Assembly: GCA_963989385.1 (NCBI GenBank)
Contig: OZ022501.1
Coordinates: 940,001-1,004,000 of the forward strand
Length of the DNA stretch: 64,000 nt
Direction of reading: 5' to 3'
Origin: Ctena decussata
Taxonomy: Eukaryota; Mollusca; Bivalvia; Lucinida; Lucinidae
Below, one piece after another: positions 1 to 64,000 of this stretch. Within the stretch, counting starts at the first letter, position 1; the number at the start of each line of letters is the position of its first letter. Below the pieces are notes generated by a model. The model saw only the letters and a list, made by a program, of their open reading frames with translations. It did not search any database and had not been told where the DNA came from. Made by a program: the position numbers and the translations under genes.

Positions 1-31
1 TCACCACTGCAAGGATTGCTAGCGCATGGGT
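1..31 (-). pseudogene. Partial half EGF-like exon, duplicon copy 1
   Basis: The minus strand reads the start of the same half EGF-like exon found at 3168-3254 (DPCASNPC...), cut by the window edge. The two bases before the exon, which should be AG, are TG, so the acceptor is lost in this copy. It is probably an unused duplicate. The shared duplicon sequence continues to about 312. The rest of the exon lies outside the window, so its donor cannot be judged. Confidence 0.45.
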
Positions 32-312
32 CATTTGCTGCTATAAAGAGATAGAAAATAACAATGTTATTAAAAGAGTAAGTTATATCTGTAAGACCAA
101 CCGGGTGTTTCCATAGTAAAAGTTACCGTACTATCACGTACATTTTACGGTAAAGGGCCTGGCAGCCAGTTACAAGGTCTTTCGCCGTAAAATCTCTTGG
201 CTTTTTAAAGTGTATAAACAACTTATTTCACCTAGACTCCGAAACACTATAGATAACGTTTTAATAGTCCATAGCGGAAGCTAAGACATCAATTTTAATA
301 GCACGATGTAAT
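1..312. repeat. EGF-exon duplicon, copy 1
   Basis: This segment recurs at about 2381-2893, 2894-3420 and 5280-6090. Shared landmarks are the EGF exon start, a TTACCGTA...TTTTACGGTAAAGG inverted repeat, and a GGCCTGGCAGCCA block. The copies differ by substitutions and short deletions, so the duplications are not recent. The unit's other half, with the palindrome, is missing here. Confidence 0.6.
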
Positions 313-2380
313 CTCAATATATACTAGTCAAAATAAGTTCTGCCGCATCGACTGTAGCATCTTTTTTTTTAAAAAGGTACCATTTTGAATGAAGTTAAAC
401 AGTCATCGAGGTACTGGAATGCCATTTTTACATTGCTAGACAGACAAGCTTTATAGTTTTAATATAAACCGACAGTTTGCGCAAAAAAGGTTATTTCTAA
501 TTTTCCGGAGCCTTTCTCACGTAACAAACTCACCTCTTCTTTTAGCTTTATTCTCATTTTTCTATCTGTTGCCTTTAGATACTGTTTTGGAATTCCGAAT
601 GTCCTACATAGTGGAGAAAATCGGCTTTGAAGACACATTGAACGATAAGCTAGCACTTCTGAATTTCAACATTTAAGCAGATAAGCCAGGCTTTCTAAAT
701 TTGCAACGGCACTGCCATAGACATTTCAAAATTGCATGCCTGTCACAATTTTGCAATAAACTGATGCATTCTTATTTAAGAATGTTGCGAAGGAAATTAT
801 TCTCATGTCCAGAAAAGCAGGGCTAAAATTTATGACTAATAAGTCCATAATTCGATAATCAAATTTCCTATCGTTTAGATTCGAAAGGAGGTAATTCACG
901 GTCTTGTATTTAAGATGCAATCTTAGCCATTTGAAAGTTTGTTCGGTTTTGTTTTAGATGTTTTTTAATTGTAGAGGTTCTCGTGAATTAAACGAGACAA
1001 ATAAAACGATACTTCGCCTGCGCAGTAAACGCCTAGTCTCAGTTTCTTTTGTTTACTGGTTATGCAGGATAACTCTCTACATGCAAGCAGGAAATTAAAA
1101 CGTTACAAACTTTTCCATGGACACATGTTTGGGAAATCAATTGAAAGCAAAATACTTTGAAAATAATATTTCTGAAATCGTTAATATCACAATTAAAATT
1201 GCGGCGAAACTTATTTTGGCGAGTATATAGCATATTCATATACTGTGACCTCTTGGTATAAACTATACTGCTCACAAAAAGTAGGGGATATTATGACATA
1301 GAAGCATGAACAAAAATTAATAATAACTGCTGGGTTAGTTTATTGTTGTATATTGACAGAACACTATTCAAGTAACAATATTCACCTAAAACAGAAACAG
1401 TCACAACAGGTCATGTGACTTAGAGCAGCACATAAAGGACTATGGGGTCTACACCTCAATTTCACATCGGTGAAAAAAATTCATTTGGACCCTCAGATTC
1501 TGTTTATAATAAAATTCTCCATAATTTTCCAAAGTGAAAACACCCACTTTGGTAGGCTTTATTGCATTATTTAAGGTGTAGGGCTGTTACAAATGTCACC
1601 ATATGTGAGACAATTCACCTCCCAATGGTATCTTTTACGCCTATCATTTTGTCCTATGATAAAACCGCATGAAAAAAGTATCTGTATCTTGTTAACTGAG
1701 GCATTAGGCATCTGTCTTAATAAAGTTTGCATAAAAATTATTAGTCATTGCTGCCCTGGATTCGTGTGAAATTTGGGTATCGACCCCTAGTCTACTTTCA
1801 ATTTACTCTAGGTCACGTGACAAGCTTAATCGTTTCAGTATTCATATTGAGAGTCTCTATGAATATTTCTTTTATGGATTATAACAGTTCAATATTACGT
1901 CCCATCAACAGTATTTCAGTTCAGACAAAGTAGAATATACGATTGTAATTCATTTTCCATTCCCCGTGGAGCTTCAAGAGATCAGAAACATTAATTCGAC
2001 ATTTTATTGACAACATGTTAAGAATATGATGTAAACTTACTAGTATGACTATTTATGTTTGAAAATGCTTTCATTCGGTATAAGTTTTTCAATTTTCCTA
2101 AATTTGTTTAGACTATTATGCTGAAATATCAATCGACAGTAGTACATGTATGCTTCAAATCATTTGTTATATACAAATATACAGTAATTTCTCGGATACA
2201 GATCATATAAGTCGTAAGACTTTCTTCTGAATCCCTTTCAAGCTACTGTATTGAGTTATATTCTTGTGAGATTGTATTGTTTGTATTTGTTCAGTATTTT
2301 GAATCAATTTTCCTTACTTCTGATGTCTTAAATGTCTTAATATCCCTTACTTATTTTGAGCAGTATATATAATATAACAG
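313..2380. other. Noncoding, no recognised gene
   Basis: AT-rich sequence with frequent stops on both strands. I see no domain, no splice-bounded exon and no tRNA-like element. It separates two copies of the EGF-exon duplicon and may be intron of the EGF-type gene. Confidence 0.5.
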
Positions 2381-2550
2381 TCAGTCATAGTATTCTGAGA
2401 TTGAATATCTGTTCTGTCGATGTGCTTCCAGGTCTGAATCCAGCCTCCTCGTCAATTACGTCTTCATCTTTGGGCTGAAGCCTGCTGAAGAGGACTTTCA
2501 GCAAGACTCTGTTCGGATGACAGAACTACTGGTTTTGTAGTTCTGAGCAA

Positions 2551-2620
2551 AATACCTGAATTTAAATAAAATTTCAGACAGTTGTACAATTGTCAGAAAT
2601 TTTATTTAAATTCAGGTATT
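2551..2620. repeat. 70-base palindrome beside EGF exon, copy 2
   Basis: Two 35-base arms starting AATACCTGAATTTAAAT and ending ATTTAAATTCAGGTATT, with only two mismatches between them. On the minus strand it lies just downstream of the EGF exon, so in a transcript it would form a long intronic hairpin next to the donor. Related palindromes occur at 3070-3131 and 5748-5817. Confidence 0.8.
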
Positions 2621-2635
2621 CTCCCTCAGCTCTCT

Positions 2636-2721
2636 CAGATCATGACATTCGTAACCGTCACTCGTCGTCGAATTCGGAAAGCACGTGGTGTCACCATTGC
2701 AAGGATTGCTAGCGCATGGGT
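2636..2721 (-). pseudogene. Half EGF-like exon, duplicon copy 2, donor lost
   Basis: The minus strand reads DPCASNPCNG, then TTCFPNSTTSDGYECHD: four cysteines of an EGF-like domain, entered in phase 1 after a good CAACAG acceptor. The GTAAGTAC donor of copies 3 and 4 is missing; the sequence runs into CTGAGAGAGCTGAGGG through a short deletion. Without a donor the exon probably cannot be spliced normally. Calcium-binding EGF exons typically start with D and have phase 1 borders, which this keeps at its 5' side. Confidence 0.55.
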
Positions 2722-3069
2722 CTGTTGCTGCTATAAAGAGATAGAGGTATAAGGGCCTGGCAGCCAAAGGTCTTTCGTCGTAAAATCTACGGGCTTTTTT
2801 AAAGTGTATAAACAACTAGTTTCACCTAGACTCCAGGCGAAACACTATAGAAAATGTTTTTAAAATGCATAGTGGAAGTTAAGACATCAATCTAACAGTA
2901 AGGCATAGTATTCTGAGGTTGAATATGTGTTCTGTCGAGGTGCTTTTAGGTCTGAATCCAGCCTCCTTGTCAATTACGTCTTCATCTTTGGGCTAAATCC
3001 TGTTGAAGATGACTTTCAGCATGACTCTGTTCGGGTGACTGAATAAGGCTGATGGTTGTGTAGAGAGAA

Positions 3070-3131
3070 AATACCTGAATTTATATAAAATTTCAGACAA
3101 TTATCTGAAATTTTATTTAAATTCAGGTATT
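3070..3131. repeat. 62-base palindrome beside EGF exon, copy 3
   Basis: Arms begin AATACCTGAATTTATAT and end TTTAAATTCAGGTATT around a shorter centre than in copy 2. It lies 36 bases downstream of the EGF exon donor on the minus strand. Confidence 0.75.
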
Positions 3132-3167
3132 CGTATTCTCCCTCAGCTTGCAATTTCTAGTACTTAC

Positions 3168-3254
3168 TAAAATCATGACATTCGTAACCGTCACTCGCCG
3201 TCGGATTCGGATAGCACGTGGTGTCACCACTGCAAGGATTGCTAGCGCATGGGT
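3168..3254 (-). CDS. Half EGF-like exon with both splice sites (copy 3)
   Basis: 87-base candidate exon. On the minus strand, acceptor CAACAG is followed by AC CCA TGC and the exon ends at TTT A before GTAAGTAC, giving phase 1 at both ends. It encodes DPCASNPCSG, TTCYPNPTASDGYECHDF: the first four cysteines of an EGF-like domain. The last two would have to come from the next exon. Of four copies in the first 6 kb, this is the only one with both splice sites, so it is the best candidate for a used exon. The polypyrimidine tract is poor because an upstream segment is deleted, so use is not assured. It shares strand and phase with the full EGF exon at 27943-28083 and may belong to the same extracellular EGF-repeat gene. 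Confidence 0.5.
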
Positions 3255-3420
3255 CTGTTGCTGAGATAGAAAATAACAATGTTATTGAAAGAGTAAGTTA
3301 TATCTGTAAGACCAACCGGGTGTTTTTGAAAGCCATATCGTGGCATAGTTCAATGTTAATGCGTGCTATGGAGTCAGACGGGCAGTGCTATTTCGTCTTG
3401 AGGCCTACAGTGTTTACAGA

Positions 3421-4212
3421 TTCATTATGTTCAGTAAGGACAACGATTGTTCGAACAAGGATCATAATCTGAAATACACAGTCAACATTGTAGGAGTCAA
3501 CGTAATGACGTTGAATCAACGTTGATTGAATATTTACTCAACGTCATTTTTTCTAGAACATTACAAATTGAAATTCTTTCAACAGAAAGTTCAGATTGTC
3601 TCAAACAATTGATCATTCTAAAGTCATTTAATTCCGTGTTCTCGTAGTTTAAATGATTTTTCCGCCATTTTTTACAAAATAGACCAGCTTTAGTAATTTC
3701 CTATTTGTTTAACTCATCCTAGAGGAGCAAGGCCTTTCCCATAAGAGCTGACCCCATCCCTCCCCCTCCCACCCCACTTAGAAGGGAGATAAACAACGAA
3801 AATGGCATTGTTACTTCCCATGAAAATGTACCAATCCGTCTTTAGATAGAAGGGTCTTGTCAGCTATGTCGTATCAACGTAGATGCATGGCATCACACTG
3901 ACGATGGTACGACGTCTATTTAAGCGTTGCGTGCCTAAAGGAAATGTGCAAACTCAAAGAAAAAATGGTTCATCTTCAGGAGAAGTAACTCTGCGATTTT
4001 TTTTTTATTTCTGCCCCTTCTCTAATGCGACCAAGTCTTATAAGAAAGAATTAGCTCCTCTGTGAAAGTAGTTCCATTAAGAGTGGAAACATTCTTGGAT
4101 CATTGCCAAAGGAGCAAACAGAAAGTGTCAGAAATGATTCCCTTCGTAAAAATGGTCTGATAGGTATTAGTTAGTCTCATATCTGTTGAACTTATTGACA
4201 AGTCATTATAGT
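3421..4212. other. Noncoding; GTTGAATCAAC fold-back fragment near 3490-3560
   Basis: The only structure is a fold-back fragment at 3490-3560 (ACGTTGAATCAACGTTGA core) of a family seen again at 14485, 28155 and 32546. The sequence from 3988 to 4160 resembles 44160-44345 (shared AAGTAACTCTGCGATTTT-type start and TTCCCTTNGTAAAAATGGT end), another dispersed repeat. No gene is seen. Confidence 0.45.
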
Positions 4213-4380
4213 TTAGTTGATTCTCGTTATCTCAAACACTGGTATCTCAAAGTACACTCTTACTGCCTATCTAAGCATAGATTACAGTTTGGGCACATTT
4301 CATATACATGTTTTCCTTTACATTGCAAATCCTATTATCTCAAACTACATATGGTCTGGCCCAGAAAATTTACTTATACG
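4213..4380. repeat. Tigger-like MITE, degraded copy
   Basis: Shares GATTCTCGTTATCTCAAA, GGTATCTCAAAGTAC and CCCAGAAAATTTAC with the better copies at 23162, 33025 and 51620. It is more diverged and the right end is missing. Confidence 0.5.
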
Positions 4381-4939
4381 ACGGGTGTTCATTAAATAAT
4401 GGAAACACCTTTGCAGACCATTAAACTTTATACACAAACAAGGATACTTCCTGTAACACCAAAGAGTCTTTTTTGAGCTTTCAAATCAATGTTTGAAATT
4501 GGTATTTCAATTTCTTGACATAGCAACATATGACGTCACGTTAATGCTGGGTACGGCGTGTGATTTTTTTACGTCATTTTGTTAAAGAGATTTCCTATTA
4601 TGCTTATTATATAGGATATTTAAAGAGATATCGAAAGTTTAGAAACAGCTTTTGTTAAAGTTAAGCCTTGGCTTCACAAACACACATAAAATGATTGTTT
4701 ATGAAAATATTCTGAAATCTGGTATGAATGAAAGTAAGAATGAGACACCCTTTGAACTGCCTGTCTTCTGGCCATCTGATAAAGAAAGCCATATCAAACT
4801 GACGTTTTCTGAATCCGTATCACTATCCCTTAAAACGAGGCTATGTCTGAGTGCCAGCTTCAGGCGCGTCACTTTTTTAACGTTCATCAACCAGAGAAAC
4901 GGGTCTAGAGACGTAGCGTCAACAAACACGCCAAAAGGC

Positions 4940-5185
4940 GCCTCGATAGCTCAGCCAGTAGCGTTTATCTCACGACTAGCTACATACCTCTGCCTCGCAG
5001 GTTCGAATCCGGGTCGATGCATTAGCGCTGGCAAGTATGAATGTTTGACTGTTCCCTAAGGTACGATATAATAAACAAATTATTATAACAGTGACTTGAT
5101 CTGGGGTACTGTATCACGTCGAGTGGATGAGCCCATGCCATTGGATCACCCTCTACGCAAGTACGCCAGATCAAGTTACTATTGT
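4940..5185 (+). repeat. tRNA-derived SINE with a fold-back tail
   Basis: The head at about 4942-5021 has an A-box-like TAGCTCAGCCAGTAGCG and a B box GGTTCGAATCC. The putative acceptor strands pair at about six of seven positions, but the middle is not a clean anticodon arm. The body ends in an inverted repeat, GTGACTTGATCTGG against CCAGATCAAGTTAC (5090-5181). I read it as a SINE rather than a working tRNA gene. No target duplication was identified. Confidence 0.55.
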
Positions 5186-5747
5186 AATAATGTGCATATA
5201 TCAATATATTGGGTGAAGAACTCTACCGCGGAATAAAAGATTTTTTTGCCAGATTTTGTGCATACGATGCAGACATTTTCCATAGTAAAAGTTACCGTAC
5301 GATCATGTACGTTTTACGGTAAAGGGCCTGGCAGCCAGTTGCAAGGTCTTTCGCCGTAACTCTACGACCTTTTTTAAAGTGTAAAAAAAATCTAGTGTCG
5401 CCTAAAATCCATGCCAAACACTATAGATAACGTTTTAATAATGCATAGCGGAAGCCGGAAGCTAAGATATCAATCTTAATAGCACGAAGTAATTTTCTTT
5501 AAATATAGCATATTATATACATTTGTACTGTGACCTCAAGGTCTAAGCTAAAATATATATGACAGTCAGTCATAGTATTCTGAGATTGAATATCTGTTCT
5601 GTCGAGATGCTTACAGTTCTGAACCCAGCCTCCTCGTCAATTTCATTTTCATCTTTAGGCTAAAGCCTGTTGAAGAGTTCTTAAGCATGACTCTGTTCGG
5701 ATGACTGATAAGGCTGATGGTTCTGTAGTTCTGGCGGGCTGAGAGAA

Positions 5748-5817
5748 AATGCCTGAATTTATACAAAATTTCAGACAATTGTACAATTGTCTGAAATTTT
5801 ATTTAAATTCAGGTATT
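5748..5817. repeat. 70-base palindrome beside EGF exon, copy 4
   Basis: Same hairpin as in copies 2 and 3, with a TTGTACAA centre. It lies 30 bases downstream of the exon donor on the minus strand. Confidence 0.75.
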
Positions 5818-5847
5818 CTCCCTCAGCTTGCAATTTATAGTACTTAC

Positions 5848-5934
5848 TAAGATCATTACATTCGTAACCGTCACTCATCGCCAGATTCGGAAAGCACGTG
5901 GCGTCACCACTACAAGGATTGCTAGCGCATGGGT
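5848..5934 (-). pseudogene. Half EGF-like exon, duplicon copy 4, acceptor lost
   Basis: Same 87-base exon as copy 3 with an intact GTAAGTAC donor. The acceptor dinucleotide AG has become TG (AACTG instead of ACAG), so normal splicing into it should fail. One change also turns the CHD of copy 3 into CND. The decay is the mirror image of copy 2, which kept its acceptor and lost its donor. Confidence 0.55.
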
Positions 5935-6149
5935 CAGTTGTTCCTATAAATAGATAGAAAATAAAAATGTTATTAAAAGAGTAAGTTATATCTGTAAGAC
6001 CAAACGGTGTTTTTGAAATCCATATCGTGGCATAGCTCTGTGTTATGGCGTGCTATGCAGCCAGACGGTTAGTGCTATTTCGTCTTCAGGCCTATAGTTT
6101 GTAGTGGCGCGCTGATGCCTCATATTCGTTATGTCAGTTAGGGTTAATG

Positions 6150-6237
6150 CTTTGTCTTGTAGTTTCATTCAATGTTTTGTCATACATCATAATTAGGTGT
6201 ACATGACAATAAAATATTTGATTTGATTTGAAAAGCA
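6150..6237 (+). repeat. Probable LINE 3' tail
   Basis: AATAAA at 6208 sits just before a short ATTTGATTTGATTTG run. A polyadenylation signal followed by a short terminal microsatellite is typical of the 3' end of LINEs that end in simple repeats rather than poly(A). No coding part is attached, so this would be a strongly 5'-truncated copy. Confidence 0.35.
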
Positions 6238-7831
6238 TTTGTAAAAATATGCTTTATAAAAATGGATAACTTAAGCTTCGTTCACACAAAGCAAAGTTTC
6301 TTTGTCATAGAAACTTTAGCAAAGAAAGTTTGCTAAATATTTTGCATTCACACGGAGCGAATTATTTGTGACAGAAAAACTTAAAGAATCTTTGTCAAAT
6401 AAACGTTGGCAATGAAATATTTGCTTCAGTGTTCATATGAACAAAGTGTTTTCGCTAAAGTTACCTGGACAAATAAATATTTCCAGTGTAAACGGCCAAC
6501 TATACCATATTTTCTTTGTTAAGGTGGTGATTTGTGGTACTTGTATATACAAAAATCTGAATAAAACTATAAAAATTATCGTTTCTGCCTGATCGTTAGC
6601 AGATTTCTTATTTTTGTTGTTCTCTACAGTATGAAATACAAAATATAGGGATATGCTGTTTAAAAACGTGTTTTTTATATGGAAAGATCAAAGAGTAATT
6701 TTCTGCGCATGAAAGATATTGACAGGTAACTTATCAGCGAAATTTCCATTTACAACGCGGTTTTCGGCATCGGAGAGAGACATGAATGTAGTTTATCTGT
6801 ATAATTCTCATTATCCCATACAACGATTCAGTATTTGTGTATACAACATCATGTGCTGCTGAATCAGTGATTTTGTTTCTTCTGTCGCCCGTCACCACGG
6901 TGAATCCAGGTTGCTATAGCCACACGAACTGCATAATTTCTGCAAATGCCAATTTAAAATCTTCGAGTAACATTTATTCTTTGATATCATGTAGCTTCTT
7001 GTGTCCAGGTGTTTGGATTCTTCAGACCATGGCGTGTTGAATCGCACCCATTAGTTTCGAATGACTGTCCGACTAGCGACAAATTGGAAAAATTCTGATG
7101 TCCGCCTAGCGACGATTTTTTGCAGTGTTTCATCGTAGAGCAGATGTACAGTAAAAATGTTGTTCAATGGATTTGATGTATATGAGAATATGAGAACGAG
7201 GAATGACGTTGATTTTATACAGTGGAAATAAATGGTGAATGTTACGTGAGAGTATGCGATAGTTGTGAGACAGTAAATGTGGCTTGCAGAGGGATGCTCG
7301 TTGCTTTCCGAGACCTGCCCATCACCCCTTTTCTTTCAAACGTTTGGGGTTTAGCGACACTGCAGAAGTTACATTGGGAAATGCGCGTCCGTCGCTCTAA
7401 ATTTGGTAGGGATACGTGTACGTATATATTATTCTTTATTATTTCTGTATTCTTTACACTGCAACGTTGAATGTAGACAAACATTTTGTTAACGTTGAAA
7501 AAACTCCGTTGTTGTTTAGACTCATGTCATGTGGAATTGCTTCTAATAACAGATTAGATCGGACCATATACCCCCCGCACACACACACGCACACACACAC
7601 ACAAGAAAAAAAAACAACGCAATGTAGCACAAGTGGACCATATATCCGGTTCTTTCTCTGACCCTTCCTCTAATTCCCTTCCCTTATTGTGTGTGCGAAC
7701 AGTGAACGGCCTTCTGCTGATGCAAATACTCACCTGAGCTTTAGCTGGTCACATGTGATGAGTATCATTTTTACACGAGCTGATGTGACCTTAAATATTG
7801 ACCCTTGTGGAATAATGACCCTCTTATCTGA

Positions 7832-8084
7832 CTGATTGATTGATTTGATGCTTTACGCCCACGGTAATCAGCTATGGTCATGTCGGGACGGTCCCACACT
7901 ATTCCTGGACAGACTTAGACCGCCTAAGCGGTTAACAGTACTAAGTGCACATACTTTCGCCAGTAACTGACAACTACCCTTCTGGAATCAGCGGAGGGAG
8001 AAACGAAAGTATGTGGCCAGACCGGGTTTCGAACCCAGGACCTCTGACTTATGAGTCAGGTGCCCTACCGATTGCGCTACACGG
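7832..8084 (-). mobile_element. tRNA-derived SINE with 13-base target duplication
   Basis: The minus strand starts with a tRNA-like head (A box TAGCGCAATCGG, loop CTCATAA, B box GGTTCGAAACCC), resembling an elongator Met tRNA. The body has a CATACTTTCG/CGAAAGTATG stem, and the tail is CAAATCAATCAATCAG. Direct repeats CCCTCTTATCTGA at 7819-7831 and 8085-8097 flank it, which is the hallmark of retroposition. A second copy is at 52671-52944. It lies inside the 6.5-kb transposon, so it inserted later. Confidence 0.8.
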
Positions 8085-8322
8085 CCCTCTTATCTGAAGT
8101 AAACGTTGAAAAACGTTAACAACTCTGTGTCATTTTAATGTTGATAAGTGACCCACTGGTAGGTACATGTATATAGCTTCGGGTCAGTAGTCAATGTTGT
8201 TCACTCACCTAAGGGTCAATATTTTACGGGGTGGGGCAACATTTAATGTAACACCGGCTCAAATGTTAAAACTAAAGCACATGAACATATCTTAACGTGC
8301 CCATATCCCCTTTCAGTTCAGA

Positions 8323-8472
8323 ATGGATGACTCCATCATAGCTGACCCCCTAGATGAGTCGATTGAAATAGAAGAAGTGACGACAAGCCATAAGTGTGAC
8401 ATCTGCCAGTATATGACACCATACAAACATAATCTGACAAGGCATCTGTGTTTAAAATTCAATTCATTTTAA
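8323..8472 (+). CDS. Small zinc-finger frame inside the transposon
   Basis: 49 codons from ATG to TAA, preceded by a strong acceptor-like CCATATCCCCTTTCAG at 8301-8316. An acidic start is followed by one finger-like motif: Cys25, Cys28, then twelve residues to His41, with Cys43 where a histidine would be expected (KCDICQYMTPYKHNLTRH). It resembles one finger of C2H2 or BED-like DNA-binding proteins. It could be the last exon of a decayed transposon protein or a captured exon. The function is unknown, and no partner exon was found. Confidence 0.35.
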   Translation: MDDSIIADPLDESIEIEEVTTSHKCDICQYMTPYKHNLTRHLCLKFNSF

Positions 8473-9398
8473 CTTCATGTTTGATGAAAATCAGTAGCTA
8501 GTCGGACAGTCTTTTTCAGCTATAATGTCGCTAACGTTGCTGTACAGTTAGCGCTAGTCGGACAGTTAGCCAGAGCTAGCAGGTGAAATTCAGGCGGCCA
8601 TAGTTTGACGTATCCAAATATTCGGACACTGGCAGCTATTGGATGCAAAAGGTTTATATTAGTAGAAATTATGCATTTGCTTCGACATTATCGACCTAGA
8701 TTCACCGTGCTGACGGGTGATAGAAAACGCAAAATCACTGATTCAGCAGCACAAGGCGATGTCTACATGAAAACGGCATCAATATATGGGCAAATGAGAC
8801 TAATACAGGGAAACTGTATCTAGTTCTCGCCACGATGCCGAAAACCGCGCTGTAAACGGATATTGCTTTGTTTACTTACCTGTGAATATTTTTCATACTG
8901 CCCGAATGTTTACATGCCGCTGTTGGCTTTTTGGGTGTACAGATAATGGCGCTTCCGATTTTGATCACTGTACGGTTATACACAGTGATAAATAATACAT
9001 TACAATGACCATTACAGGCGTGTTATTGAAATTATTCAACCTTGAAATTAGACTCTACTGCGTATTTTAGACAAATATTTGGACACAGGCCACACCCTTT
9101 TTTATCTGCGCAGCCTGATAGCGTGCAAAAAAAAATATAGAAAAAAAATAATTGCTAGGCCTAGTTACATTTTAAATAATGATAATCATTTTTTAGACTT
9201 ATTCGCATAAAATTATCCTTTGATCTTTTCTTATAAAAATCCTTTTAAACACCAACAAGTCCTGCATTTTTGGGATTCTGAATTGTGAGAAACAACATAA
9301 AGAATGCATCTGCTAAGTTTCGGGAAGATTTGTTGCATTTTCAGCATTTTATGCAGATTTTTGTTTTTGCCTCAAATCAGTGATAATCACCACCTTAA

Positions 9399-12300
9399 AG
9401 GCTTAGGTTCTGTACCCACCGGCAAAGGATTAAACTACTGTTCCAGTCTATAAGTGGGCGGGTCAACTGTCTTACTGATATAACTAGTCCTAATCAGTTG
9501 CCTAACTGATAAATATTACAGTGGGAACGCGTATCCATGGCGGAGTGATATTTTTATACAGATAGCAACGAAATAACGTTCGAAATTTCTCAGACTCAGA
9601 TTCAATCGACGAACGTGTCGCAATTTCAGTGATGCTTTGTCGGCGAATCAAGCTACACAAAGCCGAAAATAAGATATGATTTTATTCCTTACATCTTAAT
9701 TTAATCTCTATGCCTTTAAGAGCAGAGCTAAACACCGAGATATTCTGCAATCGAACGTTTTACGTGATCATGTAAAGACGACTCTTAACCGCCAACTTCA
9801 ACAGCAATTTTCAAAATAAATCGACTTTCTCCCGTCGGCGGACATATGCCATGAAAAACCATGGTGTCTGCCCTTTCTCCATTATAAAAATTAAGTAATT
9901 CGGTGTTTGGGACAATTTCCTTTGCAAAATAATGTTTAGGTACCCTATTTCATTTTCTCAAATTAATGGCGGGTTTTTTTACCTGATCGATAGACAGCAA
10001 AATAATCTGTAATAAATTTAAACATTACCGAAATAACATAAAACAATATTTTTTTCTGTACTTTCTTCAGAATGATTGGGAAAAGAATTCTGATCAGTAG
10101 CCTACACCATACTGTAAACAAATCGATCGATTTATGACAGTTGTGACGCAATTACAGAACTGCGTCAACTGTTTCAAACTTCGCATTTACTTGCTTATAA
10201 GTTATTAAGACCGGTACATTGTGGTCACAATCAGAGGGACTGCTAAAAAAAAAAAATTTGCTCCAATTAATCCTGCACGTGCAAATATTTCAAAGCCTCT
10301 CCTGCAACTCACACGATCACCCTACCCAACTTAAGGCCCCTCTACCCCGCCACCCCCCCCCCCCCCCCCCCTTCTTCATCCACCCTTCCTCCATCCCCAA
10401 CCCCCACCCCTACACACACACACACGCACACAACTTTTAACCTTTCTTTTACATGAAAAACTAAGCAAAATATAATAGATGTTTAGCCATGTTTAGCCAT
10501 AACTAATACTTGCAAAACTTCATTGACTAAAATCCTTGATTAAAAAGTGCAGTGTAGACCTGGGTTAGAATGTACTATCAAAACAGCAGTCTTATCAGGG
10601 TCAGTACTATTTGATTTTCCCAGCAATTTCGACACACTGTCAGATGGTGAAAGTGGTAGGACAATTGCAGTAATGAAGATTTTGTTTCAACTTAAAGCTT
10701 AGAAAATAACTTGGCCATACATACTTATACACTCCTTTACACTCCATATAATTTCAGCCAACATTGAGAAGCAGCATATGTACTGTTAAATGAGCTTTTG
10801 AGCATTAAAATTGCAGTATGCATTTTTATAACATAGGTTTTGGCCCTCTGTGGAACTACCTTAATGAGAAGTTCTAATGAGGGGTTACAACATATATATT
10901 TACTTGTTAGTTGTTTATCCCCTTTTTAAGAGTGTAAACAACTAACAAGAATTTATTGATTCTTCCTAAGAAGAAACCAGGGATTTAAATAAAATACATA
11001 TTTATTATGAAATGCCAGGTGTGTCAAATACTAGCTCATCAGGTAGGGGTGGGGGCTGTCAGCTCTGCAATGCCCTTGGTTCATAAATTAAAATGACACA
11101 GTGTGTTTATATACTCAGTGATCTTTTGAGGGATTTGCTCTAACTGTTGCCAAAAATCTCATGGAAATCTATCGGTAGGGGCAAATCTCATGCAAAAATT
11201 ATATAATTTATAATGAATGGTACCTTAACTTTTCATTGAGAATGGAGAATTTCTCAAAATTTTAGTTCAATGTGATGTGTTCTCTAATATGATTCTGAGT
11301 CACACTCACAAAAAACAAAACAAATAAAAAGCACAGCTGTCCAGCAAACCAGAAAACTTGATTAAATATGTGGCAAAGGCTCAGGACTTGGTAATCTATT
11401 CTCTAAGTTGAATAATGGTAAGATATAAACATGATTAAACAAGAAAAATAATAGGTCAATATCTAGTGAGCCAAAGTGGAGTTATTCTTTATCATTTCTC
11501 TTCAAGTAAAATGTACAGTATGTTGTGGTGTCTCATCACAGTTGCTTTTGATCAAAAATTAAAATTTAACACAATTTTCAAATGAACAAATTAGTACTAT
11601 AGGTATTCTAAATGTATAAAGCTCTGATCAAATTATTATATTCACATGCAGTCTGACATTGCCCTTCAGTGTTTTCCCTATATAAGTATAAATAAATAAA
11701 TAGCCAAAATAAATTATAACATATGTACATAATAAGAAAAAAAATTCTGGAGACAGTTCAACAAGTGATGGTTTTATGATAATGATTATACAAAGACTCA
11801 GCTGGAGCATGATAGCAATTCTGGAAATTCTGTCTTATTCAGCCATAAAATCATTTGTTGTGATCCATTAATAGAACCATCTATGCTCTTGCTGAAGTGC
11901 TTCTAATGAGAGGGCACAACAGGTGTTAATATGAAGCCCATTGATGCTGGTGCAACAATTATGGTGGAACTGTGTAATTGTTTTCATTCTAATATAGTCT
12001 TGACTTGTAGAAGGACAAACAGCATTATGCAACATTCCACATAAAGTGCAGGGTCCGTCAGTTAGCAGGGCATGCCCCATTCATTATTTTGTGCACTTAT
12101 AATGATATGAAAAAGCTTCTAGCATAATAAAGTCCTAAATATTTGGCCAATAAAATCCTCTGTGAAAATGCTTTTTAATAGGTTGGTGTGTGTGTGTGTG
12201 TGTGTGTGTTTGGGGGGTGGGGATAGACAGGAAGGGGCTACCTCTCATTCAACTGCAATAAACTGCATCCCTTTACAGTCATGACTCATCATTTAATGTC

Positions 12301-12960
12301 TGTCATCAAGCTTAAACTTCTCTCTAGTAACTTAATAACTGATTAGTAATTACAAGTTTCTTCGCTTTGGTCAGAAGCTGCAAACATTTAAGATGGATTA
12401 AATTAATCAGGAAATATATATATTTTTTTTATTTTTCAGTTTATGGTATCATTTCTATAAATATAACTTCAATATGAGCCTTTTAATTTTCTTTATGAGA
12501 TTTAAGCTAAAACATAACTTTTGGCATTTAATTCTATAGAATATGTATTTCTTCATGCCCCTTTCCCCTCCTCCCATCTCAGCCACAGGCCAATCATAAA
12601 AAGTATTTTGTTTGCAGTTGCCTATTAACTAGGATTTTTGGAGAGTACTTAGGGAGGTAGGCTTTCTTTTAATCCCTGCAAACTATGAAAACAACAAAAA
12701 CAAATAATAGTTCTACAAAAAAAGTCACACACAGTTACAGTAATTACCCATAATACTAAGATAACAGCATCCTACATTTTGAACATATCTATATCACCCA
12801 CAAATGGAGTACCCAAAATGTGCAGGTATTAAGGAAAAATTGCTGACCCAGATCAGACTGCTCCTGGGTCTACACTGCTTGCTCAGACCTGTTTGTCTTA
12901 CTATGCAGGTTGATCACGGTAAATGTGCCATTAAATAAAAAAGAAATAGATCTAGGGTGT
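9399..12960. other. Noncoding with simple repeats
   Basis: AT-rich. Holds a poly-C tract at about 10350-10371, short CA runs near 10414-10430 and a TG run at 12186-12210. Open frames here are short and low in complexity. No domains, tRNA-like elements or fold-backs were recognised. Confidence 0.5.
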
Positions 12961-12970
12961 CCCAAGTGGC

Positions 12971-13400
12971 CATCTTTTTTTTTTTTTTTTTTTTTTTGGG
13001 AGGGGGGGGGGAGAGGGCGGGGGGAGGGAGGGGTAAGGTGAATTTTGGTGTGTAGGTAAGCAGTTGCTATCTACCCACCAAAAGTGCAGGGTCCAGACTC
13101 AGGGGTAAGGTGAATTTTGGTGGGTAGGTAGGCAGTTGCTATCTTCCCACCAAAAGTGCAGGGCCCAGACTCTTTTTTTGGAAATTTTAGGTGGAGCCAG
13201 GTTATTTTTTTTCACTGATTTTTGAGGCCAGATTATTTTTTGAAATCCCCTTATGAGCTGATTTATTTTTTACTTGCATATTTTTTCTTCCAAAGACAGG
13301 GATTTTTTTCGAAAAATATACCAGCCCCCCCCCCCCCCCCAATCCCTCACTCCCCCCCCCCCCCCCCCCCCCCCCCCCCAAGAATATCAAATGGTCGGTC
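12971..13400. repeat. Poly-T, G-rich and C-rich tracts with a ~70-base tandem duplication
   Basis: A T run at 12975-12997 is followed by a G-rich tract. Two tandem units then start GGGTAAGGTGAATTTTGG and end at CCAGACTC (about 13032-13101 and 13102-13171). Next are C runs at 13325-13340 and 13352-13379. The long C and G runs are places where sequence length is unreliable. Confidence 0.65.
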
Positions 13401-14484
13401 CCTTAGCGCCTAGCGGGACAGGGTTTTGGCAGATTTATGAGGAAGGACAAGCTGTCTCTTGTACTTTTTGATGGATGACTTCTGAAATGGTACGTGTGTG
13501 TTGAGGGGGTGGGGGGGGGGGGGGGGGGGCGTCGTTCGGGACAGAATTCTTTAGAAGAGCGAGTGGTCTCAGAATGTGGGGCGCGTTATCTTGGGGGAAG
13601 TTGTCTGGGGGAGTTTTCTTAGAATCTGGGGCGAGTTGTCACCTGAAGATGGGGCGACATGTCTTGTGGCTTTTTCGTTTGTCAAACTTGGTGGTTGACC
13701 AGTGTGTTTGTTTTGCTTTCTCTCCTTCTCGGCGTGTAGCCTAAATTCAGAAGCCCAAAAAATCGCAGGCAGACAGACTAACGCAAAATCTTAATAAATT
13801 CACAGTATGCTAAATGATTACAAGCTTTACTATACCATAAATAAAGAAACAGTTGGTCTCCTCAAGTCGATCCAGCTGAAAAAATGTCTGTGTGTTGACG
13901 AACGCACGTGCCATGTATACGTAAAAATGACCAACTTCATTATTGATTTTCAAACTAAATAGACTTTCTCCCAAAGATATACCACGCTAAAAGACGGTCG
14001 AATGTATGAACTACGGTTCAGTTATAATGGCATCTAATTTGGTTTTTGGGACAATTTTCTTTGCAAAATAACTTTGGGGTACTGTCGTAGGGCTTTACTT
14101 TTCTGAAAAACGGTTGTGAAACTGTGATCGTTGTTTTGGGTGTGCAAACTGCATTGAGGTACCGATATGCGTCTGATTTCAATAACAAAACATCAAATTT
14201 CATTCTGATCTGGTCCGTTGCAAAATTAAGACTGCATATCTTATCAAACGAGCATTATTTTGGGACTGTTTCTGTTCAAAATTTCCCGCCATTTTTTTCC
14301 GGCGAAAAAAAGGGATTATTTCTTTGTGCGTAGACGACCGCTCAGAAAATGATTTACTCAAATGTGATGAGTCTGCGTTCCAACTGTTAATCCCAGTCAG
14401 CTGTCAATCATTTCAAAGGTAAATTCTTCTTTATCAGCCAAAATTACTCAATCACTTGACAATGAAATGTAGCTCGCAGTGACA
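13401..14484. other. Noncoding
   Basis: Contains a G tract at about 13506-13529 and no recognisable gene. Frames are short and none has a domain. Confidence 0.45.
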
Positions 14485-14587
14485 GGGCACACAATGTTGA
14501 ATCAACATTGTATCAATGTTGATTCAATGTCATGACATTAAAATCAACGTAGATTCAATGTTGTTTTAACGTCGTGTGCCCGATGGG
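14485..14587. repeat. GTTGAATCAAC fold-back element
   Basis: Starts GGGCACACAATGTTGAAT and ends GTCGTGTGCCCGATGGG. The interior is imperfect alternating copies of GTTGATTCAAC-type palindromes. The ends GGCAC/GTGCC recur at 28155-28233 and 32546-32639. Confidence 0.6.
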
Positions 14588-14812
14588 ACGTGTTACAAGA
14601 ACCACAATGACAACCTGGAGCATCTAATACAAATCTATTCAACTAGAAAACGTTGATGTATTTATAGCATTAACCAGTCATATTTACGTTCTGCGATTTG
14701 AGACTGTGGACAAATTAAGGAATGTTGACCCTAGCAATGTTAATATAGATTAATATGGTGTTTTCTGGTTGATCAGTTTTGCCTTTGGTGTCTTCATGTA
14801 CTCTTCCCATAT

Positions 14813-14960
14813 AGTACCATGAACGAGAGGTACCATGGACGAGAGGTACCATGAACGAGAGGTACCATGGACGAGAGGTACCATGGACGAGAGGTACCAA
14901 TGAACGAGAGGTACCATGGACGAGAGGTACCATAGACGAGAGGTACCATAGACGAGAGGG
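14813..14960. repeat. 16-base minisatellite, about nine units
   Basis: Unit GACGAGAGGTACCATG, with A/G changes in the first codon-like position and one unit with an extra base. The unit length is not a multiple of three, so the apparent proteins across it are by-products. Confidence 0.85.
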
Positions 14961-15606
14961 ATGCAGAGATTCATTTCCTCCGTAATGCATGGTTGCGAAC
15001 TGCTCAAATATAGAATATGCTGAAGTAAATGTATCTTGATAATATTTGCATATGATCATAACGTTTGTAGCCTGCAAAGGTAAAGAACTTCCAATATAAA
15101 TTTATACCGAACACATTATACAGTATTCGAAACCACCCTTTTGACAGTACGGAACTAAACGGAAAGAGACGGGGCCAAATATGGAGATCAATATTTGCTT
15201 TCTTGGGAGATGCTTTAACTTTGAGAAACCGTCGGGATATTACCTTCATCTTGTTGGTCAAAATACATATCGAAGAATCGTATGCATTTTTTCAATTTCC
15301 GAAGCGTAGGTTGTTGCACTTATCTTTACCACAGAGTTATATGTACTGTAGTAGGACCAGAAATTATTGAAAATTGCATTCTTCAGGATATGCTTATTCA
15401 GTTGTATAAATGTAGCTTTTATATTCCAAATTTCAGTTTACTAGCATTTTTTCAGATATTCGTATCAATCTGTTCAAAAAAAAATGACCGAGGGGTCAAA
15501 CTATCACAAAGCAGATGAATTTTTTGGAGCTTTTTAGAAGCAGAAGTCTTAAGCTAGACATCACTGCTTCAAATTACCACATTCTGTTTGGTGTTAAATA
15601 ATAACT

Positions 15607-15839
15607 GAGCCGCGACACGAGAAAACCAACAAAGTGGTTGTGCGCCCAGTGCAGACTCGGATCAGCCTGGGCATCCGCTCAGTCAGATCAAACTCTTTGC
15701 TAAGCGCTTAAAGTGTAGTCAAGGGTATAAGCTACCTCCATGCGGACAGCGAAGACTCTGATCAGACTGGGCGGATGCCCAGGCTGATCTGAGTCTGCGC
15801 TGAGCGCTCGACTACTTTGTTGGTTTTCTCGTGTCGCCG
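15607..15839. repeat. GAGCCGCGACACGAG fold-back MITE, copy a
   Basis: About 230 bases with arms starting GAGCCGCGACACGAGAAA and ending CTCGTGTCG; the whole element is nearly a palindrome. The interior shows CAGCCTGGGCATCCGC facing GCGGATGCCCAGGCTG. Five more copies are in the window (27466, 30632, 42017, 43317, 51190). Confidence 0.85.
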
Positions 15840-16079
15840 TTCTTATTATTAAACACTAGAAATGTTTTTGACAAAAGTAGATGTCCCCCCAACTGCACTT
15901 TCCCAGCAGGTTCATTTCCCTAAATGTTTCCAAGTTAACATACTGACCTTACGACTGTTACATTGAAGTTCTCTGGTGACCATAAATGAGATGAAAAGCC
16001 AAAGGAACCTTATCAAAACATTTGCCCATATTGGGCGAAAATGTATCCACTGGCTCAAGACATATATGTATTTTAGGGA

Positions 16080-16960
16080 AAATCCTCCTTTGACCTTGAA
16101 AATTAAATCAGGCCCCGAGGTTATAAAACTTGAATACATTCTCAAACTCAAAATAAAGCACACTGATTGGCTGCTTCCGAGCACATGCTCGGATGCAGCC
16201 AGTCAGTGTGCTTTATTTTGAGTTTGAGATTATACTCAAGTTTTATAACCTTTAACCCAGGTCACCAAGCCCTCACCGAGTCTTTGTTTTGTCCAAAAGG
16301 TATATAGGTATATCTGCCAAGTTTGGCATAAATTCATCCACTGGTTCAACAGATATCATCATCCATCCACCTATGACCTTGAAAACAGGGTCAAGCTCAC
16401 CAAAACCTTCTCAGTTATGAACTCTCCACGAATGATGATTCAGTGCTTGTTTAGTACATAACCAACTCATAGCTCAGACTATGAGATGCATATAAGCCTT
16501 TATTAACATTGTAAGACCTTGTAAAACATTGAAAACAATGCCGAGGTGACAAAAATAACAAATAAATTCTGTCCCTTCTCCCATTGAAATTGCATGGAAC
16601 TTTCGTAAGAATCCACCATTTCATAAATGATATAGGGTGAAGACAAGCCACTTATCACCATTCTTAGACCTCCTATGACCCTGAAAAAGAAGTCAATGTC
16701 ACTAAATCCTAATCAAGTCTTTCCCATGTCCCAATGGTACATCTTTGCAAGTTTGGTCACATTCGATCCGTTCCGTCTGGAGATATGGCGCATATAAGCC
16801 ATTTTAAACATTACAAACCCTCCTGTGACCTTGAAAATAGAGTCAAGGTCACCAAATTTTAATCAGTTCTTTTCCACCTCAAAATAATATACTTGTGCAT
16901 GTTTGGTTATAATCCATCAATCTCTTTAGCAGAGATGATCATACAAATTTAAAGAGTAAC
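16080..16960. repeat. ~150-base-period repeat with TGACCTTGA/TCAAGGTCA motifs
   Basis: Diverged units with TGACCTTGAAAA followed eight or so bases later by a TCAAGGTCAC-like block, at about 16090, 16374, 16675 and 16827. Spacing is close to 150 bases or twice that. The first part is interrupted by the fold-back at 16112-16260. The same family is better preserved at 26790-27460. Confidence 0.6.
16112..16260. repeat. Long palindrome (fold-back)
   Basis: Arms of about 65 bases: GGTTATAAAACTTGAATA...GCACACTGATTGGCTGC, then its near-perfect complement. The centre is CCGAGCACATGCTCGG. The outer motif GGTTATAAAACTT recurs in the fold-back at 50541-50785. Confidence 0.8.
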
Positions 16961-17567
16961 TAAACTTCAGGAACTGACTGAATCAGATCCCAAACCCTAT
17001 CCCCAACATCAAAGGGAAAGATTGACAAAGACATCCCAACAAACAATAAATTACAAGTGATAAGCCGAGTCAGCAGCTCTTTCCCAAATAGATGGCAACT
17101 TAGCTATCTTTATTGAACTAAATAATTTAGACCAACAGACGGGTTACAACGGACTAAGCAAATTATATAAAAAATATTTAACAATTATTTTTACCTATTT
17201 TCTATTTTTATGATAGAAGGATTAAACTGAGAACACAATAAATTAAACAGCACCGAACATAAAACAAATGCAACCGCAACAAAAGTACCGCCTTGGGACG
17301 GTCAGTAATAACTACTGGGGGGGGGGGTTAAACCGGTTTTACTGGGCCCAAACCTTCACCCTCACCCTCCGCTGCGGTGCACACAATTAGTTGTGGTAGT
17401 TCGGTTCGTATGGAGGTCCCCTAACTCATCAGAGAGTCATCACGGTCAACAATTAAGATCAAGAAAAGACCGTGATGAAGCAAGGATGAGGACTCGACAG
17501 CCAAAACGTGTTGAGACACCCGGAGATCCCTGGGGCGTCAGCAACACCACTGGAGTACTGGAGCAAG
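16961..17567. other. Noncoding
   Basis: No gene recognised. It holds a G run near 17320. It borders the 3' end of the LINE. Confidence 0.4.
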
Positions 17568-18198
17568 TTTAGTTTAAACATATTTTATTGCCAAATAATC
17601 TGTACAGCAATTGGGTTGGGCCACAAGTTCTAACAACATTAATTACGGCCCTCCCCGTACATATGTAAAATACAAAGTTATAGGCAATGACATGAAGATT
17701 AATACACACATTAAAGTAAGGTGTGAATTCTATATAACGTAAACACACAATGGGATGGCTATGAAGTGTAAAGAAGTAAAAAAAATGTGAAAAAAAAGCA
17801 ACAACTAATGCAGCAAGCAGCATCCAGCCAGATAACAGTAACAGCTATTATATGATATAGTAAGTGTTAAATCAAGAAAAGTTTAATAAGAGCTGACAAA
17901 TCCCATCAGGACCAGAACACTAAAACTGTAGGAACATGAGGTTACTGGCAGGCCAACTCATAAGAGAAAGATGAGTAGGTGGGGACAGGTGGGTAGGGAT
18001 GGGGTGGAAAACTGGCCCTTCTGTGCCCTCGAAACGATTCTTCTATTACTAAATACACTCAGGTTTCTTGAAGCTTCATTCAGCTGAAAAAAAAAATATA
18101 TATAATTACATTCAGATCATTAGATATATACCTGATATTATCCTGGAAGATAAGCATGTCTTTAAGTTACTGAGGGGCAGCCAGGTTTATGTGACAGA

Positions 18199-19345
18199 TT
18201 AACTAGTAAAACGTTTTGTATTTTTGATATACTGGTGCACGTGACCGAAGAAGATAACATTATCTTTTTCGGAAAATGCATCAGAACCATATAATATGAA
18301 ACGAACTCCTAGAGGATGAAATTTTCTAGTCGCGCGAAATAAGGTCACTCTTTCATTACTATACCTTTCACATCTAAAGAAATAATGTTCAGCATCTTCA
18401 ATACTGATCCCACAGTCACAAAGAGGAGAATCTTTTAGATGGTTTTGATAAAGGTCATTGTTAAGGTTGCTACATTTGTTCCTTATTCGACAGTGGAATA
18501 CAGATTCAGTTCTCTTACCCTGGATGAAGAATTTGGGAATTTGCGGAGAAATATAAATATGCTGTTTTAGTTTAAGTTTAAATGAATTCACTGAAGTTTC
18601 AGATCGAATTTCAAGAGGTAAATTGTTCCACAAGAGTGTACCAGAAGGAATAAAAGATTTTGCAAATAATTCAGTTCTTCTATTCATAATACTTATATTT
18701 TCGGCGTTTCTTAAGTTGTAAACAGTTCTTTCAGTAACAAGAGGAGGCAACAGGCTACACAGATATTCCGGGGCAGTACCATTAAAAATTTTATACATGG
18801 TAACTAACTTCTGAAACTGACGACGGTCAGACAAAGGTAGCCACCCGATTTCGCTCATTAAGTTGTCTATTGAAACTGAGCGGGTTAACCCGGTGACTAT
18901 TCGAGCAGCTTCATATTGAAATCGTTCAAGTCGTTCTTTCTCATACATTGTGCAGCCATCCCATACGATAGATGCGTACTCGACCAGAGGCCTCAAGTAT
19001 GAAAAATAAAGCTGATTCAGTGTTTTACGATTTAGCTTAAACTTCAAACTTCGCATAACTCCTAACATTTTTGCAGCAGACGTTAAAATATTGTTGATAT
19101 GGGTATGCCATTTACCATCATGACTGAGAGTAAGTCCTAAATGTTTATGATCATCTACAAAATTAACAGGAACTTGATCAAAGAAAAGTTTTGGATTATT
19201 TACATTAGTAGTACAAAATAAAATAGCTTCTGTTTTGTTTGGGTTGAAATCTACTAACCACTGTTTTGCCCAAACTGTAATAATTCTCAAGTCATGATTC
19301 AGGATTCCTTCAATATCATGTATATTAGGTGATGTGAACGATAAG
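18199..19345 (-). pseudogene. LINE ORF2, 3' part (end of RT and C-terminal knuckle)
   Basis: Continues ORF2 in another frame after the break at about 19343-19345. It contains the RT thumb region (AKQWLVDFNPNKTEA, HLGLTLSHDGKWHTHI), the typical YFSYLRPLVEYASIVWD-type block and a C-terminal knuckle (LCDCGISIEDAEHYFFRC) common in CR1-like proteins. The frame is open for over 360 codons with no further stop, so the break looks recent. Loss of one T in a short T run is enough to explain it. Alternatives are a sequencing error at the run, or programmed frameshifting; neither can be decided here. Confidence 0.8.
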
Positions 19346-21545
19346 ATGTATCATCAGCAAAGAGACGACTTATGCTTACCAAATGTTCCACGATATCATT
19401 TACATAGATCAAAAATAGCAAAGGCCCAAGTACAGAACCTTGTGGAACCCCTGCAGATAACATTTTAGAGTCTGACATTGATGACCCTACAAAGACTTTT
19501 TGACTTCTTTCGGAAAGATAGTCTGAAATCCATTTTAAAAGATCCCCTTTAATACCATTTTGTTCTAATTTAAAAAGAAGGCCTTTATGCCATACCCTGT
19601 CAAAGGCTTTTGATATATCACAAAAGACCATGCATGTATACTGTTTAGAGTCAAAACTTTGACAAATTTGATTATAGATGTCAATAAGTTGGAATACTGA
19701 GGAATGGCCTGGTAAAAATCCAGACTGCAATTTAAAGATAAGATTGTTACTGTTAAAAAAGTTAAATAAGTGTTTGTAAACAACTCGTTCCATTAATTTC
19801 CCAACTGTGCTAATCAATGAAATTGGTCTATAATTAGAGGGTGTATCCGATGACCCTTTTTTAAATAAAGGCATTACAATGGCCTCTTTCCATAGGGACG
19901 GAAATGTACATTCAGCAAGAGATTTATTTATCAAAATATGTAAAGGTTTGACAACAGTTTCGCAAGTCATTTTAAGCATTTTATGACTGATCAGATCATG
20001 ACCACAGGCCTTATTTACTTCAAGAACTCTAATAATGTCTTTAATTTCCGACTCTTCTATGTGAATATTATCTAAAGAATTAGCTGTTTTTGGAACGAAA
20101 TTAGGGAGTTCAGTATTAGCTTCATTAATATTAGAAATTGATTCGAAATAGTCATTTAACGTGTTAGCTTTTTCAAGATCTGAAAAAGAGTAAACTTCTT
20201 CTCCAGAATCAGAAATAGTTTTAAGTGGCGGTATTACTTCAGCACCTTTATTTGATTTTACAAAATATTTAACGAGTTTCCAGTACTGTTTTGGATTAGT
20301 ATTCTTTGCTTCAATAATAGTCGTTTCAATATTGTTATAAAACTGTTCTTTTGCATGAGTTTTTAAATTATTAACTTTATTTCTTATTTTCTTATAATTT
20401 TGCCAATCGTGGTTACTACCAGATTTTGCAGCCTTATTTCTTAACCTATCACGTTTTCTTGAAGCAGTTCTTATCTCAGAATCATACCAAGGTTTGTCGT
20501 TTGGTCTTATGGTAACTTCTTTGCAGGGTATACATTCTTTAGCGAGATTTATGAACTTTGAGGTGAAATTTTCACAAGCATTGTCTACACTATCGTTTTT
20601 AAGAAATTCCCAATCTGTAGATGAAATTAATCTATTAAACTTACAGAAGTCACCTTTTTTATACTGCCAAACGACACGCTTAAAAGCTGTAGAATGATTA
20701 TAGGTAAATGGTAGAAAGACATATGTTGCTGAGTGGTCACTTATATCAGCTGGTATACTAAGAATGCCAGAATCCAATACTTTGAGTGTTTCGGAAAGAA
20801 CCACAGGATCTAGAAGAGTTTGGGAAGTATTGGTTACTCGAGTTGGTACATTTATGATATTAACAAGGTTATTTAACATAATTACATCTTTCAAATTGTG
20901 ATTACGCGGATTTAGTTGATCTTCATTCAAATCTCCAACTATAATGATATTTTTAGAAATTTCCGATGCTCTTTCGATAGTTATGTTCAGTCGTTGCCAA
21001 AAATTAATTGGTGTGTTTGGAGGTCTATATATATCACAAAGTAAATATGACTCACCTCTATGTTTAATTTCAATCCATATTGATTCATCCAAATTAGCTT
21101 CCAAGTCAGTTAGTCGATCTGCAGATAAACCTTCTGAAACATAAACTAATAGGCCCGAAGAGTGGGCCGAGACATCTTTTCTGAAAGGTATAGATTGAAA
21201 CCCTCCTAAACATAAGTCAGTATTTGGAACATTATCACTTAAATGAGTTTCTGTAAAACAAAGAATATCAAAATCTGACAAGCTATCTCTGACATAGTCT
21301 AATTTGTTTCTAATACTGCGAATATTTAAATGAAGTATTGATAAGTTGTTGGTTTGATTGCTCAGATCAGCGTCTGGACCAGGATTTTCACTAACATCAC
21401 CGGACAAAATAATTAAATATAGTATTACATATAAAATACTTGAAGTACTAATATTTACAGTCGCAATTGTATCCAGACAATTATGTTTAAGACTATTATC
21501 CATTAAGAAGTTTACCCTTTTTACCTTTAAGAGAGTAATGTCCAT
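19299..21545 (-). CDS. LINE ORF2, 5' part: 2A-like leader, endonuclease, reverse transcriptase
   Basis: Starts at a true ATG. Residues 33-48 are hydrophobic, followed by a 2A-like motif, LSGDVSENPGP (residues 47-57). The APE-type endonuclease spans roughly 68-290, with the catalytic signatures LHLN74, TE99TH, DIYRPP, GDLNED and SDHSA. After a lysine/arginine-rich linker comes the RT: NYRPISLIS, FCDISKAFD, AGVPQGSVLGPLLF and LFADD. The enzyme would nick target DNA and copy its own RNA at the nick. The frame leaves the correct path a few codons after FADD, so this copy should not give a full-length product unless the break is bypassed. The rest continues at 18199-19345. Confidence 0.88.
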   Translation of the reverse strand: MDITLLKVKRVNFLMDNSLKHNCLDTIATVNISTSSILYVILYLIILSGDVSENPGPDADLSNQTNNLSILHLNIRSIRNKLDYVRDSLSDFDILCFTETHLSDNVPNTDLCLGGFQSIPFRKDVSAHSSGLLVYVSEGLSADRLTDLEANLDESIWIEIKHRGESYLLCDIYRPPNTPINFWQRLNITIERASEISKNIIIVGDLNEDQLNPRNHNLKDVIMLNNLVNIINVPTRVTNTSQTLLDPVVLSETLKVLDSGILSIPADISDHSATYVFLPFTYNHSTAFKRVVWQYKKGDFCKFNRLISSTDWEFLKNDSVDNACENFTSKFINLAKECIPCKEVTIRPNDKPWYDSEIRTASRKRDRLRNKAAKSGSNHDWQNYKKIRNKVNNLKTHAKEQFYNNIETTIIEAKNTNPKQYWKLVKYFVKSNKGAEVIPPLKTISDSGEEVYSFSDLEKANTLNDYFESISNINEANTELPNFVPKTANSLDNIHIEESEIKDIIRVLEVNKACGHDLISHKMLKMTCETVVKPLHILINKSLAECTFPSLWKEAIVMPLFKKGSSDTPSNYRPISLISTVGKLMERVVYKHLFNFFNSNNLIFKLQSGFLPGHSSVFQLIDIYNQICQSFDSKQYTCMVFCDISKAFDRVWHKGLLFKLEQNGIKGDLLKWISDYLSERSQKVFVGSSMSDSKMLSAGVPQGSVLGPLLFLIYVNDIVEHLVSISRLFADDTSYRSHHLIYMILKES
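21375..21401 (-). other. 2A-like ribosome-skipping motif in LINE ORF2
   Basis: Encodes GDVSENPGP. The canonical form is D(V/I)ExNPGP; here S precedes E, so the acidic residue sits one place later than usual. The NPGP core is intact. 2A-like motifs near the N-terminus of ORF2 are known from some APE-type non-LTR elements in invertebrates, where they split the leader from the enzyme or alter its targeting. Whether this variant is active is unknown. Confidence 0.7.
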
Positions 21546-21560
21546 AGTGAGAAAAAAGAC

Positions 21561-23161
21561 TTACCCAAGTAGACAAACCGAGGACACAGAACCGACCAGT
21601 GTAGGAGGAAAGGGGCGGGATGGGGAGGTTGATAAAATATATAAAACAAGAAAATAAGAAATATGATTCGAACAACATAGCTTTCAGATATCTGACAGGA
21701 TGCATAATTTCTGCAATGACTGAAGCATATTCCTCGGAAATGAATAAGCAAATTTTATCAAAATACATGTGTGGGAGATTCGATTAGGATGCAGGATACC
21801 TTTAATTCATTCACCAAATAAGCCTACTGCCAACATCATTAGATAAGCACGGAGGATCCTGTACGAGTGGTGATCACAACATGAAAAATACACATATATA
21901 TGTATAAATAATAATACATGTAATAATAATAATAGCATGTAAGGATGCCAACGTTTAAAGCGGAAAAAACGTACTCAGCGTCACAGTCCTCCACTAGCAG
22001 ATAATGAGATGCAACAGGAGGTAAATCTCAATATAAGATGCTTAGGGCTGTCGCCTTCGTTCATGCCATTTACAGGCCAAAACTTAATCAACAATTAAAT
22101 AGCTACAAAATTTCAACATATAATTGAACGCAAGGGCGGAGAATCGACATCTGGCGTTAGAAAACCCCCATCAAACCATGCCAAACAAGAACATGCAAAC
22201 TCGTCTTATTTTCACGCCCGTATGTTTGAATGTGTCAAGACCACAAGATAGTTGCAGCTAAGCCCGACATGGGAATTCAGCCCTCGTACAGGATCTCGGT
22301 AATCATTTCTCGTAACAACAGCAAAATACTATTAATACTATCATAGCTACTAATGTTGGCAGCAATAACAGAAATAATAGTAATTATTGTAACATAGGGC
22401 TGGTATGAGAAGTCTGCCATAAACACAGCCTGGTATGGGAAATCTGTAAATTTACACAGCCATGTGCGTGCGCGTCTGTTGTTACCGTGACAAGCTATAG
22501 AAGGGGAGCAACTATAGTAGAAAAAGCGTGACTGAACAAATTATAATTACTTCCCCTGGCTACAGGTTTGATAAGAATAAACCCATTCATGCCTAGCGCC
22601 CCATAAAAGGGTCGTAGGCAAACAGTGCAGACCCAGATCAGACGCCGCATAACGCGGCGTCTGATCCAAGTCTCCCCTGTTTGCTTAAAATTCAAGCATT
22701 TAAAAGTGAAAATTTACAGACACTAGATTATGCTTCGGTCACACCATGAACAAGAAGTCCCTTAGCATACGTGAAGAGCGAGGCCGAGACCAGATTGCAC
22801 AGCTGTAAAAGCCCGATCAATATTCTCGCTTGATTTAACAGTTTATAGCACCAGAGAATGGAAGTCATAACATCTGTCTAGGCTTCCGCGCATGCCAAAG
22901 GGCTCCCCTACCTCGTGGAACAACACCAGTGAATAGCATTACATCAACATAGTATTCGTATTTTTAGGATGGACGGATGACTTGAGACTTTACGTCCTTT
23001 CTAACATTATTTCAGTCATATCAGGAATATATGAGGGCGACGATGAAAGGCTGTGCGCAATGGAACTCAGTTCTTAGTATGCAAAATTTCTACCTCAAAC
23101 TGCACCGATCCAGAACTGAAATAAGTAGCAGTTCGACCAAGGTTCATTCTACTCGCTGAAT
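21561..23161. other. Noncoding; SINE-like fragment and short palindrome
   Basis: A palindrome CAGACGCCG...CGGCGTCTG is at 22639-22664. At about 22966-23100 a fragment shares GATGAAAGGCTGTGCGCAA with the SINE at 35100-35277. A GTAAGT donor-like site lies at about 21564-21569 on the minus strand, close to the ORF2 start. No gene is seen. Confidence 0.4.
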
Positions 23162-23381
23162 GCAGTCAACTCTCGATACCTCAAAGTCAAAGTTCATCCC
23201 AAACTACCGATATCCCAAAGTAAATCTTTCTGGTCCCAGAAAATCCACTCTGAGACATCAGTAGTTTAAGATAAGAGGAGTTGAAATGTAAATAAAAATA
23301 GAAAATTGGTCTAAGTTATATTGTTTAAAGTAAGAGGGTAATTTGAGATATCAGTGTTCGAGATATCGAGAGTTGACTGTA
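23162..23381. repeat. Tigger/pogo-like MITE
   Basis: Ends GCAGTCAACTCTCGATA and TATCGAGAGTTGACTGTA form terminal inverted repeats with inner palindromic AAACTACTGATATCTCAA blocks. The ends resemble pogo/Tigger MITEs, which insert at TA. Other copies are at 4213, 33025 and 51620. Confidence 0.7.
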
Positions 23382-23573
23382 CTTATTGAAAAACCTACAT
23401 AGGTCGCATTCATAATCTAATGAAGACAGAGTATCGAATCAGCATTGAATCAACGATGATTCAGCACCATGACGATGAATCATCGTCGACTCATTGCCGA
23501 TCTAAACTCTCCGTGCCCGCTGGGAGTTTCGTTCCAGCACCAAACAGCAATCAGCCTGACAATGATACCAATA

Positions 23574-24164
23574 CCCCCAAACCGACCAAACGTGGTGTCA
23601 CTACATTCCCTGGGCCCGGACAATTCCATTATCCAAGAGCAGGGTAATATAGACGTCGATACCACCCAAAAGTATATTAATTAGCCAAGTAGGTCGGGTT
23701 GAAGAGGTCCAAGTATCAGTGCAGAAGGATGTCTATTAGATCAGTCTCCGTTCAAACGACCAGCTGTATAGAATTACTTTGCTAAAAACAATCAAATGAA
23801 GACTTTACACAGAAGTACAGGCATAATACATTCATTACAGAAAAAATCTTATGACGGTTCGATCTTCCAACCCTCAAACCGACCAAACGTGGTGTTACCA
23901 CAGTCCCTGGGCCCGGACAACTCCATTATCCAAGAGCAGGGTCGATACCACCCACATATATATTAACCGAGTAGGTCGGGTTGAAGATTCCAAGTATCAG
24001 TGCCGAAGGATGTCTATAAAATCAGTCAGAACATGCATATGTCCGTTCAAACGACCAGCTGTATAGAATTACTTTGCTCAAAAAAAGAACAAATGAAGAC
24101 TTTACATAGAAGTACATGCATAATACATACATTACAGAAAAATTCTTACGACGGTCCGATTTTT
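23574..24164. repeat. 297-base tandem duplication
   Basis: Two head-to-tail units, 23574-23870 and 23871-24164, both starting CCC(C/T)CAAACCGACCAAACG and containing CCTGGGCCCGGACAA and CCAAGTATCAGTGC. The units differ by small indels, including about 20 bases gained (ACATGCATATG...) in the second. It is followed directly by a T run at 24170-24189. Confidence 0.8.
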
Positions 24165-24943
24165 CATTTTTTTTTTTTTTTTTTTTTTTCAGCAACATAT
24201 GAGCATACTGTAACATTAGATATAGTAAGTTGCGAATTACAAATTTACTTTGGTTTTGAGAATACAAACTACCTGTAACTATCATAATACCCAGCACAAG
24301 TCACGTTATGTGAGAAGGCATTAGCGTGGCACAGGAAGACCAAGATCAGCGCGCGCACCCGCGTGCCCCGTTGGAAGTCATCCTGGTCCACACCATGAGG
24401 AAACCATACCAAGGACACTTATCAGTCGGCGCAAATTGAATGCGCAGGCTTATCAAATGCCATGCTCACAACGTGACATGTTGTAGTAAAAAAATATTTT
24501 GTGTTCGTGAGTTTAAGAGTTGACACATTTTAAGTGTTCCCCCCAAAAAAACCCAAATGACTTGGCAATTTTCATGGGCCACACAGGCCGCATCATGGGA
24601 TAGGGCTCCTGCGTGATATTAGAAACAGATCAGTCCTAGCATATGCGTGACCTGAGTCACAACAACAAATATCCTGAGGAACCAAAATCAAGGACTCTGA
24701 CCAGTCGGTGCAGATTTAACAGCACAGGCCAATCAAAATCATGACACAAGACGCCTCGCTCACAATGCGAACCGTAATGTATGATATTAAGTGTTCATAC
24801 ACAGGGAGAAAATCGGAAAAAATCAGGGAAAAAAATCGGAAAAAGTCGGAAATCGAAAGAAAAACAGTCAAGTGATCGTAAGTGGTCTACTACGTGAATT
24901 ATAATAGGCACAGAAGTGTCTTTTCGGGTGTGTTTAATAGACT

Positions 24944-25918
24944 TCAGCGTCTCCTGAAAAGTTCTGAAATGTCATTTCCATTGCGAATTTTTACCGGCAT
25001 ATCATCCTTACCCTTCTTCACAAAAATAGTACCGTCTCTGGTCCAATAACTGCAAACAGCTCGCTGCAGAAATTTCTCACGGAGCTCCATGACTAAATTA
25101 TGGTTACATTTAGTCAGGTCCTCACTGAGAAAAATCTTATCAGCGTTCTGTTTGAGGTTAGCTTTGTTCATGAACACTCTACGCTTAGTGTGATACCGGG
25201 AGAACTTAATCAGCAGCTGTCGTTTGCCCCGGCCAGCGTAATGACAACGTTCGATATCAAGAGGAGTTAGGGCTGTTGGATCTGAAGAATTGCTCAGTCT
25301 GAGAATGTTACAGTTTATAAATCTCAGGACATGGTCAGTTAACTGTTGCTCGGTGGTAATTTCATCTGGAACTGGCAGATTATACAAACGAAGAGAATTG
25401 CGGCGACTATATTGTTCCAACTCGTTTGTTTCAGCAGAGAGAGAATCTACACGGGAATAAACAGATTTAAGCTCCTTCTCAAGTTTTTCAATCTGCTTAG
25501 ACTTAGTGTCAAGACACTTTCTTTGCTCTTCAATCGTGTCAGACTGGAATTTCACTGTCTCAAGAAGTTCATTGTTAGATTCCACGAGTGGTTTTATGAC
25601 AGATTCCTTCAAAGCACCAACTGCTGCACCAATGCAGTCTCTAATAAGAGGACTCATAAGGTCAAACAACATAGGGGTGACACTCTGTACAAACCCTTTA
25701 TCATTAAATGTTTTAGAAACCATGTCAGAAAACGCTTTCATGTCCATAATATGGCTAGTATCTGGTACATTTGACTTTTTTAGTTCAGGACTTTCAGACT
25801 CAATTGGAGAACGATCATCCATCTTCCTTTTAGAAATGGCTGTGGGGGTACTAACTTCCATAACACCTTCCAAGGCAGAGATATCTAGACCATCGTGCGT
25901 AGCCGAGCTGGTAGTCAT
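24944..25918 (-). CDS. LINE ORF1-type RNA-binding protein
   Basis: 324 codons from the first true ATG (25916-25918). An N-terminal polar region is followed by a long heptad-like coiled coil (about residues 110-165, LLETVKFQSDTIEEQ...EKLEKELKSVYSRV), then ELEQYSRRNSLRLYNLP, the entry to an RRM-like fold. A C-terminal domain follows with IERCHYAGRGKRQLLIKF and WTRDGTIFVK. This layout is that of L1-type ORF1 proteins, which trimerise and coat the retrotransposon RNA. The frame is intact. It lies on the same strand as the ORF2 that starts at 21545, but 3.4 kb of unrelated sequence separates them. An A run on its own strand at 24189-24170 could mark the 3' end of a separate retroposed unit. It is not a host gene as far as I can tell. 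Confidence 0.75.
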   Translation of the reverse strand: MTTSSATHDGLDISALEGVMEVSTPTAISKRKMDDRSPIESESPELKKSNVPDTSHIMDMKAFSDMVSKTFNDKGFVQSVTPMLFDLMSPLIRDCIGAAVGALKESVIKPLVESNNELLETVKFQSDTIEEQRKCLDTKSKQIEKLEKELKSVYSRVDSLSAETNELEQYSRRNSLRLYNLPVPDEITTEQQLTDHVLRFINCNILRLSNSSDPTALTPLDIERCHYAGRGKRQLLIKFSRYHTKRRVFMNKANLKQNADKIFLSEDLTKCNHNLVMELREKFLQRAVCSYWTRDGTIFVKKGKDDMPVKIRNGNDISELFRRR

Positions 25919-25929
25919 AGTTAGCAATT

Positions 25930-26789
25930 ATGTATGATAACGGTTTTGACAGTGTGTAATGCCACAATACGGATATATACCGTTATAATCTCAGTAAAGT
26001 TTTGTCACAAATGGCCTAAAATGGCCTCCGGGCTGAGTTGTATATTTTCAAATACTTACGAATGTGTAAATATATACTTATAGATATTCACATAAAATTC
26101 ACATAAAATGCTCTTTTTGATATGAAATACCGCATCAATAACTACTATAATTTCTATAAAGTTACCTTTTGGTAATTTTAAGTCCACAAATCAGAAAATC
26201 CTGAAAATGCACAATCGGTGAAGTGAAGTTCACAAAGGAGTCAAATGTAAACAATGGAATAAGAGAAAGTTTTCCATATAAAACCACAGAAAGTTACAAG
26301 TGAGGTTTTAGCATCATATTCGATCTCCCAAACATATCACACTATCATCAGTAAGAGAAAGTTAATGATTTTACTCCATATAGATATAATTTCCTACGAA
26401 TTAACTAGAGCGATCTTACACACGACTATCGGCTAAACGCGCCATTGCATACTGGAGCAAAAGAAGGCCACCAGTTGAACCCCGGTGGGCCAAGAAACAG
26501 ACAAACATCCGGCCCCAACCAACTAATATATAGCTTTATGTAGGGGCTATCATAGAGTCTGAACCCCGACCCACCGGCGTGCAATTAAAGAGGACAGCAA
26601 AGTTGTCAACCGTGATTGGGTTAACCACTAAGCATGCAGACTGTCGCATTACATTAATGTTATAGCCAATGCGTTTAAATCGCATGATAGTTTTCTTAAA
26701 TTGATCGGGAAATTCTGTTTTCCCTACGATTTTGCGTAATTTATATACTAAGTCACCATAAAATTCAGGTTCAAGCCATTTTGCAACAT
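25930..26789. other. Noncoding
   Basis: Just upstream of the ORF1-type gene, so part may be its 5' untranslated region. I recognise nothing else. Confidence 0.4.
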
Positions 26790-27460
26790 TCTCTGAATTC
26801 CTGTGACCTTGAAAATGAGATCAAGATCACCAAAATCTAATCAGTTCTTTTTAACCCCACTATGAGGTATATGTGCAAGTTTGACGCAAATCCCTTTACA
26901 CATTAAGGAGATATAGTGTAGACACTCCATTTTTCATCATTCTTTGACATCCTGTGACCTTGAAAATGTGATCAAGGTCACTAAAATTTAATTAATTCTT
27001 TTCCATCTCTCAAAAATGTATCTGTGCAAGTCTAGTTCAAATCCATCATCCCTTCAAGACATATGGTGCAGACAAGCCATTTTCAACATCGTTTCACTGT
27101 GACCTTGAAACTGGGATCACGGTTACCAAATTCAGTCAATTTTTATCTCCTACAGATGCATCTGTGCAAAAATGCTTCGAATCCATCCATCTTTTAGGGA
27201 GATATGGTTCAGACAAGCCATTATACAACATTTTTTAACCTCCTGTGACCTTGACAATGGGACCAAGATCATCAAAATCTAATCAGTTCTTTTCGATCTC
27301 CAAGCGATGTATCTGTGCCAGTTTTGTCTAAATCTATTCATCATCCACTTAGGAGATAATGTGCAGACAAGCATTTTTTTCTCATATTCTACCTCCTGTG
27401 ACCCTGAAAACAACGTCAGCGTCATCAAAGTCCAATCAGGTCTTTTCCATCTCCCAATGA
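26790..27460. repeat. Tandem array with ~148-base period and TGACCTTGA/TCAAGGTCA motifs
   Basis: Five units with TGACC(T/C)TGA at about 26804, 26953, 27101, 27246 and 27399 (spacings 149, 148, 145, 153). Each has a second, opposite-facing motif about eight bases on, best in the unit at 26953 (ATCAAGGTCAC). Other shared parts are ATCAGTTCTTTTCCATCTC, TGTGCAAGT and GATATGGTGCAGACAAGCC. A further unit is at about 27770-27920, beyond a MITE insertion. Confidence 0.75.
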
Positions 27461-27465
27461 TATAT

Positions 27466-27701
27466 GAGCGGCGACAGGAGAAAACCAACAATGTGGTTGT
27501 GCGCCCAGCGAAGACTCAGATCGGCCTGGGCATCCGCCTAGTTTGATCAGACTCTTTGTCAAGTGCTCAAAGCGTACCTAAGGATCTAAGCTACCTCCAG
27601 GTGGACAGCGAAGACTCTGATCAGACTGGGCGGATGCCCAGGCTGATCTGAGTCTGCGCTGGGCGCACAACCACTTTGTTGGTTTTCTTGTGTCGCGGCT
27701 C
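27466..27701. repeat. GAGCCGCGACACGAG fold-back MITE, copy b
   Basis: Inserted within the ~148-base array, so younger than it. The left end is slightly altered (GAGCGGCGACAGGAG); the right end is TTGTGTCGCGGCTC. Confidence 0.85.
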
Positions 27702-27942
27702 ATAAGTTTGGTCTAAACCCAGCTATCCCTTCAGGAGAGTCAGTAGATATGGTGCAGACAATCCAGTGTTCAATATTCTAAGAACTCATGTGACCTTAGA
27801 AATAAGGTCAATGTCACCAAAATTTAATTATTTCCCCCCCCCCCCCCCCCACACACACACCGAATAATAAATCTATGCAAGTTTGGTCAAAATCCATTCA
27901 ACCCTTCAAGAGAGAGGGGGGCCACAATAGTAAAGCAGTCAC

Positions 27943-28083
27943 CTGGATCAGTCTGCTCGCAGTACACTCCTGTTAATCCAGGTGGACAAGCGCAAAAGTA
28001 ATCTAACCCACCATCCATACCCGCCGATGGTGGAAAGCATGTTGACCCCTCAGCGCACTGGTTCCCAGCACATGGGTCAGTAC
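27943..28083 (-). CDS. Complete EGF-like domain exon
   Basis: 141-base exon on the minus strand, acceptor TTTAAAG before GTACTGACC and donor CCAG before GTGACT, phase 1 at both borders as usual for EGF exons. It encodes TDPCAGNQCAEGSTCF, then a glycine-rich loop, DYFCACPPGLTGVYCEQTD: all six cysteines with the C-x-C and G-x-x-G-x-x-C spacing of an EGF-like domain. Such domains are extracellular and mediate protein contacts in receptors, matrix proteins and Notch-type proteins. It shares strand and phase with the half EGF exons in the first 6 kb, so one long gene with LINEs in its introns is possible. Neither the gene's start nor its other domains are seen. Confidence 0.78.
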
Positions 28084-28154
28084 CTTTAAATTGATAAAAA
28101 AAGACTTAATTTTAAAAACGAAGTAGCGTTCATGTGGCATCAGTATCTTCCCAC

Positions 28155-28233
28155 TAGGCACACAGCGTTTAATCAACAATGAATCAACCTTCAAGACGTT
28201 GAATCAACGTTGAATAAACGTTGTGTGCCTGCT
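28155..28233. repeat. GTTGAATCAAC fold-back element
   Basis: Ends TAGGCACACAGCGTT and AACGTTGTGTGCCT around GTTGAATCAACGTTGAA. It lies 72 bases upstream of the EGF exon on the minus strand. Confidence 0.65.
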
Positions 28234-28238
28234 ATTGT

Positions 28239-30555
28239 ACTGTTGTTAACCTATTCAGGCGCACTCGCCTGTTTCGAAGTATTTCGATTTAATCTAACAA
28301 AGTTTCGGCGAAATATCTTTCTTGAACATTCTTGTCAACACTTGCTGGTCAAAGCCACAGATAGCCATGGGTTCGTTTCTGTTCTAAAGGCACTAAAAAC
28401 TGGGTTTGAAACTGGTAAACAATGCACATATGCCAAGACAATTCGGACCTGTTTTCAGACCAATTGTCAAAAACGGTCAGGACAATAGCTGTGTAAACAG
28501 ATTTGTGGTAAAATATAAATATGTCAATTCCTCATTCTATAAGGATCTCTGTTGATAAATGTCAAGGGCAAATAAAATTGTTGCTTTGTTTATTTTGATT
28601 TATGACGCATTTAGCCTATTTAGCCGATTCCGGCGGATAAATAAGTTGCTTTCACGAAATTTTATTTCCAAAGTACCCAGTGGCGTTCTCGTCATGTCAG
28701 CTAGTGTATTTGAAGAGAATTCAAAGTAAAAGACCATTTGGTAGCATTATTTGAAAATGATAGTATCTTTAGATCACTGAATTCGTGGCAACAATTAACG
28801 GTAAGCAGTAAGTTTTCGGACCACCGAATGACTGAATTAATTTTTCGGTATACAGCTATCTATGATTTGTTGTTTCTGATAATCATGACATCAAACAGCT
28901 GCTTTCTGCATAAAATTATCTTTTAACGGGTTAGTTCTAACAAAACTGAGAAGGTTTTTCAAAGCCCGAGGAGTTACATTCACAATATGGCAAATAATAC
29001 ATGTATACTGGTGCGCCGAAACTACAATGTTCACCGGAATAGTCTGAAAGATCATGTTAGGTGATCGTAACATTTCTCTATGAGTCTAAAATAATTTCTA
29101 CACGAAATCAACATGCCTTAGAGAAGAGGCTTTTATACCTTAGGGAACAAACTACACTTTGGAACAATTTTAGGCTGCAAGACCTTAAAGGCCCCATTGC
29201 TCGATCAGCATGAAATATTTTATCGTGAGGTATCGCTGCAAACTTCTCACTACAGTTTCGCCGTTGATTATTATCGTGATTGGCCGGCTATAAAAATTCA
29301 AAACGTCATTGAGTTTACCTTAAAATAGATTTGAAAAATTAACTAGGTCATTTTAGTTGGCAACTAATATGACCTACTTTCGATCTCACAAGCTTTATTT
29401 CATGGTAAAAACACAAGGTACAAGAGATAAAAATACAAGGTACAGGAGTTTTAACAAATGATAAAAATACAATGTACAAAAATGTTAATCAAGGATCCCA
29501 TTGATTGTGCCGCGGTTGCATTATTTCATTGCTTAACGGGGAACCAGTGACGAAAGGCGTATTTTTATGAAGAGGCTCATCATTTTTCCAAAATAGCTTG
29601 TTCCTTCTTTTTTGCAAGTTATCCGATACAAAAAAAGCACATCAACCGACATATTTTCATTAATTCTGAAGGCTGTACAGGTTTTATAATGATTTGTATT
29701 TTGACGAATTTACCCACAGGTAGGACTCTGGAGCCTTTAACTTTGATTCTTTAAACAAACCCTGAACAAGTGTCCATGATGATAGATTTTATCGTCAAAT
29801 ATTAGCTGCAGCTGTGAATTTAGCATAAAAACTGTAAATTACACTTTGAAAGTTCCAACAAGGTTTTACAGGCAATTAAATATTAGTGTTTCTAAAAATA
29901 GTAACCTTGACTGAAGTGGATTCTGTGAGGTTGTACCTAGAGGTATTTAGACATGTTCTGATACAGAGAAATCAAACGGAATAACAAAGAATTTATAGCG
30001 TACCACACGATCGATTAAAAGTGCGACTTTAGCATATTTTACTATATTATTCTATGTACGAGTTTGAAAAGTATTGCAACTACCTGCTTTCCTTTCTCCC
30101 CTTCCTTAAAACAAATAGGTCTCAATCTGTGGCACATAAAATTTAATTTTCTGGTTTGATATATGTCAAAACTCCTGAGCTTGACCAAAAGTCTAGACAC
30201 CCTGCCCGCCCTCCCCCTCTGTCTTGAATATCAAATAGTCTATCCTTTACAAAGATATGTTCGGGCATAATTATGACAAAAATCTGTGAAAATTAAAAAA
30301 AATCTGGGATCATAAGTGGTAATTTTGAAACTGTTTAAGAGCTGGGTTTCCACAAGCCGGTATGACATTTTCGGCTGAGCCCTATAAAATCCCGGCTCTG
30401 TATGAATTCTTCGAATCCCTGCATTAAGTTCCCAGCGCTGGGACTGTCTTCTTGGATGTGGTACTGTTCTTGTAGTGAACTGGTCATCGAATTAAACGCC
30501 ATCATGAGTATGTTACTTTTACTTGATACTGTCCGCTCATTTAAACTTTCTAGTG
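28239..30555. other. Noncoding
   Basis: AT-rich, no domains. It may be intron of the EGF-type gene, since it lies on the 5' side of the 27943 exon. No further EGF signature was found in it. Confidence 0.4.

Positions 30556-30606
<51 letters not shown>
30556..30606. repeat. (TG)n microsatellite, about 25 units
   Basis: Uninterrupted TG repeat. The open frames through it (Val-Cys or Thr-His repeats) are artefacts. Confidence 0.95.
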
Positions 30607-30607
<1 letters not shown>

Positions 30608-30631
30608 CATAGGTAATTGCTTAAAATAATT

Positions 30632-30860
30632 GAGCCGCGACACGAGAAAACAAAGTTGTATAGCGCCAAGCGCAGACTTAGATCAGCCTGGGCATCCACC
30701 CAGTCTGATCAGACTCTTCGCTAAGCGCTTAAAGGATAGCTGTCTACGCTACCTTCATGCCGACAGCGAAGACTCTGATCAGACTGGGCGGATGCCCAGG
30801 CTGATCTGAGTCTGCGCTGGGCGCACAACCACTCTGTTTGATTTTGTCGTGTCGCGGCTC
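30632..30860. repeat. GAGCCGCGACACGAG fold-back MITE, copy c
   Basis: Well preserved: TTGAGCCGCGACACGAG at the left and CGTGTCGCGGCTCAA at the right. The palindrome extends into AATT on both sides, which may include the target site. Confidence 0.85.
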
Positions 30861-31189
30861 AATTATGTCGAATGCGGTTCTTCTCCGTGCTAGCTTGCAC
30901 TGATGGAATGATCTTAATTTATTCTCTTAACAAAACCTCAAATTGATTTTATTCTGAAATATTAAATGTCATTTGAAAACCACTTTATAGATAATGAGGT
31001 CTATCGACTTGGCCATCTCTCTGCAATATCATACTGACGTACATAGAAATTAAGTCACGACTGCAACAAAAGCCTGTTTTAATGTTTTATATTCTTTATT
31101 TACTAAAAGATCGATTACTTCAAGAACAAATGATCACCCCATAATTGAAAAAAATGTAAAAGACTTTACCCTTTACGGCGCAGAAAAAC

Positions 31190-31383
31190 CCCCGAAATAG
31201 TCGTATCGATGAGGTGCCTCATAATTACCCACCTCATCCGGATCTATGCTGTTTGCAAAGTTTTCTTTTGCAACGGGCCTGCAGGGCTTTTTTTGCTCTT
31301 CGAATTCTCCAATATGACATAGCTTTGATGAAACATTTTTTTTTCAGATTTGGCAAGCGTAAATTTTGTCGTCTACTTTTTGG
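31190..31383. repeat. TTAACTCTTTAAGC MITE family, damaged copy
   Basis: Shares GATGAGGTGCCTCAT...CTCATCCGGATCTA and TAAATTTTGTCGTCTACTTTTTGG with the copies at 37851, 47854 and 59330. It abuts the 3' end of the LINE remnant. Confidence 0.6.
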
Positions 31384-31800
31384 TCATTGTGGCCCCACAG
31401 ATGACTTTTCAACAATTCCTTTCCACCTAGTCCTGTCTTCAGTCGCCCTTTTTGAGCTAGCAAAGTCCATCCCTGTCCACTCTTTAATATTGTCTATCCA
31501 CATCGTCTTCTGTCTACCTTTTCTCCTTTTTTCTTTCACTGTGCCCTGAAGAATTGTCTTGGCTGGAGATGTGGCAAAAAGCGCTTGACCAAAGTTAGGA
31601 GTTCGTCATATTCAACAATGGCTATTGGATCTTCCTGCGAACCTCCTCATTGGTTATATGGTCCTTGTACGAAATATTCAGTAATCTTTGGTAGCATCTC
31701 ATCTCGAAGGCCTACAGCGTTCTTTTCTCTAATTCCGCTGTCAAGGTCCACGATTTACAGGCATACAGAAATATGGATATGACAAGGGCACACTGGTCTG
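31384..31800 (-). pseudogene. RTE-type LINE remnant, C-terminus of ORF
   Basis: The minus strand encodes ILQGTVKEKRRKGRQKTMW, IDNIKEWTGMDFASSKRATE and WKGIVEKSSVGPQ, then a stop, the very common C-terminal tail of RTE-like endonuclease/reverse transcriptases. Upstream, in other frames, are SWTLTAELEKRTLAFEMRC and LLNISYKDHITNEEVRRKI, so at least one frameshift and a stop have accumulated. It is a dead 3' fragment without the RT core. Confidence 0.75.
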
Positions 31801-32545
31801 GCATTCAACACAGGTAACGAAGACAACGTACATGAATCTTGCTTGTTCCGCTCATCAGGATAAGTTTGTTTCAGAAGTATAGTCTCACGGACCATCCGGT
31901 CCCCGGCTCTTGAAATAGGAATCAAAAGTTTTACTGAATTCATATGCATTTCAAGAAATGCTTGAAAACATTTTTTGTACTACAACGTCTATGCAACGAA
32001 TCGGTAAAGAAACATATTCAAGCACTGCATAATATACTAGACGGAATTTCTTCAAAATCTGGTCTGACTAAGAGGTATAACACACTGCCGGGTCCGTAAG
32101 AATAATGGTTTGAAATCAATCTAAGAGATATGCAAACAAATCAAGTTTTATCGTTCGTTGCCCTGGTTGCCTGTGATGAATGCCAGACCAGTGTGAAGGG
32201 GGCGCATAAGTTTTACCTTTGATCCAAAAGATATGTTGCTTGCCTACTTGGCATTAAAAACTACCTTACAACATTTGCCAATACAGAATACTCAGATCAG
32301 CCTGCGTATCTGCCACACTGTGGTTACACCTCAAGCGTTCACGTGTCCTACCAAGCCAGTACCAAGCGATCACGCTACATTCACGCCACTGCGTCACTGC
32401 TGTATTATTTTCGCTCAGTTTACGGCATACGTGTGACGTACGTCTCAAAGCTACTATACGTGCGGCGATATTTTGCAACCAACAAAATAGCCGCACCTTG
32501 GCGTCCAAAGAAGATCATGCTGCATATCAGCTACGTAAAGCAGAT
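31801..32545. other. Noncoding
   Basis: No gene recognised. A short stretch near 32291 (CTCAGATCAGCCTGCG) resembles the inner part of the GAGCCGCGACACGAG MITE. Confidence 0.35.
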
Positions 32546-32639
32546 GGCACATGACGTCGAAATGACGCCGTACTGACGTCGATGCCACGTAATGCCGTCG
32601 CATCGACGTCAGTACGACGTCATTTTGACGTTATGTGCC
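32546..32639. repeat. Palindrome rich in GACGTC
   Basis: Arms of about 40 bases: GGCACATGACGTCGAAATG and its complement CATTTTGACGTTATGTGCC, with GTACTGACGTCGATG inside. The ends match the GTTGAATCAAC fold-backs, but the core is GACGT-based. Confidence 0.75.
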
Positions 32640-32757
32640 TGCTGGGTAAGGTTTCTGGGTGCTGTGACGTTCCTTTCCGTTACTGTCATGTATCCGGACA
32701 CGCCGTTCGTGCGCAAACTGATACGCCAGTATGTGATAGATGTGAGCAAGGTACCCA

Positions 32758-32853
32758 TTTACTGCTGGATTGACAGAGAGTTTCCCAGTCGCGAGTTGAC
32801 CCAAGCCGGCATTCGAACTCACGACCCCCAAGACCATAACCGAGAGACGAGGT
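32758..32853 (-). repeat. tRNA-like SINE head
   Basis: The minus strand has GTGAGTTCGAATGCCGG, a good B box, and a weak A-box region upstream near CTCTCGGTTATGG. It is too degenerate to be a working tRNA gene. Confidence 0.35.
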
Positions 32854-33024
32854 AGTTTCGTAACTTTATTATTATGGAAAATGACTACAGTGTATAAAAA
32901 CCTTGATTTTATTCCGCATTCAACATCTTAAGAATTCTTAATAAAAAACAGAAGTAAAGCAAGGTTTCAAACACTGAATTAAAACAAGTATTTTAAGTAA
33001 GTAAATGTGGAATGAACGCATGTT

Positions 33025-33223
33025 TTACAGTTAACTCTCGATATCTCGAAGTAGAGCTTCATTCCAAACTACTGATATCTCAAAGTACCAGAAAATTTAC
33101 TTGGAGATATCAGTAGTTTGAGATAACAGGAGTTGAAATGTAAATGAAAATAGGAAATATATTCTTTGATATAAGAAGGCACTTTGAGATATCAGTGTTC
33201 GAGATATCGAGAGGTGACTGTAC
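33025..33223. repeat. Tigger/pogo-like MITE
   Basis: TACAGTTAACTCTCGATAT at the left, ATATCGAGAGGTGACTGTA at the right, with ACTGATATCTCAAAGTA facing TTTGAGATATCAGTAG. The outermost TA on each side is consistent with a TA target. Confidence 0.75.
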
Positions 33224-33468
33224 TATCCAGTACTCAGTTTATTGTCTCCTGTATAGCGAGTGGTTTGTTTCCCGTATAGACATAACTATTTTACACCAGC
33301 CTCATCAATGTAGACATTGCACCGTACGAAATATTTCATGCTCAAGTTTGCATTTTGGCACAAGTTTGGTATAAATACTATATGTAAATATATTGATAAT
33401 GAAAATAATAAGCAACGCGTTTGGGATGAGTTTGAAAGTAGTTTAGACTAATTTATCGAGATTTAATT

Positions 33469-34324
33469 GTCGCACCTGCTTTAGCAAGGTGCGATATAGG
33501 TGTCCGGTTTTCCGTCCGTCCGTCAGTCCGTCCGTCAACCCGTTCTTCCGTCCGTCCGTCCGTTCACATTTACGTCGACCGTAAATTTTAAGTCCATTCT
33601 CATCACTTTTTCTCTGAAACCACTATACCCATGGTTCTCAAATTTCACATGCTGCAAGACCAGACTGCAGGGCTTCTGAATGACAAAATTCAGCCTGGTC
33701 CAGAATCCAAGATGGCCGCTGTTACTAAAAATAGCATAAACAATAAAATCACTTTTTTCTCCAGAACCTCTTGGTATATTTGGCTGAAATTTTATATGGA
33801 GCATTAATGGGACCTTGGTTTTAAAAATTATCAAAATGAAAAAAAGCTGTAGCGGAATTAGGTCACAGTGACCTACTTTCTGTTTACGAGTCCGATTTTT
33901 TGCAAAAACACCAATATCTCAAAAATACCTAACCATATTTAGGTCAGATTTAGTCAGAATGGTCCTTAAATGGAGTTTTTTAAAATTTAAGCTAATTGAG
34001 ACCATCCAAGATGGCCGCCAGCCACTGTTACTAAAAATAGAACAATATGAAATTGACAATATCTCAAGAGGCCCTGAATGGAATTGGACTAAATGTGTAT
34101 CAAAATGATCTTTGCATGAAGCTGTTTCATGATTTTTTCAAATTGACCGTCCAAGATGGCAACCATCCACCGTTACTAAAAATAGCAAAAAACATGAAAA
34201 CAATAATATTTCTTAAACTACTGAATGGATTTTGACCAAAATGTTTCAAAATGACACTTTTATCAAGTTCTTAAAATGAAGGTGCAAATCAGGTGCGACA
34301 TAGCGTTCCGCGGAATTCTTGTTC
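33469..34324. repeat. Dispersed repeat starting TCGCACCTGCTTTAGC
   Basis: Left end TCGCACCTGC...AAGGTGCGATATAGG, right end AGGTGCGACATAGCGTTCCG. Inside are GTCCGTCCGTC runs and three loosely repeated segments with AAGATGGC(C/A)...GTTACTAAAAATAG. It looks like a tandemly built dispersed element; the short frames in it are not genes. Confidence 0.5.
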
Positions 34325-34372
34325 CAGTTTTTGTCTTTCTCGCGAGTGTTTGGTCTCAATGTAGACAGTGGA

Positions 34373-34489
34373 ATTTAAACTTTAAATCAAAAAGAAAAGA
34401 AAACAAGAAAAATCTTTAAAAAAAGAAGATTATTTAAACTTTAAATCAAAGAGAAAAGAAAACAAGAAAAATCTTAAAAAAAAAAGATA
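34373..34489. repeat. 59-base tandem duplication, A-rich
   Basis: Two units beginning ATTTAAACTTTAAATCAAA and containing GAAAAGAAAACAAGAAAAA. They differ at a few bases. Confidence 0.8.
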
Positions 34490-35099
34490 ATCGGCGCAGA
34501 TTAAATGGATGTGTATTTTGTTATATGTCTCTAGTTGAAGATTTGAAAATAACTTTCATAAGTAAGCTATGTCGGTAAGCACCCACAACCGTAATTTTGA
34601 CACTGGGTAGCGACAACGACCTATCTCAAAATTGAGCTCTCCAATTTGGAATTCCAACATGGACCGCGGTCAATCTTGAAATTGACCTGATTTCAAAATA
34701 GCTATCAACATATTGCACTGTTGTTTGTGTGTATCAAACCGAAAGTAGAAATCAAAAGTAGATCTACGACGAAAATAAAGAAGGTTTTGAATATCTGCGT
34801 CTGTTTTCGAAAACATTAATAAATGTAAAATGTAAGACAGAGGTCTAGTATTTACAGTGCAGTACGACGAGAAAAAAAAGCAGATTAATTATTCATTGAC
34901 CTTTGATATTGTTGGCTATATTTTGACATACGCGTATTTTGATCAATGGAGTCTTGTGAAATGTGGAACAATATCGATATTATACGAGGCTGTGCCTCGA
35001 AAAAATAACGTAATGCATGTGTTGTATTATAAGCAGCTAAAACGTTATTTATTCATACACTGAACAAAAGTACAATTTGACATTTTTTAAAAACTTTAA
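34490..35099. other. Noncoding
   Basis: Nothing recognised. Confidence 0.4.
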
Positions 35100-35277
35100 G
35101 AAAAAAGGATGGATGGCTGAATGACTTTTGATGGCCGACTTGCGACGGGAGGGAGATAATGAAAGGCTGTGCGCAAAGAGACCCCGTTTAGGGTTTGAAA
35201 GATTTCGCCTCCATCTAGTCTCGAACCTGGGGCCGCTAGATCAGCAGGCTAGCGCTAACGCACTAAGCTACCGCGGC
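35100..35277 (-). repeat. tRNA-derived SINE
   Basis: The minus strand begins GCCGCGGTAGCTTAGTGCG with a B box at CAGGTTCGAGACTAG, then a body with TTTGCGCACAGCCTTTCAT, and ends in AAAAGTCATTCAGCCATCC. A related body fragment occurs near 22966-23100. Confidence 0.55.
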
Positions 35278-35556
35278 TTTTCAACAATAAGTAACTCATA
35301 AGATACAAAAAAAAACTGTGTTCAAAGACATCACACATCAATATATGTTATAATATTCTAAAAAAAATCCGGCTACGGATCTGCGTATGAAGAAAGATTT
35401 TGTCCTGTTATACCCGTTTTACAAAATATAAATAAAGGCTCACAACAGCCTGCGTCGGCTCATCTGGGTTTCGCTATCAGCACACGTTGTACGAGGTGTG
35501 TTGAACCGGATAGGGATACCTTTAGTAAATTCGAATATAGTCCAGCTCTAGGCCGG

Positions 35557-35620
35557 AAAATACCTATAAACAAGTTTCAATTTTCACGTGAAAATTGAAA
35601 CTTGTTTTTTAGGTATTTTT
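35557..35620. repeat. Palindrome around CACGTG
   Basis: Arms AAAATACCTATAAACAAG and CTTGTTTTTTAGGTATTTT; the centre is TTTTCACGTGAAAA. Confidence 0.8.
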
Positions 35621-37850
35621 TCAATCTATCTGTCTGTTTGTCGGTCTGTCTCTTGTTATTTACAATATGCTATAATCTCTCTGTTGAAATTGTTAATGTC
35701 TCATTTGTGAATTGAGACGAAACAATAAACCATTGTTATTGTAAACCGTTGCAACTGTAATTGTAATCATTTCGCTTCGAACACAAATTATGACATGATG
35801 GTTTATTGACGAAGCAGGCAATAGGTTAACCGTCCTTCTATCCGGAAACACGGGATCCTGCGATCTGGAAAGGTGTCCAAGGCCCATAGCTCTAAGAATT
35901 AATAAATACAATCTTGATTCAGTAATTTGGATATGCATGGCCGCTAATGTCGAATGGATATGATTCCAATCTCAGAGGCGGATAAAGGAAACAAGGAAGA
36001 TAAACAACTCGAAAATACCATCTAACATCTCTTTGCTGACTCAGTAAACTAGGATCACCAAGCTCAGGATAGCTCTTTTCAGAAGAAAACATGTCATGCT
36101 CCGAAAACAGCTACTCTTGGGCAAAATTGCTATTCGTACGAATAGAGTAACTGCGTAGCTCTGTATTCGTAGGTTTCCTCCGAATACAGCTAACGGTGTA
36201 GCTGTACTAGTATTCGAATGCAGCCCTATTTGGTACAATAGTGGTCCATTAAGCCTTATACACTGGGTGAACTGGACTGCAAAGTCTGGGACATAGCTGG
36301 GCCGGGGAGGGGGGGGGGAGAGGATTTACAATAAATTATATATTTTATATCATGTTTTTATAAGGTAACTCGTATTGTTAGATTAGCAGTTGCAACTGAA
36401 ATCTTGACTACTTTATTAATTCAGTATGCAAACATACGGAGCGATAAAGCATTGGAACGAATTATTATTTTGAGGGAACGAAATACATTTCGTACTACGG
36501 GTTCCGTACTACACAAAACACGCAGGTTTGTCAAGTTGACAAAATTTCAATTCGCCCCTGCGTGGTTGCGTATAACCAGTTATATGTGCCCTTGTTATTC
36601 TCTAAACTCTTACCTGGGTCCTGGGAGGCCACAAAAACAAAAAGTCCGAGAGAAAATAAAAGTCTACAAATTATTCTTAGCTCCGCCATCTCTCAATCTG
36701 AATATAAGACTAACTGGAAGTTAACGAACGTTACGTCAATATCGATATTTTAGTCCGGGTGACATGAATATTGGACTCATCAAGACAAAACCATCTTAGG
36801 GAATAACTGAATTGTGCATGTGCGGTGTGATACTGGTACGATAATTAGCCCCGATGAGAGCAAACCCCTGTGTTTTTAAATAAAAACGCGAACTACACAT
36901 GTCCTGACCAGACAGTGCATGTGCACAGGCTGAATTGGGAATGCGCAGTGTGTTATATGCCTTAAGACAGCTTTTATCATACTTCGACTGTTTTTATTGT
37001 ACCCGACAACCTGATACCATTGGTCGAGTATTGTCTTCAATATGGAACTATGGGAACGTGCCGCTCTAAGGTTGCAGAAAATTGAATTATCTGGGACAAA
37101 TTAATTGATTATTTGCACGTCGTATTAATGAAATATTGATTCAAATACGTACATACACTCATAACAAACAAAAACTTTTTTTTTCTATGAAGACATTCAA
37201 TTCAATTCTTTATTCAGATTGCCAAATACATTTTAGCGCATCTACAACATATCATAGACACAAGACAATGATCTAATCACATTTACCTTCCCAGCAGGCA
37301 CATGGCGTCGCAGTGACGTCCCACTGACGTCCCACTGACTCCAGTGCGAGGCCACCGAGACGCCCTGTTCCCGCTGGATTTAAGGGCTGGGATGTTCTGG
37401 CCATATACCCTGGTCGGTCAGGATAGATGAGAAAGAAAGGAAGTCAGGGCAGTGTCTAGAGCTGTGCATCCAATATCAGCAGCTCTGCTCCAGACACTGC
37501 CCCCCCCCCCCCCCTCAAACAACGCTCAGTCCGAACCACGCCAGACCAGGTTCCCAGGGGACATGACCAGGAGGTCCCTAAATTTCAGAGGATACATGTA
37601 TATCTCAAAAATGTTTGAACTAGTCATTCTCTGACCAGCCAGCCTGCGCAGATCAGGCGCAATCTGATCGGAATTAAGAAGTTCGCTTTAACAGGAACTG
37701 AACATGATCGATTCAAATAATTGAACTGGAGGTTTAAAAATGGGCACACTTCCAGGGAAAATAACTCTGCCAATTTTATTTTTGCCTCCCTTCTCAATTG
37801 TGGTCAACTCAAGAAATAATTTATTCACTTAGGAGCAATGTTTTCCTTTA
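35621..37850. other. Noncoding with short repeats
   Basis: A G tract near 36306-36320, a C run at 37500-37514, and a GACGTCCCACTGAC direct repeat near 37316-37338 with a GCAGGCACATGG-like edge. Sequence at 37750-37845 matches the dispersed family with GGNAAAATAACTCTGCCA. No gene recognised. Confidence 0.4.
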
Positions 37851-38055
37851 CTCTTTAAGCCTCAGTGACGAAATTAGCACAATTTGAAAACAGCGTAAAT
37901 CCTGATGAGGCGGCTCATAATGAGCCGCCTCATCTAGATTTATACTGTTTGCCCTCTAGTCTCTGAATTCTCAATACGAAATGTCTTGGACAAGGCATTT
38001 TATTAATTTTTGCAGACGTAAATTTTGTCGTCTGCTTTTTGGTGCTTAAAGAGTT
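37851..38055. repeat. TTAACTCTTTAAGC MITE
   Basis: Ends CTCTTTAAGC and GCTTAAAGAG. Inside are GATGAGGCGGCTCATAATG/GAGCCGCCTCATC and TAAATTTTGTCGTCTGC. Copies at 31190, 47854 and 59330. Confidence 0.75.
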
Positions 38056-38342
38056 AAGAGAAGATCTCATCTGAAAGGGTTCGTTGCCCTTGCCCATACA
38101 AACAACCAGAATTCCGAAACTTGTTTCCCCTGTGCTTGTAGTAGATGCGGGTAGGGATTGTTGGCTATTATTTTTCTCTCGCTTATTGCATCTCTTTTCT
38201 TTCTCCTCTCTCTGAGAGGCGGCTCGATATAGCCGTTAAACCAAAAACAACCAGCCAACCAACATTCAACAATTTGTCTGAAAACACGTGTCCATCGTCT
38301 TGCTAAATATACGCCGTCAACCAGTTTGAAACTCAGTTTTTA

Positions 38343-39362
38343 TACGCCCGTTTTGAAAAAAACGGACGTATTATGGCATGGCGCTGTCCGTCCGTCCGTC
38401 AACATTCTTGTGCGCACCATATCTCAGAAACTGTTTGAGATATCTTCATGAAATTTTGTAGGCATATATATTAGGATGTGGCAAAGTGTCGCGTATAGTA
38501 ATGGTTGCTCCCCCTTTCTTAGTTTCCAAGTTATGCCCCTTTGATTATTTTTTCCCTAATAGTCTTGTGCGCGCCATAACTAGATAACCGTTTGGGATAT
38601 CTTGATGAAACTTCATAGCAATATGTATGAGGGTCTGATGATGTGTCGCGTATAACAATGGTTGCTCTCCCTTTCTTCGTTTTGGAGTTGCTTCCCTTTG
38701 ATTAGATGTTTAGGGTATTTTTGTGTATACTACTCTTGTGCATTCAATAACTAAGTAACCATTTGGTATATCTTGATGAAACTTTATAGCAATGTGCATG
38801 ATCACAAGACGGTGTGTCACATATAAGAATGGTTGTTCCCCCTTACTTAATTTTGGAGTAACCTCCCTTTGATTAATTTCTTAGGCTAACCCATTCCCCC
38901 ATAACTCCTGAACCCTCTGAAATATTATAATGAAACTTTGTAGGAATGTGTATAATAATGGGGTAATATATCATGCGCATGAATCACAACTCTGGCTTAC
39001 TTCCTAAATTATCTGCCCTTGCATCAATTTCCGTTTTACTCTGTATCTCCTTAACCGTTGGAAATATTTTGGTGATGTGTATATTGTCAAGGGAAAGTAT
39101 TGCGACTAAGAGTTTATGAATTATCTCCCTTGTTTGACTTTGGCGGTTCACAACTTCTGAGCTGCTTCACCCTGGAACCTGATTTTTGGTGTACTAATAG
39201 TATTTGATGTGTTGTCTTGATAACATTGCAGTCATTAATTACAGAGTTGTTTCTCCTGTTTTGTATGCCTGTCCATCCTTCTATAAACAATCTTGTTCAT
39301 TCTGTAACTCCTTCATAACACTGAAACGGGCGTATTATGCGCCGCTTGCGAAGCTCTTGTTA
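38343..39362. repeat. Dispersed repeat, ACGCCCGTTTTGA to GGGCGTATTATGCGCC
   Basis: Starts ACGCCCGTTTTGAAAAAA, has ACGGACGTATTATGGCATG, and ends AAACGGGCGTATTATGCGC and GCGAAGCTCTTGTT. Inside are four or more diverged units with GATATCTTGATGAAACTT and TGTGTCGCGTATA. No protein. Confidence 0.6.
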
Positions 39363-42016
39363 GTACCTACCATACATACTAACTTCTCGCATGCGGCTTT
39401 GTCTAAAGACTGGCCATAATCGTATTTATGTTCTCCTTCGACTCCGTCTCATCCGAACATAAATCATTTATATTTTATTGCCTTGAGAGCCCCTCACCCC
39501 ATTTCTCTTATAAAGAAGGATCCACAACCCATAACCGCAACCACTTTGTTGTTCCAGCACGAGCCTGGAAACTTTCTAATCAATGACAACAAAAATACAA
39601 GTATAGGATGTGCCAACAGCCAGCTGCTTGACTAGTGTATTGATTCAATGGCAGTGACAAGAATGATTGTTGAAAGACAATCTCTGCCCACAGAACATCC
39701 TGTCATCCCAATGAACAACCCGATCATCTCGTAAACCAGAGCAACAGCTAGTGAAACTGTGTGACGACATTTGAATCTGAAACAGACTAAAATTACTTAA
39801 GTATCTTGTATACATGGTTGATCTGTTTTCTAAAATGAATTTTAACTGAACTGCAAAATCTGCACTGTCACCACGATATTCGAATTCTAAACGCTATTCT
39901 GTCTATATTTATCATAAGTAGTAGTAGTTTCAGTAGAAAAAAAAAATATATTCATAGAGAAAGAAAATTCCTGCTTTTATTCTATGAAACTATATTAAAA
40001 TATCTTACGTTATAAAATTAAAATATTACCCTCCTGTGTATGGATTGTAGAACAGATGCCTCTGTCAGTCATAATTACCACTTCTCACGGATCTGGGTAT
40101 TACCATCCTGTAGCCATGATAAGTTATAGCTCCTATGGATTCTCTTTGCTATAAATATCAAATTATTAACATTAATGGACATACATGTATAGTATTCAGT
40201 AAACCATACAAAACGGTTAACAATTGTTTTGGCCTTTCACATGCTGATATAATGCAAATGAATGTGTAATGATACATTTACGTAACTTCAAATTCGCTTG
40301 AACTGATCCTACCTTTTAAAACACTCAGAATGCCAGAAATAGTATGCACTCTAGGTTTCTAAGGCTTTCTCCTCAGAACTCACCCATTGCTCGGGGTGAG
40401 TGGGTGGGGGAAATATATGTGTTTCTTTGTCGCTGGCTTTGGCTCGAATGATTCAGTACTATTATTTAACTTCGTTTTCCACGTGAAAATTGCCATCATG
40501 TGATTACATACCTTGACAAAACCAGTTTATAACTTAGTAAGCCTACTATATATTATACCGTATACCCTCTAATAAACCCTCATACTATCACGATTACATA
40601 CACAGAAATTTCAAGAGCAAACAAATATAAATTTCAATATATTGCGCTGCAATTGTCGAAGAAACAGTCAGAATTCTGTGGAACAAGCTAAAGCGTCGGA
40701 ACTGGTCAAACAACTGTATAGGACCCTTCGAGATACTGTACAGAGTTATCTTTGTTCGAAAGATTGTTTACACTAAAGAAGTGCTGTCGAGTACTGTATG
40801 ACGGTCTCAAAATGACTACAAGGAGACATGTATGCATCTAACCGAACCATCCATCCGTACGTTTGTTTCCTCTGTATGTAGCGTGGCTACGTTGGGGTCT
40901 AAAACTTTAAAAGTAAGGGGAATTTTCCTTCAATTTCCGATGCATCATTTTATCTTAGTAGCCCCGTCAGTTCAGTGGGTTAAGCATTGGCCTGCTAAGA
41001 ATAACAGTTCAAGTTCAAATCCCGCTGGAGAAAACAGTTACAACAAAAAAACATGCCTATCGTTCTGATATGACTGGAATAATGTTGATTTTGCTATCTG
41101 ATGAGATTCTTTAATAACAGACACAGAGACAAAGACTTAAAAAAATTGTAACGTTTTATGGCCGTCAGTCCTACGGTCAACTAAGCGAAAATAATTATAC
41201 ATGGCATCCAGCACGAATATACAAATATTAAGTTGTTTACGAACATTTTTGGCCGAATTTCATCTTCAATCATATGCCAGTTTAAGTCTTTAATTATTAA
41301 CCTCTTATTTCTGACTAAAATGGTATGAATTTCATATCAAAAGCAGATCAAAATAGCTATGATTTGCATGAAAATCTTATCAATCACTTGTTGGAGTGTA
41401 ACTCAATTATTATTCTATACAGGAGGTAATATTGAGTTTAATATTAACTAGGGTACCAATTGTTGCAGTATATCTATTCGTTTTGTTTATTCAAACTGGG
41501 AATGGTTCATTCAAGCTGGCAAATAATGACAAGAGTACGTTCTATTGTAGAATCCTCACGAAATTTGGTAGCATGCCCGACACTGACTGACGGGAAATAT
41601 TTGCCTCCAAACACATGGGGCCAATACAAAGAATTTAGTTCTTGAGTGCAGATTCCTTCCTGTGAGAGTGGTCTTCACCAGAAATTTATACCAGGGAAAC
41701 AAATTCCCCTAGAGTTTTCTACCTTGTATACACGACTGGTATCTTTACATAAAGTATATAAGAACACCCCTTTTCTGTCATTTTTAAGTAGGGCGGGTGG
41801 CTGGGGGCAACCTTCTGTTTGCTTTCCTGAACAAAGAAAAAGCTTCCAAGAAATGAGTCTACTTTTGAAGGAAATAATTTGCTCCTGTCAAGATGCTTTG
41901 GGAACAAATTTGTTCCTTTAACAGTTAACTCACGTATAGAAAGGAGACAAAAATTATAATGGTAGAGTTGTTTCTCCTGAAAGGGTATTAATTCACCTTA
42001 AACTAAATGTGCATTT
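39363..42016. other. Noncoding; one tRNA-like stretch at 40965-41034
   Basis: At 40965-41034 (+) GTCAGTTCAGTGGGTTAAGC and GTTCAAATCCCGC resemble A and B boxes of a tRNA-derived SINE. Another dispersed repeat (GGTAGAGTTGTTTCTCCTG) lies at 41660-41998. No gene recognised. Confidence 0.4.
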
Positions 42017-42230
42017 GAGCCTTGACACGAGAAAATAAACTTCGCCCAGCTAGGACTCAGATCGGCCTGGGAATACGCCCAGTCCGATCAGAGTCTTCGC
42101 TGCCCCGCATGGAGGTAGGTTAGGCCCTTATCTATCCCTTGAAGCGCACAGCAAAGACTCTGGTCAGACTGCCCATACTGATATTAGTCTTTTCGCTGGG
42201 CGCACATACCAGTTTGTTGTGTCAGAGCTC
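42017..42230. repeat. GAGCCGCGACACGAG fold-back MITE, copy d
   Basis: More diverged: GAGCCTTGACACGAG at the left and TTGTGTCAGAGCTC at the right. Confidence 0.75.
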
Positions 42231-43316
42231 ATTTCAGAAGTGACAATCAGCAAAGCATAAACAGCCTGCGTAAATAAATCAAAGACTTCACAATTCACAG
42301 AATATGTGCATTACCAGAAAGAGAGTGATCAGTTCTGTTTCAATTCTCCTAACGACGTTCCTCCCAAAGTGGCTCAGCGGAACGTAACCATAGTTGCACA
42401 CACGTGGCGCCGAGTGTCCGTCCATAAGAGAGCGGTCAGCCCACGTGGGTGCCTATTATATTGCAAAATTGTTTTAAATGTTCTTTGTCTCCCATTATGG
42501 ACATGTGAATTCATTGTGATTTGAAGTATGGACTGCTTTTGTATTCGCTTTATATCACCCTGACATTTTCGAGTTAGTTATAGAGCCGCTACTATTGTTG
42601 CATTTGTTAGCTATCCATACGTTCATTAGCAATTCATTCATAATTTAATTCCAGAATCGACTTCAAAGTCGAGTGAGTGCATAATTTTTGCTTCTGGCTG
42701 AATTAGACAACTTCCTAAGTCTCTTAAAACACAGAGTCTGCCTGTATTCTTCGTATTTCTTCTCCTCCCCGCTCCACAGCCTCCCCCCTCCCAACCCCTT
42801 GACCTCTACCCGATCTCTTTGTCGACAAAACATTTCAGCTTGTGTGCAAAAGATTTCATTATACGATGCTGGATGGAAGTTTGAACTTGTTATTAGCTGA
42901 CAAAATCGTAACAACAGCTTTATACTGGCGGTAAGGTACCTTACCAAGTCATTACATTATACATTATGCTGTCAAGAATTTCCCTGTCGAGAACATGAAC
43001 ACGGATGGCTTAGATCAGTTTGCACGAACCGCAATCTGATTCGAGATATTCCTCTAAATATATTATCCAACAGTCTACTTATTATTATCTAAACGCCCTA
43101 CTGGAATAAAATGGGCATATACCAATAGCTTAGGCCTGCACAGCTATACATACTGGCCAAGACAATTTTCTCCTTTCTCAATACCATCTTAAGTGGCATT
43201 ATTACTACTCCTGGTAAACCTGCAGAACGTGGAAGTTAAAACAAACAAACAAAAAAACAACAACAAGACTTACGACTAGTCAACGGTATGCGACTCGTTT
43301 CCAACACAAAATATTT
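42231..43316. other. Noncoding
   Basis: No gene or named repeat recognised. Confidence 0.4.
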
Positions 43317-43543
43317 GAGACGCGACACGACAAAACCAACAAAGTGATTGTGCGCCAAGCGCAGACTCAGATCAGCCTGGACATCCGCCCAGTGTGATCA
43401 GACCCCTCGCTAAGCCCTTAAAGGCTAGGTAAGGGTCTAAGCTACCTCCATGCGGACAGCAAAGACTCTGATCAGACTGCCCAGTCTGATCTGAGTGTGT
43501 GCTGGGCGCACAACCACTTTGTTGTTTTGTTGTGTTGCGGCTC
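43317..43543. repeat. GAGCCGCGACACGAG fold-back MITE, copy e
   Basis: GAGACGCGACACGACAAAA at the left, GTTGTGTTGCGGCTC at the right; the middle has lost part of one arm. Confidence 0.8.
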
Positions 43544-44439
43544 ATTTCAGCTTTGTAAAATTGATGAACCAGTGGCGATGAAAGTGGCCAAAACAAATTT
43601 CGGGTCAGCCTTATTTCATAAGTTTTGTGATAAATTTACCAGTTGTTTTACTTCGAGGCAAATGTTAAATGTGCATAATTATGTTTTTATGCAATGTTGT
43701 TATACTTTGCCTAAAAATTAAGAGAAGTTTTACTATTTTTTTTTCAGTGGGGATGGAATTGCGCTTTTGCCAGGCATGTGTAGGTGACATTATGTAGGTG
43801 AAAAGGGACAATGACGATCACAGTGAAAATTTTTTGAAGGCATCCCCTGTCACCTATTCTATACATCATTTCTGCAAACAATATTCTATTTTGTATTTAT
43901 ACGAGTTAAAATATGGAACATGACTGAACATAAATAAAGTCTGCTCAAAATCAGTTGACAGTCAGTATCAAATTTCATTTGAAAACAGTTCAATATTGTA
44001 TAATAAATGAATACAGTTCGATATTGTATAATAATGCATAATTCATTAATATGAAAACTGTCATCAATGAACCACTTTTGGCAGCTTGACTGTCAAGGAC
44101 ACAGGTTTATTATAAATCAGAAAGATTAAAACAAAATGATTGTATTTAAGGTGTACTGCTACACAAGCTAGGGAAGCACCTCTTCTATATTTTATCTCCT
44201 TTCTCAATGGGGTCATCTATTAAAGAATTTGCTCCTAAGAAACCACAGTTTGGAAGGGCTTCATCCTTTGAGGAAGCAAACAGGAAGTGTTGATCGAAAG
44301 TTATTTCCCTTTGTAAAAATGGTGGAAAACCATGGCAGTGTACTCCTTCACCTCAGAACATAAGATAAGCCTGCTTCAAGAGCACTTGTCTGAAAAGAAT
44401 AGGCACAATTTACCATACAGGCAACAATTTTGTACATCT
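43544..44439. other. Noncoding
   Basis: 44160-44345 belongs to the same dispersed repeat family as 3988-4160. No gene recognised. Confidence 0.4.
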
Positions 44440-44715
44440 GAGTCCAGGGAGTAGGTCGATTTTGATACAGAATTTGTTTATATCAATCATGGTCCAGCTC
44501 CAGATCCAGGGGTGAGGTTTGCGGCTTCAGCCCCGCCATTTGTGCTTCTTTGTTATTTATAATATGAAGGCTTCCAGTTAATAATAAGTATCTGATGACA
44601 GCTTGAGATAATTTATCCATATGGTTTGATTAAAATATATGTTGTGACATCTCAATAGAATTGCCTCAGCAATAATGAGATATCACAACATATATAATGA
44701 GATATCACAACATAT

Positions 44716-44930
44716 TGTTAAACATGTGCTCACCTTTATAGCGCTCCGGTCCCGACGAACGACTAGGTCTGTTCAGGTCAAGAGCTGGTGGTGGAGTGAG
44801 AGCGAGTCCCTCGTGCGGAACTCGCACGTGACCTATCTCCGGTGATTTCCGTCTGTCGTCGGGGAATCGCCTGGCGATGTTCGGAAGACCTCTTGATGGT
44901 ATGAAGGATCACCGAAGTAGGCTCACAACA
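44716..44930 (-). repeat. 3' LTR of the TatD-carrying element
   Basis: On the minus strand it begins TGTTGTGAGCC and ends ATGTTTAACA. It appears identical to the copy at 47217-47431. Near its end is AAAGGTGAGC, a good splice-donor match. Confidence 0.9.
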
Positions 44931-44945
44931 CTCTCCCCCTTCTTT
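44931..44945 (-). promoter_or_regulatory. Polypurine tract
   Basis: AAAGAAGGGGGAGAG on the minus strand, directly abutting the 3' LTR. It is the expected primer site for plus-strand DNA synthesis. Confidence 0.85.
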
Positions 44946-46655
44946 GAAGACTGGATCCACGAGTGGTGAAATATTAGTATTTTAGTATGTGTGGAAAGTT
45001 CAAAGGTTAGTAGAGAAAAGTTATCCTTAAAGTGTTGGTCTTTTATGATATTAAATAATTATGCCCCTTAAGTGCTATGCAAGTTGAGTTGAAGCAGTAC
45101 CTTAAGCTGATGTCAAAGAAATTTAGAGCTGATATGATTTTCTTTCTTAAGAAATGACTAGATTAAAGAAATGACTAGACTAGACTATGCAGAAATATGT
45201 AAATGGACATTGTGTAGTAAATATTACTAAGAAATTGATTAGTGGAACACTTGCCACTAAATATTTGGTATTTACATAGTGGTGTACTTGCCACAAAACT
45301 TTATATGAGTGGAAACCTTGCCACTAATAATTTTATCCATTCAGTGGAACATTCGCCACCTAGATATGTATATATAAATTTAAATAAAATAACGAAAACA
45401 AGGACTCTAAGTAAACTGAATGAATACAAAAATATGTATAGTCGCTACATGCATGCTGCCAGGCAGGGAATGGCTACAAAGTAATGGGACGGACCATTCA
45501 CATAAGTCAAGGTATATTCTGAGGGCTCGATGACTACAATGCAGCAACTAAATAGCTAAATAAACATAAACCAAAATGCATGTGAAATCAACACACTGGA
45601 AGAAAGTGCACTAATATAAACCAAAGAATAAAACAATTCTCCAGAGATCAGAACCACATTACTCAAACTATTTGCAAAAAATCATAATACTTATTTAATG
45701 GCAGCATATATAGCATTTCTTGTATAAATGCAAATGTAAAATGTCCACGCCTAATAAGCTTAAGCTTTGGCTTAGTAAAGCTGGCAAGCATAAATTTTGT
45801 ATATATGGCAAGTACAAGCTTAGTGTATATAAAACTGGACTAGTGGCAAAAGCTGTAACCATATTAATGCATTAGTATTCATTTTCCCATAAACAGCTGG
45901 TAAGTTAAATACATATATCGGATACACATGATAACTTCCACCATCTGGAAGGTTATCTGCAGAGAGTGGTAGACTGTATAATTACTATATTTATTCCATT
46001 CCAATGCAGAGGCTCTAATATTTTATAAACAGCATGGTATAACTGATCTCTGGAAAACCAAACAAAAGCTCTAAATCTAAGAAAGACTACGCAGCTACAG
46101 AAACGTGCTGTAACTTACATTTTCCAAAGGTTCTGTATCTGTAAGAATGATAGAGAATATTTTAGCATTTTCGAAATTTGTTGTAAAATATATTGCTATG
46201 CCATATGTTCTCACTTGACTGACATCGGACACCAGCAATGAAAACATACAAGCTAGCCACTACTGGTTAAAATGCTTCACAGTCTTGTGAGAGTAATCCA
46301 AACGGATTGACAAACTAAGCATACAGCTATTGACATAAAAATAGTGTAAAACAGCTATTCTCAGAATGACAACATACAAGCTATTCACTCTTTGAACAGC
46401 ATCATTGTGTGTGTTATACTAAAATGACAAAATCTAGAATAACATTAGAACCACTGTACTGACAACATACAAGCTATTCAACAAGTAGATCAACATTTTT
46501 CTAGAATTGAATTACTAGTAGCTAGTTACTAGAAGCAAAATGAGAATTTAGAATTTGGAATTTGCCCGAGATATGGGGTACTACAAAATGGTGTATCCTA
46601 AATGGCGAATAAGCCCACATCATACAGCAACGGACAGTTCGTTAATAAGGGCGGA
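44946..46655. other. Noncoding interior of the LTR element
   Basis: No gag-pol homology. Local repeats: GTGG(A/T)...CTTGCCACTAA-type blocks at 45241-45360 (about four) and TGACAACATACAAGCTATTC-type blocks at 46236-46490 (about four). Possibly packaging or untranslated sequence. Confidence 0.6.
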
Positions 46656-47234
46656 CTACCAGGCTAAGTTGTACAACCTGGCAGCATTTTTGTTGCACAC
46701 CCTAATGAGCTCACTGGTGGTCATTCCAAAATAATGAGCTACCCCTTCTGCAATATCATAGATGCCCATGGGTTCATCTGCCAAATAAGGGGAATCTGTC
46801 TCCAGAATCAAGCGATCTGGTTTCTCAAGTAACAGTAACCAAGCTATAGTTCTACTGTCTTTAAGTGATGCAGAAGAAATGCTAAAATAACAATTTGGGA
46901 GAGAGGTGCTCCATTCCCTATATTCCTCCTCTCCCCCTACAAAACAATGACGATGGATCCTTGTATTCGAAAGATCACATTCAAGGAGTAGAGATAATAC
47001 TTCCTTAGCCGCTTTACCAGTACCTTTGTCTCGGACATGTATAACCAAAACTTTGTCAAGCCGTTTAGCTAACTGGAAAGTGAGACGTAGGAATTGGCGC
47101 TGGGCATCGACTTTGTCTTGAAAACAACGATTTGTGTTGTGCGTTTGACGACAACGACATGTTGTAGTAAGATCAAGGCCCACTTCGCCAATTCCAACCC
47201 TGCTCGCAGCGCCAGTTGTTAAACATGTGCTCAC
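46656..47234 (-). CDS. TatD-family nuclease, C-terminal two thirds, in an LTR element
   Basis: 192 open codons without an ATG near the start; the frame opens inside the LTR and crosses the primer site. Four metal-binding signatures of TatD hydrolases are present: GIGEVGLD (E17), VIHVRDKG (H66), HRHCFVGG (H96) and LILETDSPYL (D147), and the end LIRVCNKNAARLYNLAW is also typical. TatD proteins are metal-dependent DNases with a TIM-barrel, usually 260-300 residues in this family, more in TATDN2-type proteins. About 80-90 N-terminal residues, with the HxH metal pair, are missing. The homology starts almost exactly at the primer site, as if a host cDNA had been joined there. Initiation could be non-ATG or via splicing; otherwise it is a captured fragment. 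The lack of stops argues that it is young or selected. The HCFVGG form suggests TATDN2-like ancestry. Confidence 0.82.
   Translation of the reverse strand: MSTCLTTGAASRVGIGEVGLDLTTTCRCRQTHNTNRCFQDKVDAQRQFLRLTFQLAKRLDKVLVIHVRDKGTGKAAKEVLSLLLECDLSNTRIHRHCFVGGEEEYREWSTSLPNCYFSISSASLKDSRTIAWLLLLEKPDRLILETDSPYLADEPMGIYDIAEGVAHYFGMTTSELIRVCNKNAARLYNLAW
47197..47214 (-). promoter_or_regulatory. Primer binding site, tRNA-Ser-like
   Basis: TGGCGCTGCGAGCAGGGT on the minus strand, two bases after the 5' LTR. It fits the 3' end of a serine tRNA ending in CAGCG plus CCA. This fixes the element's orientation as minus, the same as the nuclease frame. Confidence 0.78.
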
Positions 47235-47431
47235 CTTTATAGCGCTCCGGTCCCGACGAACGACTAGGTCTGTTCAGGTCAAGAGCTGGTGGTGGAGTGA
47301 GAGCGAGTCCCTCGTGCGGAACTCGCACGTGACCTATCTCCGGTGATTTCCGTCTGTCGTCGGGGAATCGCCTGGCGATGTTCGGAAGACCTCTTGATGG
47401 TATGAAGGATCACCGAAGTAGGCTCACAACA
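47217..47431 (-). repeat. 5' LTR of the TatD-carrying element
   Basis: 215 bases, partner of 44716-44930. It contains a CACGTG motif within ACTCGCACGTGACC on the plus strand, and on the minus strand TATAAAGGTGAGC near its 3' end. Confidence 0.9.
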
Positions 47432-47853
47432 ATATATAACGAGATATCACAACATATATTTCAAGGCAAAAACAACATTATCAAAAATTCTCATCAAACT
47501 GACCCACAATTGTCATACATTTTCACCACGGCAGCCCCAGCCCAACCAGTTATCCAGAGCCCCACCAGTACGTTTTTCTGGATCTGGGCCTGTGGTCTCC
47601 TCACCTGCTCGAACAAATTCAGTTGTTATGCAGAATTCCCCTTTTCGAAAGCTGCCACTGAAATTTGCAATTCATTCTATGGTTCTCTGAACTCATGAAT
47701 TATGAAACTTCTGTAATCGACTTCCCCAAGTTTCATTTGCACATCTTAAATTATGAACAGGTTTCCCTTAACCAAGGCAGGGGAGGTAATCCTGATAAAA
47801 ATTCTGTCTGTAATAAAGAGCTTACTTTACTCTGATCAATCACAAGGATTGTC

Positions 47854-48060
47854 TTAACTCTTTAAGCACCACGAAAACAGCTAAATTTGCAAACAGCATA
47901 GATCCTGATGAGGCGGCTCATCATGAGCTGCCTCATCTAGATCTACACTGTTTGTCCTCTAGTCTTTGAATTCTCAATATGAAATATCTTGGACAAGACA
48001 TTTTTCAAAATTTTGCAGACGTACATGTTGTCCTCTGCTTTTTGGTGCTTAAAGAGTTAA
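47854..48060. repeat. TTAACTCTTTAAGC MITE, best copy
   Basis: Terminal repeats TTAACTCTTTAAGCACCA and TGGTGCTTAAAGAGTTAA. The outer TTAA may be a target site or part of the repeat. Confidence 0.8.
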
Positions 48061-49000
48061 GAGTAAAGGCACAGCACTTTTCAGACATGTATGTAGCCCT
48101 AAAGCAAGGATAATCTGGCTGGAAAAAATCCGACTGAAAGAGTAAACTTATAATAATTTGAATCACCAAGCAATTCTGAATGCTAAACAAACTACAACAG
48201 GGGCAGATAACAATGCCAGATAACAGTCTGACTGGAAAACTTATATTACTGTGATCATTTATTGAAGTTTCCCCAAAATATTTCAACTAGTAAAGAAGTA
48301 ACTGGCGAAAAAAATACACCAGAGAACAAGATGTAATTGCCCACCTAAGAGCTGAGGTTGTGCTGAAAATCATTTGGCAATCTGAGCCCTGAAAAATCTC
48401 CTGAAATGGAGAATTGGCAATCAGGTATACCCACACGTTTTTATTTGATCTGGGAACATGTGAATAAGAAACATCTAATAATGGCTATTTATTTCGGTCA
48501 AAGTGGATCAAAAGCGGAAGGAAAAGAGTTGCTAAAAAAAATTATAGCAGAGTCAGTTTCATGGGGCTTAGAATATCGTGTCTGGTACCAGTGAAGATAT
48601 CCGAAGTTCCATGAAACTGACCACACCTGGATCCAGACAACCACATACTGGTGGGGCTCTGGATAACTGGTGGGGCTGGGAGGTGCCGAGATGTGTGTGT
48701 ATCGAGGTGAAGAGAAGAGGGCTTGAAAATATATGAAATAATGTGGGATCAATTTAGTGAGAATTTTGGTAACGTCTTTCTTAACTTGAAATATATGTTA
48801 TCTCAAAACATATACATGTATTTTAATCTAATCACATGGATAAATTATCTCAAACTGTCATTCTGGAGACCTATATATTATACATAACACAGCTGGGTAA
48901 CACAGAGGTCCAGATGGCAGGGCTAAAGCCACAAAGCCCACCCCCTGGATCCGGGGCTGCTGACTGCTATAACTGATTGTTTCCAGTAGATTATTTATTG

Positions 49001-49315
49001 GCTCAGACTGTCCAATGATTTCAGCACAACCTCAGCTCTTAGGTGGACAATCTAGAGTATTTAAAACTAAGACCTATTTTAAACAATCTCCCTAACTTTT
49101 GTTTTCATTACTTACATGTCTGTGCCCTCCTGTCATGGAGAAAATAATACATCTCTTGCTTGAACTGGATAACCTTGATCAAGTTATATCATTATATATG
49201 GGGTTGATACAACTTGGTAACACCCCTGCTTTGCAAAAGACCTCCGACATCTGTAATGAAAATTTGCCTTATGTGTTGCTCTGAATACCCTAAAATTGGC
49301 ACACAATTTTTTTTT
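49001..49315. other. Noncoding
   Basis: Only the inverted repeat at about 49003-49055, facing 48341-48390, is seen. Confidence 0.4.
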
Positions 49316-49519
49316 TTATTTTTTTTTTTTGATAATTAGGCACACTTTTTGTGTAAAAAGCAAGTTTCTTAAAATTGAATGTATGGAAAATAGGAAAAGT
49401 TTTATAAAGATATTCACTCCCACCCTCCCCCCTGGTGCCTCAGCTAGCCACTTTGCATGTTTGTGTTTACTATCAATATACATATTATATGTGAATGGCA
49501 TGCTGAGGCATTGGGGGAG

Positions 49520-50439
49520 ATGGCATAGGGGGAGGGGGGATCCTGACTTATCAAGTCGGTCTGGCCAAGCAATATCTTTGAAGTTGAAATCCCCTTGTAC
49601 ATGAACTGAGGGGAGCCTATTTCCCTTGTGTTCTGTCCTAATATGGTCTAACTGATCATGAAACAATTGAAACTCCTCACTTAAGCCACCAGGTTGGCAA
49701 TACCAACTTGCTACATAATGGGAAGTTTTGTTTGCCAAAAGTTTAACCCAAACCGATACTGAGTGGTTTTCTATTTCTGACAAGGGCATGTACGGAATGT
49801 CCTTATGGATGAGAAGCATCATTCCGCCACGATGAAGGTTTCTGTCCTTCCTGAATACATTGTAGGGAAATGTTTGAACTTTCAGGGAACAATTCTGAAG
49901 TTGCAACTGAACTGTCAATGTTTGTTTCCTGAATAACCATGAGGTTGGAGGACATAAAGCTAATAAATCCAATTTCTTACCCCTAATAGGCTAATGCTGT
50001 ATATGTTCAAGCTAATGAGTTTCAATCCACTAAGAGTCTTGCCATTAAAATTGGTTTCATTTGAACTGTTTGATGAAGGCCTAACATTCTTATCCTTTGA
50101 CAATGGATTAAATCGATTCTCAGTCACTTGATTCAACTGATCATCGAAAAAACAAAAAAAAAATGAAAAATTCTATTTTAGACAAATCATTGTGCACCCA
50201 GTGGTCAATACCTTTTCATAATCAGCATCTGAAATGAAAGAGCATTCATTGTGAAGCCAAAGTTTGCAACCATCGCATTCAGCTGTCTTATGACCATTGA
50301 GAACAGTGCGACTGCACAGGCCGCAATCAGCCTTGCAGTACCAATCACTACTGCCAGTCTCAATCGCTAACAGCTCGACATCCCCCAGATTTGAGCATTC
50401 TGCATGACAGCTTTTTTCACAAGGGAGGCATTCAAGGCT
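49520..50439 (-). pseudogene. Broken LINE: two PHD-type fingers plus endonuclease domain
   Basis: Two pieces on the minus strand. From 50439 to 50173 an open stretch without ATG encodes CLPCEKSCHAECSNLG...WYCKADC, then CGLCSRTVLNGHKTAECDGC and LWLHNECSFISDADYEK: two consecutive cysteine/histidine fingers of the PHD kind, ended by a stop. From about 50080 down, in shifting frames, comes an APE-type endonuclease: KLISLNIYS, then YNVFRKDRNLHRGG, LIHKDIPYM and HVQGDFNFKDIAWPDRL. After the DIAWPDR block homology stops near 49530 and no RT follows. PHD fingers ahead of the endonuclease are known in some CR1-like elements. It is clearly dead through frameshifts and truncation. Confidence 0.75.
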
Positions 50440-50540
50440 CTACTGAGACAATAAAGCTACTAAGGAAAAAGAAATCTGGCATTTCACAACTTTTATTCTT
50501 GTAAAGGCAGTCACTGCACTGTGTTAAAGTGAAAGTAGAT

Positions 50541-50785
50541 CAGGCCCAGATGTTATAAAACTTTTTTCGTGCTCAACTCAGTTGAGCATGAAATTTTCTC
50601 TGCTGATAAATATGAAAATGCCAACTAATGTTGGCATTTTCATATTCATAAGCAGAGAAAATTTCATACTCAGCTAAACTGAGCATGAAAACAATGGTAT
50701 TGATCAGTAATTTGCTATTTATTAGCAGGTAAAATTTCATGCTCGGGGAGTTGAGCATGAAAAAAGTTTTACGACCCCGGGGCCA
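50541..50785. repeat. Multiple-palindrome fold-back
   Basis: Nested palindromes: ATGAAAATGCCAACTAATG/TTGGCATTTTCAT, several copies of TGAGCATGAAA and its complement, and outer ends GTTATAAAACTTTTTT and AAAAAAGTTTTACG. The outer motif matches the fold-back at 16112. Confidence 0.8.
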
Positions 50786-51189
50786 GATCTACAGATATGC
50801 TAAGTACTTGGTGATGGTTCCTTGCTAGTTCTTCTATTTTTCTTTTTACTATGTATTGCCCCCTCATTACAACCACCTCACTATGCCCATTCCAATGCCA
50901 GGGCACAATTATGATATTTCTTTATGGAAAATAACTACAATTATCTAAACTTTATCATCAAATACCCACCTTATATGATGGAGCAATGTTATAATTTACA
51001 AGTCACGCTGGGACTTGGAAAACAGGACTGGACGAGTTGTGTGACAAGTGAATTTTAATATATGCTTGCACAACCAAACAGCTGCCAAAATTACATAATA
51101 AATACCAAAAGTTAAAGTCCATTCTGACAATGTCTGTGCAGTAAGCATCTATTTGTAAAACTTCTACTTTACAGCAATAAAAAGCAATG
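50786..51189. other. Noncoding
   Basis: Nothing recognised. Confidence 0.4.
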
Positions 51190-51425
51190 TGAGCCACAAC
51201 ACATGAAAACCTACAAAGTAGCATCTGCACCCAGCAAAGAATAAGATCAGCCTGGTCATCCGCCCCAGTCTGAGTCTTCACTGTCAGCATGGCGGTAGCT
51301 TAGACCCTTAGCTACCCTTTAAGAGCTTAGCAAAGTCTCCGATCAGATGGGGCAGCTGCCCAGGCTCATCGGAGTCTTCACTGGGGATCACATGCCACTT
51401 TGTTGATTTTGTCGTGTTCAGACTC
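51190..51425. repeat. GAGCCGCGACACGAG fold-back MITE, copy f
   Basis: Most diverged copy: GAGCCACAACACATG at the left, TCGTGTTCAGACTC at the right, with CAGCCTGGTCATCCGCC inside. Confidence 0.7.
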
Positions 51426-51619
51426 ATGTTATATGGCAGCAAGACAAACAAACAAGCCAACAAAGCTTGAAAATGTTGCAAAAATATAACTGTAAAACAG
51501 ATCCATGCGCTGTGCTGGTCCCTTTAATATTTGTAACTCTGACACAAAAATATGACTATTTAAGACACAACTTCTCATCAAAGATGATTTTTCAACATAA
51601 TACTATCCAATGCTTAAGC

Positions 51620-51828
51620 ACAGTTGACTCTGGATATCTCAAACATTGATATCTCAAAGTACCCTCTTATATCAAAGAATACAGATTGCACAAATTTCCT
51701 ATTTTTCCTTACTGTTACATTTCAATTTCTGTTTTCTCAAACAACTGGTATCTGGGGACCAAAATTTACTTTGAGATATCAGTAGTTTGAGTTGAATTTT
51801 GACTTTGAGATATTGAGAGCCGACTGTA
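51620..51828. repeat. Tigger/pogo-like MITE
   Basis: ACAGTTGACTCTGGATATC at the left and GATATTGAGAGCCGACTGT-like sequence at the right; inner block TTTGAGATATCAGTAG. Confidence 0.7.
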
Positions 51829-52659
51829 TCAGATCCAAGACAATCATCAAATGCTAACATTTCATAATATTTTACAATGCCCCTCCTCCATCCAACAAAA
51901 CACTAAGTCTAAGCAGATTTTGTTGAGTGGAGGTGAGTGGTTATTCTGTGGAGAGCTTACAAAAGAACTTTCTACTAAAATAGCTAATACATCTCTAGAA
52001 TGACCCCCCATATCTAAAGTGGTCTTAATTCTGCTCCCAGATAGGGGGGGGGGGGGGGTCCTGCCAAAATAACCCCCAAAAATCTAGATGTCTTATAAAA
52101 CAGATCTAGATTTTTTGGTTGTTTTGGCAGCAAAAGACCTTCATCTTATAACAAAAGAAATGGAATATCTAAATCAGTCTTCTGTAATTCAAAATTGTAC
52201 AGCAAGATGAATTTACAATCCCAAATATAGCCCAATGCCAAGGTCAGATAACCCTTGGGGACAAAATTTTGATCAAGACAGGAAGCTTATATTGTTTTTA
52301 TATTTTTTTTGCAAGTTTCAGGAAAATCGTTCTATTTATATAGATTTTTTCTTGATTTTATATATGTATAAAGCCAGGGGCAGATAACCCTGATGGACAA
52401 AAGTCTGCTTGTAACAGAAGGCTTATATTATTTTAATCATTTCTATGAAATTTAATCAAGATATTTCAAAGTGTAAAGGACTTACAGACCAAAAACAGCT
52501 TCTGAGACATTGACAAGGGCAATTACTCTGTCAGAAGATATCAAAATTTGACCATTAACAATTCCAAATGAGATATTCCCAAGACCAATGCACATGCCAA
52601 GTCTGAAGAAAATCCGTTGAAAAATACTCGAGTTAACGAACAGAAATGAAGTGCTCACA
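51829..52659. other. Noncoding; hairpin repeat at 52040-52150
   Basis: AAAAATCTAGATG...ACAGATCTAGATTTTT hairpin after a G run. Similar hairpins are at 53030-53110 and 60386-60497, each near TTATAA(G/C) and AAAACAA(C/T)CCCAAAAAT-like sequence: one MITE family. Confidence 0.5.
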
Positions 52660-52670
52660 GATGGACAGAC

Positions 52671-52944
52671 TGACTGATTGATTTGATGCTTAATGTCCAC
52701 AGTAAACAGCTATGGTCATGTCGGGACGGTCAGTTAACCTAACCACACTATTCCTGGGCAGGCTTTGACCTCCTAAGCGGTTAACCAGTACTAAGTGTAC
52801 ATACTTTCGCCAGTAACTGACAACTGCCCTTCTTGAATCAGCGGAAGGAGAAACGAAAGTATGTGGCCAGACCGGGTTTCGAACCCAGGACCTCTGACTT
52901 ATGAGTCAGGTGCCCTACCAATTGCCCTACGCGGCCCGGCCACG
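52671..52944 (-). mobile_element. tRNA-derived SINE, second copy
   Basis: Same family as 7832-8084: loop CTCATAA, B box GGTTTCGAACCC on the complement, and the CATACTTTCG/CGAAAGTATG stem. Flanked by GATGGACAGAC at 52660-52670 and 52945-52955. Confidence 0.8.
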
Positions 52945-53029
52945 GATGGACAGACCTAGGTACAATGGACAGACAGACACAAGGACAGCCAGCGGGAAAA
53001 CATAATACCCCGCCACTAACGTGTGACAG

Positions 53030-53110
53030 GGTATAAAAATCTGGATCCATTTTAAAAGATGGATCCAGATTTTAGGGTTTGTTTTGGATGGGAAAAAATC
53101 CCTGTCTTAT
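53030..53110. repeat. Hairpin MITE with ATCTGGATCCA arms
   Basis: AAAAATCTGGATCCATTTT and AAAAGATGGATCCAGATTTT facing each other, followed by GGGAAAAAATCCCTGTCTTATAA. Confidence 0.6.
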
Positions 53111-53159
53111 AACCAAATACGTACGGTAATCAGTTGATGAGACAATGATGAAAATGTAA

Positions 53160-54030
53160 CAGACTGTATCATGGAAATGGCAAATGATACCTTGACGATG
53201 CAGTCAAAATGATTAATAACGCACTTGTAATGCTGTAACTATGGCCTGACAGACGCTGCCTTTGTAATGCAACAGAGATGAATCAGAGACATCTGTTACA
53301 CTGGAAATATTGGGCTGATGAGATAATGCAGCTGTCTTGGAGCTATAATGATAAAAGATGTAAAAGATGCACTTGAAATGCCTTGATGATAGACAGATAA
53401 GAGGATGCACCCATAGTGTCAGAATGGCAGAATATGCAGTTGAAATGCTGTAATAATGGGAGCTCCACTGGAAATGCTGTAAAAATGGCTAATGAGACAT
53501 CCAGTCCTAATGGCAAAATATATGGGCATGTAGGCAATGATACAGTCATAATGCAAAAAGAATGGAAAATTCACTTGAAATACTGTAATGAGAGCTTGAC
53601 AAAACAATAATGTAGCAGGCATAATGCCATAATGATAGAAGATGCACTTAGAATGGTATTATGGTGAACAAATGAGACTGATGCAGCTGTAAACACCCCT
53701 GGTTAACTATGTACATGTATATACAAGGGCTGTTACGAAATGAAAAAGAGCTGTTACGAAATGATAAAATGTGTTAGTTCCCAAATGACCTGGTCATCAT
53801 GGCTATGTGGCTAAACATACTGTTTAGCCATAACGACTAGGTCGTTTGGGAACTATCACTCTTTTTTGTTTTGTAACAGCCTTGAAAATATAGTTAACCA
53901 GGTGTGGTAAAGCCAGAATGAAGGAATACACTCGAAATGCCTTGACAACAGGCAGGTAGATAAGACAGTCATAATGCTAAAACTGTGAATATACTTGAAA
54001 TTCAGAAATGATGGTTTGAGAAAACAATGA
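53160..54030. repeat. Diverged short tandem repeat
   Basis: Recurrent GAAATGC(T/C)GTAATAATGG, ACAGTCATAATGC and ATGCACTTGAAATGCC blocks at irregular spacing of about 30-60 bases. The fold-back at 53722-53890 interrupts it. The frames through it are not genes. Confidence 0.55.
53722..53890. repeat. Fold-back with AGTTCCCAAATGACC arms
   Basis: GGCTGTTACGAAA facing TTTTGTAACAGCC, and AGTTCCCAAATGACCTGG facing GGTCGTTTGGGAACT; centre ACATACTGTTTAGCCA. Confidence 0.75.
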
Positions 54031-54127
54031 AACATAATGCTGTAATAGTAGAATAGTTTATGTGTATGCTGTTAACTTTAACATATATCTGATGGATGAA
54101 CAGTCAAATTTTCAAAGGCAGCTGAAT

Positions 54128-56522
54128 CACAGTGTATAAGCGGACAGTCACCAAATCGGAAGCGACAATTGACTGTACACCCGAAAATCATTAGTGACAC
54201 ATAAACAACTTGTGAGGTGAATCGGTAAAAAGCAGGTAAGTCCTTATCGAATCTGTTCTTTTAGATGCGGTTTTCAACATCGGGGAGAGAATTAGATGTA
54301 CTTCATCTGTAGCATTGTCAGTTTGACATATCACCACCCAATCTCTGTGTAAAAATCAAGTTTTCCTGCTTAATCACCAGTTTTGCTTTATTTTCTGTCG
54401 ATCGACACGGACAATCGGGGTTAAAAAGACTCGAATTATGGCATCATTTCTGTTAAAACCAACATAAAATCATCGCTAGACCTTTATCCTGTGATATCCA
54501 ATAGCTGAATCCGTCGAAACATTACTTAAAACAAATATATTGCCTCCTGAATCGCACACGTTCGTCTCATTCGACTGTCCGACTAGTGACAAAAACAAAA
54601 AATGGTGTTGAACGACTAGCGACGATTTTCTTGTAAGTCTTATTGAGCAGAAAATGTGTTAGCTTATGTATTCTTTACTGAAATATAACGACAACGGAGG
54701 GTAAGAATATCTACTGGATTGAGTTTGTTTCAGAAGTCCAGTATGCTGTTTATATCTACTATAAATTTGAACAGATTAGCATGGCAAGCTCAATGATTCA
54801 TTCGTAAGATTCGAAATAAATTGAAAATACTGAGAGTGTTTCTGAATTTTTCTGTGTAAAGAAAATGAATATTGAATTTTGAATGTGTTTTTCAACAGGC
54901 GAAACTAATTACAATGGTCAGACTTGCAGCTTAAAAGATATGAAAACTTATTTTACAAACGGCACAATATTGTCACCTAGATCTACATTGATACCCTATA
55001 CTACCCTTCTACATCCTCTTTGCTCTCCCTAACCTAAATTACAATGTAGGACGAGGGCGTGTGCTTGTATCAGGTGCGTAATGTGGGGGTTGTTCTAGTT
55101 TTTTGTGTGCTTTTTTTTGTGTGTGTTTTTTTTTTATTCACGTCTATCCTATCTGTCTTTCCTAATTCCCCATCTTTTGGGAAACAGCTTAACGTGCCCA
55201 CAGAAATATACCTGAATATGTGCGGTTATAACCAACGGTACTTGTCATTTACTGTTGTCGGAGAACTTACCTGTTATTCGTTTCACTTGCTTAGATAGTC
55301 TAAGCTTGTATATGAACAGTTAACTGGCTCATCATGACCTTAACTGTGCACCGGACCGCTAACCCAAACAAAGAAACAAACTCCCCATTTCTACCCCACC
55401 AGCCTCGCCCTGCCCTACCCTAAGCCTACCATTTAGCTTTACACTAACTAACTAATGAATCACCCAATCAGACCGAAACTACCCAGGACCGAAACGATCC
55501 GAGTTCCTTTACAAAAACAAGAAAGGTATAGATCCGAGAACAGAACCCTAGTATACACCTACAACGTCATGAACTTTGTTCTCTGTATCTTGATTATTTG
55601 TAATCTTAGTTGTTTCCAACTATGGTTTGAGGGCTGGATTTGGATTTTGATTGTTTCAGTTCCTGGTCTTTGCATACTTTTTACTTTTGTAGAATTAGCC
55701 ATTCAATATAACGCTGCTTAAATACTACCGAATTTCTGAAAATGCTTAAATGCTAATGCAGGCATCATTAAATAACGTGTATTCTTTTTATTTCATTTTT
55801 TTGTGTGTGTGTGTGGGGGGGGGGGGGCATTTTTATTACTTTTTGTGATATTGTATTTGTTTACCCATCTTTTCTTTCTTTCAGCAATGCTTGATAGCCT
55901 TCTCCCCAAATGATGATCCCAGTGAAAGCATCCAAAACGATATTTTTATTACCTTTTTCAAGCATTTGTTGAAAATGATCGTCATGAATGTGAAAATACA
56001 ATCACTACTAGTCGGACAGTTTTTGTTTCTTGATATGTCGCTAATGATTAGGTACAGTTGTCACTAGTCGGACAGTCGAATGAGACGAACGTGTGCGATT
56101 CAGGAGGCAATATATTTGTTTTAAGTAATGTTTCGATGGATTCAGCTATTGGAAATCACAGGATAAAGGTGTAGCGATGATTTTATGTTGGTTTTAACAG
56201 AAATGATGCCATAATTCGAGTGTTTTTAACCCCGATTGTCCATGTCGATCGACAGAAAATAAAGCAAAACTGGTGATTAAGCAGGAAAACTTGATTTTTA
56301 CACAGAGATTGGGTGGTGATATGTCAAACTGACAATGCTACAGGTGAAGTACATCTAATTCTCTCCCCGATGTTGAAAACCGCATCTAAAAGAACAGATT
56401 CGATAAGGACTTACCTGCTTTTTACCGGTTCACCTCACAAGTTGTTTATGTGTCACTAATGATTTTCGGGTGTACAGTCAATTGTCGCTTCCGATTTGGT
56501 GACTGTCCGCTTATACACTGTG
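54128..56522. mobile_element. DNA transposon with CACAGTG ends, 463-base inverted repeats, 5-base target duplication
   Basis: Terminal inverted repeats 54128-54590 and 56060-56522 are the same length and nearly identical by eye. The ends are CACAGTGTATAAGCGGAC and its complement. TGAAT lies at 54123-54127 and 56523-56527. A heptamer-like CACAGTG end with a 5-base duplication is the pattern of the Transib/RAG group, but no nonamer-like block is evident and the repeats are long for Transib. Subterminal CTAGTCGGACAG motifs repeat inside. The 1.47-kb middle has no transposase that I can recognise. An acceptor-like TTTTCTTTCTTTCAG is at 55871-55885. Probably non-autonomous. A relative lies at 6705-8987. 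Confidence 0.82.
54591..56059. other. Interior of the CACAGTG transposon
   Basis: Short frames only. An 88-residue plus-strand frame at 55455-55721 has two hydrophobic stretches (NFVLCILIICNLSCF, WIWILIVSVPGLCILF), but no homology that I can name. A G run is at 55815-55827. Confidence 0.4.
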
Positions 56523-56527
56523 TGAAT

Positions 56528-57065
56528 ATGTAGGTTAAAAATGACACAGTCTCCATGCTTGTGATAGTCTCCTTAAACTATAATAGCAGAGATTCTTGTT
56601 CTGTAGCAGCTTGCTTGCATGTTAGAAGTGATCCCCTAAACTCTGTTACAAATAAGAACTTATATTTCAACTTCAATTTTTATACAACTTGTAAATATGG
56701 CCTAGGACCAATGTACTTATGGCCAAGGACCAATGTACTTATCGCAATTATGGTAGAAATAGTTTTGCAAGGTAAACTTAAAACAGTGTTTTAATAAATT
56801 TCGAAATTTCAAGCTTCAAGCCTGCTTTCATGTGCATAATGTGCCCAGTGTACATGACTGACGGTGACCGTATTTCCAAAACTGAATGGATTTCAACAAA
56901 ATCATGTGCATTGTGTAAGAGAAATGTTACTGTTTACTTTCATGAGTAATGTTATGTACAAATGTGTATATCTTCTGTAGGAGTGTGTCTGTCAAAAACT
57001 TTTCTAATCCCCCTTGTACCAAAATGATGCTCCAAGTTCTGAGGAGAATTCCCTTAACTGTTAAA
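56528..57065. other. Noncoding
   Basis: A short direct repeat GGACCAATGTACTTAT (56705, 56725). No gene seen. Confidence 0.4.
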
Positions 57066-57537
57066 ACAGTTAAAACAGGGGCCGTATTTATAAAATGACT
57101 TAAGTCGTTGCTATGCTGTTGCTAAGGCTACATTTCTATGAAGTAGATTCCCTAAAACTATGAAATTTGCTCTGAGGAGAATTCCCTTAACTGTTAAAAC
57201 AGTTAAAACAGGGGCCGCATTTATAAAATGACTTAAGTCGTTGCTATGCTGTTGCTAAGGCTACAATGACTTAAGTCGTTGCTATGCTGTTGCTAAGGCT
57301 ACATTTCTATGAAGTAGATTCCCTAAAACTATGAAATTTGCTCTGGAGGAACAGTCTTTTTAAGGCTACATTTCTATGAAGGAGATTCCCTAAAACTATG
57401 AAAGTTGCTCTGGAGAAACAGTCTTTTCAGACTGTTCTGCCAGAGCAAATTTCGTAGTTGTAGGGAATCTCCTTCATAAAAACTGTGCCTTAGCAACAGC
57501 ATAGCAACGACTTAAGTCATTTTTAAATACAGCCCCA
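57039..57537. repeat. Fold-back MITE expanded by internal direct duplications
   Basis: Outer ends AGGGGCCGTATTTATAAA and TTTTTAAATACAGCCCC. The left arm block GACTTAAGTCGTTGCTATGC appears three times (about 57101, 57231, 57268) and once inverted (about 57493-57520). A 134-base unit starting TCTGAGGAGAATTCCC is tandemly duplicated (57039, 57173). Confidence 0.75.
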
Positions 57538-58704
57538 GATCTTTAAGTACCCTCTTGAGTGCTATCACTAAAATGTTAAAAAATAATCTCTGAGTTCTGT
57601 GGTAGTCTCATTATACTGTTAAAGTTGGTCCTTCCTGTTCTGCAGAAGTTTCACTGATGTATTATAAAATGATCTTTCAAGTCTCATGACAGTCTCACTC
57701 ATCCTCTGAGTTTTGTTTGGTGCTTGTCTCACAAACTGTTAAACTGATCCTCTACTCCGCAACAAGTCTCACCACAATTTTAAAACTATCTTTCTGGTTC
57801 TGTAATAGTCTCACTAAAATTTTGGAACAAGTACCACAATGTCAGAGACAGTGCTCCATATTACATGATAAAACTACCACTAAAATGTATTAACTAATCC
57901 CAAAAAATAAAACGAAACTTTCTTTCTAAAAACTCTGCCAGCACTCTGCTGGTAAAGTTCTGCTGTCACTCAGAGATAAAACTTGGCACATTTAAAAACA
58001 AAAATTTGCTCTATCGTTTTCTCTTCTTAGAAGTTGGTTCACTGTCTGGTGCGGTAGACTGTCTTCTCTTGTCACCATTGTTAAACAAACGATACGTACA
58101 GGTGTTAAGGAAAATATGATAACGTGAATGGGTGCAGGTCCATGCTTTTCTGCCATTATATTAAAAGAGGATATTTTTTGGTGACTTGTATTGGCTTCCC
58201 AGTTGGAAACTGTACTGAAAAGGGGTCTACTTGTGAAGGAAAGAATTTGCTCCCCAAGGGGAACAAATTCTTTTCTTAATAAGTAGACCCTCAAATGAAT
58301 AGGGAGGCAACAACGGAAATAACAATGTTGCTGTTCTTGAAAGTGTGTTCATTCATCTTAATAAAGACTAAAGTCTTCATTAAATAGCTTAATATATGGC
58401 TTTGGCTGTAACATAGACATTGCCTGAGCCCTAAATAGTCATTTCTCTATGTATGATATTAAAGCATTTTGTTGGGATATAACAAGATCTTGAAGAAAAA
58501 TAACTGGCAACGTATTTTACACAGAAAGTTGACAAAATATCTTCATGCCTGCTGAACTTCAAAACAAACTGGCTGAAACCTGTACAAGGAGTTGCAACTG
58601 TATCGTAAATCCAACTAGTTAAAAAAAATAAATCTATGTCTGTAAAATAGTTTACGCAGGAAATGGACTAAATCATAAGCAAATGAAGCCATTATAACAA
58701 TATG
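57538..58704. other. Downstream of the MDC1-like stop; includes a hairpin repeat
   Basis: Probably contains the 3' untranslated region of the MDC1-like gene. A hairpin with GAATTTGCTCCCCAAGG against CCAAGGGGAACAAATTC lies at about 58232-58290, part of a dispersed family also near 41660 and 59085. No poly(A) site was assigned. Confidence 0.4.
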
Positions 58705-58899
58705 TTAACCGTTGATCCATAATAATGCAAAAGGATATGAATTAAGATCAGGCTCCTGTCTAAGGGCCCCAGTGAGTATAAACTCGGCACTGACCACTGG
58801 TATTCCAGCCTTGACGGCCCCATCACACATAGCCTTGTCCTCATCACAGGATATCACAATTGTCTGTTCACTGGCTGTCTTTGGTATAGTGGCCAAAAA
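58705..58899 (-). CDS. MDC1: MDC1-like, last coding exon (end of BRCT2)
   Basis: Acceptor TGTATTTCAG, then FLATIPKTASEQTIVISC...AGIPVVSAEFILTGALRQE and the C-terminus ALLWING before TAA. It starts in phase 0. VSAEFILTG is the conserved BRCT tryptophan-region equivalent as found in MDC1 (SPEFLLTG). Confidence 0.88.
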   Translation of the reverse strand, partial: FLATIPKTASEQTIVISCDEDKAMCDGAVKAGIPVVSAEFILTGALRQEPDLNSYPFALLWING

Positions 58900-61800
58900 C
58901 TGAAATACAGATGTGAAGTTGAGAAATCTTTTCCAAACAATATCGAGAATAACTTATGGCTATCTAACAAACAGTTCTACATATTAGGTGTACAAAATGC
59001 ATGTTACAACACTACCATGATTTTTTTTGCAGCTGCAAGCCTGTTTGTTTAGTTTAGTTTACACAAGGTTTTATTCCAACTAGAGCAAATTATAGCTCCC
59101 GCTAGCGCCACCTCCCTTTAGAGCAAATTCTTTCTTAAAGAAAAGGGAGGTAAAAATGAGAATTGCAGTGTTGCTTCCCCTGAAAGAAATCTCATTCACC
59201 TTAATATATGAACAAGCTGATATTGATATCCAGGAAAGTGCCAAAAAACAGTAGGGGAAAAGTGCACCTTGCAGACCAGATCAGACTTCTTCTTCCTTCA
59301 AGCAGTCTGATCTCAATCTACACTATTTATAAATTGCTGAATTTCGCAAACTGTGTAGAGCCAGAAGAGGTGGCTCATAATGAGCCACCTCTTCTAGCAC
59401 TACACTGTTAGCCTTCTAGCGTTCCAATTCTGAATATGCTATAGCTTGGACAATACTTAAATTTTGTTGTCTGCCTTTTTTGGTACTTTAAGGTCAATGG
59501 GTTATGCCATTTTGGAAGTGGCAGAACCTTACCTTTGCTCCAGCACACTGTATAATATCTGAAAGAGAAAATAAATACATTCTGAAAGGTAAGATCTTTT
59601 AGAAACAATGAAAACATGGCAGAAACGAAAATAGCAGACACAGTTTGATTGAATTTGTTCATGACCAGTAAAGAAATGGTCCAACATTGGGTATATCCCC
59701 TTGCACCTGTTTAAGCAGAACTCCATTTTCAAAACAAGACCTGTCCATGTACAGGATAGCTTGCCTGACAGTGCCTTATCCACCATTTAAAAAACTTTAG
59801 CCAAACATCCAATGCGGACGCTGATATCAAGGTGACATTAACTCTTCCTGTACTTTTGTATATAATAGGCCAGCTAATGATTCAACTAAACTCAATGATC
59901 CCAAAGGACCAGAAAATATATAATCTGCTCTATAGTGAAGTATGCAATGCACAGGCAGGCGAGACACCATATTTTGAGGGATTCTCATTATTCAGCTGTA
60001 AGATGGGGGATTCCCCATCAAGTAATCCCAAAATATGTAATTCAGTCATATTAATTTTCCTATAAGATGAGGTTTTTCCTCCAAAAAATCATCAGTTACA
60101 ACATTTGTCAAGTTTCGAGAATTCAATTGTCCATTTAACAAATAGGTTTTTCTCCCACACAAAACAAAGCTAAACCAGAAACTCAACAAAAAGTTTACGC
60201 CACCGCCGCTGACACCGAAAAAGTATTACCCGTGTCTACCTTCTCCTAGTTCCAGGTGGGACAAAAACCCTAATTATCCATAATATTCAAATTAAGTTTC
60301 AGATGGTTTCAAGACCCGTCAACGAATCATATATATTTGGCTATATGACAATTTTTTTGCATACATAATGACACCAAATAAGCTATAAGATGGATTTTTC
60401 TGTTCCAAAACAATCCCAAAAATCTAGATCTGTCTTAGAAGACAGATCTAGAATTTTGTGATTGATTTGGAGAGGGAAAAATACCCATCTTACAACTGAA
60501 TAAATATACCAGGTCACTTCCCAAAGTACCTTTCATCTGATTTGGTTCTGGCTTGACAGACTTGGTCACATGAATCTTATAGTCAGCCAGGAATGGTCTC
60601 TCACTTGCTTTGTCTAGTGACAGCTGTAGTGAAAATTTAAATTTCTTCTCTGCTCCGTGGTCCTGGATCAAGAATGGGGCTGGATCTGAATAAAGGAAAA
60701 TAAAGCAAATAAGGAAATACATTTTTTTTCAGATACTATACAAAATAAATCTTTTGTGTAATGATAACCAATCCAAACACTAAACAATACAAAAACAATT
60801 TTATTTTTACACCAACTTCTATCAGCATGAGTGTTTTGTTTTTCTTCTCTCTCTCTCTCTCCTCTCTCCCTCTCTCTTTACTTGAATGAGTGCTGTCAAA
60901 ACATAATTTAAAAAAAAAATAACGTTATGAGATGCTTAAGTATCTAACCTGTGAATGCAGCTGGTCATTTACTGACTGTTAATCAAATAAGGCTTCAGAA
61001 AATGGATACCTCTAGACAGACAATACAGAGTAAGAGGATTGGGGTGGGAGATAGTTTGGATGAAGTGGAATGAAACTCAACAAACCTGAGAAAACAGATG
61101 TTCTTTTACTAGACATCAACCACTGTGGGGTGAGGATAGGGACACCTCTAGACAGAGAGCACAGGAACTTCACTGTCCGTCTCACCTACAGTAAAGATCC
61201 ATAGGAGTTGTAAGAAGAAACACAAATTACTATAAAACTTCTAAATATTTGGATAGACAGGTCTGAGCAAACAGTGCAGACACAGATCAGACTGCTCCTA
61301 AAAGGAGCAGTCAGATCATGGTCTACAACGTTTGCCGTTATATCTGCAGCTTTTAGGAGCACTAATGCATTGTAAATATAAAATGTTCCATTTCAGGTAT
61401 CCCAATTTTTTAGAATTTTTATAGTAAAGTGAAACAGTCTCGAAGTGTGAATACCACAGATAGATGTTACCCTTTAGTGGGACAAGTTGGTTTTGAGCCC
61501 ACATTGCACGACTGGCGTGAAATTAAACTATACTGACATTAATTTTGAAACACGCCTTGTAGTACAAAATCTGAATCCATGTTTACAAGGGCAAAATTAA
61601 AATGAGATGACATAAGTCATGGCATGTTTGAGTTTCACTATGATATCCTCAAATACTTCAATCAACAAACAAATGAATAAGGGCTGTAGCCTCTTCATAC
61701 TGGTTTTGTGTGTTCCTTACTTCTTGTCTTTTAACAGAATACAGTTTCACTTAAAAGGGCTATTACAATGCAAAAAGGTAAAACAGGACAACCTTTTCTA

Positions 61801-63638
61801 AAACGCAAAAGAACTTACATGCTCATTAATCAGTGGCGTGGGGCCAGGCCAATAATTTAGCAGGGGACCAAAGACTGTTTTTGCCCCCCCCCCCCCAATA
61901 TTTGAACAATTTTCCACTGTTTTCTTCTCAAAAAATGTCCCATATAGTGTTGCCCTCCCCCCTCCCCCACCCAATATTTCAAACCTTCCTACGCCTATGT
62001 TAATTTGATTTAAAATGTATTACCTGTTTTTATTTAATGTCACATAAACAGTAAATCATTCATGAGGTGGTTATAATGACAGGTTCACAATGTGTTATTG
62101 TCAAAGTATCAAAGTTTTATTTTAAAACTTGTAACCAAAAGCTGTCCCTGTCATCAGTTTCATTTCCATACCTGATCTGTAACCAGATGAGTACAGTCAT
62201 AAACAGAGTTTGCCATTTCTCCACCCAGTTCCTTCACAATCTACAACATAGCATACAAGATTTTAGACATTATGATAGCCACATGATGACCTATACCAAT
62301 AGCCAAAGTCTAGCCCAAACCTAACAAACCTCAACATCTAGGAATGAATATTATTTTTATGGGTTTTACCAATTTATAAATGCCAGCGAATCACTCACAA
62401 ACTATATAAAGCCCAAAGGGCTTAATGTTTAGTTTGTGATTCGCTGGCATTTACACACTGATGAAATGCACACCAATAAATTTCACTTTTTATAATTCCA
62501 ACTAAATCATTTGTATCTGAAAATTGTTGGTTATATTGTGTACCTTAGAAATTGCCATATGGCATTAGTTCCAAGTAGTAGCAATTTTATGGTCTAGCAT
62601 TTACTGACATATAAAAGTATAGAAGCTGTTTTCCATTTGGTCTTCACCAATCAAATTGCACTTAATTACATGTAGCATTATAATATTGAGTTGGCATTAT
62701 TGATCTTAAAATGGGAAGCCAATATGTGAGAGTGCTCAGCATGCAGAGATGTAGATCATTGTTCTGCTATGAGTTTTCCTATGCTCTTAAAAGTCACAAA
62801 ATTTTAAAGCCACTACCACTATTATAGCCTGCATGTTTTAGCCTACATTTTTTCTTAATTCCAGAACAATGTGACAATTTTATCTATTTCAGTTTTACTA
62901 ACTTGACATGTGCCTTGTGGAGAAATATACTGAGACTATCATGAGCCCTGATGGCAGTATTACCTTTTCACTCTGTTCATCAGTTACTCCAGTGAACATC
63001 ACCTTAGGTTTGGAATGGTCAGTCTTCCTGAGTGACGGGGAGCTAGTCAGGTTTGTGTCTAACTTCTTGTTGTTCTCTTTAGGTGTTCCCACTGGGGCTT
63101 TACCTATGGAAGGCAATGGTGCCTGATTATGTGCATGGAAACAGAGCCTTCTCTTTAGTGTATGGGTATGTTACACATACAAAAACTAGCGAAATAGGAA
63201 ATAAGAATAACAAATTTTTCTCAAACAGGTAATTAAGTTTCAAATCATTAAAGTTGTCTGTAAACCTGTCACAAGACGTTTTATATTTAAATTTGTCTCT
63301 GATCCTGTAATTATATGTTTTATAAAATGTTCACAAGTCCAGGTCTACACTGTCTGCTCTGACTTTTGTCTGACTATTTAAAGGGAAAGGTACACTTTCA
63401 GGGGAAGCAACTCTTTTTTTTTTTTTTTTTTCTTTTGGCCTTGAAAAAATGGCAGAATAACATGGCGGAGTTCCCATACACCCCAAGCCATGGTAACCAA
63501 CTTACCTTTATTCTGTTTTGGAGTAACTACGGCAGCAATAGTTGCTCTCCGACTCGTAGTTTTAGGGGTGGCAACTGCTGCCTGAGGCTCTGGCACAGTG
63601 GTTTTTCTTCTTTTTGCTGGAGTCTGCTCATTCAATGC
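58705..63638 (-). CDS. MDC1: MDC1-like DNA damage checkpoint mediator, 3' end of gene (six exons)
   Basis: Six minus-strand exons join in phase into about 204 residues: a basic linker, then two BRCT domains ending in WING and a stop. MDC1 docks on phosphorylated histone H2AX through its C-terminal BRCT pair and recruits repair factors at double-strand breaks. Matching features: KPKVMFTGV (start of BRCT1), HLVTDQ then VRRTVKFLCSLSRGVPIL, EKKFKFSLQLSLDKASERPF (inter-domain), and QTIVISCDED...IPVVSAEFILTGALRQE (BRCT2), each with a clear counterpart in vertebrate MDC1. Exons are 63506-63638, 62964-63103, 62172-62240, 61086-61185, 60530-60685, 59533-59558 and 58705-58899, the first of which encodes the linker; counting it there are seven segments. 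Upstream exons, including any FHA domain, lie beyond the window. PTIP or another BRCT protein is the alternative, but the inter-domain match favours MDC1. Confidence 0.85.
59045..59085 (-). repeat. LINE 3' tail, (AAACT)n type
   Basis: The minus strand reads AATAAAACC...TGTAAACTAAACTAAAC, like the 3' end of the LINE at 17568. It lies in the last MDC1-like intron. Confidence 0.5.
59330..59495. repeat. TTAACTCTTTAAGC MITE family, damaged copy
   Basis: GTGGCTCATAATGAGCCACC and TAAATTTTGTTGTCTGCC recognisable; the ends are eroded. It lies in an intron of the MDC1-like gene. Confidence 0.55.
59533..59558 (-). CDS. MDC1: MDC1-like, 26-base micro-exon (BRCT2 start)
   Basis: Acceptor TTCTCTTTCAG and donor CAAAG before GTAAGG. 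It encodes (D)IIQCAGAK, entering in phase 1 and leaving in phase 0. It is needed: without it the exons on either side do not join in frame, and IIQCAGAKFLATIPK matches the IISCCGG-type start of the second BRCT. Confidence 0.85.
60386..60497. repeat. Hairpin MITE with ATCTAGATCTG arms
   Basis: CCAAAAATCTAGATCTGTC facing GACAGATCTAGAATTTTG; flanks TAAGATGGATTTTTC and AAAATACCCATCTTA form the outer repeat. It ends 33 bases from the MDC1-like exon at 60530. Confidence 0.7.
60530..60685 (-). CDS. MDC1: MDC1-like, inter-BRCT exon
   Basis: Acceptor CTTATTCAG, donor AAAG before GTACTT, phase 1 at both ends. Encodes DPAPFLIQDHGAEKKFKFSL, then LDKASERPFLADYKIHVTKS and PEPNQMK, aligning with the MDC1 segment between and into the BRCTs (EKNFGFSL, GYEIYVTP, PPPQM). 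Confidence 0.88.
61086..61185 (-). CDS. MDC1: MDC1-like, second half of BRCT1
   Basis: Acceptor TTACTGTAG, donor TCTCAG before GTTTGT. Encodes VRRTVKFLCSLSRGVPIL, TPQWLMSSKRTSVFS, including the conserved BRCT tryptophan (W in PQWL). Phase 0 in, phase 1 out. Confidence 0.9.
62172..62240 (-). CDS. MDC1: MDC1-like, middle of BRCT1
   Basis: 69 bases, acceptor ATGTTGTAG, donor GATCAG before GTATGG, phase 0 at both ends. Encodes IVKELGGEMANSVYDCTHLV and TDQ, the GG turn and THLV strand typical of BRCT domains. Confidence 0.9.
62378..62455. repeat. Intronic palindrome
   Basis: AAATGCCAGCGAATCAC at the left and GTGATTCGCTGGCATTT at the right around AAAGCCCAAAGGGCTT. It lies in the MDC1-like intron between the first two BRCT1 exons. 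Confidence 0.85.
62964..63103 (-). CDS. MDC1: MDC1-like, start of BRCT1
   Basis: Encodes (G)KAPVGTPKENNKKLDTN, then LRKTDHSKPKVMFTGVTDEQ, SEK, ending at donor AAAG before GTAATA. The acceptor is taken as TTGCCTTCCATAG because its phase (1) fits the donor of the linker exon. An acceptor at 63123 (ATAATCAG) would give phase 0 and run out of frame with the linker exon as I place it. Confidence 0.8.
63506..63638 (-). CDS. MDC1: MDC1-like, basic linker exon
   Basis: Acceptor TTTAATTTAG, donor ATAAAG before GTAAGT. Encodes ALNEQTPAKRRKTTVPEPQA, then TTSRRATIAAVVTPKQNK: lysine/arginine- and proline-rich with PAKRRK as a possible nuclear localisation signal and TP sites. Low-complexity linkers before the BRCT pair are usual in MDC1. 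Confidence 0.7.
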
Positions 63639-63737
63639 CTAAATTAAACAGAGCAAACTATACAAGAATTCCACAGAAGCTGTGTCTACCCTGCCACAAG
63701 GCGGTACCTGCAGGGCGTGCGGAGGGGGGGGGGCAAG

Positions 63738-63861
63738 ACTTGAGAATGGAGTTACAGCATGCAAACATGTTACATGCATGCAAACATGCTACATGCATGA
63801 CTTGAGAATGGAGTTACAGCATGCAAACATGCTACATGCATGCAAACATGTTACATGCATT
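63738..63861. repeat. 62-base tandem duplication rich in ATGCAT
   Basis: Two units starting GACTTGAGAATGGAGTTAC, each with two GCATGCAAACATG(T/C)TACAT sub-repeats. Noncoding, upstream of the first visible MDC1-like exon. Confidence 0.85.
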
Positions 63862-64000
63862 CAGCCTTCTTTTCTGCATATTGCAGCTGATAAAAGCCAC
63901 CATCAACAGGACAGACAAACAGGCAAGCAAGTCTGAAATTTTACACTAAAGAAAAAACTAAAATATCTTGATACTTTTGTCCTTGTAAACATATCTGATT

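What the first reader, a model, noticed from the sequence alone, without database searches (positions are those of the whole stretch)
44716..47431. An LTR retroelement whose only gene is a TatD-type nuclease
All structural parts of an LTR retroelement are there: two apparently identical 215-base LTRs, ATAT target duplications, a tRNA-Ser-like primer site and a polypurine tract, all agreeing on minus orientation. The interior has no gag-pol. It carries an uninterrupted frame of about 190 codons for a TatD-family nuclease with four of the metal-binding signatures. Capture of host genes by LTR elements is known but rare, and I know of no described element that carries a TatD DNase. A nuclease on a parasite RNA could be mere passenger, or could act on cDNA or on competitors.
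Basis: partly seen in the sequence, partly recalled or inferred. Interest (0 to 1): 0.92.

Follow-up and report, generated by a model that had tools for sequence, protein, structure and literature searches.

The report
Retrotransposons that carry a TatD nuclease
This is a shortened copy of a jumping gene in what is probably a clam genome; its full-length relatives carry an intact gene predicted to make a DNA/RNA-trimming enzyme, and the short copy likely arose when DNA copied from the element's own tRNA primer joined at the wrong place.

Summary
The structure is real: two identical 215-bp LTRs, ATAT duplications, a 19-nt primer site matching the host's tRNA-Ser(UGA), a polypurine tract, and 180 codons of TatD. 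The host-capture reading is wrong. Copies with the same LTRs include 11.6-12.1 kb Ty3/gypsy elements; the one read in full (C8) has gag, pol and, after pol, an intact 464-codon zinc-finger/helical/TatD gene. The window copy is 99.8% identical to C8's 3' part: an internal-deletion derivative whose TatD lacks start codon, zinc finger, HxH and three barrel strands. TatD is a long-term resident of this lineage: 20 of 23 close reverse transcriptases and 15 of 24 of a deeper class have TatD within 8 kb downstream, 0 of 67 other scored ones do; dN/dS is 0.16-0.37 within families; AGG|ATG, acceptor-like, precedes 21 of 21 recognised starts. The deletion left a footprint: 12 copies with the normal leader match the tRNA for 8-11 nt, but copies deleted from the primer site onward carry 18-19 nt (ending at A58/A59) or up to 53 nt (ending beside C32) and then jump inward. 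In the held library I found no description of TatD in a retrotransposon. Closest known: bdelloid LTR elements with a DEDDy exonuclease ORF3.

The parts
47217..47431 (-). 5' LTR (215 bp), TGTTGTGAGC...TTTAACA
   Evidence: identical to the other LTR; 40 of 118 first-look candidates in the genome were scored, these 40 are 99-100% identical
44716..44930 (-). 3' LTR (215 bp), identical to the 5' LTR
47432..47435 (.). target-site duplication ATAT
   Evidence: perfect 4-bp duplications at 13 of 15 family copies read (C12 and C9a differ at one base)
44712..44715 (.). target-site duplication ATAT
47196..47214 (-). primer binding site of 19 nt, complementary throughout to the host tRNA-Ser(UGA) 3' end including CCA; 12 family copies with the normal leader match for only 8-11 nt
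47196..47198 (-). deletion junction: GTT shared by the tRNA-derived end and by the parent TatD sequence (GAGGCTGTT|GGAATTGG)
46656..47198 (-). 3' 180 codons plus stop of the TatD gene; lacks start codon, zinc finger, helical domain, HxH and barrel strands 1-3; predicted non-functional
44950..46655 (-). non-coding 3' region of the parent element
   Evidence: with the polypurine tract, 3 differences in 1725 aligned positions from full-length copy C8
44931..44949 (-). polypurine tract CTTCAAAGAAGGGGGAGAG directly before the 3' LTR, shared by the family copies read (one base differs in C8)

Best explanation
The element is an internal-deletion copy of a 12-kb Ty3/gypsy LTR retrotransposon family whose full-length members carry, after pol, an intact gene predicted to encode a zinc-finger TatD nuclease, and the deletion likely happened in the second strand transfer of reverse transcription, when plus-strand DNA ending in tRNA-copied sequence joined inside TatD. 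Shown: same LTRs, same 3' part (99.8% identical to copy C8), gag-pol-TatD in C8, tRNA sequence at the junction of this and some other deleted copies but not at the primer site of copies with the normal leader, TatD linked by position to this clade of pol, low dN/dS. Inferred: TatD is expressed from a spliced, env-like mRNA (donor GG|GTAAGT in the leader, acceptor AG|GATG at the start codon) and trims 3' ends of single-stranded DNA or RNA during reverse transcription, as E. coli TatD and human TATDN2 act on such substrates. The window copy itself is non-autonomous and its TatD remnant has no predicted function.
For: Family: LTR copies; interiors, duplications; C8: gag; protease, RT, RNase H, integrase; TatD with PF01026 1-253; window interior 99.78% to C8 over 2268 nt. 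Residency: 100 TatD matches; 22 of 27 covering at least 400 residues have no stop; 114 RT matches; co-location 20 of 23, 15 of 24, 0 of 67; chance about 0.0003 per TatD; family B: gag-pol, TatD at 63% next to it; family C pol; class G, same zinc-finger/helical/TatD architecture, hhalign 99.7%. Selection: ratios A 0.27 with 9 copies, B 0.37 with 7, C 0.16 with 3; A versus B 0.29/1.60; coding 0.73% versus non-coding 1.28% divergence. Ligands. Fold. Mechanism; literature passages PMC13191261, PMC11233606, PMC12709183.
Against: No RNA data, so splicing and expression are predictions. The ~4-kb derivatives with near-identical LTRs have no long pol or TatD frame yet have spread, so TatD is not needed in cis. 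For class G the TatD/RT link rests on coordinates; one G TatD frame was read. 9 of 24 RTs of that class and 3 of 23 close RTs had no TatD within 8 kb in the list (for one, C7:52810177, a TatD lies about 16 kb downstream). 46 of the 81 TatD places examined had no listed RT upstream (many are fragments, and only 114 of 4264 RT candidates were scored). Junction homology is 3 nt (window), 0-1 nt (C3) and 4 nt (C11a), weak on its own; the tRNA sequence is the strong part. C9b and the other ~4-kb copies are deleted elsewhere and keep a normal 9-11 nt site, so misplaced transfer explains only some deletions; C9b even breaks at the same TatD base through a different event (11 nt shared with antisense pol). 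The gag and protease Pfam matches are below Pfam's curated cut-offs. Two B copies lack the HxHCF motif. First, smaller sets gave higher within-family ratios (A 0.44, 5 copies; B 0.41, 6 copies).
Confidence: 0.92

Rival explanations
1. One reading: the element captured a piece of a host TatD mRNA by template switching, as a single accidental event.
For: TatD in the window is uninterrupted and starts directly at the primer site.
Against: Complete TatD sits after pol in full-length copies with the same LTRs, and the window continues 1.7 kb of their non-coding sequence (3 differences in 1725 positions to C8).
Confidence: 0.02
2. The deletion arose by splicing of the genomic RNA, or by recombination at DNA level, rather than by misplaced second strand transfer.
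For: A splice-donor-like GG|GTAAGT lies in the leader of 11 of 15 copies read.
Against: The sequence left of the junction is 19 nt of tRNA complement, against 8-11 nt in the 12 copies with the normal leader; splicing or DNA recombination would keep the normal site and leader. Three other loci with this LTR (L031, L066, L068) carry tRNA copies of 33 nt or more.
Confidence: 0.05
3. TatD is a passenger: it stays in the elements for long but does nothing for them.
For: The ~4-kb derivatives spread without it; no function was tested.
Against: Low dN/dS within and between families, ligand conservation, and absence from the 67 other scored gypsy RTs.
Confidence: 0.12
4. TatD acts against the host or competitors (for example on small RNAs or R-loops) rather than in reverse transcription.
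For: TATDN2 is an RNA 3' exonuclease/endonuclease acting on R-loops, with germ-cell expression in fish (PMC12709183 passages).
Against: No data either way here.
Confidence: 0.35

Closest known systems
Bdelloid rotifer LTR retrotransposons (Juno, Vesta) with a DEDDy exonuclease or GDSL esterase as ORF3 (PMC5408684; abstract and 12 passages read)
   Same: LTR element with an extra enzymatic ORF after pol; a nuclease class described there as 3'-5' on RNA and single-stranded DNA; family-specific presence
   Different: Different nuclease (DEDDy exonuclease, not TatD); the bdelloid authors report no significant departure from neutrality for the intragenomic evolution of their ORFs, here ratios are 0.16-0.37; different phylum
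Steamer and Steamer-like Ty3/gypsy elements of bivalves (PMC8905726, PMC11046912; passages read)
   Same: Bivalve gypsy elements with short LTRs (177-187 bp) and, for Steamer, a short 12-bp primer site
   Different: 4.8 kb in M. chilensis; tRNA-Leu or tRNA-Asn primer sites; TatD has 0 occurrences in PMC8905726 (not searched in PMC11046912)
TatD/TATDN nucleases (E. coli TatD, human TATDN1-3)
   Same: Full PF01026 domain, same ligand motifs, same predicted fold
   Different: Extra N-terminal zinc-finger-like and helical region with no Pfam match; carried by a retrotransposon in many copies
LARD/TRIM-type non-autonomous LTR elements (recalled; only titles and abstract starts seen)
   Same: LTRs, primer site and PPT without gag-pol
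   Different: Here the parent family is identified and the deletion junction carries primer tRNA sequence

Membership tests
Ty3/gypsy LTR retrotransposon (window copy as non-autonomous derivative) | LTR pair with TG...CA ends and target duplication | tested here: met
Ty3/gypsy LTR retrotransposon (window copy as non-autonomous derivative) | tRNA primer site and polypurine tract | tested here: met
Ty3/gypsy LTR retrotransposon | pol order protease-RT-RNase H-integrase | tested here: met
   full-length copy C8, (protease match below Pfam's cut-off); no such frame in the window copy
Ty3/gypsy LTR retrotransposon | placement in a named gypsy clade by RT tree | not tested
TatD nuclease (PF01026), window copy | complete domain with HxH metal site | tested here: not met
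   profile 86-253 only; HxH and HP motif missing
TatD nuclease (PF01026), full-length copies | complete domain, ligand motifs, TatD fold | tested here: met
   model of relative P0064; a few copies miss single motifs
TatD nuclease, full-length copies | nuclease activity | not testable with these tools
   needs purified protein
LTR elements with nuclease ORF3 (bdelloid type) | extra enzymatic ORF after pol, inside the LTRs, in several copies | tested here: met
LTR elements with nuclease ORF3 (bdelloid type) | DEDDy exonuclease domain | tested here: not met
   TatD domain and fold
Env-like spliced subgenomic expression | splice donor in leader and acceptor before ORF3 | tested here: inconclusive
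   sites present by sequence, no RNA data

The most novel reading that the evidence does not exclude
A clade of mollusc Ty3/gypsy elements has kept its own zinc-finger TatD 3'-5' exonuclease since before its families diverged, and uses it to trim the tRNA-copied 3' overhang from plus-strand strong-stop DNA: their primer sites match the tRNA for only 8-11 nt while DNA synthesis runs to A58 or C32, so untrimmed ends mis-prime and leave deleted copies such as this one.
Probability: 0.2. Interest if true: 0.9.

Novelty: new variant of a known kind. Interest (0 to 1): 0.76.

Why it matters
It adds a second, unrelated nuclease family to the ORF3 repertoire of LTR retrotransposons, with low dN/dS and clade-wide linkage to pol, and makes the role of such nucleases testable. 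Some deleted copies are fossils of aberrant second strand transfer: their ends at A58/A59 and next to C32 of tRNA-Ser read out, in a genome, where reverse transcriptase stopped on its primer tRNA. It also suggests that multicopy 'TATDN2' or 'TatD-like' genes annotated in mollusc genomes may be retrotransposon genes.

Tried and rejected
Rejected: fresh host capture; functional TatD in the window copy; splicing as the deletion mechanism for this copy; descent from C9b, which breaks at the same TatD base (window is closer to C8: 5 differences, against 32 to C9b).

Led nowhere: LTR pattern and TatD scans of viral contigs (no copy), TatD scan of genome contigs (21 pattern stretches, none confirmed), plasmid search (29 bacterial records, best listed 30.7% identity), small frames of the 3' region in Pfam (nothing above cut-offs). 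Literature on TatD in transposable elements: 4 papers hold TatD, retrotransposon and LTR; one passage of PMC6962438 read, the other three judged by title and abstract start only; 2 papers, off topic by title; 2 papers; 20 of 5,603 papers listed, none with TatD, so it tests little; PMC10294476 on bivalve transposons has 0 occurrences of TatD. An RT tree of TatD-bearing against TatD-lacking elements could not be made. A fuller list of class G (genome search with L062 and L071) did not complete.

Limits of counts: one search used 81 of the 100 TatD rows; the 19 left out are second pieces of places already listed. All 114 RT rows were used. The split of the distant RTs by alignment start (residue 1-2 versus 3 or later) was made after seeing the list. 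In one search, 6 of 27 loci gave no recognised start and were left out of the counts (L043, L045, L049, L054, L055, L058; one search lists L043, L045 and L058 as free of stops). Sets include L037 (frameshifted end) and L050 (frame ends early). One search, which missed minus-strand loci, gave A 0.44 (5 copies) and B 0.41 (6 copies).

Full report
Observation. The window holds a 2716-bp LTR element at 44716-47431 on the minus strand: 215-bp LTRs identical in every base, ATAT on both sides, AC spacer, a primer site TGGCGCTGCGAGCAGGGTT, and a polypurine tract next to the 3' LTR. The only long frame, 205 codons from stop to stop, matches TatD (PF01026, E 7e-28) over profile positions 86-253. TatD proper is 180 codons, 47198-46659. 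It has no ATG before the last 37 codons and lacks HxH and the HP motif. In the AlphaFold model of a full-length relative (P0064, mean pLDDT 87), whose best Foldseek matches are TatD structures (6l25, 2gzx, 2y1h), the window fragment starts at residue 255, at the fourth barrel strand. No TatD enzyme is predicted from this copy.

The family. The window lies in a 1.66-Gb assembly of 245 contigs. The same ZnF-TatD proteins form clusters of up to 206 member sequences in the protein collection, as expected of a multicopy gene. Of 118 first-look LTR candidates, 40 were scored and these are 99-100% identical. I read 15 LTR pairs around interiors of different length, 13 of them with perfect 4-bp duplications. 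Four copies span 11.6-12.1 kb (C8, C10, C1b, C1c; lengths coordinates) and one 15.9 kb (C6). C8 was annotated in full: a 787-codon gag (Retrotrans_gag, below Pfam's cut-off), a pol with RT, RNase H and integrase and a protease match below the cut-off, then about 1.6 kb without frames of 150 codons, then a 464-codon TatD frame with complete PF01026, then 1.7 kb non-coding. The others show frames of like size and place, but C10's pol frame is interrupted, C6's gag is not open, and C1c's TatD ends in a frameshift. The window interior from the junction onward is 99.78% identical to C8 over 2268 nt: 2 differences in 540 coding positions and 3 in 1725 non-coding. The window is therefore an internal-deletion derivative. 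Other derivatives: C3 (longer TatD remnant), C9b (gag joined to TatD through an inverted pol piece, with shared stretches at the joins), and a group of mostly about 4 kb with near-identical LTRs, partial gag and broken TatD remnants.

TatD is resident. A genome search with P0064 gave 100 matches (97 of 201 candidates scored): family A (87-93%), B (about 60-64%), C (about 50-55%), a single D (35%) and a group G (29-36%, TatD part only, in frames of up to 886 codons). Of 27 matches covering at least 400 of 434 residues, 22 have no stop (A 9 of 10, B 8 of 10, C 4 of 6, D 1 of 1). A search with the C8 RT gave 114 scored matches of 4264 candidates. Pairing same-strand RT with TatD within 8 kb downstream: RTs of at least 75% identity 20 of 23; RTs of 45-53% aligned from query residue 1-2, 15 of 24; the remaining distant RTs 0 of 67; 35 of 81 TatD places have a listed RT upstream; chance is about 0.0003 per TatD. 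Identities run in step among linked pairs: A 98-100% RT with 89-91% TatD, B 82-85 with 62-63, C and like copies 75-81 with 52-59, G 48-52 with 29-36, as expected if both genes descended together. Family B copy C10 shows gag, pol (one stop, one frame break) and a 239-bp LTR-like direct repeat, 99.6% identical. Family C copy C11 shows pol upstream. One G frame was read: 844 codons, PF01026 at its end, and a profile comparison aligns it with family A and relatives across zinc finger, helical region and TatD (hhalign 99.7%, 407 columns). This fits one acquisition before A-C and G separated; transfer between lineages is not excluded, because no tree was made.

Selection. NG86 ratios of mean dN to mean dS: A 0.27 (9 copies, 36 pairs), B 0.37 (7, 21), C 0.16 (3, 3); a first run on smaller sets gave A 0.44 and B 0.41; A versus B 0.29/1.60 and A versus C 0.40/2.09, with dS near saturation; a 5' pol piece, A versus B, 0.19/2.05. 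Among nine copies the 3' TatD coding part differs by 0.73% and the 3' non-coding part by 1.28%. Of 23 frames other than the window, motif misses are: L038 (three motifs; its frame ends early), L050 (one; frame ends early), L046 and L048 (HxHCF), and the G frame for my HP pattern (it reads GMHPN).

Expression (predicted). 21 of 21 recognised starts in A, B and C (27 loci examined) read AGG|ATG after a pyrimidine-rich stretch; G has TTTCAG five bases before ATG. The leader of 11 of 15 copies with this LTR has GCGCGG|GTAAGT, and that of the B copy has AAAG|GTAAGT soon after its primer site. This looks like env-type splicing; no RNA was examined.

Mechanism of the deletion. tRNA-Ser(TGA) genes are in the genome at L065 and L067 (ARAGORN), ending AACCCTGCTCGCAGCG. 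Of the seven genome matches to that end, these two are tRNA genes; L066, L031 and L068 lie beside this LTR, and L069 and L070 beside other LTR-like ends. Complementarity after the LTR, against the L067 gene plus CCA, is 8-11 nt in the 12 copies with the normal leader (C11b, C4, C17, C12, C9a, C9b, C1a, C8, C10, C1b, C1c, C6), 18 in C11a, 19 in the window and C3, and 53 in L066. L031 (with an intact TatD) and L068 match this gene for 33 nt and then differ from it in the variable arm; L031 goes on with the arm of the L065 gene and reaches the same anticodon-loop end. In the window and C3 the tRNA sequence joins the inside of TatD, sharing GTT and at most one T with the parent; C11a joins the leader at GGGT. 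The 18-19 nt copies end at A59/A58; the 53-nt copy ends at U33 with C32 the first uncopied base. In HIV-1, plus-strand strong-stop synthesis stops at m1A58, a modification stated to be present in primer tRNAs including tRNA-Ser (PMC13191261, passages), and human tRNA-Ser carries m3C32 (PMC11233606 abstract and passages); that this animal's tRNA is so modified is inferred. [quoted passage not shown] the deleted copies here did inherit it. I conclude that plus-strand DNA with an unpairable tRNA-copied end joined downstream by short homology.

Role of TatD (inferred). E. [quoted passage not shown] A role in trimming or clearing nucleic-acid ends during reverse transcription is my leading guess; action on host RNAs is the main rival.

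Known relatives. Bdelloid LTR elements carry DEDDy exonuclease or GDSL ORF3s (PMC5408684 abstract and passages). Steamer-type bivalve elements are gypsy elements with short primer sites (passages). In searches of the held library I saw no description of TatD in a retrotransposon; subscription papers and preprints are mostly not held. PMC6962438 shows a 'TATDN2' gene beside transposon-like genes in the giant squid Hox cluster (figure legend), which may be such an element.

Noticed in passing
L061 (G000:C15:5444500-5450000), 3895-5364: A single 490-codon zinc-finger TatD frame (D), about 33-35% identical to its best matches, no stops, no pol-like frame in the 3.8 kb read upstream: possibly a host gene domesticated from such an element, or an old solitary remnant.
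   Followed up: partly
L069 (C13:77752060-77752240), L070 (C17:44923930-44924110): Two further LTR-like ends with a different sequence also carry about 53-57 nt of tRNA-Ser copy, so long tRNA copying is not confined to this family.
   Followed up: partly
L068 (C14:77679900-77680500): A locus with this LTR carries a tRNA copy in which a 16-nt stretch of the variable arm is repeated, as if the polymerase slipped on the tRNA hairpin; its further interior was not resolved.
   Followed up: no
L016 (C9b): Gag joined to TatD through a 163-bp inverted pol piece; the TatD join shares 11 nt with antisense pol and lies at the same base as the window's junction.
   Followed up: partly
L009, L010, L011, L013, L014, L015, L017: A group of mostly about 4-kb derivatives with near-identical LTRs, partial gag, ~60-bp tandem repeats and broken TatD remnants, apparently mobilised in trans.
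   Followed up: partly
C1:89072040, C11:47761585, C9:80297744, C14:4871111, C4:74464454: RTs 52-53% identical to C8 without a listed TatD nearby; either TatD was lost, or is too diverged for the search.
   Followed up: no
window 44630-44722 and 47432-47464: The insertion target is an AT-rich inverted-repeat sequence (arms 82-92% complementary), itself perhaps a small transposon.
   Followed up: no
window 54128-54592 and 56058-56522: 465-bp inverted repeats, 98.5% identical, about 1.5 kb apart: likely a recent DNA transposon or foldback element.
   Followed up: no
window 26498-26561 (-): SECIS_1 element (Rfam, 43.6 bits): a selenoprotein gene probably lies here.
   Followed up: no
window 8014-8086 (-) and 7830-8087 / 52668-52937: tRNA-like Rfam hit inside a repeated sequence, probably a tRNA-derived SINE.
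   Followed up: no
window 19302-21560 (-): Non-LTR retrotransposon frame with endonuclease and RT domains.
   Followed up: no
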